NCBI RefSeq assembly: GCF_000006565.2
Contig: NC_031475.1
Location: 4,168,522 to 4,232,521 of the forward strand
DNA: 64,000 nt
Direction: 5' to 3'
Source of the DNA: Toxoplasma gondii ME49
Taxonomy: Eukaryota > Apicomplexa > Conoidasida > Eucoccidiorida > Sarcocystidae
The notes beneath the pieces are model-generated. The model saw only the letters and a list, made by a program, of their open reading frames with translations. It was not told where the DNA came from and did no database searches. Shown here piece by piece: positions 1 to 64,000 of this stretch (the stretch's first letter is position 1; each line of letters starts with the position of its first letter). Both the position numbers and the translations under genes were made by a program.

Positions 1-3000
1 TCCGCCCTCTCTAGAGACGTTTCCGCTGCCTGAAGTTCACACCGGTGACTCTCTTCGTCTCTGCCCTCCAGCCGTGTGTGAGCTTGCGCTTTGACAAAAA
101 AAATCTTCTCTGTGAACCCCGAGAACGTTTCGGCATGCAGTTCTTACCTCCTCCTCTTCGTCGTCATGTTCCTGAGGGTGACAGTCGGCTCTCAAAACTT
201 TGAACAGTTTTTCCAGGATTCGTCTTCGCTCTTTCGCAGCGCCGTTTCGCCGCTCTTCTGCGCGAATGGCTTCGGCCGTTCTGTCCTGCTCTGCATGCAG
301 ACGCTCCGTTAGGGCAGAACTCTCGTTCTCTCTCGCCTGCAGTTCTCCCTCCAACGCCGCTAGTCGGTCTTTCTTCGCCTGACAGGAAAGGACGAGAAGC
401 GGAGAACAAGCGAAAAAAAAACTCGAATACAGAGGCAGAACAACGAACGACGACCAGCGGATGCGCGGCGAACACCGCAAGGAGCAGGAAGCGAGAAAAA
501 AAGAGGAAAAAAAGAGGAGGAGAAGACGAAGGGGAAAAGGGGGAGGCGGAGCACGAGGAAGCGGAAGAAGAGGAAGAAGAGGAAGAAAAAACAGAGGAAG
601 AGAAGGCAGAGGAAGACGAAAGAGCTTAGGCGAGCAAGTTCAGTCCTGCATGTCGCGGTGTTTGTCTCTCCCTGCCTGCGTGTCTTCTTCGTCTCTCTGA
701 TGTTTCGTAGCCTCCGTGGTTTATTTCACTTTCTGCCGTTCCTGGACTTACAGCGAATTGCTGTTCGATATCCTTGGCTAACTCGACGAGTTCCCTGTAG
801 CTTTCCTGTTCCACTGCGACTCGGAATTTTTCTTCTTCCTCCTCTTCCTTCTGCCACACACGCTCTTCATCTTCCTCAGCCTGTCGCGCGCGTTCTGCTT
901 CGTCTCGCTCTTGCTCTCGCCTCGAAATCGAGTCCTCGACTCTCTCGATTTCTTGTCTTCTCCGCTCTGCTAAACGAATGCGAGCAGTTCGTCTTCTCTG
1001 GCGCTCTCGTTCCTTCTCTTCTCTCCTCTCTCGCTCCTGCCTCTCCTGCTGGTCCGCAAGTTCCGCTGCAAGTCGCTGCACCAGCTGCGAAGCTACTTGC
1101 AAGTTTCTTTTTATTTCGTCTTCCTGCTCTTTCGCTTCTTCTCCTGACCGAAGCAGCGACGCATGCGTCTCCAGAGCCGCCTTCGTCAGCCTGCAGACAG
1201 GAAGCCGGAAAAGGCCAGGACTCAGGGTGGAGAAAAGACGCGAAACGGATTCCAGGTCCATCCTGTGTCCAGCCGTCTACTTGCGTTAGAGTGGGCGAGT
1301 TTGGAATTTCGCCTGCCCCCCCATTCAGGTGATTCGCGGAAGGAAAACTGAGCAAAGAGGAAAGAAAGGCGAGTCTCTGTATCTTCTTGTCTCGTCTTCG
1401 GCGCCGGACTGCCTAGCCAGAGAACTGGAGAAAAGTCGAATCGTTTCACAGAAGGTTGCCCTGTGTCTAACTGGTTCGAGCCACCGTGTAGGTGTAGCAT
1501 CTTCGATTCAAGGCAGACCGGACGACAGTGCTGCGCGCTGTGTACGGAGGATACCGGGCCTTCGACACAGTGATTCAAGATGCTTGTTCTGAGAAGCGAG
1601 AAAGTGAAGACGAAGCAAGGGAAGAAGGGCGACACCGTCCATGCGCGCGCGTCCGGATCCGAGAGAGAGAAAACATGACGCGCATGCACCCTCAGGAGGC
1701 GGCAGTCGCTTGCGTGGAACGCAGGTGGGGGCAACACAAGATGCCTCGGCCTCCTGGTTGGAACTCGACTCGTTTTAGAGGCGTTTGAGTGTAGTTTCCC
1801 CGCCTCGCGGTGTCGAAGACTGTTCTGTTCTCTCCAGAGTTCGTATGATAGTGTTTTTCTTTCTCATTTGACTCGCTCATGTCCTGGGTATTCTCTCTCT
1901 TCCTCTGCTCCGTTCACAGATCCCCCTCCAGCAGGTCTTCGCTCTCTCTCGGCTCTGGTCCTCATCTCTCTCTTCTCTGGTCCTCATCTCTCTCTTCTCT
2001 GGTCCTCACCTCAGTTGCTCTTCCTCCTCAGTCTCCAGCGCCCGCGCCTCCTCCAGCTGACGGAGCAGAAGCCGCGCCTGTCGTCGGTGCGCCGCGACCA
2101 ACTGCAAGTCGTGCTGTCGATCTTTCGCCGCAGAGACATGTTGTTTTCTGGAGACAGAAACAGGCGCTCGCTTCGATCTCGAGAGAGAATGAGGAAGAAC
2201 GAGTCTCGGACGCAAACATACGTACAAACATTGCACTTCTTGGAAACCAGGCACAGCGAGGAGACGCTCGTGGATCAGAGACGCGCGGATCTACCTGGAA
2301 GAACGAAAGTGAGGACCGAGGAGAGAGGTCTTCGAGACTCACGCAGTTGCCTCAGGAAAGACACGAGAGCCGAGAGAGGTGATCCCCCTCGCCTCCGCGC
2401 GCATGCAGTGCACCAAGGAGGACCGAGATCGGAGGCGAGGCGTATGTGCATGGACGCAAGCTACGGCGCTACTGGACAGACACCCGAGCGAACAGGCAAG
2501 AGATGCTGAGGGGGAGAAAGCAGGAGAGAGAAAACGAGAGAGAGAACGAAGAACAGAAAACAAAGGCGGTCACAGAGAAAACAAGAACGACGAACGAGAG
2601 AGCGAAGGACATGAACGACAAACGAGAGGGAAAAACGAGGGAGAGAGAAATCAGGCGCGGAAGCGAGGAAACAGGAGTGAGAAAGAGACAGAAGACCAAG
2701 GAAGAGGAGGGAAAGCAAACGAACGTGCATCGAAACAAAAAAGATGAAACTGCGTTTCCTCCCGACACCACGGTGCCTCCTCTCGAGATGGCAACTAGTC
2801 CTGCCTTGGAGACGAAAAAGAGACGCCGTACTCGGCAACGCGTCTTCTCTCTGTCATCAACCTCTGTTCATTTTCTCGGCACAAAAACAGTTTCAATTCT
2901 CCCAAAATGCTACCTGAAGACGACCCAAGTGCATGCGACGTCTTGCGAGTTTGTAACACGCAAGATAAACTCCACGTCAACGTTTCTTCGCCTCAGCTCG

Positions 3001-4419
3001 TTCTCCTCCCTTCTCTCTCGCTGAAGGATCTCGTCACTTCTTCACGTCGGAGACTCCTCAAAATCGCAGTTTCTATCAACCTCTAGCTATCTGTTGACAA
3101 CGATCTACATCCAGATCTACCTGCCCATACCAATATTTATACATAAGTATATATAAATGTAGATAAATATAAGCATATATATATGTATATATGTATATGT
3201 ATAAATGCATATAAATATCCTGATGTATGTATGCGTCTGTCTTTGTCGATTTGACGGGAAGCGATTTGCTCTTTTTTCCTGGACCCACCGGATGGCGCGA
3301 ATGCTCTCGAGAGCCTTGACGTAGCGCGTCGCTCCAAAGAGTTGGTCGAATTTCTTCTTCAGAACTTGCATGTCCGACAACGGCCAGCAACTTTCTTCTT
3401 GGTGGCAGAATACCACATGCTCCAACACCGCGCGGTGGATGCCGAGAAGTCCGGGCAACTGCAAATCGATGTCCGCGCACTTGTTGCCGATCGAAGCTTT
3501 CTGTCCCGTCGCCGAGTCCTTCAGCTGGAGATAAGGCTCCAGTTGCTGACAACACAGCCACACAGATACATACAAATATATATATATATATATATATTTA
3601 TTTATATCCGTATGGACAAGGGAGAGCACTCACATCGACCTACGTGTGTGCATGGGCAAGACAATAAGCATATATATACATATATATGTATATATATATA
3701 TATATATAAGAATGAAAGGAGAGACCTATAGATACACATATGTGTGATATATTTACACGTCTCTGTGTGTAGATATACATACTGAAATGCATGTATATAC
3801 ATATATATATATAGAAATGTATATATATATATAAATATATATATATATATTAATATGTGTACTGGTGGAAAAACGCTGAGTTTCGGAGGGTATGCTCTGC
3901 GTGTTTGAGGAGACGTGAAATTGATAAGGTCCCTGGCCTTCATTGATTCTTCTTCTCGGATCACAGAAGCGAGGCATGAGCGACTCTGCAAATCTCTTTA
4001 AAACTTTTAACTTGCGCAACTCCACAGTCCTGCGCTCCTCGCGACATTTCTGAAGCCGGGCGTAGGCGCGTATGTGCACATGTCTACGCAGCGACGCATT
4101 CACACAAACTCCTACGACGTATGTATATATATATATATATATGTTTATATTTGTATGTTTATATTTGTATGTTTTTATTTGTATGTATATATACACACAC
4201 ACGTATGCATCATGATAGACAAATGGATGTATACATGAAGATACCGTGTGGCGTTTCCGGAGAGATACATCCATACATGTAACGATACACATCCGACAGC
4301 GATCGAGGTAGCTACATCAACACTAGATCCGTATCTTGATATACTCTGCTATACATATTCTATATGCACCTTCAACGCAGGATATGTATATACGTGCATA
4401 TATATGTATATATATATAC

Positions 4420-4460
<41 letters not shown>

Positions 4461-5160
4461 GATATGAACCTGTATTTCAATAAAAATAGATGCATAGAAG
4501 TAGAGATACATATCGGTATAAACAGAGATCGAAGTCCGTACATAACCCCCCCATGTACACCGGCATTTGAGACATAATACTGCATTGGCATACATGCAGA
4601 TTCAAAGGAGAAAAGATGTACATATATACACGTATCCATACAGTACATATATATATATATATACATATATGTATATATGTATACATAACATATAGATATA
4701 TATATATATACATAAGCATATATATATATATATATATATATAAAATTTTTTGTGAGCTTACTTTGAATGTGGCTTTGGTTTTTCCTTTGCGGTCTACGGT
4801 CTGCGAGAGCTGCATGGATCGAACGACTGTCAGTTCTTTTCCCCCTTTCGTGTGAATTCTCAAACGAACTTGGGCCTTGACTTCTGCAGCGTCAAGCAGG
4901 CGAGGGTCGAAGACCCAGCCGCGGCCGCGATCCACGCAAGGCGGCAACTCCCCCGTCGTCGCGAACTTCAGGCACTCAACAACCGTCTAAGCCACACCAC
5001 AAACACACGCGCGCAAGTCTTCTCCAAAACATGCACCAAGTGCATACACATTCATGCACAAACCGTTTTTAAAATGCAATCTGGAAGAGCAGAGAACGTG
5101 AAGAAACACCAGGGTGCATCCATCTATCTGCACTGTTGAACATACACACATAAATACATT

Positions 5161-5191
<31 letters not shown>

Positions 5192-5643
5192 CGATGGGGG
5201 TTTGCGACTTTGCAGCATCTGTGTCAGAATGTAAGTCCATATGTGGACAGGTGGGTGAGAACGAGGAGTACAACAGAAGGAGAAGAAGAGAAAGAGAAGA
5301 AGAGATGGAGAGGAAGAAAAGGAGAAGAAGCAGTGGTGAGGAAGAGAAGGAGGAGAAGCGGAGAGGAAGGGAATCCTTTCGAGATCAAACGGCAGCATAA
5401 AAAAGGAGAGAAAAGGAGTGTCGGTGAGGCAGAGCGAAGACGGTGAGACGAGGCAGACGTCGAAGAAGAGCGCGAGAAAGATGGGGGTATTTGAATTTCT
5501 CTTTTCCGAGTTCGACGTACAGTCTTGCCTGCTCCGTTGTGGCCGACGATGACGGTGAGCGGCTTCTCAAAAGCAATCACCTCCAAGTGATCTGGCGCAA
5601 AGCAGCGAATGCCCTGAACGCCAAGGCGTTCGAGGGTCGCCAT
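1..5643 (-). CDS. RAD50: RAD50 DNA double-strand-break repair ATPase, 5' part (gene runs off the left edge)
   Basis: SMC-like ATPase of the MRE11-RAD50 complex, which tethers and processes broken DNA ends in the nucleus. Six exons fit in phase: 5521-5643, 4762-4986, 3289-3545, 2010-2147, 752-1190 and 148-378, giving the first 471 residues. The start ATG is at 5643-5641. Residues 34-42 read GHNGAGKTT, the Walker A loop, split by intron 1 between the two threonines. The Q-loop VVFCHQEES lies at about residues 161-168 (Q165), followed by the conserved [17 protein letters not shown] stretch. From about residue 205 the protein becomes an Arg/Glu/Ala-rich coiled coil. The last visible donor (GTAAG) is at 147-143, so the rest of the coil, the zinc hook and Walker B lie outside the window. 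Introns 2 and 3 carry (TA)n microsatellites. Family assignment is very secure; exon borders are inferred from GT/AG and phase agreement. Confidence 0.93.
1953..2009. repeat. 22-base tandem repeat abutting the RAD50 exon 4 donor
   Basis: The unit CTCTGGTCCTCATCTCTCTCTT occurs about 2.6 times in a row from 1953. Its last partial copy runs into the exon 4 splice donor of RAD50 (GT at 2009-2008 on the minus strand). The other copies carry AT where the donor has GT. Confidence 0.8.
3120..5180. repeat. Clusters of (TA)n / TATG microsatellite in RAD50 introns
   Basis: Dense alternating TA and TATG/TACA tracts occur at about 3165-3215, 3575-3600, 3668-3710, 3795-3855, 4120-4190, 4380-4460, 4640-4745 and 5160-5182. 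They fill the introns of RAD50 between exons 1 and 4, while exons 2 (4762-4986) and 3 (3289-3545) are free of them. One tract ends about 20 bases past the exon 2 donor. They are seen directly; a role is not shown. Confidence 0.9.
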
Positions 5644-6768
5644 GACTTCTGGAAAAGATGTTTTTTTAGCAAAAGAGGAGAACCCAGTTCTGGATGGGGC
5701 TTGGAAACGGGAGAAAACGTCCAGAGTCAGGACAGACAGCAGAAGAGAGAAGACACAGAGGAAAAAGAGAGAAGGAGAAGAAGAGTTGGAAGAAGCGTCA
5801 GAAGCAGAGGAAGAAGGTGAGGAAGAGAGATGAAGTTCGCGTCACGCTGTGAGACGGACTCTTCCTCTGAATAGAAGAGAGTCTGTGAGGAGCGTTGTCG
5901 GTCTGAGCGTTATTTCTTGAGGAAGCAAGAAGCTGCATGCGCCAGAAAAACGAGGATGCTATCAAATGAATAGAAAGCCAGGACCACTGATTGATGTCTA
6001 TGCTCCGTCTCTCTGCGGTGTGTCACCCTTCTGGTCACTCCTCCTCTACAAAGAAAGCACAGACGGGAGATGGCCCGCAGAACGCCTAGAAATCTCTGTA
6101 GAGAAAAGAAGAGGCGTCAAAAGACATGTCTCTGATGGAAAGTAAGACGTCTCTCCGCCGTCGGCAGGCGTCGCCGACAAGACACCCAAAAAGGGGGGCA
6201 TGTTGGCGTGGTGGCGGAAGAGCGACAGAGGCGAGTCGACAACGACGCTGGCCGCTCGAGCTCTTTGTCGACGAAAGAAGAGACCCCCTTCCCCAGAGAA
6301 CTCGAGGAGAATCAAAAAGTGAATGCGTCGAAAGCGCCCGAGCAACGTGAAAAGAAACGCAGGAAGGCGCTTGGCGTCACTCTCCGACTTCGCCCTTGAG
6401 AGTCGGCGCCAGTCAGGTGTACATACACCTCACGGAGAGTCGGTCTCTCGCAGCGCCGGAGCAATGGGGCCATACAACGCAGCGCGATGGGTGTTTGCGG
6501 GTCATTGTGCAGGAGTTCGCGTTGGCTTTTCTAGCTTCTTCTCGAAAGCCTTTCGTGGAAATTCATTCCATCTTGCGCATGCAGCAGAGACGCAGGCGCA
6601 TGCACACACACGCGCGCGACTTGACTCGTTTCGCGGGCCTCAGTTGAGGAACGGAGACACGCAGGCGCACCGCTGTCTCGACAGCTGAACTTTTCCCCGA
6701 GTGCTGCTCTGACGGTGAGTCGAACTTCCTCTTGTTTCTCTCTTCTCTGGAGCGGATTTTCCGGGGCA
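5644..6768. promoter_or_regulatory. Divergent spacer between RAD50 and the ubiquitin-like gene
   Basis: The 1.1 kb between two genes transcribed away from each other presumably holds both promoters and 5' UTRs. No convincing coding segment was seen. The one recognisable element is the palindrome-like word at 6415-6430, described separately. Purine-rich runs near 5740-5830 are the complement of pyrimidine tracts on the RAD50 strand. Confidence 0.45.
6415..6432 (+). promoter_or_regulatory. GGTGTACATACACCTCA element, copy 1
   Basis: The sequence AGGTGTACATACACCT is an almost perfect palindrome, followed by CA. It lies about 340 bases upstream of the first in-frame ATG of the ubiquitin-like gene. 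A 17-base copy differing at one base occurs at 7200 and again at 22350, and a weaker copy at 24588. The recurrence is seen directly; regulatory function is inferred. Confidence 0.5.
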
Positions 6769-9700
6769 ATGCCGGAAGACGTTCTCTGTCGAAGAGCTGC
6801 TTCGCCTTCGGCCCCTCTAGACGCATCGCCGCTTCTTGCTGCCTTACCTCGCGTCTGCCCTGGTCAGCTTTGGTGTCTGTGTCTGCTCCTTGCCTCTCCT
6901 TCTTGGCGTCGGCCTCCTGGCGTCTGCTTCGAGATGGCGACCACGACGACGGCCGACAGACCCAGGCGCCAGGGCAGAGAGGACCACCGGAGGCTGGTCA
7001 CCTGTCAGTCGCCTTCCTCTCCTCCTGAGTCGCCTGCGACGTTTTCCGAGGCTTCCCGTTCCGCCGCTTCTTCCGCCTCTGCTCCTTACCCCTCTCCTCA
7101 CCAGTCCGCCCCCCTTCACTTCTCTCCCGCTGTCGACGGCGCCGCCGAAAGAGTCTGCCGAAGCCGCGTTCTTCTCCCGACCATGGTTGTGTTCCTCCTG
7201 GTGTACGTACACCTCAGTCATGAGCCTGTCGCAAACAACCACCGGGGCAGGGGAGGGATCGGAGAGGACGCATCCGTTTTCTGCGGCTGTCGGGGCAGCA
7301 GGTCGAATGCCTTTGGCAAAACAGCCGAGTGTCGAGTAAGGAATTTGACTTCGCCGAGAACGAGGCGTCAGACCGACGCAGCCAGTGCCGAGCTGCTCCT
7401 GCCGGCTTTCCTCCATGCAGCTGCCAGTCCGCGCAGTTCGTTTGTCGGCAAAGAAAGTTTTTTTCCTTTCTCTTACTCCAACTCAAAGCAGATGTCCGTG
7501 ATGCCGTCGTCGTGGCAAGCCTACAAGAGAGACAGGCAGGTGACGAGGCGTCCTCGCCTCGCGACGCTCATGGTATCTTCTCCTTTTCTTCCTGCTCCGC
7601 CCACTATTTCTTCCCCAGCGCCGCGTCGAGGAGCTCGGTGTCAAGACACCACAGCATGCCCGACTCTCCACTCTCGAGGTGCAACCTCCGCCGTCCAAGG
7701 TTCACGCCCAATTAGAGACAGGTCTCTCCTTCCACCCCACACATTCTCTTCTTCGTTCCTTCTGTGTTCGCCGGCGTCCTCTGATTGCTCTTCCTCTGCT
7801 TCTCGAAGCCGTCCTTCCTCCCAGTTCCCAGACTGTTCTGCTTCCTTCCCGAATTCCTCCTTTCGTTCAACCGTCTCCTCCCAAAGTACACGCACAGAAG
7901 CAGCGAAGCAGCCACTGCTGCGAGTCATTCTGAAGACAGCCACCGGGTGTCCAGAGCTGGATTTTTCTCTCCACTTTGATCTCCCTTTCGACGCGACAGT
8001 CAGCGACCTCCGTCGAGCTCTGCAGGTCCGCTTGCAGCAAGAAGAGGAACGCCTGCTCGCGGCTCTAACTCCTGACCCTGGACAGGTCCACGGTTCCAGG
8101 AGCTCTGCAGAGAGCAACGGCGCAAACCTCGAGTTGTCAGGCAGTGAGCAGAAGCCGGACGAGACGAGCCACTGTCTCCATGCTTCGCCTTCACGCGTGT
8201 CTTCTTCCTCGGCTTCTCTTCCCCTTCCAGGTGATTCCTCAGCTTCTTCCGGGCCGCCTCTGAGTCTGCTACGTCTGCTACACGGAGGCGCCAGCGTGGA
8301 CGACGCGAGCAGGCGCCTTTCCTCTTTGCTCCCAGCGAAGAGCGGCGAAGCTGGCAAGCTTCCAGAAGGGCAAGAGAACGCTTTCGAAGCGCCGCAGCCA
8401 CTCGTCTTTCTCCTCGATCTTCCAATCCCGCCCTTGGTGCTGTCCAGAGACGCGAATTTGTCACCAGCGAACGCATCACCTTCTGAAGCCGCTTCTGAAG
8501 AGTCCTCTGCCTCGCGTTTCTGCGCCCCGCTCTCGACGCGCGTCGACGACATCGCTGCTGCCCAAACGGGCGCGCTTCAAGAGATCATCGATGTGCTTCT
8601 TCGCTTGCAGGAGGCGCGTCTCTCTCTGACGAAGAAGGCTCGTGAATCGGTTTGTGGTCGGTCCCCAGGCTCCTCGCCTGACTCTCCTCTCTTTGACGCT
8701 GTGTGGGGAAACACCGGGCTTCCTCTGCAGAGCAGCGAGAATGTCCTGAGGCGCGTCGAGGCTCTTAAACGCGCCGCGGCTTCCCGCCGGACGTCCCTCG
8801 GCGACTCTCGGTGTCCGTCTTCTCATTCTCACTCCTCTTCGCTAGAGCCTCCCAGCGTTCCTTCCACTTCTCCTCTCTCCACTCTGCCCTGCCCTTCTTC
8901 TTCTCCTCCTCCTGCGTCTTCTGCGTCTCTCTCGTCTTCTCCTTCTCCGTGCGTTGCTTCTTCCTCTGGGTCTTCTTCCGGGAACTTGGTGGAGTTCCCT
9001 CGCTTGGCGCCGACACTCGGCGACCGGCTGAGACAAGTCGCACGGGTCACCTTCGACGTGGACTGGCCGTGGATCGCTCGCGTCGGGTGTATCTCCTTCG
9101 TCCTCCAGGCTCTGCTGGGCTGCTTCGCTTCTTCGCGGGTCCCTGTGACGCCTGCGAGCGGCCGCGAGGCAGGTGGCGGAGACGGCGACAGTCGCAGAGG
9201 CTCGGCCGCTTCGGCGCAGAGCGGCGGGATGACGGAGGCCGGCGATGGCGAGGCTGAGTCGCGCGCCAGGCGGGGGGGCTGGGCTGCAGTGTGGCTGCGG
9301 TCTCTGCAGGAAAACGTTTCAGAAAAAGATTCCACGTTCTGGCGCAGACGCATGCTCCTTGCTGCAGCACCTGCGCTCGTCCTCTCTGGGTGGCGGCCTG
9401 TGCGTTTTCTGCGGAAACTCGTCTCGCATTCGCTGCCCAGAGGCCAGTGGTGGACAGGTACGGCGGTTTGTGGGGTCGGGTGGAACGTTCGTGAAGCAGG
9501 CGACAGCGATGATGCCAAAGGGTGCGAGACAACAGACAAGGAGGACGGGGAAGCCGGAGGCAGTAGAGTAGACGATATCTCGGTTGAAAAGACGCGCTTC
9601 GCGGGGACCTGCTGTCATTGTCCGCCGAGCCGCGAAGGCGGAGAAGAAGCCACGGAAACGGTTTAGCGTTTCGGAGCCTACGAAAGCGGCCCCACAGAGA

Positions 9701-9881
9701 AGGGGGGATTCTCAATCTGGAAGAAGGAAAAATCGCCGGTTGACTGTGGTTTTGCTCCTTTGTCTTTTCTTCTCCCGCAGCGCTCAGTCCGCTCCTCACA
9801 TCCTCCCAGACTGCGACGCTGACCATCAACGAAGAAGCAGTTCTTCAAGTGCTGGCAGACGAACGAGCACATCCTGACTAG
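6769..9881 (+). CDS. Protein with ubiquitin-like region and C-terminal membrane segments (function unknown)
   Basis: Two exons fit in phase: 6769-9457 and 9781-9881 (donor G|GTACGG, acceptor CCCGCAG), giving 929 residues if the first in-frame ATG is used; 6934 or a later ATG is also possible. The first 380 residues are Ser/Pro/Arg-rich low complexity. From about residue 383 a segment reads like a ubiquitin fold (LLRVILKTATGCPELDFSLHF..., then LRLLHGGASVDDASRRL and PLVFLLDLPIP), interrupted by a Ser-rich insertion. Hydrophobic stretches follow at about 769-788 (WIARVGCISFVLQALLGCF) and about 860-878. The tail ends LADERAHPD. This UBL-then-membrane layout recalls HERP, TMUB or Dsc3 proteins of ER-associated degradation, but the match is by architecture only. 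A palindrome copy at 7200-7213 inside the open frame raises the possibility that the true start lies downstream of it. Confidence 0.65.
7200..7216 (+). promoter_or_regulatory. GGTGTACGTACACCTCA element, copy 2
   Basis: GGTGTACGTACACC is a perfect 14-base palindrome followed by TCA. All 17 bases are identical to the copy at 22350 in front of NOT2. It falls inside the N-terminal open frame of the ubiquitin-like gene, so either it is coding by chance or the true 5' UTR extends further than the longest frame suggests. Confidence 0.45.
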
Positions 9882-12124
9882 AGAAGTTGCAGATGCGGCT
9901 GCCGGGATCGTGACGGAGATGTCGGGACCCGGCAGCGGAAAGAGACCGTCACCGATTCCGGTCTGGTGAATTCAAACAGAACGGCCGCGACTCTGCACCA
10001 AGACCGAAGGCGGATTCGGTTCTTCGTCGCGTGACACGATTTTTTTCGTCCAAATGAAAGCGAACCCTGTGAAACTTGAAAGAAAGGAGACCGTCCACGT
10101 TCTGCCTTTCCGTGTGTAGGGATCTCTACGATGGGGTTTCGAGTGCTGTATTTCGATGTGTGTTCCTCCTGTCTTTGACACCTCTGTGCACACCATTCAG
10201 AAAGAACCGGAGAGAAGACCGCTTTACGGAGACTTCGGTCACTTCCTGTGAAGGGAATCGTCGCAGAGACGAAACAGTTCTTGGGAGCGTCTTCCCTACT
10301 GTTCAGAATAGCGAACCGTGTTGCACTTTCGTTTCGCAAAAGCAGTCATGCAGTCGGGCGTCCTTGCCGCAGGGTTTTAACTTTTTGAGGCGGACATATC
10401 GCGATACGAAAACAACCGAACCATGGCCGACGCAGTTTGCGCCCAGGGTCACGGTTGAAAAGCACCACTGCCTTACGCAGCGCATACAGCTGTTGTGAGG
10501 CCTCGGTGAGGCAGGAAAAACTTGTAGAGAAGCGTAACTGAAACTTGAATTCTGCTGTAAGGGACGCAGGTGGGTTCTCGACGGTGAGCACAAGTCACTT
10601 GCATGCGGACGGCCTTCGTTTGTGGAAACAGGATGAAACAGAAACGCATGTCGGCGAAATCGAGCGAGTCCTCGAAGCGTGTCGCTTACGGATGCGCTTT
10701 TTCAGTCTCGATGTTCCTTAGAGAAAAGCCTTCTGTTCGTACTGAGGAACTCGGCTCAGAACGCTTGGAGCGCACAGTGAGCTGAAAGCGCTGCGGCAGT
10801 GCTCAGAGACTCGTTCCTCATCTTTGATTCTTGGGTCGACAACCGCCCCAGTCATGAGCACCTGAATGGTATTTTCTAGCATATTATGTGGTGTCAAAAG
10901 TGGTTCCATCCCAAACCGACTTTTTTCGAACGTATGTTATCAACATGTCATTGAAATATCCATAACGAGGAAACTTACTTGATTAACACTACAACATGGA
11001 AGGTTAAGCATTTTCTGTTCCTCTTATCAAGGCGCAAAAGATCCTGGAACTCAAAAAGTAGCACGCACACCTGGGGGCTTTTGACAAGACCCCCCTTACA
11101 TCTCTCATGACAGGAATCGCGCGTGAGTGACTTCGGCCGAAACGCAGCGGAATCGCATCCAGTCGAGTATGTAGACAAATATACAGATAGCGAGACACAT
11201 GCAGATGGAGAGATACATAAGTGTACATAAAGACGTAGATGTCAGCACACATGTGCGGGCATCTCTGTATTTCACCTGAAATCCGAGGGTCATGCCACCA
11301 CCGGATCTGGGAATGAGTAGGCAGTAACACATCAGCGGATGGGGTATTTTGTGGCAGTGAAATCCGTGCTAGCTACGAACGACAACTGTTCGACCGTCCT
11401 GACTTGCTTTTGAGCTGTAAAATCGTTGCTCATGGAAACTGGCTTGTCTCTTTGTAGGTTCCAGTGGTTGTAGTTACTCGTGATGAGAGCCCTGCTACTT
11501 TTGTGACTCGGCTATCAGCAGAATGCATTCTTGACTGAGTACCATCACTCTCATCCTGGTAAACTGTAATTTGAGTTACACTCCAGGGGATGCAAAGCAT
11601 CAACGACATTTTATGCCGTGCGTAAGTTCGAGTCAATGCGACGATAACCTTCTAAGTCTCTTGTTTCTTCACGTTTCGCAGGCGGTTCGTGAGTTCACCG
11701 ACGTCACCTCCGAATTGTGTGTGGTGCTTTCACAAGCATTACCGCGATAGGTAAGGAAAAGTGAACTCCTACGGTGTACCGCATTAAGAGAGGCACGATT
11801 GAGGTGGAGTGATTCGTAAGTGGCAGACGACAGCGCAGACCGACACGCGTTTCCACGGAACCGGGAGTGCGTCGAAATTAGATTCGTCGAGTTATCCAAG
11901 TGCTCAAATACCAGAAACATTCCTGTAGAAATGGAGTAAAATGGATCTGTGTGTCCAAAGCAGCAGAACAGGATGACACAAGTCCGTATTCACCGCCGTC
12001 TTCCAACCAAGAGACTCGTCAAAGGAGCACAGTGGAATTCGTTGCACAGACCATTGATGTCAACACGTCGTTTCTACCGTCTACGCACACACACGGACGT
12101 ATGCACCTCGAAGAGTCAGCAGCT
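9882..12124. other. Convergent intergenic stretch, no gene seen
   Basis: This 2.2 kb lies between the 3' ends of the ubiquitin-like gene (+) and the small mitochondrial protein gene (-). It should contain both 3' UTRs. Short open frames have no recognisable domain, no splice partners and no consistent composition. Nothing else was found. Confidence 0.5.
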
Positions 12125-12583
12125 TCACTCGGCAGAGTCGAGGTAAGAGCCGGCAATGCGATGCTTGAAGTGCCAGTGGCTGCAAGACGCTTGGTGGTTC
12201 AGGAAAATGATCAGAAAGCAGGTCCCAAAGGTGAGACCCATGCGAATCAAACTCCGGAGGGGAGAATCGTCTCGTTTGTAGTTCTTGAAGATGCCGTTCT
12301 GGTAATATTCAGCAGGGATATCGTCTGTGTACTTTGGTGTGACTGTCGCCGCGGGTGCGTGAGCGCCGCCGTGCGCCTGGACTGCTTTTGCGGCAAATCG
12401 CGTTCGAGAGAGGGAGCAGAAAAAGGCGCTGTTCGTGGCAGAAACACGCGGCGAAACACGACCAGACACTACTGCGGAAGACGGCCAGCGACCCAGTCTT
12501 GCAAGGTAGGAAACTCTCGACGCGTTTGTCGTCGCAGCCAAGGCGCCGCTACCCGCCCGAACGGCGAAGTAACTGCCAGCCAT
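12125..12583 (-). CDS. Small single-pass protein with mitochondrial-type N-terminus
   Basis: A single exon encodes 152 residues, ATG at 12583-12581 and TGA at 12127-12125. The first 70 residues are rich in Ala, Ser, Arg and Val and almost lack acidic residues, as in mitochondrial presequences. A polar linker (KYTDDIPAEYYQNGIFKNYK) precedes one hydrophobic segment at about residues 111-129 (SLIRMGLTFGTCFLIIFLN), then a His-rich tail. The layout suits a small accessory subunit of a respiratory complex or ATP synthase in the inner membrane; apicomplexans have many lineage-specific ones. I do not recognise which, if any. The assignment to mitochondria is inference from composition. Confidence 0.6.
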   Translation of the reverse strand: MAGSYFAVRAGSGALAATTNASRVSYLARLGRWPSSAVVSGRVSPRVSATNSAFFCSLSRTRFAAKAVQAHGGAHAPAATVTPKYTDDIPAEYYQNGIFKNYKRDDSPLRSLIRMGLTFGTCFLIIFLNHQASCSHWHFKHRIAGSYLDSAE

Positions 12584-15500
12584 TGTTGTTTTGCAGAAGA
12601 CGCAAGGAGGGAAAATGCGTAAACAAAAGTCTCCCTTAGGGGAAGCGTGAGGGCATCCGAAGACAGTTTGGAATTTTTGGAAAAAAGAGGTAAGAGGGAA
12701 ATGCAGAGTGCGAGAAAATGGGACAGAGAGAACCCAAGCGAAACCGAAGGAACCAACTCCCTATCTGTGGAGAAAACATGCAGTCGTGTTCCGTTTTACG
12801 CATGTGGACGCCGAAGAAAAGGTGGCCCAGCTTGTCCAAGAGAGAAAAGTGAGATGCGCTCGAGACAACTTGCGAAAGGACCTGTCAAAAAGGCAGCTTA
12901 GTGGAGTTCAGTTGAGATAGTCTTTCGCGCTGCGAAACAGTCGTATTCGAACTCTTCTCTCGAACCCCTGCAATGTCGTGGACAAGAATCAAGGCCGAAC
13001 CTACAGAGGCCTTTCAGAAGCCCGGGTGCAATAAAAACTACTGCGTAGTGGCAGAGTAGTTGTTTCCCGTCAGTCTATCGGGAAGTTGGATACAACGAAT
13101 TAGTGACTCACGCTGAACTTTTAGGAATGCAATTTCGCTGCAACGCCGCAAAGGAACACGGGTTCTTTGCCCTTTTTATGGCATCGCCACAGCACTCCGG
13201 GCATCAGGGGGGGGGGGCAGCGCTTCCTCAGCGACGGTGAAGAGTGAACTTCTGCGGTATTTGAGAGAGAACTGTAGAGTGTGTGCACATAGCAGGTGGA
13301 AGGAAGCAATGTCGCTTTCGATTTTTTTGGAATCACGTACTCAGTTTGTCTCTCTGCTTGCAAAGCACAACACCTAGTTCAGCATGCGTAGTCAAATATA
13401 CCCCGCTTATCGACCATGATTCTCTTGACACAAAGAACCTGTGAACAGTTGTAAACTAGTACGCTGGATTGCGGCGAAACCAGTGGTCTGAGGGCACAGG
13501 AGATGCCTTGTCGGCTGCATTCTGGCCTGCCGACAACGGAACAATCCGCGCAGTGCATGTCTGTGAGCAGTGGACGGTGCTCCTCTCCGCGCCAAGGGGA
13601 AGACTCACATCACGCCACGGGAAAACACAATTCCTTGTGGGGTCGCGGTGACTCGAAAGAAAGAGCAGGTCCTCTCGCGCATTTCGATGTGGTTTCACCA
13701 GACCTGGATGCGTCAAAGTTCAGGCAGGGGTGCACTCTCAGAAAACGACAAACGATTTTGAAATCGTCAATGTTGCATGTGTCGGGTCGGAGCAAAACAT
13801 AACATATTGGCGGATAGTTTTCCACACAAATTCCAAGTGCTCAAGTGTATGGGTTGATTTAACCTGTCAAAGTGTCACTGAAGTAATATTTGCAGGCATT
13901 CTTTGACATGGTCCCATGGAGTTTCCCGAAGCCGCCTCTACACGAAGTTGTATTCCCGGTATCATGTCCCAGTGGTTTCTTGATGAATACACTCATAGTC
14001 CAAACCTCGGTGCTTGGCTACACTCGATTTTCAACTCGAATCGAATCAATGGGCTCTATGAGCATACCCTACGCCTGCTGCGGTCTTATTTCCTCTGACG
14101 TGAGCTCCAACCGCATAATTTGCCATTTTGAACAAGAGATATGCATCTAACGTTGTCATGTGACCTTCTTGCCCTCGCGCGACGTATGTAAAGGTGATGA
14201 TTCGCGACGAGTCACGATGGCACCAACTACTGTGCCTTGGTTTTTCTAGTGCACTTGAGGCCATGTCAATCTCACACGCTACTCAAACTATCCGGTTCCT
14301 CGACAGCGTGCATATAGAAGGGCTCTTCACATCAGGATTTGGTGCTGTGCAGGTAACATGGCGGCACTGTCCCGTGGTACTGGAGCGGCGCCGAGATTTT
14401 TCGTTGTCGAACCTTGACATTCTAGGTAGTAAACATCGGGTTGCAAGGTGGGTTATATCGAAAACCAACGGCAATCCGAAGGACATCGAACATCCCCATA
14501 TTTGACACAGGCAAGATTAATACATCGAGCAGGGTCGGCCCACAAATAATGAGTAATGAAGGTTTTAAAGCAAATGTGGGGCATCTAATCTCCGAAAGTT
14601 TATTAATCTTGTCACGCACCTCTTTCTCCAGTCGGCTCTGATGGAAAACTACAGAGCACGACGAAAGAACCAATTCCTGGTTCCTGTGTTTGTCGGCCTT
14701 TGAGCATGAGTGCTTGTGCGTGTGAGCAAACAGTCACTTCTAGTCTGCGCGTTAATATTCATAGTTGTCCATGTCATGAAACCTTCTGCGAAACAGGTTT
14801 AACTTACAGTACCAAGAGGAATGGATTTTCCACGTACAAGATGGGAGGAGCCGACTCATGGAAGCAGCGTTCTTCGAAGGAGGGTTCCCGACTGAATGCG
14901 GCGACCATACTTTCACATGCATCTAAGATTGTTCAAGAACATGCGTTTTCTTGTGACTGACCACGGAAGGTGGGCTGTGTCATACGCCAGCAATGCAAAC
15001 AATGAATGCCGAATAAACGCAGCCCTAAGCGGAGTGGCTTTCTCCCCACTCTGTGCGCCCCCACTTCTGTAGTTGCGCGACGAATTGCTATTCTGCTATC
15101 GAGTTGGTCGCTTGAACAAGCTTTAACAAGCAAAGCGATATGTTCTCTATTCTTACCAGATCGGTTGCGGGTCTCGTCGATCGGCCTCGCTCTGTCGACA
15201 GTGCTTACGTTGTAGATCGCACTAGGAAAAGTAGGCTAGAGATTCGCTTCTGCCTTCAGGTGAATTCTGGTGTCCAGAGTCCAAACGATGCCCAGCCAGA
15301 TATACAACAAGACGCTGAAAAGCGGTCATGGCACGCTGATTGGGAATTGGCAGGAAGAGATGTCACTGAGAGAAACAGATGGCGCCTCGGATTCCAAGTG
15401 AGGACGGACCTCATTTCCGCACGTATTAACACAAAGATACTTGCCAGAGTGGAACAAATGGGGCTGACACGGGCTGACACCGCTGACAAATCGAGACTGA

Positions 15501-15758
15501 AAGGCGTTGCACTGCACCTCTTGGTGACTTACTTCCGAATAGCGGGCCGCAGTGTGTGTATTACGTCAGGATGATGGCAGTTGTTTTCTAGCTTGACTCT
15601 CTCAAACGATAAGACATCATTATAAGCGGCTTGTCTGCGTGGTGTGCGTCCTCGCTCGTAGCTGTTATAGCAGATCGTTTCAAGATGGTTCGGACACCTT
15701 CCGTCGCATCCATGGCAGCAGGAGATACGATCCACTCGATCAGTTTACGACAACGAAT
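12584..15758. other. Divergent spacer, no gene seen
   Basis: The 3.2 kb between two divergently transcribed genes shows no domain-bearing frame. It contains a homopolymer of eleven G at 13207-13217. A frame of about 145 codons at 15140-15574 was considered and not accepted. It presumably holds 5' UTRs and promoters of both neighbours. Confidence 0.45.
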
Positions 15759-18700
15759 ATGGAGTTTTCGAAGAAGGTGACCGCAGCGACCGGAATGAGT
15801 GGTAGTCCTCGGGCATCTTGTCCACACACTATGCGCGACCGAATTGACACAGTTGTGAACGATACTTTGGCGAGGATGGATCCAAGCTTGAGACCCAGAT
15901 ATGAAGCCTTGCAAAAGGAGAACTACTTTGAAGCGCTAAAAGAGCGTGCGGAGCAGCTGGTAAATCAAACACAAACCACATACCACCACCCGTCAGTTTG
16001 CTCGCCACTTTGGGGACACTTGCCATTTCACGACGGGGTCACTGGCACAGTTCACCTAGATATGTGCAGATACGATGCGCACTGGTACCTTTTCTTGCAC
16101 GCCTGCTAAGTTGTCAAGACGAACACCCAGCGCATCGTATGGCCTGCTCGAAACCACGATCTTATAGGAAAAGCGTCGCTTGCAGTCGTATGGGAAACTT
16201 ATGCTGAGGAAAAAATTGGATCCACGAACTCCGGAATGAAACAGTCCTCTTCACCAGCGGTGACCCTGCAAGGTATCTGTCTTCTAGAAGCTGTATGATA
16301 TGCCGATTAATGGTTGTACCTAGAGACAAACTTAACGGAATACACGGAAACACCCCGAACAAAGATTGAAATGGCCAGACGAATTGGGAATCCAAAATAC
16401 CTCGTCTGGATGGATTTCTTTTACAAGCGAACTCTCCTGAAGGTCTTCGTTTATCATTAATGCGTGTGCACTTTCAAAGGAACCCTTATGGATATGGCAG
16501 TGCATTTCTGTATCAAAAAGCTTGGCAAGCATATATCCATACTTCCGTGCCTCATCTGTCTCAGCGGTGCTGATATGTGGTTGTCACGGTGGTGTGAAGT
16601 TTTTTCGTACTTTTGTCCAATGGCTTGCTGGCTGGTTACGCGAGTCACAAATTCCAGGACCGAATGGAAAAGAGAATCGAGTTCGGACCTTTCCCCGGTA
16701 TGACGGAGGCGGGAGACGCCTTCAGACAACCGGTAAGGAAAACATGAAAGTGCAGCTGCTGCCCGCTGATGCCGTTGATTTTCTCTGGAGGGAAGAACTC
16801 TCAAAATAATCAGTCGTGTCAGTCCTCTGTCGGCCGCAGAGCCACACTGGGTGCCACATATAGACACAAACTCCGTCAACCCTCAATCTTTCTCAGTCTT
16901 AGCACTACTGCTCTCTACGGTCATCCATACATCCATTAGTTTGTTGATGAGTTCAGCAATTCACAAAAGGTACAGTCTGGTAAGGCCATAAGGTGAGAGC
17001 ACTATATCTCTTCCCAATGCCTACTATGCAGGCAGTCACAGAATTAGCGTCGGACAGCCTGCCGACACAACGGCAAAGGGAGAACTTAGCGTCTACTGGG
17101 TGTCCCATCATGCACGGGGCTGAGAATCCCTGCGCGCCGTCTAGTGACGCGGTGCCGAAGGCGTGCCCGGTGAGTCGAGAATCAGGAAAATTGAAGGAAA
17201 CAAACATTAGAAACTATGTGACTACGTTCACCGTTATATGTATATGGCAAACAAGGGAGTAGGGAACTCCAGGAAAAATACCGAGTGTGGCGTAGCCTTC
17301 CCCTGTACTCAGGAATCGCTTATGGTTGGTTCCGTTTGGGGTGTCCCGGTGAACAGCGCACGCAAGGGATCCAGTAATTTCTGTTAGTTCGCAGCACCTG
17401 TGGTTGACTATGTGTCAGAAGATGGTCCGGCATGATTATGCAGTAGAAAACATACATGCGACAATATGTCTCCTGCTGAAAGCCACAGGTTGAGGTGTTT
17501 GCCTCCCTTCAACCAGTGAGTGTCGGCAGCTACAGGGACAGCAAGAAATTAGTACTGATCTTTTGACAAAGTTCGGGTGGTGTAACAACCTAGTCCAGCA
17601 TGCTGGCGAAGGATTGAACCAACTTACGAGTCGCGAGCACGTTTAGAGCACTGTGAGTCCCTTTGCCACAGGTCCGACCAGTGACTCTGATGGAAGTGCA
17701 GAAACGAATCCAAGATGCCCTGCAGGAGTCTCTTGGCGGGTGTTCATACGTCTTGTTTCGCAAGTTTCTCATGTAAGTGAAAATCCCACAAAAATCTCTG
17801 TTCCTGGAGGCTGTTGTTACGCATCGGCACGATCGGAACCGGGTAGAAGACTGTATTGCTCCAGGTGAACACACCTCCCCTACTGTTTGCAGTCCATATC
17901 AGACAAGAGACCAACACGATATTATGCAAAAGGCCTGACACTTGGCTGGAAAGAACGCACATGTACGCTCTACCGACTCGTAAACTTCCAGCAACCGCGA
18001 CGGTCATACATGGCTGGAGACAGGGACACGCTAGTATAGGTTCCGGAACTGCAGCTTTGTTAGATCTCGTTCTTTGGGGCAACGATGATCCAGGCATGAA
18101 CTAGTCTCGGCTTTGTAAGCACAGGGCACACCAGAATGCTGCGGGCAACGTCTCTACGCGTGCGCTTTGCCAATTTCTGAAGGAACCTGTCGGAGTAAAG
18201 GATGAAATTGTGGTAAGATCTTTTCCGACTTTCATCCCTGCTTGGGTGCAAAGCATCACAGAGCTGGTACCAGCGCTAGGATCGTGAGTGGTGGTTGCAT
18301 TTTTTCCTTAACTGAAACGAAATGATGTGCACTCTGATGTCAGACAGCCTGAAACAGGTTCCACAAGAAAACGAATGTGGTGTCAAATCTCCAGAAAGGG
18401 GATCTTCGTGCTGTATTAGAGATGTAAATACGTAACAGTATCGGTGCACGGTGCCGCACGCGTAGACACCTGACTTAGTCTGCTGGGACACAGTGTTGGC
18501 ATTGAGTCGTGGGCAGAGCGATCCTTGCACAAAAGTATGCGGCGATCTGTGTTTGTGTATCACAGGCTCCCAATGTGCTCGACGCCGCCCTCAAGGTCCT
18601 CTCAACAACCGACAAGGGCACCGTGCCAGCTGCTAAGCTTGTTGAGTTCTTCTGGGTAAAACATTTCTCGGGAATGCTGCAGCTTTCGGTCGCACCAAGG

Positions 18701-19855
18701 AGACTGGAGGACTCTGTGTTCACCGTTGGCGGGGCGAGTTGGATGTTGGCACGGCGAGCTGCGGGGTCGTTTGTTTCCGGACAGTTGTTTCAAAAGGGTA
18801 GCCGGAGCTGTACCTCTAATGAAAATCATTGTAATTTGCCATCCAAGTGCTATGACTTGGACTAGGCTTTGGGTTTCCACGTTCGATTGTTTCTGAAGAT
18901 GATAGGGTATAGGCGGAATCTGCAGTGCATGTACTTCTAACGGATAGGATGGCCCAGGAGACGAAGACACACGGGCGGCTTTTGCTTATTCTCTTGTGTT
19001 CCCCGTGAGATTCTTTTACATTTCCACGCAGCTGCCTCTGTCCTGGTGAAAAGAGGAAATGAGGTACATTACAGAGCCGAAAAACGACGCTGGATTTTTC
19101 GGCACACCAGTCTTTTTAACGATTCCGTGCCCACAACTCAACACCCCCCGTTGTTGTTTGTGCTTTACGTGCAGCCTCCTTTGAGTCAACAGCGAAAAGC
19201 ATTGCTGGAGAATCTTTCAAGAGAGGTCAAAAAGCTGACGGAAATCGCTCGGGCTCGTGGCCTCCCCATGCCGGTTGTAGACGTATCTTGCTTGTCGCCA
19301 GATCTGCAGAAGATTGTCAGCTGTGGTCCGCACGAACACGATGGCCAAGGAGGAGTATCCCCACAAGATATGAACAACTTGTTACTGGTATGCTTTTCTC
19401 ACATTTATGTAGCGTTCAAATTGCTCGAAGGACCACAGGAATTACTGACACCGAGGGAGTAATGTGTGTGAGGCGACATGTCGCATCTCAAAAACAACGA
19501 CTTTCCTCCAGACACTAGAATATAAATATTCATCTATGCACGTACACACCCGCGATGTTACAGTTGAATGCTTGCCGTGTTGGACCCGTGTACAACATCG
19601 GACAGCGGAGCTGGTGATTCAGGGGAGTATCCAGACACAACTCAATCGCTGCCTCCCCCACTCGATGCCGCATTAATCCCCTCCTTGTCGTCGCATTCAT
19701 TTCTTTCTCTTTCTCCCCAGGATATCAGTCCTGGAGTTTCATGCGACAAGAAGTATGCGGGTCTGGTTCAGTCATCCATTAGTGCTCTAGTCGCATCTCC
19801 ATCTAGGAAGCCAGTCGATACCCTAAAGGAATGGTATGCCATTCACGGCATCTAA
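15759..19855 (+). CDS. Eight-exon gene: helical protein with weak EF-hand-like resemblance, function unknown
   Basis: Exons 15759-15959, 16658-16732, 17032-17169, 17672-17772, 18125-18212, 18566-18655, 19175-19387 and 19721-19855 join in phase with standard GT..AG borders into 346 residues ending KEWYAIHGI. The sum is exactly 347 codons, which supports the model. The sequence is mostly amphipathic helix. Exons 4-6 contain two stretches that look like degenerate EF-hand pairs: LFRKFLMAHQNAAGNVSTRA and ALKVLSTTDKGTVPAAKLVE. The loops lack a full set of calcium-binding acidic residues, so calcium binding is doubtful. Exon 7 has a coiled-coil start (QQRKALLENLSREVKKLTEI). No family is recognised; a cytoskeletal or flagellar role is possible but not supported. 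The gene lies in tandem with NOT2. Confidence 0.75.
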
Positions 19856-22563
19856 ACTCCTCCGTGCAACAAGGCAGCAACTGGACAAATGGTATAGAAC
19901 TGATACAGCAAGTGGCAAGATGAGCGAACAACATGTCGACCTAGGACCTTCGTGGAAGGAATACATCGACGAAAATGGAAAGATAATGCCCTGGTGCGCT
20001 CGATAAGATAAGCCTCGGAGGCAACGACCGGAGCAAGCAATCCAGCATTTGCAAAATAAAGGACATGTGCCTGCAGTGATGCTTCCCTGCCCATGCGGAT
20101 TCACATCCATAACCGTGAACGTTTCTCTGGTACCAATCACATTTGATAAGTTCCTCTGGGTCTGTTGTGGAGGCCTACGTCTGTACAAGTGCGGGGCGAT
20201 AGCAGAATCTGGGCAGTCCTCTCTGTTTTCAAGAGTATTACGGCAGGAGATCTGAACCTGAATCTTTTTCTCTCGGGTGCTGGAAAGAAGACGGGCGTCG
20301 TAGGAATATGTGGTTTACGAAGAAGCTGAACTGCCACCTTCTGAGAAGCTGACACTCTGCTCACAATTTACAGAAGCGTTCTGACAAACGAAAACCCGGA
20401 TACGACAGGTCTGAGAAGCATTAGCCAGTCTATGTCCACAGCAAGACGATAAACACCGTAAAGCAGTGAAGAAAGTTCTATTCATCCCGAGTGGATAATG
20501 TGGGAGTGGATCTTTGAGGACACTGGTTTCCTGAGCTCGGATTGCGAAAGCGTCTCGAGATACGGAAGAGAGTCGCGTTAGCTGGTGCACGAGCGCTGAA
20601 CACGACTCCCAGTAAACTCAGATGGCAGATCAGAACGATGTGAAAGACAAAACATAGAAAAAAAGTTTCATTTCCCTGGGCTTTGTTGGGCAGCGTTTTG
20701 CTTGAGCTGCGACGTTCACCCTCCTCAAAAGCCGTGTTACGTTGTCGCAGCTGGAATGAATGTGCATAACTTTATTCTCAACAAACAGCGATACCACTGG
20801 TTGTTCAACTCCCAACCCGTGCGCTGCTGCTGTCTTCTGGGGTGATTTTAGCGAGAGCCGCTGTTGAGTTCACGGCACCGTTGTTACTATGATAATCAAC
20901 CATGGAAAGAGAGAGGAACTGCGATGTGCTCACGCCTCTTTGGGAACAGCGAACTGTTAGGTGGCCTTCGGAGGGGTAGGAATCTTTCCTTCTGTGACCC
21001 GCATCTTCTATTTGCGAATTGCACATTGCAAACATTTATATTCTCTATACACACTTGCGGCATACACGAACCGTGGATTCACGATGAAAAGCACAATTTT
21101 CCATCTGTGTTGCACAAATTACAACAGGACCACCGTGTGTCTTCATCCTGTTCTGATGTACGTATCGCAGATGCTGTTCTGTTCGCGGCGGGTAAAACGC
21201 TGAAGTGGCGGGCGACCCGTCCACCGTGCATGCAGAAAGAGTGCGTTAAACCAGGCGGTTTCTCCAAAGTCTTTTCTTTTCTGGAGATTCTGCATTCCGT
21301 ACTTTCTTTCGCGCCCACCCAAGGACGCCAGAATCGGTCTTTTCCGGCAGACAATACGGAAATTCTGACTCTGTGGCCGCTGGCAAGTTTACGACGACAG
21401 TTTTATACGGAAACGTCTCCGTCTCTGCAGGCTGCCCGCTGTCCGGCACCCCCGTGAAGGTTGTCGTTTATCGAAGGGAAAAGAAAAGCGTTTTCGTGGT
21501 GAGAAGGAACAGAGGCTTTGATTGTCCCCATTCCAGCTTTCAAACGCGGCGAGACTCGCGGTAAGTGCTTTCGCTTGTCAATTTTCGCCGTTCCTTTGGT
21601 TTGCCGTGGGGTGAAGAGGCTGACTCTCGTTTTCTTCTGCTTCTCGGCTTTTTTGCGTTCCCCTTCCGAAGCGGCACAAACGCAAGCGCCTTCGCATTCG
21701 TTTGTTACTTTTTGCCCTTCTTTCTCTGTGTCCCGCTTCTCCGCCCGTGTCCCTTTCTTCGAGAACGACGGTTCTGCTTCTTCTGCGACGGCCAGAAACA
21801 ACTGTGTCGTGACTTTGCTTTCTGCTGTGTTTTCTTCGATGTACCAACTGTGATCTCTTTGCACACATCAAAGGTGTAAAACGCTTATTGTATGGCGTAT
21901 GCCTGTCGTGTTCTCGCAGGAACACTCGGTTCCCCGACTTTGTAGGTATCTGGCAACAGCCGAGAGTGCTCTCTGTCGCTTTTACACAGTCTTGGGCCTT
22001 GTGCAACTTATCATGTGCCTTTTTTCCACCTGGAGTTTGTTTGCTTCTTCCACATCTTTTCGTTGGCTCTACGGTGACCTACTTGTCTTGAGCTTTCTGC
22101 CAATACCGTTCCGCTGAGTCATTCTCCCGGTCTTCCGGAAGCGGAACTGTTTCGTTTCGCGTCTGCCTCTGCCTCGCCCCCGAGAGCAACCGACAGCTGC
22201 TCTTCGGCGGAGTTTTCGTTTTTAAAGAAGCGTCGGCGGAAAGTCCCTGTCGCGGTGCAAAAAACGGGGCACGAGTTAAAGCGCCGTGCCCAAGTCTCGA
22301 GAGAAAGACGTTTCTCGAAGGTCGAGCACTCCTGGTCTGAGCGCTCGCGGGTGTACGTACACCTCACACGTGTTGCGTGCCAGTCTGCGTGGAGCCCGGC
22401 TGGTTCGTTTTTAGGACGATTTGCTCTGGATTACTTTCCCCTCTATCTGCAAGTTGGTGTCGGTGAAAAGAGGAGGTCGTTTCCCTCCTTTTCTCGCACA
22501 TAGCGGGAACGTTTCTCTGCGCTTCGTCTCCGGCTGCGAGTCGCCTCTCACTGGGTCACCACT
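19856..22563. other. Intergenic stretch upstream of NOT2
   Basis: This 2.7 kb between tandem genes contains no accepted coding region. A frame of nearly 200 codons at 20864-21457 has no domain and no splice partners. The proximal part (about 21900-22563) should be the NOT2 promoter and 5' UTR and carries the palindromic element at 22350. Confidence 0.45.
22350..22366 (+). promoter_or_regulatory. GGTGTACGTACACCTCA element, copy 3
   Basis: This element, containing the 14-base palindrome GGTGTACGTACACC, lies about 200 bases before the NOT2 start codon. It is identical over 17 bases to the copy at 7200. Its position in a likely proximal promoter or 5' UTR makes a regulatory role plausible but unproven. 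Confidence 0.5.
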
Positions 22564-25500
22564 ATGGAGAACAACACGCCCAATGGAGGCGACCGGCCCC
22601 AGCATACTTCCGCGTCCACTGAGAGTCAGGAGACCGGCGTTCGGAGTTCAGCGAGCCAGGGAAGCGGCCCTTCTTCGCATGCAATTCCGCAAAGAGCGGC
22701 GCCTTCTGGGACGCACGATGGCGAGGAAGGGGGACAAGGACACAGGGGCGCCTCGTCGAGAGGCGAAGCGACAGAGCCTTCAACCGGCACCACCTCGGGT
22801 GTCGACCGCGAGCGCGGAGAGCGAACGGCGGTGCCGGCGTCGAAGGACGCCTGGTCTTCTCTGCGTGGGAAGATGTGCCTAGAAGAAATGTTGTATGAAA
22901 CGTCGCAGAGGGCGAAAGTGTACAATCGAAACCACTACGGACTGCTCGGCATTCTCAAGGTCATTCGAATGACAGATCCTGATCTGAACGTCTTGGCCCT
23001 AGGAACAGATCTCACTTCTCTTGGTCTGAACTTGAACTCTCCCGAGTAAGGCAACTCGAGGACACTCCGTGACGCCCGCCAAGGCGCAGCGGCTGTCTAG
23101 ACAGCCCGAGCCCGGGGCCTTCCTCTGAGAGTCGACTGGCACTGCGTGTACAGTGAAAAAACGCGGAAACGGTCGCGCATTTCCCTTCTGCATTTCTCGT
23201 GGAGCAACTTCGGCAACTAAACGAAAGAGTCGCCAAACTCGTGGCTAGCCAAACAGGACACACTCAAGGTCCTACACATCTGTGCGGCAACTTCGAGAAA
23301 AAACTCGAGCCAATCATTTGCTGGAACGGCCGCACAAGGCGCTTCGCGTGGGAATCTTCAGCGAACTTTGGATTGGTGGTTTTTTTCTTACCACGCGTAC
23401 TAACGGCGAGACAAAACTGCTACTCAGATGCTCGTATTTTGACCTGCACCACCGTCTTGGGAGGAATGCTTCTCTCGATCGTTTGGGCGTTTTCCTGCCC
23501 GTGAGATCTTGTGTTGTTTTGTGAGGACTTCGTGGACTGTTCTGCCCGTTTGCACGACAGACGTCTCTCCATTTCCGATCTCGAGAAAGGACTCGACAAA
23601 CGGAATACTCCTTGTTCTTCATGTACGATGTGTTTCGGCTGTCTCCTTCGACCCCTGCAGCTGCTTGTTCTCCTCTTTCGGCTCGCCCTGGTCCGACGCC
23701 CCCGCAGCTCGAGATGCGGAGTAAGTGGATGAACGTGTAGGCGTTTCGTGTGTTCTTCCTCGTTCTCTGCCACTGCATGCGGCATGGTCGTCTCACTTCC
23801 TGTAGATTGATGTAGAAGGGAAACATCGTGTCAAGGAAGCCACCTGTCTCTGTATGCGTCACCTCACCTTTGTGCCGCTTTGTCATGAGGTGTCTTCGCT
23901 CTGTTTGCTGCTTTCCTCACGCCTTTTCCCCCTTTTCCCACCTCCAGTGGTGTATTTCATGTTGTTCGTCTGCTGGTTTTCCGTCGTCTGCATATCACTG
24001 GATTGGACGCGCTTTTTACCAGGTCCTGTACCGCAGTTCGAAGATATCACCTGAAGCTGACGTGTGCTTCACGCTGATTTTCGTCGGCGGTCTTGTTGGC
24101 GCTCGGCTTCCCGTTTGACTCTGTGCCCTTTTTCTCTACCTCTTTGCTTCTCGCGGTCGAAGCGAAGACCGATGCGTGTGTCTTGTTTTCAAGCGCTTGC
24201 CACGTTTCTGGCCTGGTCTTCATCCATGTCTACTCCATTCTCTAGTTGAAGAGTATGTCCCACCCGACCGTGGGTTTCGTCAGAGGCATCTGCGCAGCTG
24301 TGCGTACACTTGACGTCTGTGGTGTCTCACAACTCGGTTGCTGCTGCCTGTGGGTGCTTCTGCCAGGTCCTTGCTTCCGTCGTGCTATCTGCCGCCTGTT
24401 CCTCCCACCTTCAAGTTGTCTCACTTGGAGAAATTCAATGAGCACACGCTGTTCTACATTTTCTACTGCTGTCCAAGACTCCTCCTTCAGGTACGGAGAA
24501 TAACTCCAAAGACCGCCTCATCGTGGGCAAGTTCTCAGGTCTGCGCACCGTCCCGTGTGCGTTCTTGGTCCCTACACTGCGCGGTGCAGTGTACATACAC
24601 CGCATGCACGAGGCGCAATTCCGCTCCACGGGGGTTAGGGTCTTTCTCCGGCAGAGCTGCGAGGTGTGTGCGTATCTCTCTGACGCCTTTGTCTCGACTT
24701 TTTATGGGATCTCCTTTTTTCCCCGTCCTGTCCCGCTGTCGCTCAGGGGTGCGCGGCAGCAGAATTGTACAACCGGAGCTGGCAGTACCACAAGGAGTGG
24801 AAGAAGTGGTTTCTTGCAGAGGCCCCGTCGAGGGCTACCGGCCGCAGCTCAGCCGGCGCGGAAGAGGGCAAGGAAGGGAGTCCTTCTTCGGAGAGAGCCT
24901 GGGGGAGAGACAGTGACTCTGCGAGCAACAGAGGAGGTGCAGGGAAAGGCGCAGAGAAAGAGACAGGAAAGCGGCAAGATGGAGACACGCAGGAGAACGG
25001 CGAGCTGGCTGCGGCAGCCGAAAAGGACCGCGTAGAGGATACCGGCGTTGACGCGAAGGGCAACAAAGCTGCGTCTGGAAGTGAGTCTGCGTTTTGGACT
25101 GTGAGCAAAAGGGTGAAGTTCTGTGGAAATCTTTGCCAGTGAGATCGCAGGGTCCCATGGAGAAAAAAGAAAAGAAACTGGGAAGAGAGGCGAGGACACA
25201 GAACAGGACAGAAGGGACAGACGCCGTGGGCGGAGGCGACAAGTATGCCTGGCTGGTTTCTTCATGGCAGCGCGTTCTTCCGAGGAAGTTCAAGTGTGCG
25301 TCGAACTCTGCTTTTTTCATTGAGACCAGAAAGGAGACTTCCTGTGTCATGCGTCGACTCGGTTTACGTGTCTCCTTTGTTTGACCCTCGAGTGTGATTT
25401 ATTAGTTCGTCTGCGGCGCGTTCGTGGTGTGACTGTTGATTCTGCAGACTCAACAGACCTCCCGAGATGGATCTACTTCGAACCGGCGACGTGGAATCGC

Positions 25501-26398
25501 AAGTGAGTGTCAGTTCCGTCATCGACTTTTTCCTGTTCTTTCGTGCCCGGTGTGGACAATCGTTGTTGTTTTGTCTCTTCCATCGTGTTTACATCTATTA
25601 TTTCCGCACCGTGCGGTTTCGCGCCGTAAACGGGTTTCAGTGGTTGGCGGTGGGAGCCAAAGAATCTTCTTTACACAGTTCATCTACGTCTCAATGGTTC
25701 AGGTTGGCTGTCTGTACTTCCGGACTCAAAATGCGGACTCAAAGTGGGAGAAGGATCTTAACAAGCACCACTCGATGTTTATAGAGGCGCCGTTGACATG
25801 ACAGCTTCAGACCAGTGATCCGTTCTTGCGTCAACATATATATATATATATACCTTTGCATGTCGCCTCAAGTCGAGTGACGACGGACTGACGGTTTGCT
25901 CCGCGCGGGGAGACGCGAGTTTGCGTGTTTCGGTGCGGTTCGGTGTCTTTTAGGGAGTTTCGAGGGGTTCTGGACCCTCAGTGTTTCCTGAAAGCCGAGG
26001 AAGTTCGGCAAAGTGTGGAAGAAGGCGTCCGCCAAGTGCGCGCACAACAGCAACTGCAGCACCAGCAACTGCAGCAGTTGCAGCAGCAGCATCAGCACCA
26101 GGTGTCTGTACAGCAACAAGTGTCTGCGGCTCAGCATCTCCAGCACTTTTCCCAGAAGCCTGGGTTGTCGCAGCCTCAAATCAACCAGCTAGCGGGCATG
26201 TCGTTGGCTTCTCAGAACAGCGTGTCTGCGCACCACGCGAATCCGGGGCAAATCCAAGGTACAGGCGGCGGCATTTCCTCAAGTCAAGCTGGGCAGTCTG
26301 GTGTGCCTTCCTGGTCTGCTGTCTCGTCAGGGACGGCAGGACCTTCCGCAAACACAGTGGGAGGTGGCGCGGGGGGAGGTGCCGCTGCGGGTTGTTGA
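22564..26398 (+). CDS. NOT2: CCR4-NOT complex subunit NOT2
   Basis: Six exons, 22564-23045, 23661-23720, 24367-24490, 24747-25080, 25448-25502 and 25954-26398, join in phase to exactly 500 codons (499 residues). NOT2 holds the NOT1 scaffold and NOT3/5 together in the cytoplasmic and nuclear CCR4-NOT deadenylase complex. Residues 1-110 are Ser/Gly-rich. The NOT1-anchoring segment GLLGILKVIRMTDPDLNVLA is at about 126-145, followed by GTDLTSLGLNLNSP and FGSPWSDAP. The C-terminal NOT box begins LLPSCYLPPVPP and continues KFNEHTLFYIFYCCPR, ELYNRSWQYHKEWKKWF and WIYFEPATWN. The box is split by an approximately 90-residue Glu/Lys/Gly-rich insertion in exon 4, and the protein ends in a Gln-rich then Gly/Ser tail. 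Family assignment is very secure. Confidence 0.93.
24588..24604 (+). promoter_or_regulatory. GTGTACATACACC element, copy 4 (in NOT2 intron 3)
   Basis: AGTGTACATACACCGCA resembles the three other copies but differs at several positions. It lies in the third intron of NOT2 and is followed by GCATGCA. Weak support on its own. Confidence 0.3.
25835..25852. repeat. (TA)n microsatellite in NOT2 intron 5
   Basis: An uninterrupted run of alternating TA sits about 100 bases before the last NOT2 exon. Confidence 0.85.
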
Positions 26399-28747
26399 GC
26401 TGATGGACAAATGCAACGGCGCTGTCTAAAATTGTGGAAACTGTGGCAAGTGTCGAGTGGCAGGGCTGTAGAGACTGCAGCTCGCCAAGGGAGGGGAGGT
26501 GTTCGGGAAGATCGAGGAAAGAAAGGGAAGAATTTGTTTCGATGAAGAAAGAGCGAGGAGCGACTCGGGGAGGGAAGCAGGAAAAGGGAAAACCTGCACA
26601 TCTGGACTGGTCTTTTGAACCATGGGGCGGGTTTGTATATGCAGCGTTCCTGTGTCTATGCAGAAGGCAGGTTTCCTGTTACCTAGACGGTTTTGATTTA
26701 GAAGACTGTTCTTTCACTGGACTGTTTTTCCTATCCGGGGATCGGGGGTTTTGACTGTGTTCGGAAGGTGTTGGACTCCGCTGCTCTGACGCGTACAAAA
26801 ACTACTGACTCACAGAGCCAGACGAGAATGGGTTGGCAGCGTTTGAGTCTGTGAGGGCGCGATCGAAGGAAAGGTGAAAGAGCTGGGAAAAGAACGGGGA
26901 GCGCTGGAGGTCTCAAGAACCGCAGTGCTCGCTCGCAGGACAGAAGCCAGGGTCACACAGGTTGTGTACATATTTGTGAGGAGTATGGGCGAAGATTGAA
27001 AAACAACTATACGTTTTGGGTGTGCTGAGGTTGTCGTGAGACTGTCTCTTCACACCATTGCTTTTTTCCTTCTCGCGAAGTCGCTCGAACCTTAGGAGAG
27101 ACTCTTTGTTGTCCACTAAAGGTCCAGGAATAATGCCACACCGACCAGACACAGCTTGCTGTGCTGTCTGGTGACCACAAAGCAACACTTTTTCTCAACG
27201 TGGATTTCGCCTCTTCGCCAACAGGGTCCCGTTAGTGGCGCCTCTCAAAAACTATCCGTGTTCAGGACCGGTTGCCGCGTCCCTTCGCCTCTTGTCTGCA
27301 AGTCATACTTTCCGCATTTAAAACACGGCATGCCGAGGAGTCCGGTGGCGTTTTGTTGCTGTGAGAACTGCGTCGAAGAAAACGGAACTCGGTGTGAATT
27401 GTTCGCTTTCCATCCCAGCACGCAAAGCCCTGTTCGTTAACTGAATTTAGACCACTCTGGGGGACGGGTTGTAGCGCCTTGCTCAAGGCGCGTCTATCGT
27501 TTCGACACGGAAAATCGGTTTTTCGAGTCTCTTTTCTCCGGCGAAAATTCAACACTTGTTACGCTCATTGAGTAAAACTATTCTTTTCCTGGACGAGAAG
27601 TACTCTCCAAGAGCTCTCGTACAGTCCTCGAGCTATGATTCTCGTAGCCTTTTCGCATTTCCTCACTTAAAGCGGTACACTACACGTATTCATCTCAAGG
27701 GTTTATATATTTATGCTTCTAGGAAGAACTAGCCTCTGTTGCACTTGTAACTGCTGGTGACCTGCTGCGCAACACACAGGGGGAAAGTCGATTGATGAGG
27801 CGGATGCAGCGCCGACATAGAAGGTCTTGACCCGACTGCAAGCAAACTGAGAGAAACTCCACTGAGAGAAGATATTTATTTTTCTGGAGGTTTTTCTACA
27901 GTGGCGTTTTTAATGGTACCATGTCAGAAAGGACAGAGGAAGCTTGCTTTTTCTTATAAGTGTGGTACTTTGGGTTCATACAAACAGCAAAAACGGGGCC
28001 GCCTGCTGGTCTGAGATAATTGCTCACAGGACGGCGGTACTGATCATCCTAGCACCTGAATAGTTGCTTCCTCTGGACAACTTGTCGCTCCTTCCTTGTC
28101 CTGAGACTACTACGCAATTACGTTCCTCAGAAACGCCTATAAGCTTGCTGCTGTTTGCCAATACCAGGGGCGGCAGCTACAGGAACGCGTCTTGAGCATT
28201 TGAGTGGGCTGCATATCCTGGGAAATATATACCCTCACTCAGGGAACGATGGCCTTTCAAACTTGTTCCGAGACTTCCCCTGAGAAAAAAGATAAAAGAG
28301 TGTAATGTATTGGTTCGGAAGTCGTCCGTTTGTTTGGCTCACGAGGCAGATGTCCTACGGCACTACCGCACTAATTGACTAGAGACCCGGATGCCTAGAG
28401 GAAAGAACCAACAAAGTTTCAGCATTAATCGTGCAGAAAAAAACGTCAATGTTCGTGTCTGTGATGTTATTGAAGAAGCAATGGTTGTTGGCGGTGGGTA
28501 TGTCACACAACACACACAAAAATACAAACACATTTAGAACTTTTTGAAACCGCGCATAGTCGCGGGGCTGGCAATCTTGAGGTGAGACTTGGAGAACGGA
28601 GAGTGTCTGCTCTAAAGCAGGTGACCAGGTGGTTGGCACTTCATTTGCTGAAGACTGAAAGCACTTCCAAAAGACAGAAAATGCCACGGGACAAACTGGG
28701 GCACTGGGAAAAAGAAAGGTGCCTCTTTTTCAGAGGAGGAAAAAGGC
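26399..28747. other. Intergenic stretch between NOT2 and the tRNA gene
   Basis: The first part should be the NOT2 3' UTR. No frame with a recognisable domain or matching splice sites was found in the remaining 2.3 kb. Confidence 0.45.
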
Positions 28748-28820
28748 TGGGCACTGCGAGGATCGAACTCGCGACCTTGGGATTATGAGACCCACGCGCT
28801 ACCGACTGCGCCAAACGCCC
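28748..28820 (-). tRNA. tRNA-Met(CAU), elongator type
   Basis: Read on the minus strand the 73 bases fold as a standard cloverleaf: a GGGCGTT acceptor arm pairing with AGTGCCC (two G-U pairs), a D arm with GCGCAGTCGGTAGCGC, the anticodon loop CTCATAA with anticodon CAT, and a T arm GCGAGTTCGATCCTCGC. The TTCGATC T-loop and the ordinary first base pair mark it as the elongator rather than the initiator tRNA. No intron is present. It stands alone in a 5.2 kb gap between protein genes. In T. gondii most nuclear tRNAs, but not the initiator, are known to be imported into the mitochondrion, so this one probably serves both compartments. Confidence 0.93.
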
Positions 28821-31569
28821 TTGCGTGTGCCTCTAGAGCTCCTGCCGTTAGTATGCTTCTCCAAATGAACAAGTTTCATTTCTCGTTCTTGGGAAAATGT
28901 GGAAAAAATGCAATGAAATTTGTGCTGCACAGCAGTTCAATCTTCGCCGATGGTTCTCCTCATCTTATGCACAGTAGGAAATTGCAGTAGAGGCGCCGTG
29001 TTCCCCCTCGTCTTCAGTTCTCTTGTGACTGCTGGATCTGAATAAACTATCATAAAACTCTCTGATATGCGCTTGGGTAATTGCTCCGTAGAAGGCGCTG
29101 CTGATGGTGATTGGCCAATAACTCTCGTTTTCCAGGTAACTCATTTATGCCACTTCCAGTACTTTCGACGGAAAATGCTAGATTGCATTTCTACTCAGAG
29201 ATTTTCGCTCAAGCATTTGTCAGTCATTTCACCTGTTACCATGCTGTTAACCAACGAATGCTGTACTTGATAACCACAGAAATTAAGCGAGAGATTCAAA
29301 CACAGGCAACAAATAGAAAAGTGATGATCTCGCGGGGGTTGACCATCCTGCCCTACTCGAGTACTGTTGACGTCTATGCACAGGAAACGCTGTAGACTTC
29401 ATTTATCGGGGACGTTTTCAGTTTGGAGGCCTTATTTGAAAGAAAATTTTTCGCCTCACCTGCCGGACTCACCAAGCCTTTCTGAAATTCACTAAAGTTT
29501 CTAAAGCGCATGGATTTATATGAAGAGGTTCATGCAGATGGCAAACTGTAGTTTGTCTTTTACTGATTGTACTACGATATGTACTACGATACTCACAACT
29601 ACAAACTGTTGCACGAGGTGAGAGTCAGGGCCTCAAATTTGCATGTTTCTTAACGGACAGAGGAGATGATGAGCAACGCTCAGACGTACGAAAATCCAGA
29701 ACTGTGCGTCCAGAGCGTGTACAGTCACATTCAGGACTGCTGCTGTGTTTCGCGAAACAGATCCGAGTTCGATCGTTCGCCCTTTTTCCGTAGATCATAG
29801 CCACGGAACTTTGTGTGCGTTTGCCGAAGAAAACGCACTGTTTTTTCCCTGTAAGTCGGTAGCGCGTTCCAGGTCAAAATGCCTTTTCAGTTCTCGCCCA
29901 CTTCAGTCGCGTCTCCACATCAATGGTCCGTACACGGCCGCGAACTCCAACTCTTGAGTAAATTCCGACGTCAAAAACTGAGAAGCAAAGCCAAATGACC
30001 TTCCCGTTATAAACAGGAGCGATCTTGTGCATGAATGACGTGTTCAAATACCCGAGATATGACCAGATGGGGCCCGTTCAGCCAAACGAAAGTGTAGGCA
30101 ATGACGTGCCTTGGCCCGCCGGTGTTTTCGCAGCAGTTCTGTTAGTTTGTTTCCCATCTTTCTAGCCGAAGATGAACACCGTCGACCTTAATTACATTAC
30201 ATTTACATCCTGTTGTCCTCTTACTAGCATCGAGATATCACTCCAGGATGACACTTTTACGACATAGCGACGGACTCCATCAAAACCTGCGCTGCAGTTG
30301 CCAGGAAAGCAGCAAGTACATGTAAGAAAAGCGTGGACACGATATTTGTGTTCGGGCGGTACACCATACCATACAAATGTAAACATTCGGTTTTATTGAT
30401 ATGTCAAGTTACAATTTTCAGCATGTCCGTGATGCGTTGAGAGAAAAGAGTCTACCCTTGACAAAAAAAACACGTCGGTTGTCAGTTTTCCACTACGGAC
30501 TTTTTTCGTGACAGCGCAGCTGACAGAGAGTTAGTGACTTCAGGCCGAGTTTTGTGCAAGATGTATGCACAAAAATACAAGTGCTTATGTGCGTACAGTT
30601 ATACAGAAATATGTATGTACATGTCTTGCTTTCTTGACACTCTTCTATTGAGAATACTTTGTTGAACAGGTTCTTTCTCCTCTCTCACGTAACTGGTGTT
30701 TTTTCCAATCTCAGCCTCCTTTTTCGTGTGTTGTCTGGCAAAAAAACTACCCAGAATGCTACAGGGAAAAGAACAACGACGTGAAGTTCGGCCTCGGAGT
30801 GTTCCGCCGCGACAACCGACATCCGCCTTTCTTTTTCTTTAGCTTTTTGCAAGATTTTTCTGGACCACTACAGAAATGCCTTGCCCTTCGAACAGAAATA
30901 GAAAAGGAACTCAAGTTTTTGTCACTGCCTCACAGACAGGTTTTTTCACATCCCGCGGGCAGCTCATGTCACCCACTCCCTACCTGGCCGAATTTTTCTC
31001 TCATCGTAGAGCTAAAGCCCCTTGTTCGCGGTTTTGCGCTGTTCTTCTGGTTTAACCTTGACTGGGTGTCTTCACGAGACTCACGCGAGTACTTTACCGT
31101 TTCAGCACGTATGGTTGAGTGTGTTTTCACACGGGCGACTCACGGGAGCATACGACTGGAGAGTGGTTTTCTTCTTTTTGCTGGGGTGTTGTTCTTGATT
31201 CAGATTCAATAGTAATGCACAGGTTGGTGTGTTCCTGTCTACGAAGCTCACTGCCAGTACAAACAGACTGAATCGATCGACTAGCTTGCCGCCGATTTCA
31301 CTTTCCGTCTGAACGTGAGCAGTATCCCCTTGTTGCCAAGAGGACGGCGTGCGAATACATAGATACATGCGACCGTCCTTACATATCTGTCAATACGTAC
31401 GCTCATGCTAACAAGGTGTGGAGGCGCACGTATAACTCGTCCGACAGTTTTTTCGTCTGGTTGCATGGTTCTGATCGTTAGCGGCAGTAGCGATCCCAGA
31501 AATTGGCGTTCACACAGGTGACTGTCGTTTCAGCGGTGGACGTTGCTTTCCTTTTCTCCTCGTGGAACC
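28821..31569. other. Intergenic stretch upstream of the CCCH gene
   Basis: The 2.7 kb holds no accepted gene. A frame of 143 codons at 30781-31212 is Phe-rich with no domain. The part nearest 31569 should be promoter and 5' UTR of the zinc-finger gene. Confidence 0.45.
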
Positions 31570-34500
31570 ATGGCGTCGTCTTCCTCAGCTTCTGCTTCAA
31601 CCGCGCCAGAGAGTGTGAGCAGCACACCAGAAAAGCTAACTCCGAGGACATATCCGTCAGGATTCCGCTTTTCTTCTGCAGTCGGGACCAAGCATATGAC
31701 TCACGATGACAAAAAAGGAAAGTCTGGGAAGCTGCATAGTTCCGCAGCGTCTACACCAGGACTTGGGTACTACGGAAACTCGGCAAAACAAGGCGTTGCA
31801 AACCAGCCTGGATCTGCCATTGTGGCGAGCCAAATGTTCAAAACAAAATTGTGTATTGACAATCAGACGAAAGGGTGCAGTAGAGGAAGCGAGTGTCCGT
31901 ATGCCCATTCCGTCGATGAAATGAGAAGTCTTCCTGACTTGCGCAAAACCAAAATGTGCTCTCTTGTTCTTTCAGGCAAAGGATGGTAAGTCAAGATGCC
32001 CGAGACGTGGCCCGAGCACGACGGTGTCAGCGTGACCGTTTCTTCAAATGACTCGTGGAACATTAAGGAAACGATTTTTGTGAATACACAGTCAGCGAAC
32101 TGAAAGCTGTTCTCAGGCTGTCCAGCGTAGACAGAAGTTTCGTGATGCGCTACATTCACAATAAAGGACAACCACCCCAATTTACCAGAAAATGTGTCAC
32201 AGGTTGTGTTACCATGACGTCTATCACCACTAGGTTTCCAGGCCATTGCCATACGTGTATATATACACTCTGGACGACAAAATTCCATGTACGAGTTGCG
32301 ATCGGTGCGATTATGCTAGCATTAAAGTGTGTGGCCTACGGTAGAGACTTTCGTTCTCCACAGTATGCAACGGTCCGCTAATGGGGCATGACGTCGTTGA
32401 TCTACCAGGTCAAATTCTAGCCACTAAGCAAGATTCCACAACGGCATCCCGAAGTCGTCAATATTTTTACGGTTATAGCAAGCAATTTGATATTCAAGGT
32501 CGTGCGGTGCCCGTGTATTACCCGCTTGCCTCGCCTCTTGCTGAAGACGTAATCACTGAAAGCCATGAGTTAGAAGCATGCCAGCAACTTGTTCTGTGAT
32601 GCCCTATAGAAAGAAACGAGTCGCATAGGTTGAGGTATTTCTAAAGCGTCATTCTTGGCTAAAAATCCTATTACGGTTTCGTCTTTCCCTGTGCCGCCCA
32701 GCAGATTTTTTGCAGATCGTCGCCGCCTCACTAGGAGTTGTGGACATGCTTGGTGTGTTGGCTTGCAGCAAGAATAAAGCATGTAGATTTGCACATTCCG
32801 AGAGCGAGCTTCGATACACCTGCAACTTTTCCGAATTCAAAACTCGTATTTGCCGTTTTGCGCAAGAGCAAGGAGGCCGTGGATGTCTCTACGGCGTTAG
32901 GTGTCCGTATGCACATTCCCCATCTGAGCTTCGTCATCTAGAGTCCCCTACAATTTCCCCGACTGAGATTTTGGTACAAGATAGGAGAAATCGTGTGGCG
33001 TTCGTTGCCAAGTCGCCTCACACTAGAGTTGTTTCTTCTTCCAGACCTGCATCTGCACTGAAGACACGACCAGAAGTGGCTAAAGAAAACCAGACGGTGA
33101 CACCGGACTCTCTCGAGCATCAGCTACAGGGAAGGCACGGTTGCAGACCTTCTTTTCTCGACGAGGAACTGAAAAAAGGTGGTGCGTCGAGGAAAACTTT
33201 GGGAGAGTCCTTCTCTTTCTCAGTCGTGAAGAAACTGAATGCCCCGCCAGAGACGGCAACTGGCAGTGAATCGAACCAAGCGTCCACCAATGCGCAGCTT
33301 CACCAGACGGAAAACCACCCTTCACAATGTAAAAGTGGTTCCTACAGTCACACAGAAACAGACGGAGAACAGGGTAGCTCCTCTCAAGGGAAGAAAGACC
33401 GAGAGGCTTCCTGTTTGGCACGCGGTGTCCAAGCGAACAGCACAATTCCACGGTCACTTGCCGGTCGACGCCGAGCGGCGACTGAGAACGCTGGGAAAGC
33501 TGCCAGCAAACCCATCGGCTCAATAGGTGGGCAAATGCAACCGGAATAAAACTGGTTGTCGCCTCTTGGTTCCTGAATCCGACGAAAGGTGCAACAGGGA
33601 GAGGCAAGCAAAAGAGAAGTAAAAAGGGAACGATGATAAGCGTAAGATAAAAACAGCATATCAGATGACACCGAGTGAGGGTAGCCGAGGGAGGCACAGC
33701 ACGATATATTCGGCGATGGGTACGAATATTCAGAGGTCCAGAAAGCCACTTGTATCTCCACCTGCGTGGTTGTTGCATGCTGATCTTGATAAGCTAACTT
33801 TCGAAACTTATGCATTTTCATTTTCCACGACGTGCTCGTACCCTGGAGGTACTCTGTGAGATGCGGCTTTCTGCCCATTTGCCGGCGTGTTTGCTTTCCT
33901 GTTTTGGGATGTCTGCTGTGTGTTTCGCCAGAACCAAGGCATGATAACTTGGAAGGTCAGGCCTTTTTGATTAGAGACCGTGTTTCCGGTGATAAACCGG
34001 TGGCTGAAGGCGAGGCCGTATCCGGTGGCACAAATAAGGAATCTACGTCGCCTCTTTTGCAAACCCGCAAGCCTCCGTCTTTTCTTGTCTCCCCCGCAAA
34101 CTCTGGTGTTCCACCAGCATCCACCCAAGAGCGAGAACAGGTTTCCTCCCCGTGTAAGCTGATCGAGAATGCGGGTCTAGATGCTCACAGGATGGCTCGC
34201 GTGCTTTCCGTTGATGGCCTGCGAGGCATGGAAGTAAGGACATCCGGGACTCCATCTGCCCAGACCTCTCTAATTGAAAAAAGTCGCATCTTCAAGCAAC
34301 TGGGTGCAACACCGAATACAGTGCCTGCTACATCTACATACTGGGCGCCGACACAACAACTGCCCTCTCTGAATACTGGCTTTTCTACCGAGGAGATTTT
34401 TTTCCCTGCGGCTCCTCGCTCGAACAAAATGGACGGAGATGTGTTTGACTCTGTGTTACCTACATCCCTTCCACACGTTCCCTCTTCGTCGCTCCTAGAC

Positions 34501-35226
34501 AAGCGAAACGCGACTCTCCCGTCGTCGGAAACAAATCCGCTTCCTCCTCCACCTGGATTCGAGCATATCCGTCCGGAGAAGACAGGCGTACCGTACGGAA
34601 GGAATATGCCGGATTCCGTGTCGGAAACCTTCAGGGAAGGTCCACTTGCTTCTTCGTTCTCCGAAAACAGCGAAGTGGATCAGCACGAGCAACTCTTCTT
34701 GCAACTCCAGAGACAACTCTTGCTACAGTGCTGGGGCAAGATGGATGAAGACTCGCTTTTGCTCTCAAAAAACCTGACTATTGCTCCCACCGGAAACTCA
34801 GGAGGACGAACCAAGCCAGAAAACAAGGCACGCATGCCTGTTCCCTCGGACCTTTCTAATGAAATCTTCTCGCGACAGAGTCACACGTCGCGCCTCCCCG
34901 TTGACTGGGACATGTGGGAACGTGAACTGCAGGGAGAGGACGCTCAACCCTCTCTCGGAGATGAGAGAGGGTTCCTCTCTTCATCGGCAACTAACAACAC
35001 GCAGTTTCTTGACGTCCACATCCCACAAGCCCTCTTCATCGGGAAGGTGCCAACACCCGGGGAGAAATCGAGCCGCAACAATGGCCTCGGGACCCTGTCT
35101 GTGAGAGAAAAAGGCGGTCAAACGGGACTTGATATGCGAACGGGAAGAAAACGGAAAGAAATTCAGGAAGAACTTGGGGAACTCATGGTTGCAGCAGGGG
35201 CCTGGGAGTCAGGCATGGCGCCGTGA
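31570..35226 (+). CDS. Triple CCCH zinc-finger protein with tetraproline motif (predicted mRNA-binding regulator)
   Basis: Exons 31570-31985, 32769-33526 and 33932-35226 join in phase to 823 codons (822 residues). Three CCCH fingers lie at residues 95-113 (C-x7-C-x5-C-x3-H), 130-148 (C-x8-C-x4-C-x3-H) and 167-188 (C-x10-C-x5-C-x3-H). Fingers 1 and 3 have a TIS11-like lead-in (FKTKLC, FKTRIC) and end CPYAH. Finger 2 is split by intron 1 in its second cysteine codon. The rest is Ser/Gln/Lys-rich and probably disordered. Residues 596-601 read PPPPGF, the form of proline motif that GYF domains bind and that tristetraprolin uses to contact GYF2-4EHP. A Leu/Gln-rich helix (QHEQLFLQLQRQLLLQCWGK) lies at about residues 641-660. 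Such proteins usually bind mRNA and recruit decay or repression factors; the target is unknown. If intron 2 is not removed, a stop at 33547-33549 would end the protein early. Confidence 0.85.
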
Positions 35227-37736
35227 GACAAAGCAATGAAGTGTCCGTTGAACGCGCCGCTCCCTACAGTGTGAAAAGCGACAATCGAAAACAGTGGAAT
35301 TACGCTCACATAATGTTCACGGAGACAGTCTTTACCGTCGCGTGGATCGCTGAAACACGACCAAACAAGTTCCGCGCTCCTCACTCCAGATCGTGTATCT
35401 CGAGTCCTCAAACACTGCTGTCCATAACTTCTGAAAATGCATGTATTTTGCTCTTTATAGAAGATTCGTAGATGGATAAACATGTGGATAAGTAGAAATC
35501 CATATTATTATTGATAAATAATGCAAAGGAGTATGAGTGGGCGTGACGAGTTCCTTCGTGGATGAGATGCAGTTGTGTCCCAGTCTTTGTGCTCGCTGCT
35601 TTGATTTCCACGCACCCTTTGTGTGTGTTGTATTGCTTTGGAAATTGACTAGTTCCAATGGGACAAAGCCGCGGACGAAACGGTCGTAAGTGCAGCTCCC
35701 TTATTAATTTTTTTCGTAGCATGAAACTTTGAAAAGGATGACTGAGAAGAGGAAGAAACTTGCCCTCGTGTATCCTTTAGACGTATTACGTTTGTGATCC
35801 ATAACTGCCTCCAATGTGTCGGTGCGGATCCCGTGGTATTTTGCAAACTTTGTTGACGTGGGGCACAGAGAAGCCCTCGCGTCTCTTTGCTTCCAGTTGT
35901 TCTGTTCGTTTCCGCGTCTTCTTATCACCGTCTGCCTCTATTTCTGCGACTTTCAAACTTCTCGCTTCTCCAACTCTCTTATTCCCTTTCGTTCTCTGCT
36001 TTGTGTCTCCATAGCTGGCATCCCCACATTTTCCCAGTGTTTTAGATAGAAAATCGTTCACGCGACAGGGATTCGAGAGGGCTCATCAAATGCATCTTTT
36101 TTTCCTCGGAGATAGACAAAATCAACGCATGCAACTGGAAGGCAAGGTATCTCTTTGTCCATTTCACAGCAGGTGCATTTTCTCGACCGTGTATGTCTGT
36201 CTTGTTTACGGCTACGGCTTCTGTTCTTTGAAAACGTAAAAAGTCTACTGATAATTTGGAAGTTGTGAAACCTGCAGGTTCTTCATGGAGAATAACAAAT
36301 TTGTGTACATGCATTTGCGTAAGAATTCATATATGTGCATACCTTCCTTCAACATTCCAGACGTGGCTTTCTGGTGGAGAAAATTATTGAGCGCAAAATA
36401 TGGCTGTATGCTTTGAGACGTGTGTTCTTTTGATTAAAGAAGAAACGGCCGCCTGAATGCGGAGTTCTTGTCAGTTATTTAACAATTTCCACCATTAGGA
36501 CCATTCCAAACAGAAATGCATATCCGAGCGAAATTCTCTCTCGCCATGGTTCCTAGTGCCCGAAAAGCGACGAGCCGGACATGACATTTACTTGCGTGTA
36601 TATATATATATATATATGATCTGTACTTTTCATTTCACCAGTATACAGATATACGCTTACATATGTGAATCTTTGTTTGTATATTAATCATTGTGCGTCT
36701 TAGCCGAATGGAAGAAAAAGTCTTTCGCCGTTTCCATGCAAGTCCCAAACTTTATGTGACAAAGGATAAATTCCGCAAAATGTTTAATACGAACATATGG
36801 ATGTGCAGCGTGTGAATACAACCACTGTAGACAGGAGGGTGTTTTTATTTGTTGTCCCTGATGCGTGTTTACTGAGAATGGTCTCAAGTGGGTATCCTGC
36901 GACGGATGGCATTGCAGGGTAACTGATACGCTTCTTGTTTTCATATTTTCATGTTTTCAGTGCAGCTAGGGATTCTTTTTTTGTTTGTAAAATCCCGGAT
37001 TTCCAAAGACATTAACACATTGTGCATGCGGCGGTCGCATCAGCAATGCCGATGTGGTTGAACACGGCGGTACACGCGTTCCGTTTTTGAGAAAGGCGAT
37101 TTTAAAGAACCTCTCAAATAGTAGAAATAGGGCTAAATATTTTTCGGAGAGACTGGTGGACAAAGCTATACACATGCGCATACCAGGGAATGTTGTAGTC
37201 ACCATGCAACGGCATGACTGCGTATCTGTAGGAATGCTGGATTGCGCCGACAAACGTATGCATACAGAGATATAGAGTACAACTTTGTCAACAAATGAAG
37301 CAACAGTCAGGTTACTGTTTTCCTGATCCGGACGGACTGGCATTCACACGCAGAGTCTTTCAAAGAGTCGGCTTCCTTGCCCCATTTCGATCCGACATAC
37401 CGACGTCCTGAACCTTAAAAAAACGCATACAGACGTATAAGTATACAAAATGCGCAGTATCAACCCACTTTCCTTTCCAAAATTAGTGTTTACCACACAG
37501 CACTCTATCGTTCTCTTGCACCTCAAACAGACTCAAAGATATCATTCCTAATACAAATACAAATCGGTGCCTGCAAATGCGTTGACAAGTAGATGTGCGT
37601 AGCGTGTCTACACAAAAAACTGACCCCCTGTCCGGGAAACAATGGTCATATACTTTAAAGAAGAAAGAAGGAAAAATGAAGACACACCGCTACTCTGTGC
37701 GCCAGAATCTGCTTATATCCGTCACAGGAGTCGTGG
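35227..37736. other. Convergent intergenic stretch, no gene seen
   Basis: The 2.5 kb lies between the 3' ends of the CCCH gene (+) and the transporter gene (-). It contains a (TA)n run at about 36598-36617 and otherwise AT-richer 3' UTR-like sequence. No frame is supported. Confidence 0.5.
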
Positions 37737-40700
37737 CTACTGAGCAATAGCCATATTCTTGTCGCCCTCCCCACTCGACAGTTGTACGTTCTTCTTCGTG
37801 TCACCAGTGGCATGACCTGCTTCCGGATCTTCTCCTCGGTGCAGTGTCTCCAGACAGCGTCCTTTAGCCTCAGGGACCGTGAGAACCGTGAACAGAAGCG
37901 ACAGCAGGCTCGTCACGACGAAAATCAGGAACGTTCCTGGGGACACAACATGCAAGGGGGGATACGGACAAGCTCACACAACGTGTATGGTGACGAAGTC
38001 TACTCTCAGGAAGAATGCCGTTTTCGCCTCCCCAAGACAACACCTTTGAGAAAAGCCATAGTGCATCCCGTTCTGCAAAGATAATCGCTCCATTTCACTC
38101 TCTTTCCTTTGGATTGTTTCGGCACCTCGCGCCTGTTGCACTCCCAACGTACCGGCGTGAGTGACTAATTCAAACAGCGGCTCAAAACCAATCTGGAGAC
38201 AAAATGCGCCCAAATGGCTTGTCATGGTCGTCAGCCCAACTCCAACGCCGCGGACACACGTCGGTACCACCTGAGAATCAACCATGCCACCATTCCGCTT
38301 CCATAGTGGGGGTATACTGTTCGACAAAGAGCCATCAGCCGTCCCTAAGTTAAAAACAAAGAAGACGATCGCACCCTCTTCTGTTTATAATACTTGTTGA
38401 TCTATCTGATTCCTCACTTTTTAGGAACATGTTAAATCATGCATTTAATTTTAAACAATTTTTACAAACTTTGAAAATAGGGAAATCTTTCGCTAAAAAA
38501 TTGCCACCGTTTATTTTAGTGTTTAGAAACTATATATCGTCCAGAAGGTAGTCCCTCTTCGACCATGCGAATCCACCACTCAAATCTCTATCGACGAGAG
38601 TCAAAAACTCTTTTTCAGACTAATCCTTCCGCAGTGACTTGCTTTGAGTCACGGTTTCTTGGGTGTAAGCCGAGGTCAGGTGGTACCAGAGAAACTTGTG
38701 AAGTGAGAGTAGCGCGTTGTTGAATGAAGATTGTACAAAGGAGAAACGAACGCGGTTTCGTTTGAAAGACTGCAACACACGGCAAGTTGCCAAACGAAAG
38801 GCGAATCCTTCCCTACAAAACGTTGACTGAATGGAAACGTTTAGCGCCTTTTTTCACTGGGGGATTGGGTGGGGTGCCTCAACGTGTTCGGCCTTCCAAA
38901 TGTCACACGCTTTCTCAGAGCGCCATTTTTAAAAACACGGAGAGCATATTCCAAGCCCACACTGTACGTTATCTCCGTGCTCTCAACTTGAATTCATCTT
39001 ACAATTTCTATTTCTTATGGGAAGCCGGTCTTTGGTGGGCGTGTCTACCACTGCACCGCGCTTGCCGATTTTGTTCGTTGAAACGCCACGAATACTCACC
39101 TCACTTGCCAGCACGAGCATCAAGCTCGCCCATCCGGCGCTCCAGAAGAAGATGTAGCTAAAGACAGCTGACAAAACAAGGTAGGACGCTGACTCTAGAT
39201 GCTTCCATCCTGCAGTGAGCGCCTCAGTTGTGCAGTGTCCGCTCAGGTGACCATGTGTGCCTTGGAGCAAGCCAAAGGCAACCTGCACGAACGAAATCCA
39301 CCGCAGCATATCAGAAAGAAGAGTTCCTCCTGACACTTTTGCGTATGAAAGAACGGATCCAAGCGTTTTCTGGAGTTGTTCCGACTTCAGAGAAAACGTC
39401 TGCTCTTCCACACGTGGATACTTCCACGAGTATGTAGCAGATATACGTAACACCCACACATGTACATCCTCGCGTATATGCACAAATGCACATACGAATC
39501 CCCGTAAGGAATGTGTTACTGTACATACAACTCCACTGTTCACCTGGTCTGTTTCATCTGAATAGATAAAGACTTCGCCCTGCCGCCCGTGGTATTTTGC
39601 GGGGCATTGATACACGCGCGCGAGCGTACATCTCTCCATGAACAAAACCATCGAGACATCTGACGTCTGCGTAGATGTAGACGCAAGATTATTCACAAGT
39701 ATACTTCGTCACACACATTTACATATGCATATGTGGTAATAACTCGAGAATGCGTAGAGTTTTAAACTACATGACGACGATATGGTTACTGAGAGTTTCT
39801 ATCACAGTATCGTCAAGGATCATGGCATTCAGAAATACTTCCTTTGTAATTTCTGACCGCTTGACTCGCCCCTGCAACGAGTTGCTTACCGTCAACAAAA
39901 CGTGGCAAAGGCAGCTGCCGCCAACTCCCAGGAACAGAAGTTTCCTTCGTCCCCAGACGTCCACAAGACCCACGCACGTAACTACGCCTGCCATCTAAAA
40001 CGCATGAAACACACATTGAACAAGAAGTAGAAAACTGCGGAGACCACAGTGTAGAGTGTACTTTTTTCTATGTGCAAGACATGCAGATTTTGTGTGCTTT
40101 GACACAAATACAGACACATGCCGCCACCAATCTCCAGTTGTATTCTAACGCTTCCACCGTGTTTCTGTGAGCTTCCTAGCGTGTCTCTCTTGTCTCGAGC
40201 TGCACGTTCTACCTACTCTCGTTCTCGAGCGTTCTCCCATACTATTTCAAGCTTTCAGGACAAGCTGCATGCACGCATCGCTTGCATATGATTAACTCTT
40301 CAGAGTTCCCTCTATAAATGCCGTTGGTCTCATTCTGCTACGTTGAGAGTTTTAAAGAGTCCTAGAAACAATCTCATGAACGCTGATACCTGGGAGACAT
40401 TCACTCGGATGGTTCGAGTGCTTCTGCGCCTTATCGTTGCTTCGTGAATTTCTTGTTTCCCAGCGTACCTTCGCTATGCCGACAAGAAATCCTGCGGCGC
40501 TGGTGTCGCAGATGCCGGCGAACTGGAAAATGTCAACGGCAAAATACTGAATCGTGCTTCCCCCGGTGGCGAGGTGTGCAACTGCGCATGCAACGGCGAT
40601 CCCCAGAGCGCGTTTGTGGGTCGACATGCCGCGTCGGACCTGAAGGAGGAGAGTGGAGAGGCACAGACGCGAGAACGAAAGCGGGAGAGAGCATCCACCT

Positions 40701-43700
40701 TCAGGCAGAGACCCTGAACGCTAAACAACGTGAAAAGATACGCGGTGAGAGGTCGGAAAACAAGAGTCCGTCAGAGAACGAGAAAGATGGGGACCACGGG
40801 CGAGAACGAGCACGCATGTGAGTTCGCCGCGTCGCGGGAAATGGAGAGGCGAACAGAAAGAGACAAACAAGTGCTCCACGCGAGAAAGGTGAGCACTCTC
40901 GGAGAAAGAGACAAGACGAGAGAATGTGAGAGACCGAAGTGACAGGAAGTCCGAAAAAGGACCAGCGACGGACAGAGAGAAGGCAGCGAGACGGCTCTGG
41001 GAGACTGAAGGGTGACCAGAAGAGAAACGAAGAACGCGTTTGCAGGCGAACACGGAGACGAGAGGTACGGAGAGGAGAGGTACAGACAAGTGTGGATCTT
41101 TGTAAACTTCTGGGTGTGACAAAGAAGACACGAGTCCTTACATTCTGTAGATATTCTCCAACTCCCTGGTGAGCCTGATCGCCAACCTGACGCCTTAAAT
41201 TCACCACGGAAAGAGCTGCATTCTCTCGGCGCATGCCCAATCTGATAAGCGACTTCTCAGCTTGAGAAAGCAAACCTTTTTGGACGAGCCACCGCGGACT
41301 TTCGGGTAAAAACAAGACGACACACAGCCCCTGCAGAAGCCAGAGAAGATTCAACGTTCAGAGCGAGTCGAAAAGAGATGAGAAAAAAGAAACCATGAAG
41401 AGCAACACAAGAGCCATGGAAACGAACGGAGGCGAAAACCCCACGGGACAGATGACAAATCCCTGGAGGAAGGGGGGACCACAAGGAAAAGACGAGAAAT
41501 GGTTTTGAGCTCGTGGGTGTCTCAATAACAAGCTGGGTGCTTGTACGACAATGTATCAGCGCATCAACAGTGAATGTGTGGAGCATTTCAAGCACGATGC
41601 GACACTGGTGAGATGTTGACGGTTTCCTTTCTTGACTGAGTGCTCCCCACGATGAATTCGAGTCTCAGAGAAGCCTATATTCGAAAGGGATGACGGCGAA
41701 CTGGCCACAGGCTTGGGATGGTGTATATACATTGCCTTTAACACTGCATATTTTGGCGGAAGGTTGTGTGTGCACAGACAGATTCAAAACTACATAAAGA
41801 CAGTCCGATATATCTGTATCTGCGCCTGTCTGCACGCATCGAGCAAGAACAGAGATATGCTCAAAGGTATCAACGCAGGCATGCGTGTAGAGAACACTGC
41901 CACTCCTGCTTGACACCCGTTTGACATAAAGACCCACAGCTCGCCACGGATACGTGCGCCGGAAAGGATCCACTTTATGAAAGCTTTTGTTTTCTTTCAG
42001 TCCAGTCTTTGCGTGTTTTTCACCTGCATGAGGCCCAGGATTGGAATGACTTCAAGCAGAGGCCGCCACGTCCAAGCTCCGAAGACCCAAGCCGCGCCAT
42101 ACGCACCGAGGCAACCTGGAATTTATAAAAAAGAGCGACGCGTATGCACGCATAAAGACAGATTTTTTCGTTCGGTCTATTCAGGTGACTCCGCATTCTG
42201 ACCACAATCGTCGTTTGTCGAGACTGAAGTCAGCATAAGAAAAACGGTGGATCAGGCTTCGTAGCGCGCACTCACGGACTCGTCTGGACATCGAGTATCC
42301 ATGTCCCTTTGTGCACATGCGCACATTCATGGAGTTTTGGAGCGAGGGCAAGCCCGGAGGACGACAGGAAGCAGCATGGCTACACGGATGTGGCTCCGAA
42401 AATACAAATATACATGCAGAGACAGAGATCAATGACGCATGCGCAAACCCCCATCGACGCAGGAATGCACTGACGAGACTAATCGCGTTTCTCTTTCGCC
42501 TTGTCATGCTGCCGCTGTTGATGGCTGCCTGTATGTCGGCGTATGTTCTCGTTAGTCCGCTGAAGAGGACGATCGCCTCGTCTCAGAGAAAAACCAACGA
42601 TTTCATGAAACTCACCGCACACTTGCAGCATTTCCTGCGAACTAACGAGCGCACCCCGCAGCGATTCAGGTGCGATTTCGCTGATGTACGTGGCGATGAC
42701 GACGAAACCGATACCAGTTGCCAAGCCGAGAAAAAAACGCCCCAGCAAGAGATGCTGGAAACAAAACACAGGACAAACAAAGAACAGCATGCGTCCTCAA
42801 ACAGCTGAACAGGAGGCACGGAATGCAACACCTCAGCAACCGGACCATCTGCATGCGTCCTGCACACACGTGGGAAGATGAGAACGCTAGCGCAGTGTTT
42901 GGATACAAGGAAATCCGAAACAGGTGTAAATGGAGTTAGGTGGAAGGTACTCGAGGCACCAAACATCCATTTTCAGGAAGGCGTGACTGTTTCGAAAACC
43001 TTGAGAATGCCACTTTTTCACGTGTGCGCATATAAGCAAGATTGGATCGGAATGGAACCACGAATTTCATACAAGAGGATACACCCGCGTACGCTTGCAT
43101 AGACGCATACATCTCGCTGTTGCATCTGCACACATGTGCGGTACGATAGAGAAGAAGGATTCGAGCAGAAGGTAGTTGACACGCTGGAAGCAGACTGAAA
43201 GAACTCTTACAAAGTCTTGTCACGCAGGCAGTCTCCTTTCCTATCTTTGTAACGCTCATCAGTGGACATGCCTGTGAGTGACAGAAGGGATGCGTCTACT
43301 GAAACGCACGAATCGGCGGTCCAAGAGCCTCTTGCTGGGCAAGCGTTGACTCCGACAGGCTTCTCACCGAAAAAAGGCCGCCCATGGAGATGAGGAAACC
43401 TCCAACGACGACGAGCAAATCGCTGAGGACGAGGGATGCACGTCGGCCCACCGCATCAGCCAGCAGCCCTCCACAGAGGCCTCCAATCTGCAAGATAGAG
43501 AGAGCGTGTACAAAACCAGACCGGAGATTTTCCTCTGTTCAGGGGCAACTCTCGTCTGTTCCGGGCGTCACGGTGAACAGAGCGGCGAAGAAGAGGGAGT
43601 GACAAAGAAACTCTGAAACGAGGCTACATACCCACAGTGTTGCGAGCCATATGCGCAGTACATGGAAAAGTAGTTGTCGATCGTTTCCTCGGATACCCAC

Positions 43701-44557
43701 GGTCGACATGTCCTGCCATCGCGAAAGACGCCTCCCCCTTGCTGGTGTACATGAGTCTGTTCTTGCTCCGTGAGAATCGAAACTTGCTTTCAACGAGGCG
43801 GTTCTCTAACCACTTTCGGAAGTGCACACAGGCATGCCAAGTGGGGAGAAACACGAGCTGGCGTACATGTCCTTGCCTGGAAAGGCGCGTTTACGGTTGT
43901 TTATACATGCCCACACACATAAACGCAGTTTCGCCCTGAGGAACCAGGTGTGTCTAAACATCGGCCGGTCGTCTTCCAGCGCTGCGGTGGAAAAACGGGT
44001 TCTTCCAAGATCCGCGAAAAAGTGAAGAAAACGTGGCTGTCCAGAAAGGCTGTCGCACGAGTGCCTACCGCGGCTCCAGGTGCGAAGAGCGCGATAAACA
44101 TGCTTTTGTCAGCGCATGTGAAGGAAGTTCCGCAGAGATTGAACGCTTGTTGGACGGGGTTGAGAACGACCGAGACGCAGCAGAGGTCGTATCCAGCAAT
44201 GAGGCCCGTGAGGCAGGCAGTGAAGACCGCGACGAAGAAGCGAACTCCGAGAGGCTGCCGTACGTCCGGAACCTTATGCCGACTCCCTTCTTTGCCCTTT
44301 CCCGGCTGAGCGGGATCCGCAGAAAGCCCCATCTGATGCGGTTTTTTAGGAGGCTGAGGAGACCCCGCTGCCTGCTCCTTGCCTGTTGGCAAGTCAATGT
44401 GTGTTGACGCCAGTGACTCGGAGGAACTCAAGGCAGCTGCAGGTACAGCTGAGGTAGCAGGAGTCATCTCAACAACAGAAACGTTCATGGAGGAGCCCGG
44501 CGAAGACGCAGCGGAAGGCCGCGCGTCTTCCCCGCCAGCTGCGACAGGCTGCGTCAT
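37737..44557 (-). CDS. Major facilitator superfamily transporter, sugar-porter type
   Basis: Ten exons join in phase to 602 codons (601 residues): 44069-44557, 43368-43487, 42616-42754, 42024-42115, 41142-41330, 40469-40639, 39890-39994, 39100-39282, 38153-38270 and 37737-37936. The start at 44557 opens MTQPVAAGG; an in-frame ATG at 44740 would add 61 residues. After a 100-residue Ser/Pro-rich cytosolic N-terminus come the sugar-porter marks: GYD after helix 1, ADAVGRR after helix 2, GRFFLGLATGIG in helix 4, PESPRWLV at 289-296 after helix 6, VDVWGRR after helix 8, SEVVPTCVRGVGVG before helix 11 and PEAKGR at 557-562 after helix 12. The QQxxG...YY substrate motif of helix 7 is replaced by AHLATGGSTIQYF (364-376), so hexose transport cannot be assumed. 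The join between exons 2 and 3 is short by several residues compared with relatives, so a small exon may have been missed. Expected in the plasma or an internal membrane. Confidence 0.9.
38350..38545. other. AT-rich island in the same transporter intron
   Basis: About 190 bases are much richer in A and T than the flanks (long AAAA/TTTT strings around 38420-38530). A stop-free stretch of about 38 codons begins ATG at 38429 and is rich in Phe, Lys and Leu, as organellar genes are. It may be an organelle-derived insertion or merely an AT-rich intron segment; no source was recognised. Confidence 0.3.
38943..39017 (+). repeat. Cytochrome-b-like fragment (nuclear copy of mitochondrial DNA) in a transporter intron
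   Basis: Read on the plus strand, the 25 codons contain ALNLNSSYNF followed by Y-F-L, preceded by S-I-F-Q-A-H-x-V. This matches the N-terminus of coccidian mitochondrial cytochrome b as I recall it, at about 18 of 25 residues. The fragment lies antisense in the intron between transporter exons 8 and 9. It is too short and diverged to be functional. Nuclear fragments of mitochondrial DNA are known to be common in T. gondii. The recall is from memory and needs an alignment. Confidence 0.65.
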
Positions 44558-45999
44558 CGTCGCAGAGAAAGTGGCGAAACTCGAGCAAGCACCCGTTTTT
44601 ACGCAAAAGAGAGGAGCCAAATGGCTACAAACTTGACAGTTCCCACGATTTCGAGGAGTGTCTAGAAGCTGGGTAGCATCTGGAGAAAGAAGACAACGGG
44701 GCGATCCAGTCCGCTTTCCTCGCGGTTCATGCACATTCACGTCTTGAGTGCGTCAAAGACACTCCCGTAGTGCCTGACCGGGTGGGATGTCTGGACAACA
44801 CCCTGAAAAAGTCGAACTCGAAAAAAGTCGTGCAGACACGGAGGCAACGCACAAGAAGAGCACAGTTGGGGATTTCCTGGCACCAAATCGCCGGACAACC
44901 CATCCGAAGAACTCCAGCACGGCCTCAGCCTTCACCTTGTGCATCGACAAACGGTAGAAGAAGAGTCCGACAGGAAGGCACACTGAAACCGGTGCACACA
45001 GACGCCCACGAGTGCCCGCGAAACGGAGTTGTCTAAACTCCAAAGTGCCGCCGTTCAACGACCGATAGACTCTGGAGCATCACCGACAGTTTCCTCGTCC
45101 TTTGCCGAGTGTCGGTTGCCCACGGAGACGCCCACATGTACCTCTCCTGTGTCGCCGCCCTCAAAAAGAATTCGGGGCAAAACAGTTATGCCAGAAGACA
45201 CCAAGCGATGCCGTTCCAGTTCCACGCATCCCCATTCCCTCTTCTTTCGGGGTTCCTTCCACACACCGCCTTCTGTCCTATTTGGGGTGGTGATAATCGA
45301 AACGGAAGACAACTGTCGTTCTTGATACGTTGCCGAGTCGTTAAGCGAACCAGAGAAAAATGTACAGCGTTGCTTGTGTAGGAGAGCACTCGCATTTTAG
45401 CAAATGCCCGGCACCCTACACAAGGGATATAATCAATTTGCTGAGCGAGGCACAAGGATATTTTGGCGTCTACATCCGTGAGCGGATGGCCCCTTGTGCG
45501 GCAGATGAGTTGACGTTTTTCTTACCACCGAAGCGAAATGAATGGCCCAGCGCCTTCTCTACTTGTGTCTGCAGGTTTCCCCGTTTTCTGCTGGCGTCAA
45601 GTCCGGCGTACGAAGGTATACGCACCATCACAAGTGGGGCTTTGCGAGCGCTGGCAGTTACAGAAAGTGTCATTTCAAACTTTTAGGCTTGATACTGTAG
45701 CTTTCAGAGGAAAACTAATTTCCTTGTTTCCCTTGTTTGACTTGCCATGAGCTGGAAAACTGGAATGGACGGCTTCGGTGCGAGAAGCGCGCGGCGTTAT
45801 ACGCGACCGAAAGGACTCCGCTTCGAGATGTCTCCATGAAGAGGAAGGATCTCAAACGTGAATTTATCTACAAATACAGCTGCATGTGCACTTCCGTGCA
45901 TCACAGCGTTTTTACTAACATTCCTAGATCCATATCCGCGTATCGATCGGGCCCTCGGCATACACCCATGGACAACCGTGTACACAATTCCACGCAAAA
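44558..45999. other. Spacer upstream of the transporter
   Basis: This is the probable 5' UTR and promoter of the transporter. The open frame continues upstream to another ATG at 44740. Apart from that no coding segment is supported up to the doubtful gene at about 46.0 kb. Confidence 0.4.
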
Positions 46000-46757
46000 A
46001 CAGCCGATCAGATGAGTCTGCATGCTCCAGCCATGTGTATGTGTACATTCGCAGCAATCCACTCTGCTGCAACGGACAGATGTTTGTGACTGGTCACGGA
46101 GAAATCGGCGGCCGCCAGCAGGGAAGATGAGAGAAAGAAGAACGTTTCGAGACCTCCGAGCCCGTTTGACAAATGCCGCCGGTACAATTGCGAAAATCAA
46201 CTTGAGGAGGCTAGAAAACGCGTCTGGAACTTTCAACGAAGGCGCGACAAAGAGAAGCTTTCTCCACAGACCCTGTAACCGCAGACCCACCGGAGAGTTG
46301 TCACATGCGGCACGGGGTTGGCGAATAAAAGCAGACGAGTACTTGAAAGCCACAGCATCGCCGAGACCGGAAGGAAGGGAGACGTACAAGTCACTGATTG
46401 CATGAAATGACAATGAAGGATGTTTTTTCCAGAAAAGAATAGGGACGCGAGGAGACGCCGCCGTGAAGAGCCAGCCGGCCAGGAAGCCACATGGAGCCTG
46501 GACAAGGAGAGAGAGAACCCAGACGGTCTCCCACAAGTTTCTTCAGTAAAATATCCCAGTTTTTAGGGCTTTGTAGCCGAAAATATCGATGTGCATGCGA
46601 AGACTTCCGTTGGAAACAAAAAACGCAGGCTACACTCACCAGGGAAACGAGAAGCAACCGAAGAAGGCACAAACGAGGCAAGGGTGCTGGCGCGGGTCCG
46701 ACGCAGGTGATGCAACATCCGTCCGTTGAGCGAAGTTGAGAGGAACTCAAAATTCAA
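46000..46757 (-). CDS. Doubtful small gene, possibly mitochondrial
   Basis: An ATG at 46757 (or 46736) opens an Arg/Ser/Ala-rich stretch containing LRRTRASTLASF, like a mitochondrial presequence. It ends at a good donor, CCCTG|GTGAGT. A good acceptor (CTTGTCCAG) follows on the minus strand at about 46495. Joining these gives only about 35 more residues before a stop. A different frame downstream is open for over 200 codons and reads like protein (LWRKLLFVAPSLKVPDAFSS), but I found no splice pattern that reaches it in phase from this ATG. The region may be a real gene with an exon I missed, a broken gene, or noncoding. Confidence 0.25.
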
Positions 46758-49063
46758 ATGACGGTGAGAGTGGGCTGCTCAACTCTACTTCCCCATAGCC
46801 AAAATTCTGTTCACATTTTCGTGGCTCTCCTGTTAACTGTAAGACAGCGTTGTTTAGGGCGCATGTTGGAAACCCGCACTTTGACATGAATAGGCTTTGA
46901 TCCTCAGATGCATTGATCGGTCTGTCCTACAGAGAGACACGTAGTTACTTGTAGGCTTACTTAGTTGTGTAGGTCTGCATCCAAGAAAACGACCCGCGCA
47001 GGTACACAGCTCTGGCCATCAACACTCAGCTTATAGAAATGTTAATGCATAGAGAGTAGTTAACAAAAAATCGAAGCCCCAGGTGGCACCGGACGGCGAC
47101 AACAAAAGTGCCGGAAGTTCGGTCAATAAGACGCGTACACAAGACAACCTGCATCTAGTCAACAAAGACACTCAAAATATCAACAACTGGTTCATCGAGT
47201 CTTTCTTCTGTTGTATGAGTTGTCTGCCAAGCTCGTGTCCGCACCTGACGGAGAAAAGAGATCGACATTGTAAACTTATTTGGTCACGGAAGTTCCCTTT
47301 GGTTCTTCGGCCTGCACCTGTCACCGAGATGGACTGTCTTTTTTATCGATACAAGGCAAGTATTTTGCTTTCTAGACTTCATTGCCTGATAGCCTTGCTT
47401 CTAACACTTCAGTTGAAAACGGGTCTCCCTCCTTATCCGCCATAGCCATGCGTGTTGTCTCAATACACACGATGGACCTCTGCGTTGTCCACAGTCTAAA
47501 AGCAGAGAGCACGAGGGCTCAAGACTTCATGTTTGTGGTCGCCTCAAGTTGCTTTTGGCAACTGTAACTGCGGGATTTACAAAACGAGCTCGGCAGCCTT
47601 GAGATTTCTACTCTCTCGCACCTTCCCTGCTGGCGCTGACTGTTTCATCTAAAGAGAAAGGCGCCATACAAGATAAGAAGCGTGGCCTTTGTGACCGGGA
47701 ATGGCGACAACTGAGAATGCCACCATGGGAAGCGTGCTCAAGCTAGCACAGAACAGTCCTGTTGATCGACGCGGTCTGCGGCACCATTGTGAAGGCGCAA
47801 GCAATGACCCTTTGGGTCGCTTCCACACGGATAAAATGTACAGACATATACTGTACACAGAACCATTCTTTCAGCGCCTAAGAGCAGATATCTTAGGACT
47901 CGTTCATGTCCCTAATTACTGTGCACATGTTCAGGTAAATGCTCGGAAGTGGAAACACCCTTGGACACGTCGACACAGAAGTCTATGTGTAGGGTGCCGT
48001 GAAAGCGAAGGTGGCTATGGCATCTGAGAAGAACCCTTTGGCGCCAAAATGTTTTCAACTGCCGGTCTGCCTGCTATAAGTGTTTAATCCGCCGACATTT
48101 GTGGGTTTTTGGAGAGCCGGCGCCCTGACTCTTCCCGGCGCAGTCGAAGCTGAGCGGAGCTATTCATCGAACAATGGAGTTGCGACAAATCGAAAAACTC
48201 GAAACGAACGAGCACTCGAACTAAACTAAGAACAAGGGCATGCTTGTTCTTTCTTCAGATCCATACCCCAGGGCGGAACGGAGGTGCACTTTACCGAGTA
48301 GGAGGTATCGTCGGCAGAGAGGAGAAATAGTCAATTGAAACTAAGTTCTCAGCCAAATGCAGAATCTGAGGCGTTCATGCCACCTTGGTCTGTGTCCAGG
48401 GCCAACACCTGTCAGGCTCCTGGGGTTGGCAAAAGCGAATCATTTCTTGAAAAAGTCAGACGAACCCTCACGCCAAATGCGAGATGGTCGCCACTTGCTG
48501 TCGCGCTCGGGAGGTACCATGAAAGGCCACGTATCCCTCAAGCACCGCTGGAAGACGTCTGTGATCGCGATTTCCTGAACAAACATCAAGCAGGAAAACG
48601 CATTTCGCAGGTTCGTAAGGGTCGTGATATTTGAAACGCCTTCAACACTGGACGCGCAGAACTGTAAGGGTGCGTCTCGAGTAGCTTCTCCGTGGGTCTG
48701 TCGCACTATTCCAACTCTAATCCTTCTCTGTCCCTATGAGTTATGAAACCCCTTCACAATGAAACAGAAGAAACAAATTCATCTTCTTGGTCGTTTTACC
48801 ACCGTTGACCCGGTGCCAAGAGTCTCAGGTGAAGCAGCGACGAAACGGGGAAGAAAAACACGCCAGTACACCGAATAGGAGCGATGAGAGACACAACACA
48901 GTGGCTTCTAAAGAAAATCTCTTGATTCAAGATGACTGCGTTTTCTAAGCTGTTTGATGTACTATAAGCCGTCCAGAGTGCCTATGCCGCTGTTTTTCTC
49001 ACAGCAGGCGGCTGAATACGTTTTTGATATCTCCAGGCATCGAACGAATGAGAAAAGCGGATG
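46758..49063. other. Intergenic stretch, no gene seen
   Basis: The 2.3 kb before the 3' end of the ATP23 gene contains short frames only. Frames at about 47100-47445 and 47700-48025 have no good start context, no domain and no splice partners. Confidence 0.45.
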
Positions 49064-50957
49064 CTATAGTGCGGAGACCTTCAAATGGAGAATGCAAGCC
49101 TTCCACATGGACACAGCGATGTCTGCATTCTTTCGACTCTCTTCGGTTTCGCAGTCCACACAGTTTCCGTTCCCCAACAGATGTTGTGGCCGCACATGCA
49201 CGTGTTTTCAAAAGAAGAAAGTGAACCCCTCTTACCGCGATCCCTGGGGCTTTGCATTGTTGGTGATCTCGCAGCGAGTTCAGCGCGTTGTGAACAAGAC
49301 ACCGATTTCGCTTCGTGTCTTGCCAGGGCATTGCCCCGTTCCCCGAAAGGAACACCGGGTCCCCCCCATGTTTGAAGCTTTGAGCGGAAACCCCCATCTG
49401 CTGTTCGCCTTCTCCCGCGGTGGTCCTACAGTCTCTTGTCACCTGCGCCACGCTCCCCCCAAAGAGCGGCAGCTGTCGCTCTCCAGCCGTCTGCTCGCTC
49501 CCCGCGGCGTCGCGGTGTGGGCATCTCTCCTCACGCGTTTCTGCATGCACAGACGCGTCGCCCTTTTCCCCTTGCGTCGAGAGACCCCGGTTTCGCGGAC
49601 GAAGAAACGCTGGATCGATGCGCTGAAACTGGTCTTCGTCCCACCGCTTCGTAGCCCACCAGCTGCACTGGCCGCTGAGGTTGTACGCGCGGATCTCCGT
49701 ACATGCGACGTGTCTGCAGTTCTCTGGGGACAGTTCAGCCCGTGCGAAGTCAAATGCATGCACGAGCTCGTGAAGCAGGACCCGCCGCAGCTCGAAGGGA
49801 GACCAAAAGCAGTTGCCGCAAAGCCACACTGTGTGGTAGACTGGCGAGTACCCTCCCCGGTGTGGAGGGGGAGCAGATCCGCGACCTGAGGTTTGGGCAC
49901 AGTCCACCACGATGAGGTCGACGGGAGCTCCCATGGCGGAGAGTGCGTGGACGAGCGTCTTGACTCGCCAGTCGCGAAGCGCGAAGAAACTCCAAAGTTT
50001 CATTTGTTGACGCTGCAGCCACGACAGCGTCTCGTCGCCAAACTGGAGAAGCGGGGAAGTCGGCGAAGCTGTCCGCTGCGACTCCTCGCTTTCTGCGGAC
50101 TTGGAAACGGTCTCCACCTCCGAGCCCCGAGGCGCAGGTGAAACATGCGAAACCGGTGTTGCCTTCTTCCTAGGAGGTGATGCGCCACCTGCGGAGGGGG
50201 TACGATCCTCCTCGCAGCTCGACAAAGACGGAGGCAAGAGAGCGGCACAGGAGGACGCCTCTGCTGCTGCGTTCTGCGTCGCAGAGACGCCGATTCGCTT
50301 GTCTTGCGTTTCCGCGGCCGAGAGAGGTTTTGACATGGATGCAACAGAGGACTGAGAAAGTGGTGCCTGAGCTGCGCAGGCGCTCGCGAGGAAAGCGGAA
50401 CGGCTGTCTGGTGAAGAAGGCGGGGAGGCAGGAGAGGTGCAGGCAGAAGTTGATGTAGACAGAGAAGAGGGAGAGGCAGACGACGTCGGCGGGGCAGCGA
50501 TTCCTGGGACACTGCAGACATTCTCACGGCTTGATGAACCACGATTTCCATATTGATCGGGCTGTTGAAAGGAGCTCTCTTCAGTCTGACGCGATTTAAC
50601 AAGCCATGAAAGCCACCTCCACTCGGAGTGCCAGGAGGTGTCGAGCGCCACGGGGGCCGTGGGAGCGTCAGAAAGAGTCATTTCAGAGTTTCTCAACTTT
50701 GTGGGAGGTTCCGCACAACAGGCCGGAGGCAAGAGCTTTTGCGAACACCGACGAAAGGAAGCAGCGAAGCGAATGGCATCGCAGGAAACCTGGAGCCGGT
50801 TTCTACAGAGAAAGGCGCGACGAGGGGCGAGCGTGAGCCGCCCCTGAGTATCGGGTTTCCCAGGCATGATAAAGGCCTTCGGTTGTTTTTTTTCTGCTTT
50901 AGGAACTACACAGGCATGGGAATTCGCTCGCCACGCAGGTACGACCGTGCACGACAT
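49064..50957 (-). CDS. ATP23: Mitochondrial inner-membrane metalloprotease ATP23 (peptidase M76)
   Basis: Two exons, 49236-50957 and 49064-49129, join in phase; the first in-frame ATG gives 595 residues, while ATG 50868 gives 565 and an Arg-rich, presequence-like start. ATP23 works in the intermembrane space, processing ATP synthase subunit 6 precursors and assisting its assembly in yeast. The zinc site HELVHAFD is at residues 396-403 with the expected neighbours: a D-C-A-Q-T-SG segment before it, VWLCGNCF, and NCRHVACTEIRAYNLSGQC after it. The C-terminal part has CLVHNALNSLRDHQQC and, in exon 2, AVSMWKACILHLK, matching the twin-Cys ends of the family. The protein is more than twice the usual size because of a long Ser/Pro-rich N-terminal region and an approximately 120-residue insertion before the C-terminal cysteines. 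The intron is short (106 bases). Confidence 0.88.
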
Positions 50958-52261
50958 GTAGACAGAACCACACCTTCGCAGTGAAACAGAGAGAGTTACG
51001 AGGGGAGCAACACAAGTTGTACGTCGAGAACAAACAGAGAGTCGCCGCCAGGTGGTCTCGACACGCTTGACCGCGGCCAGATATTCGCGCCCATTCAGCG
51101 TCTGGCCGCGAGTGGCTCGAGAAACGAGAAACGCGGGGGGTCTGAGTGGCACATATATCACCTAGATATTATCGTTATGTGAAAGGCTCGCCACATAAGA
51201 GACATACAGGTCACTGTACGGCAAAGGATGGGAAGTATTAAATGAGCCGCTTCCCGGAAAGGGCGTCCGCAGAGGCTGCGGAGACAGAGACACGCGGCAG
51301 GTGTCCACGGATGTTGCGCTCTCCCGGTTGCGAAGTTCGGGAAACACCACACAAAAAAAGAGCCCTCAGTGGATGCGTGAAATACAGGCCTCCTCACTAA
51401 AGTGAAGATACTTCTCACGCAGAATGAAGAGGTTCGCTTTCTAACCAGAGACAGAACATTGGTCCTCAGGATGGCATTTATCGACCCAGGTTGCATGCAT
51501 GCTCCGGTGAGACCCTGGATAGTTCGGACAGTCGTAGGTGAAGGGTGTGTTAGAGACTTAGACTCGTGTCACCGATTGTCGCCGTTTGATTCACCGCAGC
51601 ATCTAACCTTGTTTCCTTTTGTGTTTAAGGCCGTGTTCCGTGTTAAAAGTTGCAAACAGGCGTGGATTCTCATCCTGTTGCGCGTGCTGGACAGGTAAAC
51701 AACTCCGTGCCTGGGAGAGCGCGCTTCGTTGTTTTTTCGTATTTCTCCTTTTACAGTCACAAGCAGCTGCTGTATGTGGCATTGAACCCTGTAGTCGCGG
51801 ATCTGTTTTACCACGTTGCAACGCTGACGCTTTTTACCCGATCCAGCCTCTGTCGGCGCTTCTAGTTCAGCTGTGTAAACGCGCGACCGCAACATGGCAA
51901 CGCTGAGAGACTGAAACGCTCCAGAAGACCTCCGTGTTTCACAAAATCCCCAATTGTCAGACAGGAGAGTGTGTGTGTACACGTTCCGACGCGTAACCAT
52001 TTGCGTCAGCGAGCCGGTCGGGATGATCAGGTACTTAAGCTTCCTTTACATCCGAGGGAGTAGTTGCATGTACACGAAGGGCGCGCACATATCTGCGCGT
52101 GTAAACACTTCGAGGCATGCGTACGGTTACAAATATTTTGCATGCGATTTTTAGGCGGCTTGCTTTTTTGCCTCATTGTTTCTCTAGGTGGTCTCTTGTG
52201 ACGTGTCTGAGTGCCCCCGGTGTATGGCCCGGGGAACTAGTCACTGCAGGTTCTCTCCATC
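50958..52261. promoter_or_regulatory. Divergent spacer between ATP23 and the DXO-like gene
   Basis: The 1.3 kb should contain both promoters. The frame upstream of the ATP23 start stays open to about 51161 but contains no further ATG. The overlapping TGCATGC words at 51492-51502 are the best regulatory candidate. No coding exon is supported. Confidence 0.45.
51492..51502. promoter_or_regulatory. TGCATGCATGC promoter word
   Basis: Overlapping TGCATGC copies lie in the divergent spacer. GCATGC-type words are established promoter elements in T. gondii and are recognised by ApiAP2 factors in apicomplexans. Position supports a role; no direct evidence here. Confidence 0.4.
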
Positions 52262-53956
52262 ATGCAGGGGTCTTCCGCGCCGGCCGAGATAGGCGACTGT
52301 TTATTCGCGATATCTGCCGATAGCATTGGACGCATAGAGGATTCTCTGCGTACGCCAGGAGCACTGTCTTCACGAAAGTCGTCTGGATCTGGATACTGTG
52401 AAAGGGGTTTTTCGGCATGCTTTAGCGACAGACAGACGGTGGGCTGTTACTCATGGATTGCTCGCGACGATGAACACACGCTTGCGGCGCCGGGCCTCCC
52501 GCCTGTTGTGTCTAGGGCAATAAGCGTGTCACGTGGCCAGTCGTTGAGGGGCCGGGTGATTAAAAAGAGCAGCAGACTGGAGTTCTGTGACGAGAACGCG
52601 TACCACGATCCCGACCATCCTGTCGAGCAGCTCATGTGCTCTGTCGATTCGTGTCAGAGACGGTGGGTATCGAAAGCGGAAGCTTTGGAGCCGCCATGCC
52701 CGTGCGTCCATGTCCTGCGAGAGAAGGCAAATAGGCCAAGGCTTTCCCTGCATCAAGAGTGGAAGCGCGACGAGGCGTTTTCTGGAGAAGGACAGACGCA
52801 GGCGACAGCTTGTGCAATAACCCACGAGGAAACGGGTGTGAAGGGAGGTGGTTTGTGCTTGGGTCAGTTTGATTTTATCACTGACAGGACGAATTTACGG
52901 GCAATGCTGCGTTTCCTGTATCCAGGCCTCACGCGCTACTCTCGACAGGCTTCCATCGATCTCGATGTGTATGGGAACGTATGTGTGATGACGCGGATTT
53001 CTGCCGAAACCCGTGCTCCGGATGTCGGCTACGGGCACAGTTTTGAACACTGCTGCTGCGAGACCCAGACGATTTCACTGGGTGAGAAGGACGCTGTTAA
53101 AGACGACACGTACGAGTTCGTGGACCTTTCGTCTTTCCACTTGATCCAGGCCTTCACACTGTGTGACGCGGTTCGTGTCCTTGTTCGCAGCGAAGTTGAC
53201 GCCTGCAGCCACCCTGTGGCTCTGAGCGTGCCTGAATGTGCAGAAACGTTTCAAGAAAATCGGTTTTTCGGACGGTGCGGTGCGGGCGTTCCCAATCCCG
53301 AGTACATTCCACTGGCTCAGCAAGGGCCCACTCTGTATTTGTCTCGGCAAGAACCGGCGAACCTCACGCCGTTTGAAAGGGCGCTACTTGCTCGGGACGA
53401 AAGGCTGCTCATGGAACTGAAGAGTGTGTCTGAGCGATACGTAAGCGCTATACCGTGGCTAGACATTTATATCCAGATGCGGCTCGGGGATGTCCACAGG
53501 CTTCTTGTGGGGTGTCACACGCAGGGAAAAATTGGGAGAATGGAGCTTCTAACACTCTCCTCTGTAGCGGAAAGGGTTTTCCGGCAGCAGCTGCACACAC
53601 CGACCGTGGCAAGACCTGATCCCGTGAATGACAACCGCCGGTCTCCATGGACAAGCCATGAGTCGAGAAATACTAACAGTTCACGTGCAGAACCGGAGTG
53701 CGCTGCTGAGGTTGTCTACTGGTCGAGGCTGACGTCGCTGTTGTTGCAATTGAAAGAGTTCGCCCTCCAGCACAGGGACGACGACGGAAAGGCATTTCTT
53801 AGAATTGAACTGACTGACGAGACTACGTTTCGCGTCTACCGCCGAGCACATTCCCAACCTCGCGTATCCGTTGAGATTGGCTCGGCCATATTGAAGTGCT
53901 CGTTATCACCGACGAGGTACGGTAGCCAGTCCATTGGTTGCCCCTCTTTGCAGTGA
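52262..53956 (+). CDS. DXO/RAI1-like decapping nuclease
   Basis: A single frame of 564 residues carries, in order, the signature motifs of the DXO/RAI1 PD-(D/E)XK family: motif I arginine in FITDRTNLRAML (R209), motif II G-h-x-h-E as GHSFE (258-262), motif III E-h-D in SEVDA (E311, D313) and motif IV E-h-K in MELKS (E385, K387). Known members remove aberrant, NAD or unmethylated caps and degrade the RNA 5' to 3'. Upstream segments (GCYSWIA, APGLPP, DENAYHDPDHPVEQL) resemble a group of fungal proteins whose database names are often uninformative. The 74-residue gap between motifs III and IV is much longer than in human DXO. A donor at 53917 (AG|GTACGG) and acceptor at 54103 would replace the last 13 residues with a 10-residue end finishing at 54134. 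A later exon cannot be excluded. Localisation is unknown. Confidence 0.8.
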   Translation: MQGSSAPAEIGDCLFAISADSIGRIEDSLRTPGALSSRKSSGSGYCERGFSACFSDRQTVGCYSWIARDDEHTLAAPGLPPVVSRAISVSRGQSLRGRVIKKSSRLEFCDENAYHDPDHPVEQLMCSVDSCQRRWVSKAEALEPPCPCVHVLREKANRPRLSLHQEWKRDEAFSGEGQTQATACAITHEETGVKGGGLCLGQFDFITDRTNLRAMLRFLYPGLTRYSRQASIDLDVYGNVCVMTRISAETRAPDVGYGHSFEHCCCETQTISLGEKDAVKDDTYEFVDLSSFHLIQAFTLCDAVRVLVRSEVDACSHPVALSVPECAETFQENRFFGRCGAGVPNPEYIPLAQQGPTLYLSRQEPANLTPFERALLARDERLLMELKSVSERYVSAIPWLDIYIQMRLGDVHRLLVGCHTQGKIGRMELLTLSSVAERVFRQQLHTPTVARPDPVNDNRRSPWTSHESRNTNSSRAEPECAAEVVYWSRLTSLLLQLKEFALQHRDDDGKAFLRIELTDETTFRVYRRAHSQPRVSVEIGSAILKCSLSPTRYGSQSIGCPSLQ

Positions 53957-56329
53957 CCAGATTTCCTCTGCAATTTTGTGGTGAAACAAACGCAGAACAT
54001 CTCCGCGTCATGCAAACGTCAATAAAGGTGGCTTCTGGGAATATTTGTTTGCACACCAAACAGCGCAAGCCGAAGTTTTTGTGGTCAGTTTCCTCTGTTG
54101 CAGGTACCATTTGAGGGGTGTGCTATTTCGTTGACACCACTGCGCAAAAACGGGATTGCAGATCTGTCCCATTGTTCACTGTGTGCTACGACCTGTGCTC
54201 CTGTGGCATTCTCCCGTATCAATCCTGCCTTGAGTTCGAGAAGGCTCTTAACGCTGTCTCGAAGAAGCTCCCCTGCGTCTTGGATTCGGATCCGGTCCGC
54301 ATGTGACCGGGCGACATCCCCATGCGCCGCTTTTTACGCCCTAGAGCTGCTCCACGAATCTTTGCCAATGAAAGTATTATATCATCAGGCTTGCTGAACC
54401 CGGAGGAGGGAGGTGCCACTACTTATCTGAATCCTGCTGGAGGTTCTGTGAAGCAGTCGTTGCCCTCCCGGAAGCAGCCCATACTTCCTGGAACGTTTCG
54501 TAAATATCGTTGTTCTTGCTTAGCCCAAAAGCTGTTTTCCTCTAGAGACAGCGATAAAACGGTTTTTACTCAACTTCAGTGTAGGCGACGTCCTAAAATG
54601 AGCGTTGCTACGGGTCATTCCTGGAGCGAGACACATTCCGTCGAGCCTCGTATTGGTATGTCACAGTCAGAACTCCCGCCACAAGACTAGAATATCAAGG
54701 TGCGTGAGGAAGGCACTTGTGAGTGTTGCTGTGTCTTCTCAAAATGACAAAGGAAAACGCGGGGAATACAGATGAGATCATGGACGCCGCATGGGGGTGC
54801 CCACTCCTAATTCCCTCCCTTGTATGCCTGCCGTTACACAAACAACAGTATTCAGTAACGGTTTGCATCGACTAGTGGATGGTTGTAAAAATCATAGGGG
54901 AGAGACGTCGAAACAGCAATACAGCGTATTATCTCCCTATCGCGATGTTTCAATGGCACACTGCGGTGGGCTGCTTCATGAGAGTTGCGTTCTCCACAGC
55001 CAGATTCTGGTAGGCCTTGTGCCATCATACACGCGTCACGCAGGAACACTCGGATCTCATGAACTTCGAATTTTATCTGAAGGAGGAATAAACACCGGGA
55101 TTTGTGAGAACGCGACGGCTGGCTGCAGCAGCCGTTCGTATGAAACACACGGGGACCATGTTTCGCCACTACGGTGTGTAGTTCTCCGGTCATCAAGCTT
55201 TGGAGCCTTCTCCAGAAGTCTCAGTTGATATGGCCACACAAGAACTTTTATGGTGTCCATTCCATTCGCCTAGTCTCTTTTGGCAGGCAGTTCTGTGACA
55301 TGAAAGTGGTCGTCGCACGTACGTGCCATCTCTCGCGAAACCATGTCAGGTGGTTCGCTCTTTCGTGGTACGAGCTAGCCTCGGGGACCTCCCCAGAAAG
55401 TGGCACCTTGTGTGTGTGCTGGCCAGAGGAGCCCATAAAGAAGCATCTGACAGCCTTGGATGCTATTTTGCCTCCTGGAAACACGATGACCTTGAAATTC
55501 ACGGTAAAACACATATCCTGCGCCCTCCCCCCACCCAGTTGGACGGTGTTGTTCGAGCGGAAGGCGGCAGGATCAGCTGCGAAGAGACGTCACTCGACGG
55601 CGCCCCACAAAGGGAGAATAGGGAGACCTGTCGGAGCGCCCCAGTGAATCGTTAAGCCTGATCCACATCTTTTCCCGTCTCTTCGAACACCACAGTTTGC
55701 GGCCGGCGTGGGGTGTCTGAGTCGCGCGCGCTGTGCGAGGGGTGATACGCGCCATCCGCGCGCTGTGCTGAAACTGTGAAAAAGCCAACGACTTCTTCGC
55801 CTTTTGCGCAGTGCAAAGGCACATGGGGTCTCCTTCCCCCCTCTCTCCCCCCACCGTTTCTCCCCACTTCGTTTCCCCCGAAATTGGGCGGCGGCCAGGG
55901 TTCTGCGCGTTTACGGATCTTCTGCGTACATTGACCGGAGTGAGCAACTGGCGGACGCTTTCGAACGCGCGGCGGCGGATTTTTTCTCCCGTGCTCTCCA
56001 CTTTGTTCACCACGCACTCTTTTCGGGAAGTTTTTGAAGAGGGAAGTTTCTCTTCGTTCTCTCCAAGGGTTGCGGCGGTTTGCTTGGGGGTGAAAGCGGT
56101 TGCATCGGTACAGCGTAGACCCGTTGTGCAAAGTGCCAGTCTGCGGTTTCTTCAACCAGTTTTGTCGCGTATCACCACCGCTCTTTTTAAGGGCACGCGA
56201 CACACAGCAGGGTCTGCTGTTGCTCGTTTTGCCCCGCAGACATTTCGTGTTTTCCTCGTTCTCGAGTTTTTGTGGTGGGGCGCTGGCGGCTCTCGCGCGC
56301 GTGCGCCTTGTGAGAACGGTTCACAGAAA
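53957..56329. other. Intergenic stretch and NAC beta 5' region
   Basis: The 2.4 kb contains the DXO-like gene's 3' region and the probable promoter and 5' UTR of the NAC beta gene. Frames at 54118-54306 and 54322-54690 look slightly protein-like but could not be joined in phase to the DXO-like gene. The NAC frame is open upstream from 55811, but its composition before 56330 is that of UTR. Confidence 0.4.
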
Positions 56330-56902
56330 ATGGAAGAGGAATTGACCCCAGAAATACTCGCCGCCCGCGCGAAGCTGCGGGAGCGGTTTGGACAGGCTTC
56401 CCAGCAGCTCGGCGGCAAGGGGACTGCTCGCAGAAAGACCAAGAAGGCCCACAAGTCGGTCGTCGTTGACGACAAAAAGCTCCAGCTCACACTGAAACGG
56501 CTGGGAGTCTCGACCATCTATGGCATCGAGGAGGTTCTCATGATTCAGGACAACGGCAAGGCTCTTCAATTCCTTACCCCCAAGGTGCAAGCCGCCCCTG
56601 CGGCCAACACTTACGTCGTTTCGGGCCACTACGAGGAGAGGCCGAATATGTTTCCCGGCGGACTTCCGGGCATGTTCTCCCAGCGAGGCGCCGGAGCGGG
56701 GGGAATGAACTTTGACACTTCCCTGATCACTCCGGAGATGCTCCGCCAGCTGCAGCAGCACATGTCTGCCTTGAAGACGGGTGCGGGCGGTGCTGAAGGA
56801 GCGGCCGCAGGCGAAGGCGCCGAGACTGGCGACGCCAGCAAGAAGGGAGATGATGACGTCCCCGAGCTTGTGCAGAACTTCGAGGATGTTTCAGAGCAAT
56901 GA
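56330..56902 (+). CDS. Nascent polypeptide-associated complex subunit beta (BTF3 homologue)
   Basis: A single exon encodes 190 residues. NAC beta with NAC alpha binds the ribosome near the exit tunnel and shields nascent chains in the cytosol. The ribosome-binding signature GGKGTARRKTKKAHK is at 28-42. The NAC domain follows (KKLQLTLKRLGVSTIYGIEE, then MIQDNGKALQFLTPKVQ and NTYVVSGHYEE) to about residue 103. The C-terminus has the usual DDDVPELVQNFEDV ending after an Ala/Gly-rich linker. Length is normal for the family. The start is chosen at 56330 because the conserved N-terminus begins there, although the frame is open further upstream. No intron was seen in the coding part. Confidence 0.95.
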   Translation: MEEELTPEILAARAKLRERFGQASQQLGGKGTARRKTKKAHKSVVVDDKKLQLTLKRLGVSTIYGIEEVLMIQDNGKALQFLTPKVQAAPAANTYVVSGHYEERPNMFPGGLPGMFSQRGAGAGGMNFDTSLITPEMLRQLQQHMSALKTGAGGAEGAAAGEGAETGDASKKGDDDVPELVQNFEDVSEQ

Positions 56903-59900
56903 AGGCTCGCGGATCCAGTTGCCCAAGTTTATGACATGTTGCTCAACACAAGAATGTACACGAACAGTTTCGACGATGTCGAGGATTGAGATGCTCGTCA
57001 AAAAACTCTTGCTGCGACTCTAATTTCTTGTTTGCCATGCAGCAAAAGCGACACGGTGCCTGCGGTCTACATTTTCCAGAGATGCAACCTTCGTGTTCCA
57101 CTTACCTCCCTGGTTACTGGGGAGCTGACGCCCAAGCGGAAGATATAGGAAAGACAGCGAGTCACTACTGGGTCAACACTTCGTCAGGGAGAGTAGGATG
57201 CTATTAGGCAGGTTGCTTAGTAACGCCGTTATGACAACTTTTGTGGAGACGATTAGTAAGAGTCGGGGCAGTAAAAAGCAGGTGTTAGCGACACTGACAG
57301 TGATGGGGCAGCGTCAGACCGGGGAACCCGCTGTACGTAGCTAGGTGGTGTCTGAGCACCGCTGAACACTTAGACTGAATCAGTTTCGAAGAATCACTAA
57401 TTGTACGACAGTGACCTGCGGTGAAATGAAGAGCCAAAATGTTAACATTTAGATGCGCCATTAGTCATGGGCACTGATACGTAGCGATAGAATGTCCTAT
57501 CTAGCAGAGGGCGTGTAAACTTTCGCTGACAGCTGAGATTGATGGAGAGGCCCACAAACAACACAATTGCTGTCAGCACGTGACGTTCTGAAGGTCAGCT
57601 CGTAGAAGTGCTGTATCGAGGTCGAGTTGGTGACCGGGTGATACAGAGTGCGTTAGTGAACACAGAAAGCTGGTGGATTTGGCCATTTCTATGCTATGCT
57701 ACTGCATCGTAGCAAAACACTGAATCTCAGCATTTACCGAGAAACTTCACCTGCCAGTTGGTATACGATGGCCGGTTGCGATGTATCAAATGAGGCAGTG
57801 TAACAAAGCACCGCTAATGATCTTTGTAGGGCGCGGCGGTGTCCAGTGAAACAGAAGTTAGGTACAGGTCTGAGAAAGTCTGCGCAGAAGCTTTCTGTGA
57901 ACGAAAGCAACGCGTTCAATCTCTTGGCCGCTTTCTTGTAGCTCCATCTGTCTCGCAGAGGCGTTCCTTCGCGTGCACAGGATCATTTCGAGAGCGAAGA
58001 CCCGCTGTGCATAGGCTGCTCACCCCCAAATTCTGATTTTGGTTATCACCCTTCGTTCCTTTCGAATGGCGAATGGTAGAGGGAGGCATATCGTCATCAC
58101 CGAGGAATTACTTTCCGTGAAACGATGGATACAGCTTGCAAGTGCCTGCAACAACGTTATATCGTTCATTTAGACGTAGTGTTCTTTTGCCGAGCCTCAT
58201 GCCAACATCCTCCCTGTCCGCTTGTCGACATTAGTCGTAATCGGAACAGACTTCAGTGTATTCACCTCTTTTTGAGTACTCAGATCTCTTCGAGTGAATT
58301 TTCGGGCACGCTGTACAATCACTCTGTTCTGAATCCAAAGCTGGCTCCAGCGTTCGATGTTGTCGGCACCGCAGAAGTCTGCGCCTGCTGCGGCCACACA
58401 TCACATGGGAATTTAGGTCGCTGAAATGCCTTGCCAGGAAATCCAGTGTTCTGCTGACAAATTTGCCATCCCTATCAATGAGCCAAACATCGCCTGGTGA
58501 TTCATGACCTAAGCGACCCAGGCGCCCCGTACTCATATACGTCCGAAACATCTATAGTGTGGATGGAAAAAATTCATTAACCCTATATCCTAAAGCGACC
58601 TGCACAGGAAGCGACGGTTCTCTGTGTTTGGCTAGGCTTTTAGATTCGTCCCTCGCTAAAATAACTTATCGCGGAGACAAGCACGACTTCTCGGGTGTCA
58701 CGAGAGCGATAACAGCCAATAGTATTTTTTAAAGCTGGGAAACGGGCTGGACTCATACAATTTTAATTACCATTACACCACCATCAGCCAGTTGCGACAC
58801 TAGGTGACTGCCAATCTCGCCCTTCCTTTGCCCAGAATCTGGGGTCTCGTTGCACTGGTGCTGTACTGACTGCTTCATTTTCCCCTTGCGAATAAAGAAT
58901 CTGTCACACACAGTGGAAAAAGCTTGATAAAGTAGTCTTTTTAGTCTGCCTATGAGTGTAACAGCCTCACGGAAAGCGGGCAAACTCCGATGGAACCATG
59001 GTCTCCAGCTCGCTTACTGGCCGCGCCCAGGTTCCGAGAAGTCACAACCTCGCACCTGTACAGCGCTTTCTGAGCAGCTCTGCGTTTCCCAACGCTTGCA
59101 GACACATGTTGAAACGAAGATGAGACAATTTACTAGACGGCTTCACTTCAAAAGCTTGCGAGGCTTCTAGGCTGGGGCTCAACGGTTAGCCTATCATTTC
59201 TGCCCCCCCCCCCCACATTTACCCAGCAGGGTCCGGTGCGCAGTCGGCCAAAAACCCATTTTTCTGAGAAGCCGTAAGTTCCTTTGGAGGCAACCGAGAT
59301 CCGTTAGAAACTCTTGCATGCGTCTCCCTATCACCATCTTTTCTGACTCAGTGTGAATTCCACGAGGACTGCTACCAGTGTCAGGCAGGGGCCACTTTCC
59401 CGGAGTGGCATTTTAGTTGCCGTTGGCCGCCAGGTCCCGAAAGGGGACCTGCGTTCGACTTTTCTCTCGCGCGCCCGGACACCGTTATCCTCGATTCGAT
59501 GCTACTTACCCGGCCAATACCTCTCTCCTTTTCTTTTGTCTGGCTTTTTCTTTTCTGAGTAGGAGATAATTTGCAGCGAACGCAGAGGAGTGACAATGCG
59601 GCGTGGCTGCGAAAGAACACGCTGAACAGCTGATGCGCGTTCGTCCGTTGGTGAGAAAACACGCAACCGTGTAAAATTCGGAGACCGTTGACGTAGAGTC
59701 GATGCAACACCGCGACGGGGGTAGAATCTTTTCTAGCCAGAGAGGGGGCTGACCTTTGCAACTCCGACAGCGTGGCAAGATTCCGTGTTAACGCCCGCTC
59801 GTGGCCTCAGGCATCACCGAGAGTTTTTCATAGAGGTGGAGTCTCCTTTCCGGTTTGTTCTTTTTTGTAACGCGCTTGGCCGTAATTTGTCAGCCGCCTT

Positions 59901-61803
59901 GACCGGATGCAAGCCCTGCAGGACGGCAGAACGCGTTTGGGCCCTGCGAGTCTCGAAAGTGCCTTTCCTCCATACCTCCGCGATCCATGTGGATGCGAAA
60001 ACGTACGATCTTCTAGGCAGTTTCCCCCCGTTATTCAGACCCATTGTCGCGTCGAGCATATTCCCATCTGTTTGAAGTGTATATTGAGGGGCCCTGCCAA
60101 CCGGTGAATTTTGTAGCAACGGGGGGATTGCCGCTCGCGATAGACTGTTCTCGAAGACCGTACTTCACTCCGCTCTTTGCTTTTCCCGGCTTTGTTGCCC
60201 TATCCTGCATCGCGAACGTCCCCATACGCTTGTCATTTTTGTGTGTCTTCTTCGTTTTTTTTGTTGGCGTCCAAGCCCTGTCGGCTGAGACGGGTACTTC
60301 TTGGGCGCCCCGGGAGTTGAGCCAGTCGAAAGGCCGCGAACGATCCATCGGTCTCAGTTCCGAAGTTTTTGTTTTCCCCAGAATTATTCATCTCCATTTT
60401 GCGTCCTTCGTTGTGCTGATGTCCAACGTGGCCTCGTGGCTTTCGACTCTCGTCTCGTGAAGCAAGATCCCTACTGTCTACCCCCTCGAAGGTGTGCCCG
60501 CCGCGGAGGTGGGGGAGTTACACACTGTCTAGGAATTTCTGAAGCTTGAAGCCGTGCATTGTCGATAGGTTTTTTCTCGCTCTTGTCCCTTTCGTCTAAA
60601 TTGCTTGTCTTTTCGGTCAGAGATCGGTGCAAACCCTTCCTGACCTCCGTCTGCTTTTCCTCGCTGTCCACAATCCCCTGCACTCCCCGGTTTACCTTAG
60701 ATAGTACACACTGACTAGGTCCGTTGACCGGCGTCTATTTTCAATGGAAGTTCCACGTCGTGTGGAGTTGCTTGAACCTTTCTTGGCGCTTTTAGTAGAG
60801 TTATTTTAGATAAGGCGAAAGCCTCGACGGTGGTCTACGTGGCGAGATCATTCGCGCAGTCGCTGCTCACACACTCCAGTTTCCCCTGGGTTTCGTTCGC
60901 GACAGTATTTGTTTCTAACTATTTGCAATTCAGTCGGCACTGCGACAAGAAGACAAACAGTCGTTCATGTTTGCACACAAAGCGCGTTCACGGCCAATCT
61001 TTTCTCAAGAGGCGGTACTGAGACCATTGTACGGGACTGTTTCCGCGCGGGGTCGGTGTTCGTGTCCCAATCCTCCTGTGAGAGACGCATCGTCCCGTCT
61101 TTACTGGGCAGAGATTCTTACAGAGGTGCGACCGCGCGAGAAGTCAGCTTGAATCCGTAAATAACCTTTCACCTGGCCACGGACGCAAATTCTCGGATCG
61201 ATCTGGGCGTTTGCGCGCGCTCTCCCGTCCCGCTGCCCCATATCTCCCTACTCCAATCGAGGGCGTCTCGTAGGGAAAGGATGGTGTGAACGAGACTGGG
61301 CGTCAGCGTGTCGAGGTTCCCCGTCGTCCCTTGTCCCGACAATATTGACTGCGACAGAGACGAACGCGTTTTTCTGCGCCTGAGGGGGAATCTCACAGAC
61401 AGTTGGCTGCCCTCTGATGGATCTACGAGGACGAGGCAAACAGCAAACGATCAACGCGTTTTCTCTCCCTTCTTTCGCGGGGAAACTCTAAACCCTAGCC
61501 CCCCAGTCCCGCCCTGACTTCGCATCTTGCATACCACTCGTGGCTCTCTTGCCCACGCTAAATTCGAAAGTTGAAACCCTTGGCATTGGCGGATCTGGGG
61601 AAACTCGGGAAGTTGTTCGCCGTTCCACAGAGCGGCCTAGAGTCTGCGCAGAGCTCTGCCGCGCCGGGGGTTTCCTGTTCAACTCCGTGTGTACCAGCGC
61701 CCCGGAGGCCTCTGACAGGAACGCGGTCGAGAGACCATGTCTCGAGCATGAGCGAAGACGCCCGGTTCCCTACTCGCAGCTGGATGATTCGTCACCAGGG
61801 CAC
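56903..61803. other. Long gene-free stretch
   Basis: Nearly 5 kb separate NAC beta from the next gene. A run of twelve C lies at 59203-59214. Pyrimidine-rich sequence from about 59800 onward may be the long 5' UTR and promoter of the following gene. No frame shows a domain or paired splice sites. Confidence 0.45.
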
Positions 61804-64000
61804 ATGGAGCGGCGAGGCCATCTGGGCGAATGTCAGCGCTCTCCACCGTCTGCGCCTTCGTCTACCCTTCTGCCAGGCTCCGCGCCTGAGGCTAAAATGC
61901 TTAGTTGTGTAGACCTAGAACGCGCGGGGAGCGACGTGACTGTCGCACCCGGTCCTGCTGGCTCAGACAGTGTGACTTCACCGTATGCAGACCCTTTCCG
62001 AGATCGGTTTGCGGTGGGGCGGGGCTCTGTATTAGAGCACGAGCGATGTTTGAGACGGAGAAGATCGGACTCTACAGCTGACGACACGGCCATGCCGGAA
62101 ATCTGTGTCGACAAACACAGACCCTCGCCGAAACTGACGGCCGCGTCCACTCTGCCTCGAAACGCAGAGGACCTTCATCACGGATACCACGATGTGGAGG
62201 CCGCTGGTGAGCCCTATGGAGAGATGAACAACGCGTCAGAAGATCGGTCTTCGAACTCGCAGTTCAGACTCCGTTGCGGCCGCCAAGCTTGGGAGACTCG
62301 CCCCAACTCTGCTGCATTCGTGACTGCGCTGAGAGCGCTTCCGTGGGCCTCTGCATTGGTGCATGCGCCGCCGGTCGAGCACGCCCCGATCCAGCCGTCG
62401 CCTGGAGGCGGGGTGCCAGACGCCGGAGCGAACCGCTGTTTGCACATTGATGACACTGGAGCAACGGATAACGACTCCATTCGGCCTCCGTCGCTTGCCA
62501 CCATTGCACTGTCTCCGTCGTCGTCGGGATCTCGGTCTCCGCATCCGGACAGCATTGAGGGTGCAGACTTTCGATTAAGGGAAGTAGGCACCGGAGGCGA
62601 CTCGTCCCCAGCTTCCTCTCTGGAGTCGATGTCGTCGCCAAGCTGCGTGTGCCACTCCACGGGCTCCGATACCTTTGTTTCCGCGCGCTCAGACGAAACC
62701 CCTCGCTTCCTTGCTCTAGTGGCTGTCCACGGGAAGCCGAGGCCTACAAACTCGAACTGTCGGCTTCCACCTGCACAGGCGTCTGAATCCTGCGCAGGAA
62801 GTGGCTGGCGTGAAGAAAATAGGAAGTCCTCAGCTATCCGCGGCAGCGGGCGGCTTTCCGAGGTAACTGCCAACCAAAGGAAGACTCGGTCTGGGCAGAA
62901 CAGTGGACAGAGGAATCAAGGAGCAAGGAAGAGTTTAATTTTGTCAGAAAACCTCGAGGGCGGATTGCCTGCGAGGGTACCCAACCGAGTGGACGAAAGC
63001 GATCTCGAGCTGGCCGTCGCATCACCGGTCTCGTCTGTGTTCCACCAGAGCGACTCCCGTGGTAAGAGATGTTGCAGCAAAGAGAACGAGGACTCCAGAG
63101 GGCCTCAGACATGCTTCCGTTGCATCGGGAGCTCGAAGAAATTGCATGTGAGACAACACAGAAACGGCGAGTCGGCAGGTGACGCTGGACATGCAGAGAA
63201 TCCCCAAGAAGCTGAGTGGCGGGACTCAAGGACGGTCACGACACCCTCGAAAGATGCACAGCTTTCCGGCGTGAACGCGCTCCACACTGTCCCGCGCATG
63301 CACCGGAAAAAAGGCGCCAAAGAGCTGCCCGAACCTTCCAGTCCCTTGGAGACTTGCCGAGACCGCGAAGCCGAGAAGGTCGCGTTCTGCCTGTCCGGCG
63401 CCGACCAGGGCCGCCAGCTGGGGGGCGACCCTCCAGGGCCCATTCGACGTTATGTCTCGCGCTTTCTCGAGATGTGGGGCGGCGACGACTGGGGTTCGAC
63501 GTACTATGACTCGTTTTCGGGAAGCAGAGGCGACATCGACGCGGTTGCACACTGCTTCGAAGGATCCGTGGCGGCGGACCATCAGTGGAACGCCGCGCGC
63601 AGACACACGAGAAGCCGGTCGCCTGCAGGCTGTGGAAGACACAGGTCCTCTTCCGCGGATGGCTGCCTCGTGGTCGCCGCCCACGAGGCAGGAGCGTCGC
63701 CCCGTCGAGGTGTCTTCGAAGGCCGCCACACACATTCCCAAACATTCAGTCTTGTCAAACCCGCTTCGTTTCAGTGGGCAACGACCCAACCGTTGGAACA
63801 GGAGTGTGCGTCGGAGGCAGTGGATTGCGGCGGGGGGGACGCGAAAGCGACGGCGAATGAGGAGCCAGTGGACCAAAACCACTTACGCAGGAAAGTGATG
63901 CTTCTCGCGGAAAGGAACCGAGAAGATTTGCGATGCGGGTGGAGACACGGAGCAGAAAGCGCAGGTGGGCATACTGGAGACGGAGACGCCGCTCTCGCAT
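61804..64000 (+). CDS. Long Ser/Arg-rich protein of unknown function, N-terminal part (open at the right edge)
   Basis: The frame is free of stops from 61492 to the end of the window, over 830 codons. The first ATG in it is at 61804 (MERRGHLGECQRS), giving at least 732 residues with no end seen. The visible part is hydrophilic and mostly low complexity (Ser, Pro, Gly, Arg) with scattered Cys and His, and has no membrane segment or recognised domain. A short acidic-aromatic patch (RRYVSRFLEMWGGDDWGSTY) near residues 548-567 stands out as possibly folded. Long unstructured N-terminal regions of this kind are common in coccidian kinases, AP2 factors and scaffold proteins, so the informative domain may lie beyond the window. 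The long frame itself, in sequence with frequent stops elsewhere, is the main evidence. Confidence 0.6.
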   Translation, partial: MERRGHLGECQRSPPSAPSSTLLPGSAPEAKMLSCVDLERAGSDVTVAPGPAGSDSVTSPYADPFRDRFAVGRGSVLEHERCLRRRRSDSTADDTAMPEICVDKHRPSPKLTAASTLPRNAEDLHHGYHDVEAAGEPYGEMNNASEDRSSNSQFRLRCGRQAWETRPNSAAFVTALRALPWASALVHAPPVEHAPIQPSPGGGVPDAGANRCLHIDDTGATDNDSIRPPSLATIALSPSSSGSRSPHPDSIEGADFRLREVGTGGDSSPASSLESMSSPSCVCHSTGSDTFVSARSDETPRFLALVAVHGKPRPTNSNCRLPPAQASESCAGSGWREENRKSSAIRGSGRLSEVTANQRKTRSGQNSGQRNQGARKSLILSENLEGGLPARVPNRVDESDLELAVASPVSSVFHQSDSRGKRCCSKENEDSRGPQTCFRCIGSSKKLHVRQHRNGESAGDAGHAENPQEAEWRDSRTVTTPSKDAQLSGVNALHTVPRMHRKKGAKELPEPSSPLETCRDREAEKVAFCLSGADQGRQLGGDPPGPIRRYVSRFLEMWGGDDWGSTYYDSFSGSRGDIDAVAHCFEGSVAADHQWNAARRHTRSRSPAGCGRHRSSSADGCLVVAAHEAGASPRRGVFEGRHTHSQTFSLVKPASFQWATTQPLEQECASEAVDCGGGDAKATANEEPVDQNHLRRKVMLLAERNREDLRCGWRHGAESAGGHTGDGDAALA

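Follow-up and report, generated by a model that had tools for sequence, protein, structure and literature searches.

Which protein is encoded at positions 52262..53956 of the window (the whole stretch of 64,000 nucleotides of Toxoplasma gondii ME49 analysed here) is a question raised by two readings of the same open reading frame. The NCBI records of this 564-aa Toxoplasma protein and of its orthologues in Neospora and Cystoisospora carry the name "transcription factor btf3", and the Besnoitia orthologue is listed by NCBI as a hypothetical protein and by UniRef as "Transcription factor btf3". An earlier note, made from the letters alone, took the product for a decapping nuclease of the DXO/RAI1 type. 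We consider it probable, at roughly 0.73, that coccidian parasites have here a PD-(D/E)XK nuclease of a DXO/RAI1-like kind, one that has diverged strongly. The gene and its parts are as follows:

52262..53956, + strand: putative divergent DXO/RAI1-like protein, a single uninterrupted ORF of 564 aa from ATG to stop
52418..52666, + strand: N-terminal lobe, residues 53-135, 45/83 invariant
52853..53056, + strand: motif I (R209) to motif II (G258-H-x-F-E262), residues 198-265, 40/68 invariant
53123..53209, + strand: motif III strand (E311-V-D313), residues 288-316, 20/29 invariant; II-III spacing 49
53201..53413, + strand: insertion between motifs III and IV, residues 314-384, seen in four coccidian proteins
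53414..53422, + strand: motif IV candidate E385-L-K387, invariant, the ELK being found by DXO-derived blocks
53453..53518, + strand: motifs V and VI (P398, Y403-x-Q405, H419); V-VI spacing 14
53687..53869, + strand: C-terminal domain, residues 476-536, 23/61 invariant, with a long helix and two strands predicted

The open frame reaches just 7 residues 5' of the ATG (571 in total), and the protein matches its own Toxoplasma gondii assembly at full length in one copy. The database protein closest to it is from Toxoplasma gondii (99% identity), and orthologues are present in Neospora caninum (72% identity), Besnoitia besnoiti (63%) and Cystoisospora suis (47%). Among 7994 scored candidates, i.e. 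the database proteins with the most words in common with the query, only the Toxoplasma protein and these three orthologues were found when the single sequence was the query (E <= 1), and the four coccidian proteins alone when the coccidian alignment was (E <= 10). With no fungal match in this set, the resemblance of the N-terminal half to a fungal group, as proposed previously, was not borne out. Viral contigs yielded no relative, either with the DXO alignment or with the coccidian alignment as query. The Din1 protein (Rai1 of S. pombe) had no match in the Toxoplasma genome in a search run without a control, and a PF08652 (RAI1) search of the same genome, equally without a match, was uninformative because 14/14 controls were just as silent. 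In a protein search with 522 matches, all 120 that were listed carried PF08652, and those with a name were yeasts, although the majority had no name.

Standard profile comparisons did not connect the protein with DXO/RAI1. Pfam hmmscan of the 564-aa protein gave no family at E <= 1, PF08652 included, whereas Din1, the positive control, scored 1e-82 with the same model; the three orthologues gave nothing except one unrelated sub-threshold match. The DXO/RAI1 relationship was likewise undetected by NCBIfam hmmscan, and phmmer and hmmsearch of the PDB returned noise only. The HMM-HMM comparison with DXO/RAI1 that had been suggested as a check (hhalign) came out insignificant, with a probability of 0.3%, but its alignment still paired R209, E262, E311/D313 and Q405 with their counterparts. 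When the protein was compared by pieces, the motif I piece and the II-III piece fell at the expected place, with 6/150 and 5/150 shuffles, respectively, scoring at or above; the N-terminal piece fell near it and was not significant (30/150), and the insertion (51/150), the IV-VI piece (84/150) and the C-terminal piece (58/150) did no better than shuffles.

The first block test, which used long, yeast-weighted blocks, failed: its score was under the shuffle mean, and 16353/20000 shuffles were at or above it. After this failure a short-block test was designed. Short stretches of highest conservation were picked from 23 of the 128 DXO/RAI1 sequences, each clade having the same weight, then chained through the averaged coccidian alignment and compared with 6000 column shuffles. 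Twelve blocks of width 8 scored 51.1 against a shuffle maximum of 42.6 (0/6000), and eight blocks of width 6 scored 40.3 against 40.2 (0/6000); eight blocks of other widths were reached by 1/6000 (width 8), 17/6000 (width 10) and 222/6000 (width 5) shuffles. At widths 6, 8 and 10 the blocks placed motifs I, II, III and IV at the positions given in the earlier note, whereas width 5 put motif I in the wrong place and skipped motif II. Motif V was never placed correctly, motif VI only at width 10 and with a small score, and a few other blocks were wrong. Single sequences were also compared with decoy windows, which overlap and come partly from six-frame ORFs, some of them perhaps not real proteins. 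At the best setting 3/688 E. coli windows and 0/223 Toxoplasma-ORF windows equalled or bettered the Toxoplasma sequence alone, and at the worst setting 101/688 and 28/223 did so; at the two best settings the single sequences stood among the highest 0.4-5% of E. coli windows, and the worst result of all was that of Besnoitia (214/688 E. coli windows equal or better). Since single sequences are weak against real decoys, the putative DXO/RAI1 signal is carried by the residues common to the four species, not by any single sequence.

Joint alignments with six sets of family members were produced by MAFFT without motif information. R209, E262, E311, D313 and Q405 were paired with their counterparts in 6/6 sets (with R209 = R105 and E262 = E172 of ScRai1 in all six), and H419 with motif VI in 5/6. 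Y63 in the N-terminal lobe was aligned to Y27 of ScRai1, again in 6/6 sets, and the N-terminal VGCYS block matches EIGFYS/EIACYS of Rai1, as found with the 12 blocks of width 8. When the four species were aligned with randomly drawn yeast sequences, 48/48 draws placed R209, E262 and E311 correctly and 42/48 did so for Q405; with FER-containing yeast sequences excluded, these first three residues were correct in 64/64 draws and Q405 in 19/64. The placement was less stable with Cystoisospora as the sole coccidian row, motif II being missed in 8/12 draws with 5 yeasts added and in 4/12 with 20. Pairwise alignments recovered all seven catalytic positions in only 2/48 cases, many missing most motifs, and one of two small joint alignment sets recovered all seven. 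Against 23 family members, 10/26 family-invariant and 5/7 core residues coincided, while 160 shuffles never exceeded 9 and 3. None of the 6 family sets, and none of 144 and 320 random draws, paired ELK with motif IV, because PFERALL, directly before ELK, resembles FERKLF of Rai1. We nevertheless assign ELK to motif IV as a candidate, because it is invariant, stands in order and is supported by the block test.

Rai1 enzymes are defined by six motifs in the description given in PMC4513879, namely Arg (I), G-Phi-X-Phi-E (II), E-h-D (III), E-h-K (IV), K-X4-Phi-h-Q (V) and G-h-R, with K for R in yeast Rai1 (VI). In the alignment of the four genera (Toxoplasma, Neospora, Besnoitia and Cystoisospora), R209, G258, H259, F261, E262, E311, V312, D313, E385, L386, K387 and Q405 are invariant in 4/4. 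The four signatures first noticed in the Toxoplasma protein (R209, GHSFE 258-262, EVD 311-313 and ELK 385-387) are all there in the right order and hold across the four species. Motif I has its Arg in R209, but the preceding residue is D208, where 127/128 family members have F, W or Y. Motif II reads G-H-[SR]-F-E262, with His as the first Phi in the coccidians versus Tyr in 125/128 and His in 1/128 of the family. E311-V-D313 agrees with E-h-D of motif III, and the invariant E385-L-K387 with E-h-K of motif IV, an assignment found by blocks, in none of the six MAFFT sets, and made partly by order. Motif V departs from the definition in that Y-[IF]-Q405 is kept but Lys, present in 126/128 family members, has become P398 in 4/4 species; motif VI departs as well, being [GA]-x-H419 in 4/4 species, where the family has R in 124 and K in 4 of 128. 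Because motifs V and VI depart from the six-motif definition, we do not file the protein as a canonical DXO/RAI1 member. A pattern of motifs I-IV in order, with generous spacing windows, occurred in all four species and in 0/200,000 column shuffles, although the windows were set, and His allowed at motif II, only after the protein had been seen.

Thus, four near-invariant family positions are replaced in 4/4 coccidians, by Asp (I), His (II), Pro (V) and His (VI). According to PMC9283932, the motif I aromatic, taken here as the residue before the Arg, lies against the NMN ribose of the NAD cap; for known structures, PMC4513879 describes the motif II Tyr as packing on the second ribose, and the Lys of motif V and the Arg of motif VI as binding an RNA backbone phosphate. 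As judged from the residues, the overall pattern is one of retained putative metal-site residues and an altered substrate grip. The previous suggestion of a likely cap-quality-control activity is too strong, since these four substrate-contact positions (motif I aromatic, II Tyr, V Lys and VI Arg/Lys) are all replaced.

The distances between motifs were measured in the 113/128 family sequences that could be parsed, nearly all of them yeast-like Rai1. Two coccidian spacings equal the family mode: II-III is 49, as in 109/113 parsed members, which is the fungal value (42 in mouse DXO and Arabidopsis DXO1), and V-VI is 14, as in 113/113. The other three lie beyond the family range, with I-II at 53 versus 55-75, IV-V at 18 versus 22-25, and a much longer III-IV segment. 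E311 and E385 are 74 residues apart, and D313 and E385 are 72 apart (71 in Cystoisospora), whereas the D-to-E distance in the family is 17-21 in 107/113, with single cases of 14, 27, 29 and 38 (the last in S. pombe Rai1) and 2 mis-parsed rows. The unusual insertion noticed earlier is therefore confirmed as a longer segment, but it sits at a loop whose length is already variable in the family, as the 38 of S. pombe Rai1 illustrates. Within it, residues 335-384 have 24/50 invariant positions and residues 317-334 have 3/18; for comparison, the values are 40/68 in the motif I-II core, 24/61 in the IV-VI part, and 0/30 and 4/62 in linkers. Because residues 335-384 are conserved near the level of the core and the linkers hardly at all, the insertion looks like a selected element, which probably serves as a lid or for docking.

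Compared with the known systems, the coccidian protein shares features with both DXO and Rai1. With mouse DXO and Arabidopsis DXO1 it has in common R, E, E-x-D, E-x-K and Q in this order, as well as the V-VI spacing of 14; it differs from them in the II-III spacing, in the D-to-E distance (14-17 in DXO versus 71-72), in the IV-V spacing (24-25 versus 18) and in having D, H, P and H where DXO has the motif I aromatic, II Tyr, V Lys and VI Arg. With Rai1 of yeasts, including Din1, it shares the spacings of 49 and 14 and the N-terminal EIxxYS block, and with S. pombe Rai1 in particular a long III-IV loop (38 there, 71-72 here); Rai1 differs in being without the four replacements, and Din1 in matching the Pfam RAI1 model. 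In structure prediction, an unguided AlphaFold2 model failed (pLDDT 28.7), and a guided, partly circular model, in whose alignment set ELK was unguided, matches the DXO fold, but its pLDDT is below 50 around motif II as well as around ELK, so that neither is confidently positioned relative to the catalytic pocket. The known structure most similar to this guided model is Arabidopsis DXO1 (6dkn), with low TM-scores of 0.33/0.45 and an rmsd of 8.8, and the model's ranking of mouse over yeast is within ties.

Several other explanations of the locus have to be considered. The database name, by which the protein would be the transcription factor BTF3 (NAC beta), has next to no chance of being correct: all four orthologue records bear it in at least one source, but the 564-aa protein is without the NAC domain (PF01849) in the Pfam scan, and a NAC-domain protein is encoded on the same strand, ~2.4 kb downstream of the stop of the nuclease-like gene:

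56330-56902 (within ORF 55811-56902), + strand: NAC-domain gene, PF01849, E 8.3e-19, starting at the ATG at 56330

This neighbour, BTF3-like by eye, is most likely the real BTF3, and we infer that the btf3 label probably leaked from it to the nuclease-like gene; a further NAC match is present on contig C8 of the assembly. It is also quite improbable that an unrelated coccidian protein imitates the motifs by chance with its own conserved residues. Such a coincidence would fit the weak single-sequence statistics, the insignificant hhalign scores and the failed long-block test, but it is opposed by the pattern shuffles (0/200,000), the block chains (0/6000 at two settings) and the alignment shuffles (0/160).

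eIF3d has the DXO fold and binds caps without cleaving them, and a cap- or RNA-binding protein of this kind, with no nuclease activity, is an unlikely identity for the coccidian protein, which keeps a nuclease-type active site: the four genera agree in all seven of its catalytic positions, a constancy for which a pure binder would have no use. Moreover, the Pfam model eIF-3_zeta (PF05091) has no match in the 564-aa protein, and eIF3d is a separate gene in Toxoplasma, with five own-genome matches, all on contig C5. It also seems rather unlikely that the protein is a nuclease from a different PD-(D/E)XK family, be it Pet127-like or new, and resembles DXO just in the shared core. This would explain why no profile method links the protein to PF08652, and Pet127, described in PMC9014873 as a 5'-3' exoribonuclease of the same superfamily, is reported there from ciliates and dinoflagellates. 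On the other hand, the core of Pet127 is given in that source as QD-DLK, and Pet127 is mitochondrial, whereas the coccidian protein has EVD and ELK; the Pet127 model PF08634 has no match in the 564-aa protein at E <= 1, while a Pet127 search of the Toxoplasma genome, equally without a match, was uninformative because its controls were silent too. The N-terminal YS block, the Arg of motif I and the spacings of 49 and 14 are features of DXO/RAI1 and speak against another family.

If the protein is a DXO/RAI1-like nuclease, it probably uses the two-metal chemistry of the family, with a substrate that has changed. From the sequence, its conservation, the order and spacing of the motifs and the replaced residues, we infer a fold, a metal site, a substrate and a partner of the following kind. 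E262, E311, D313 and E385 would bind two divalent metals, K387 and Q405 would assist catalysis, and R209 would hold the 5' phosphate, so that the enzyme could hydrolyse a phosphate bond at the 5' end of RNA, whether in decapping, in pyrophosphohydrolysis or in taking off a nucleotide cap. Because the contacts to the cap ribose, the second ribose and the RNA backbone have become Asp, His, Pro and His, the substrate range would be expected to be altered and the protein's own 5'-3' exonuclease activity to be weak, and an XRN enzyme may then finish the RNA. The earlier view of a separate branch of the family is supported insofar as this DXO/RAI1-like protein appears to stand on a branch of its own. 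A more specific proposal, tentative and open to considerable doubt, is that of a coccidia-specific branch of the DXO/RAI1 fold, in which the two-metal site was kept, the grip was rebuilt at four positions and a conserved lid was added, acting on a 5' end (another cap, a metabolite cap or a free nucleotide) different from that of any characterised DXO or Rai1.

No described DXO/RAI1 enzyme of Toxoplasma was found among the papers listed by searches of the open-licence literature. If the present assignment is confirmed, RNA 5'-end quality control in coccidia would gain a concrete gene, now under a wrong name, and the protein would be a natural experiment on the residues that determine cap specificity in the DXO/RAI1 fold. 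The Toxoplasma assembly has one match to DCP2 and XRN_N matches on four contigs (C13, C11, C7 and C5); therefore, 5'-3' exonucleases able to finish uncapped RNA exist, and one of them could be the partner of the nuclease-like protein. On contig C13 (5339931-5341370, - strand) a single open frame of 2147 residues holds two XRN_N matches, whereas the matches on C11, C7 and C5 are distributed over shorter frames. Elsewhere in the window, two long ORFs on the + strand, 6715-9666 (983 aa) and 33832-35226 (464 aa), are without a Pfam family at E <= 0.01 and may be non-coding or pieces of unknown genes. An ORF at 48999-51161 on the - strand contains a Peptidase M76 domain (ATP23-like metalloprotease, HELVH; E 6e-24).
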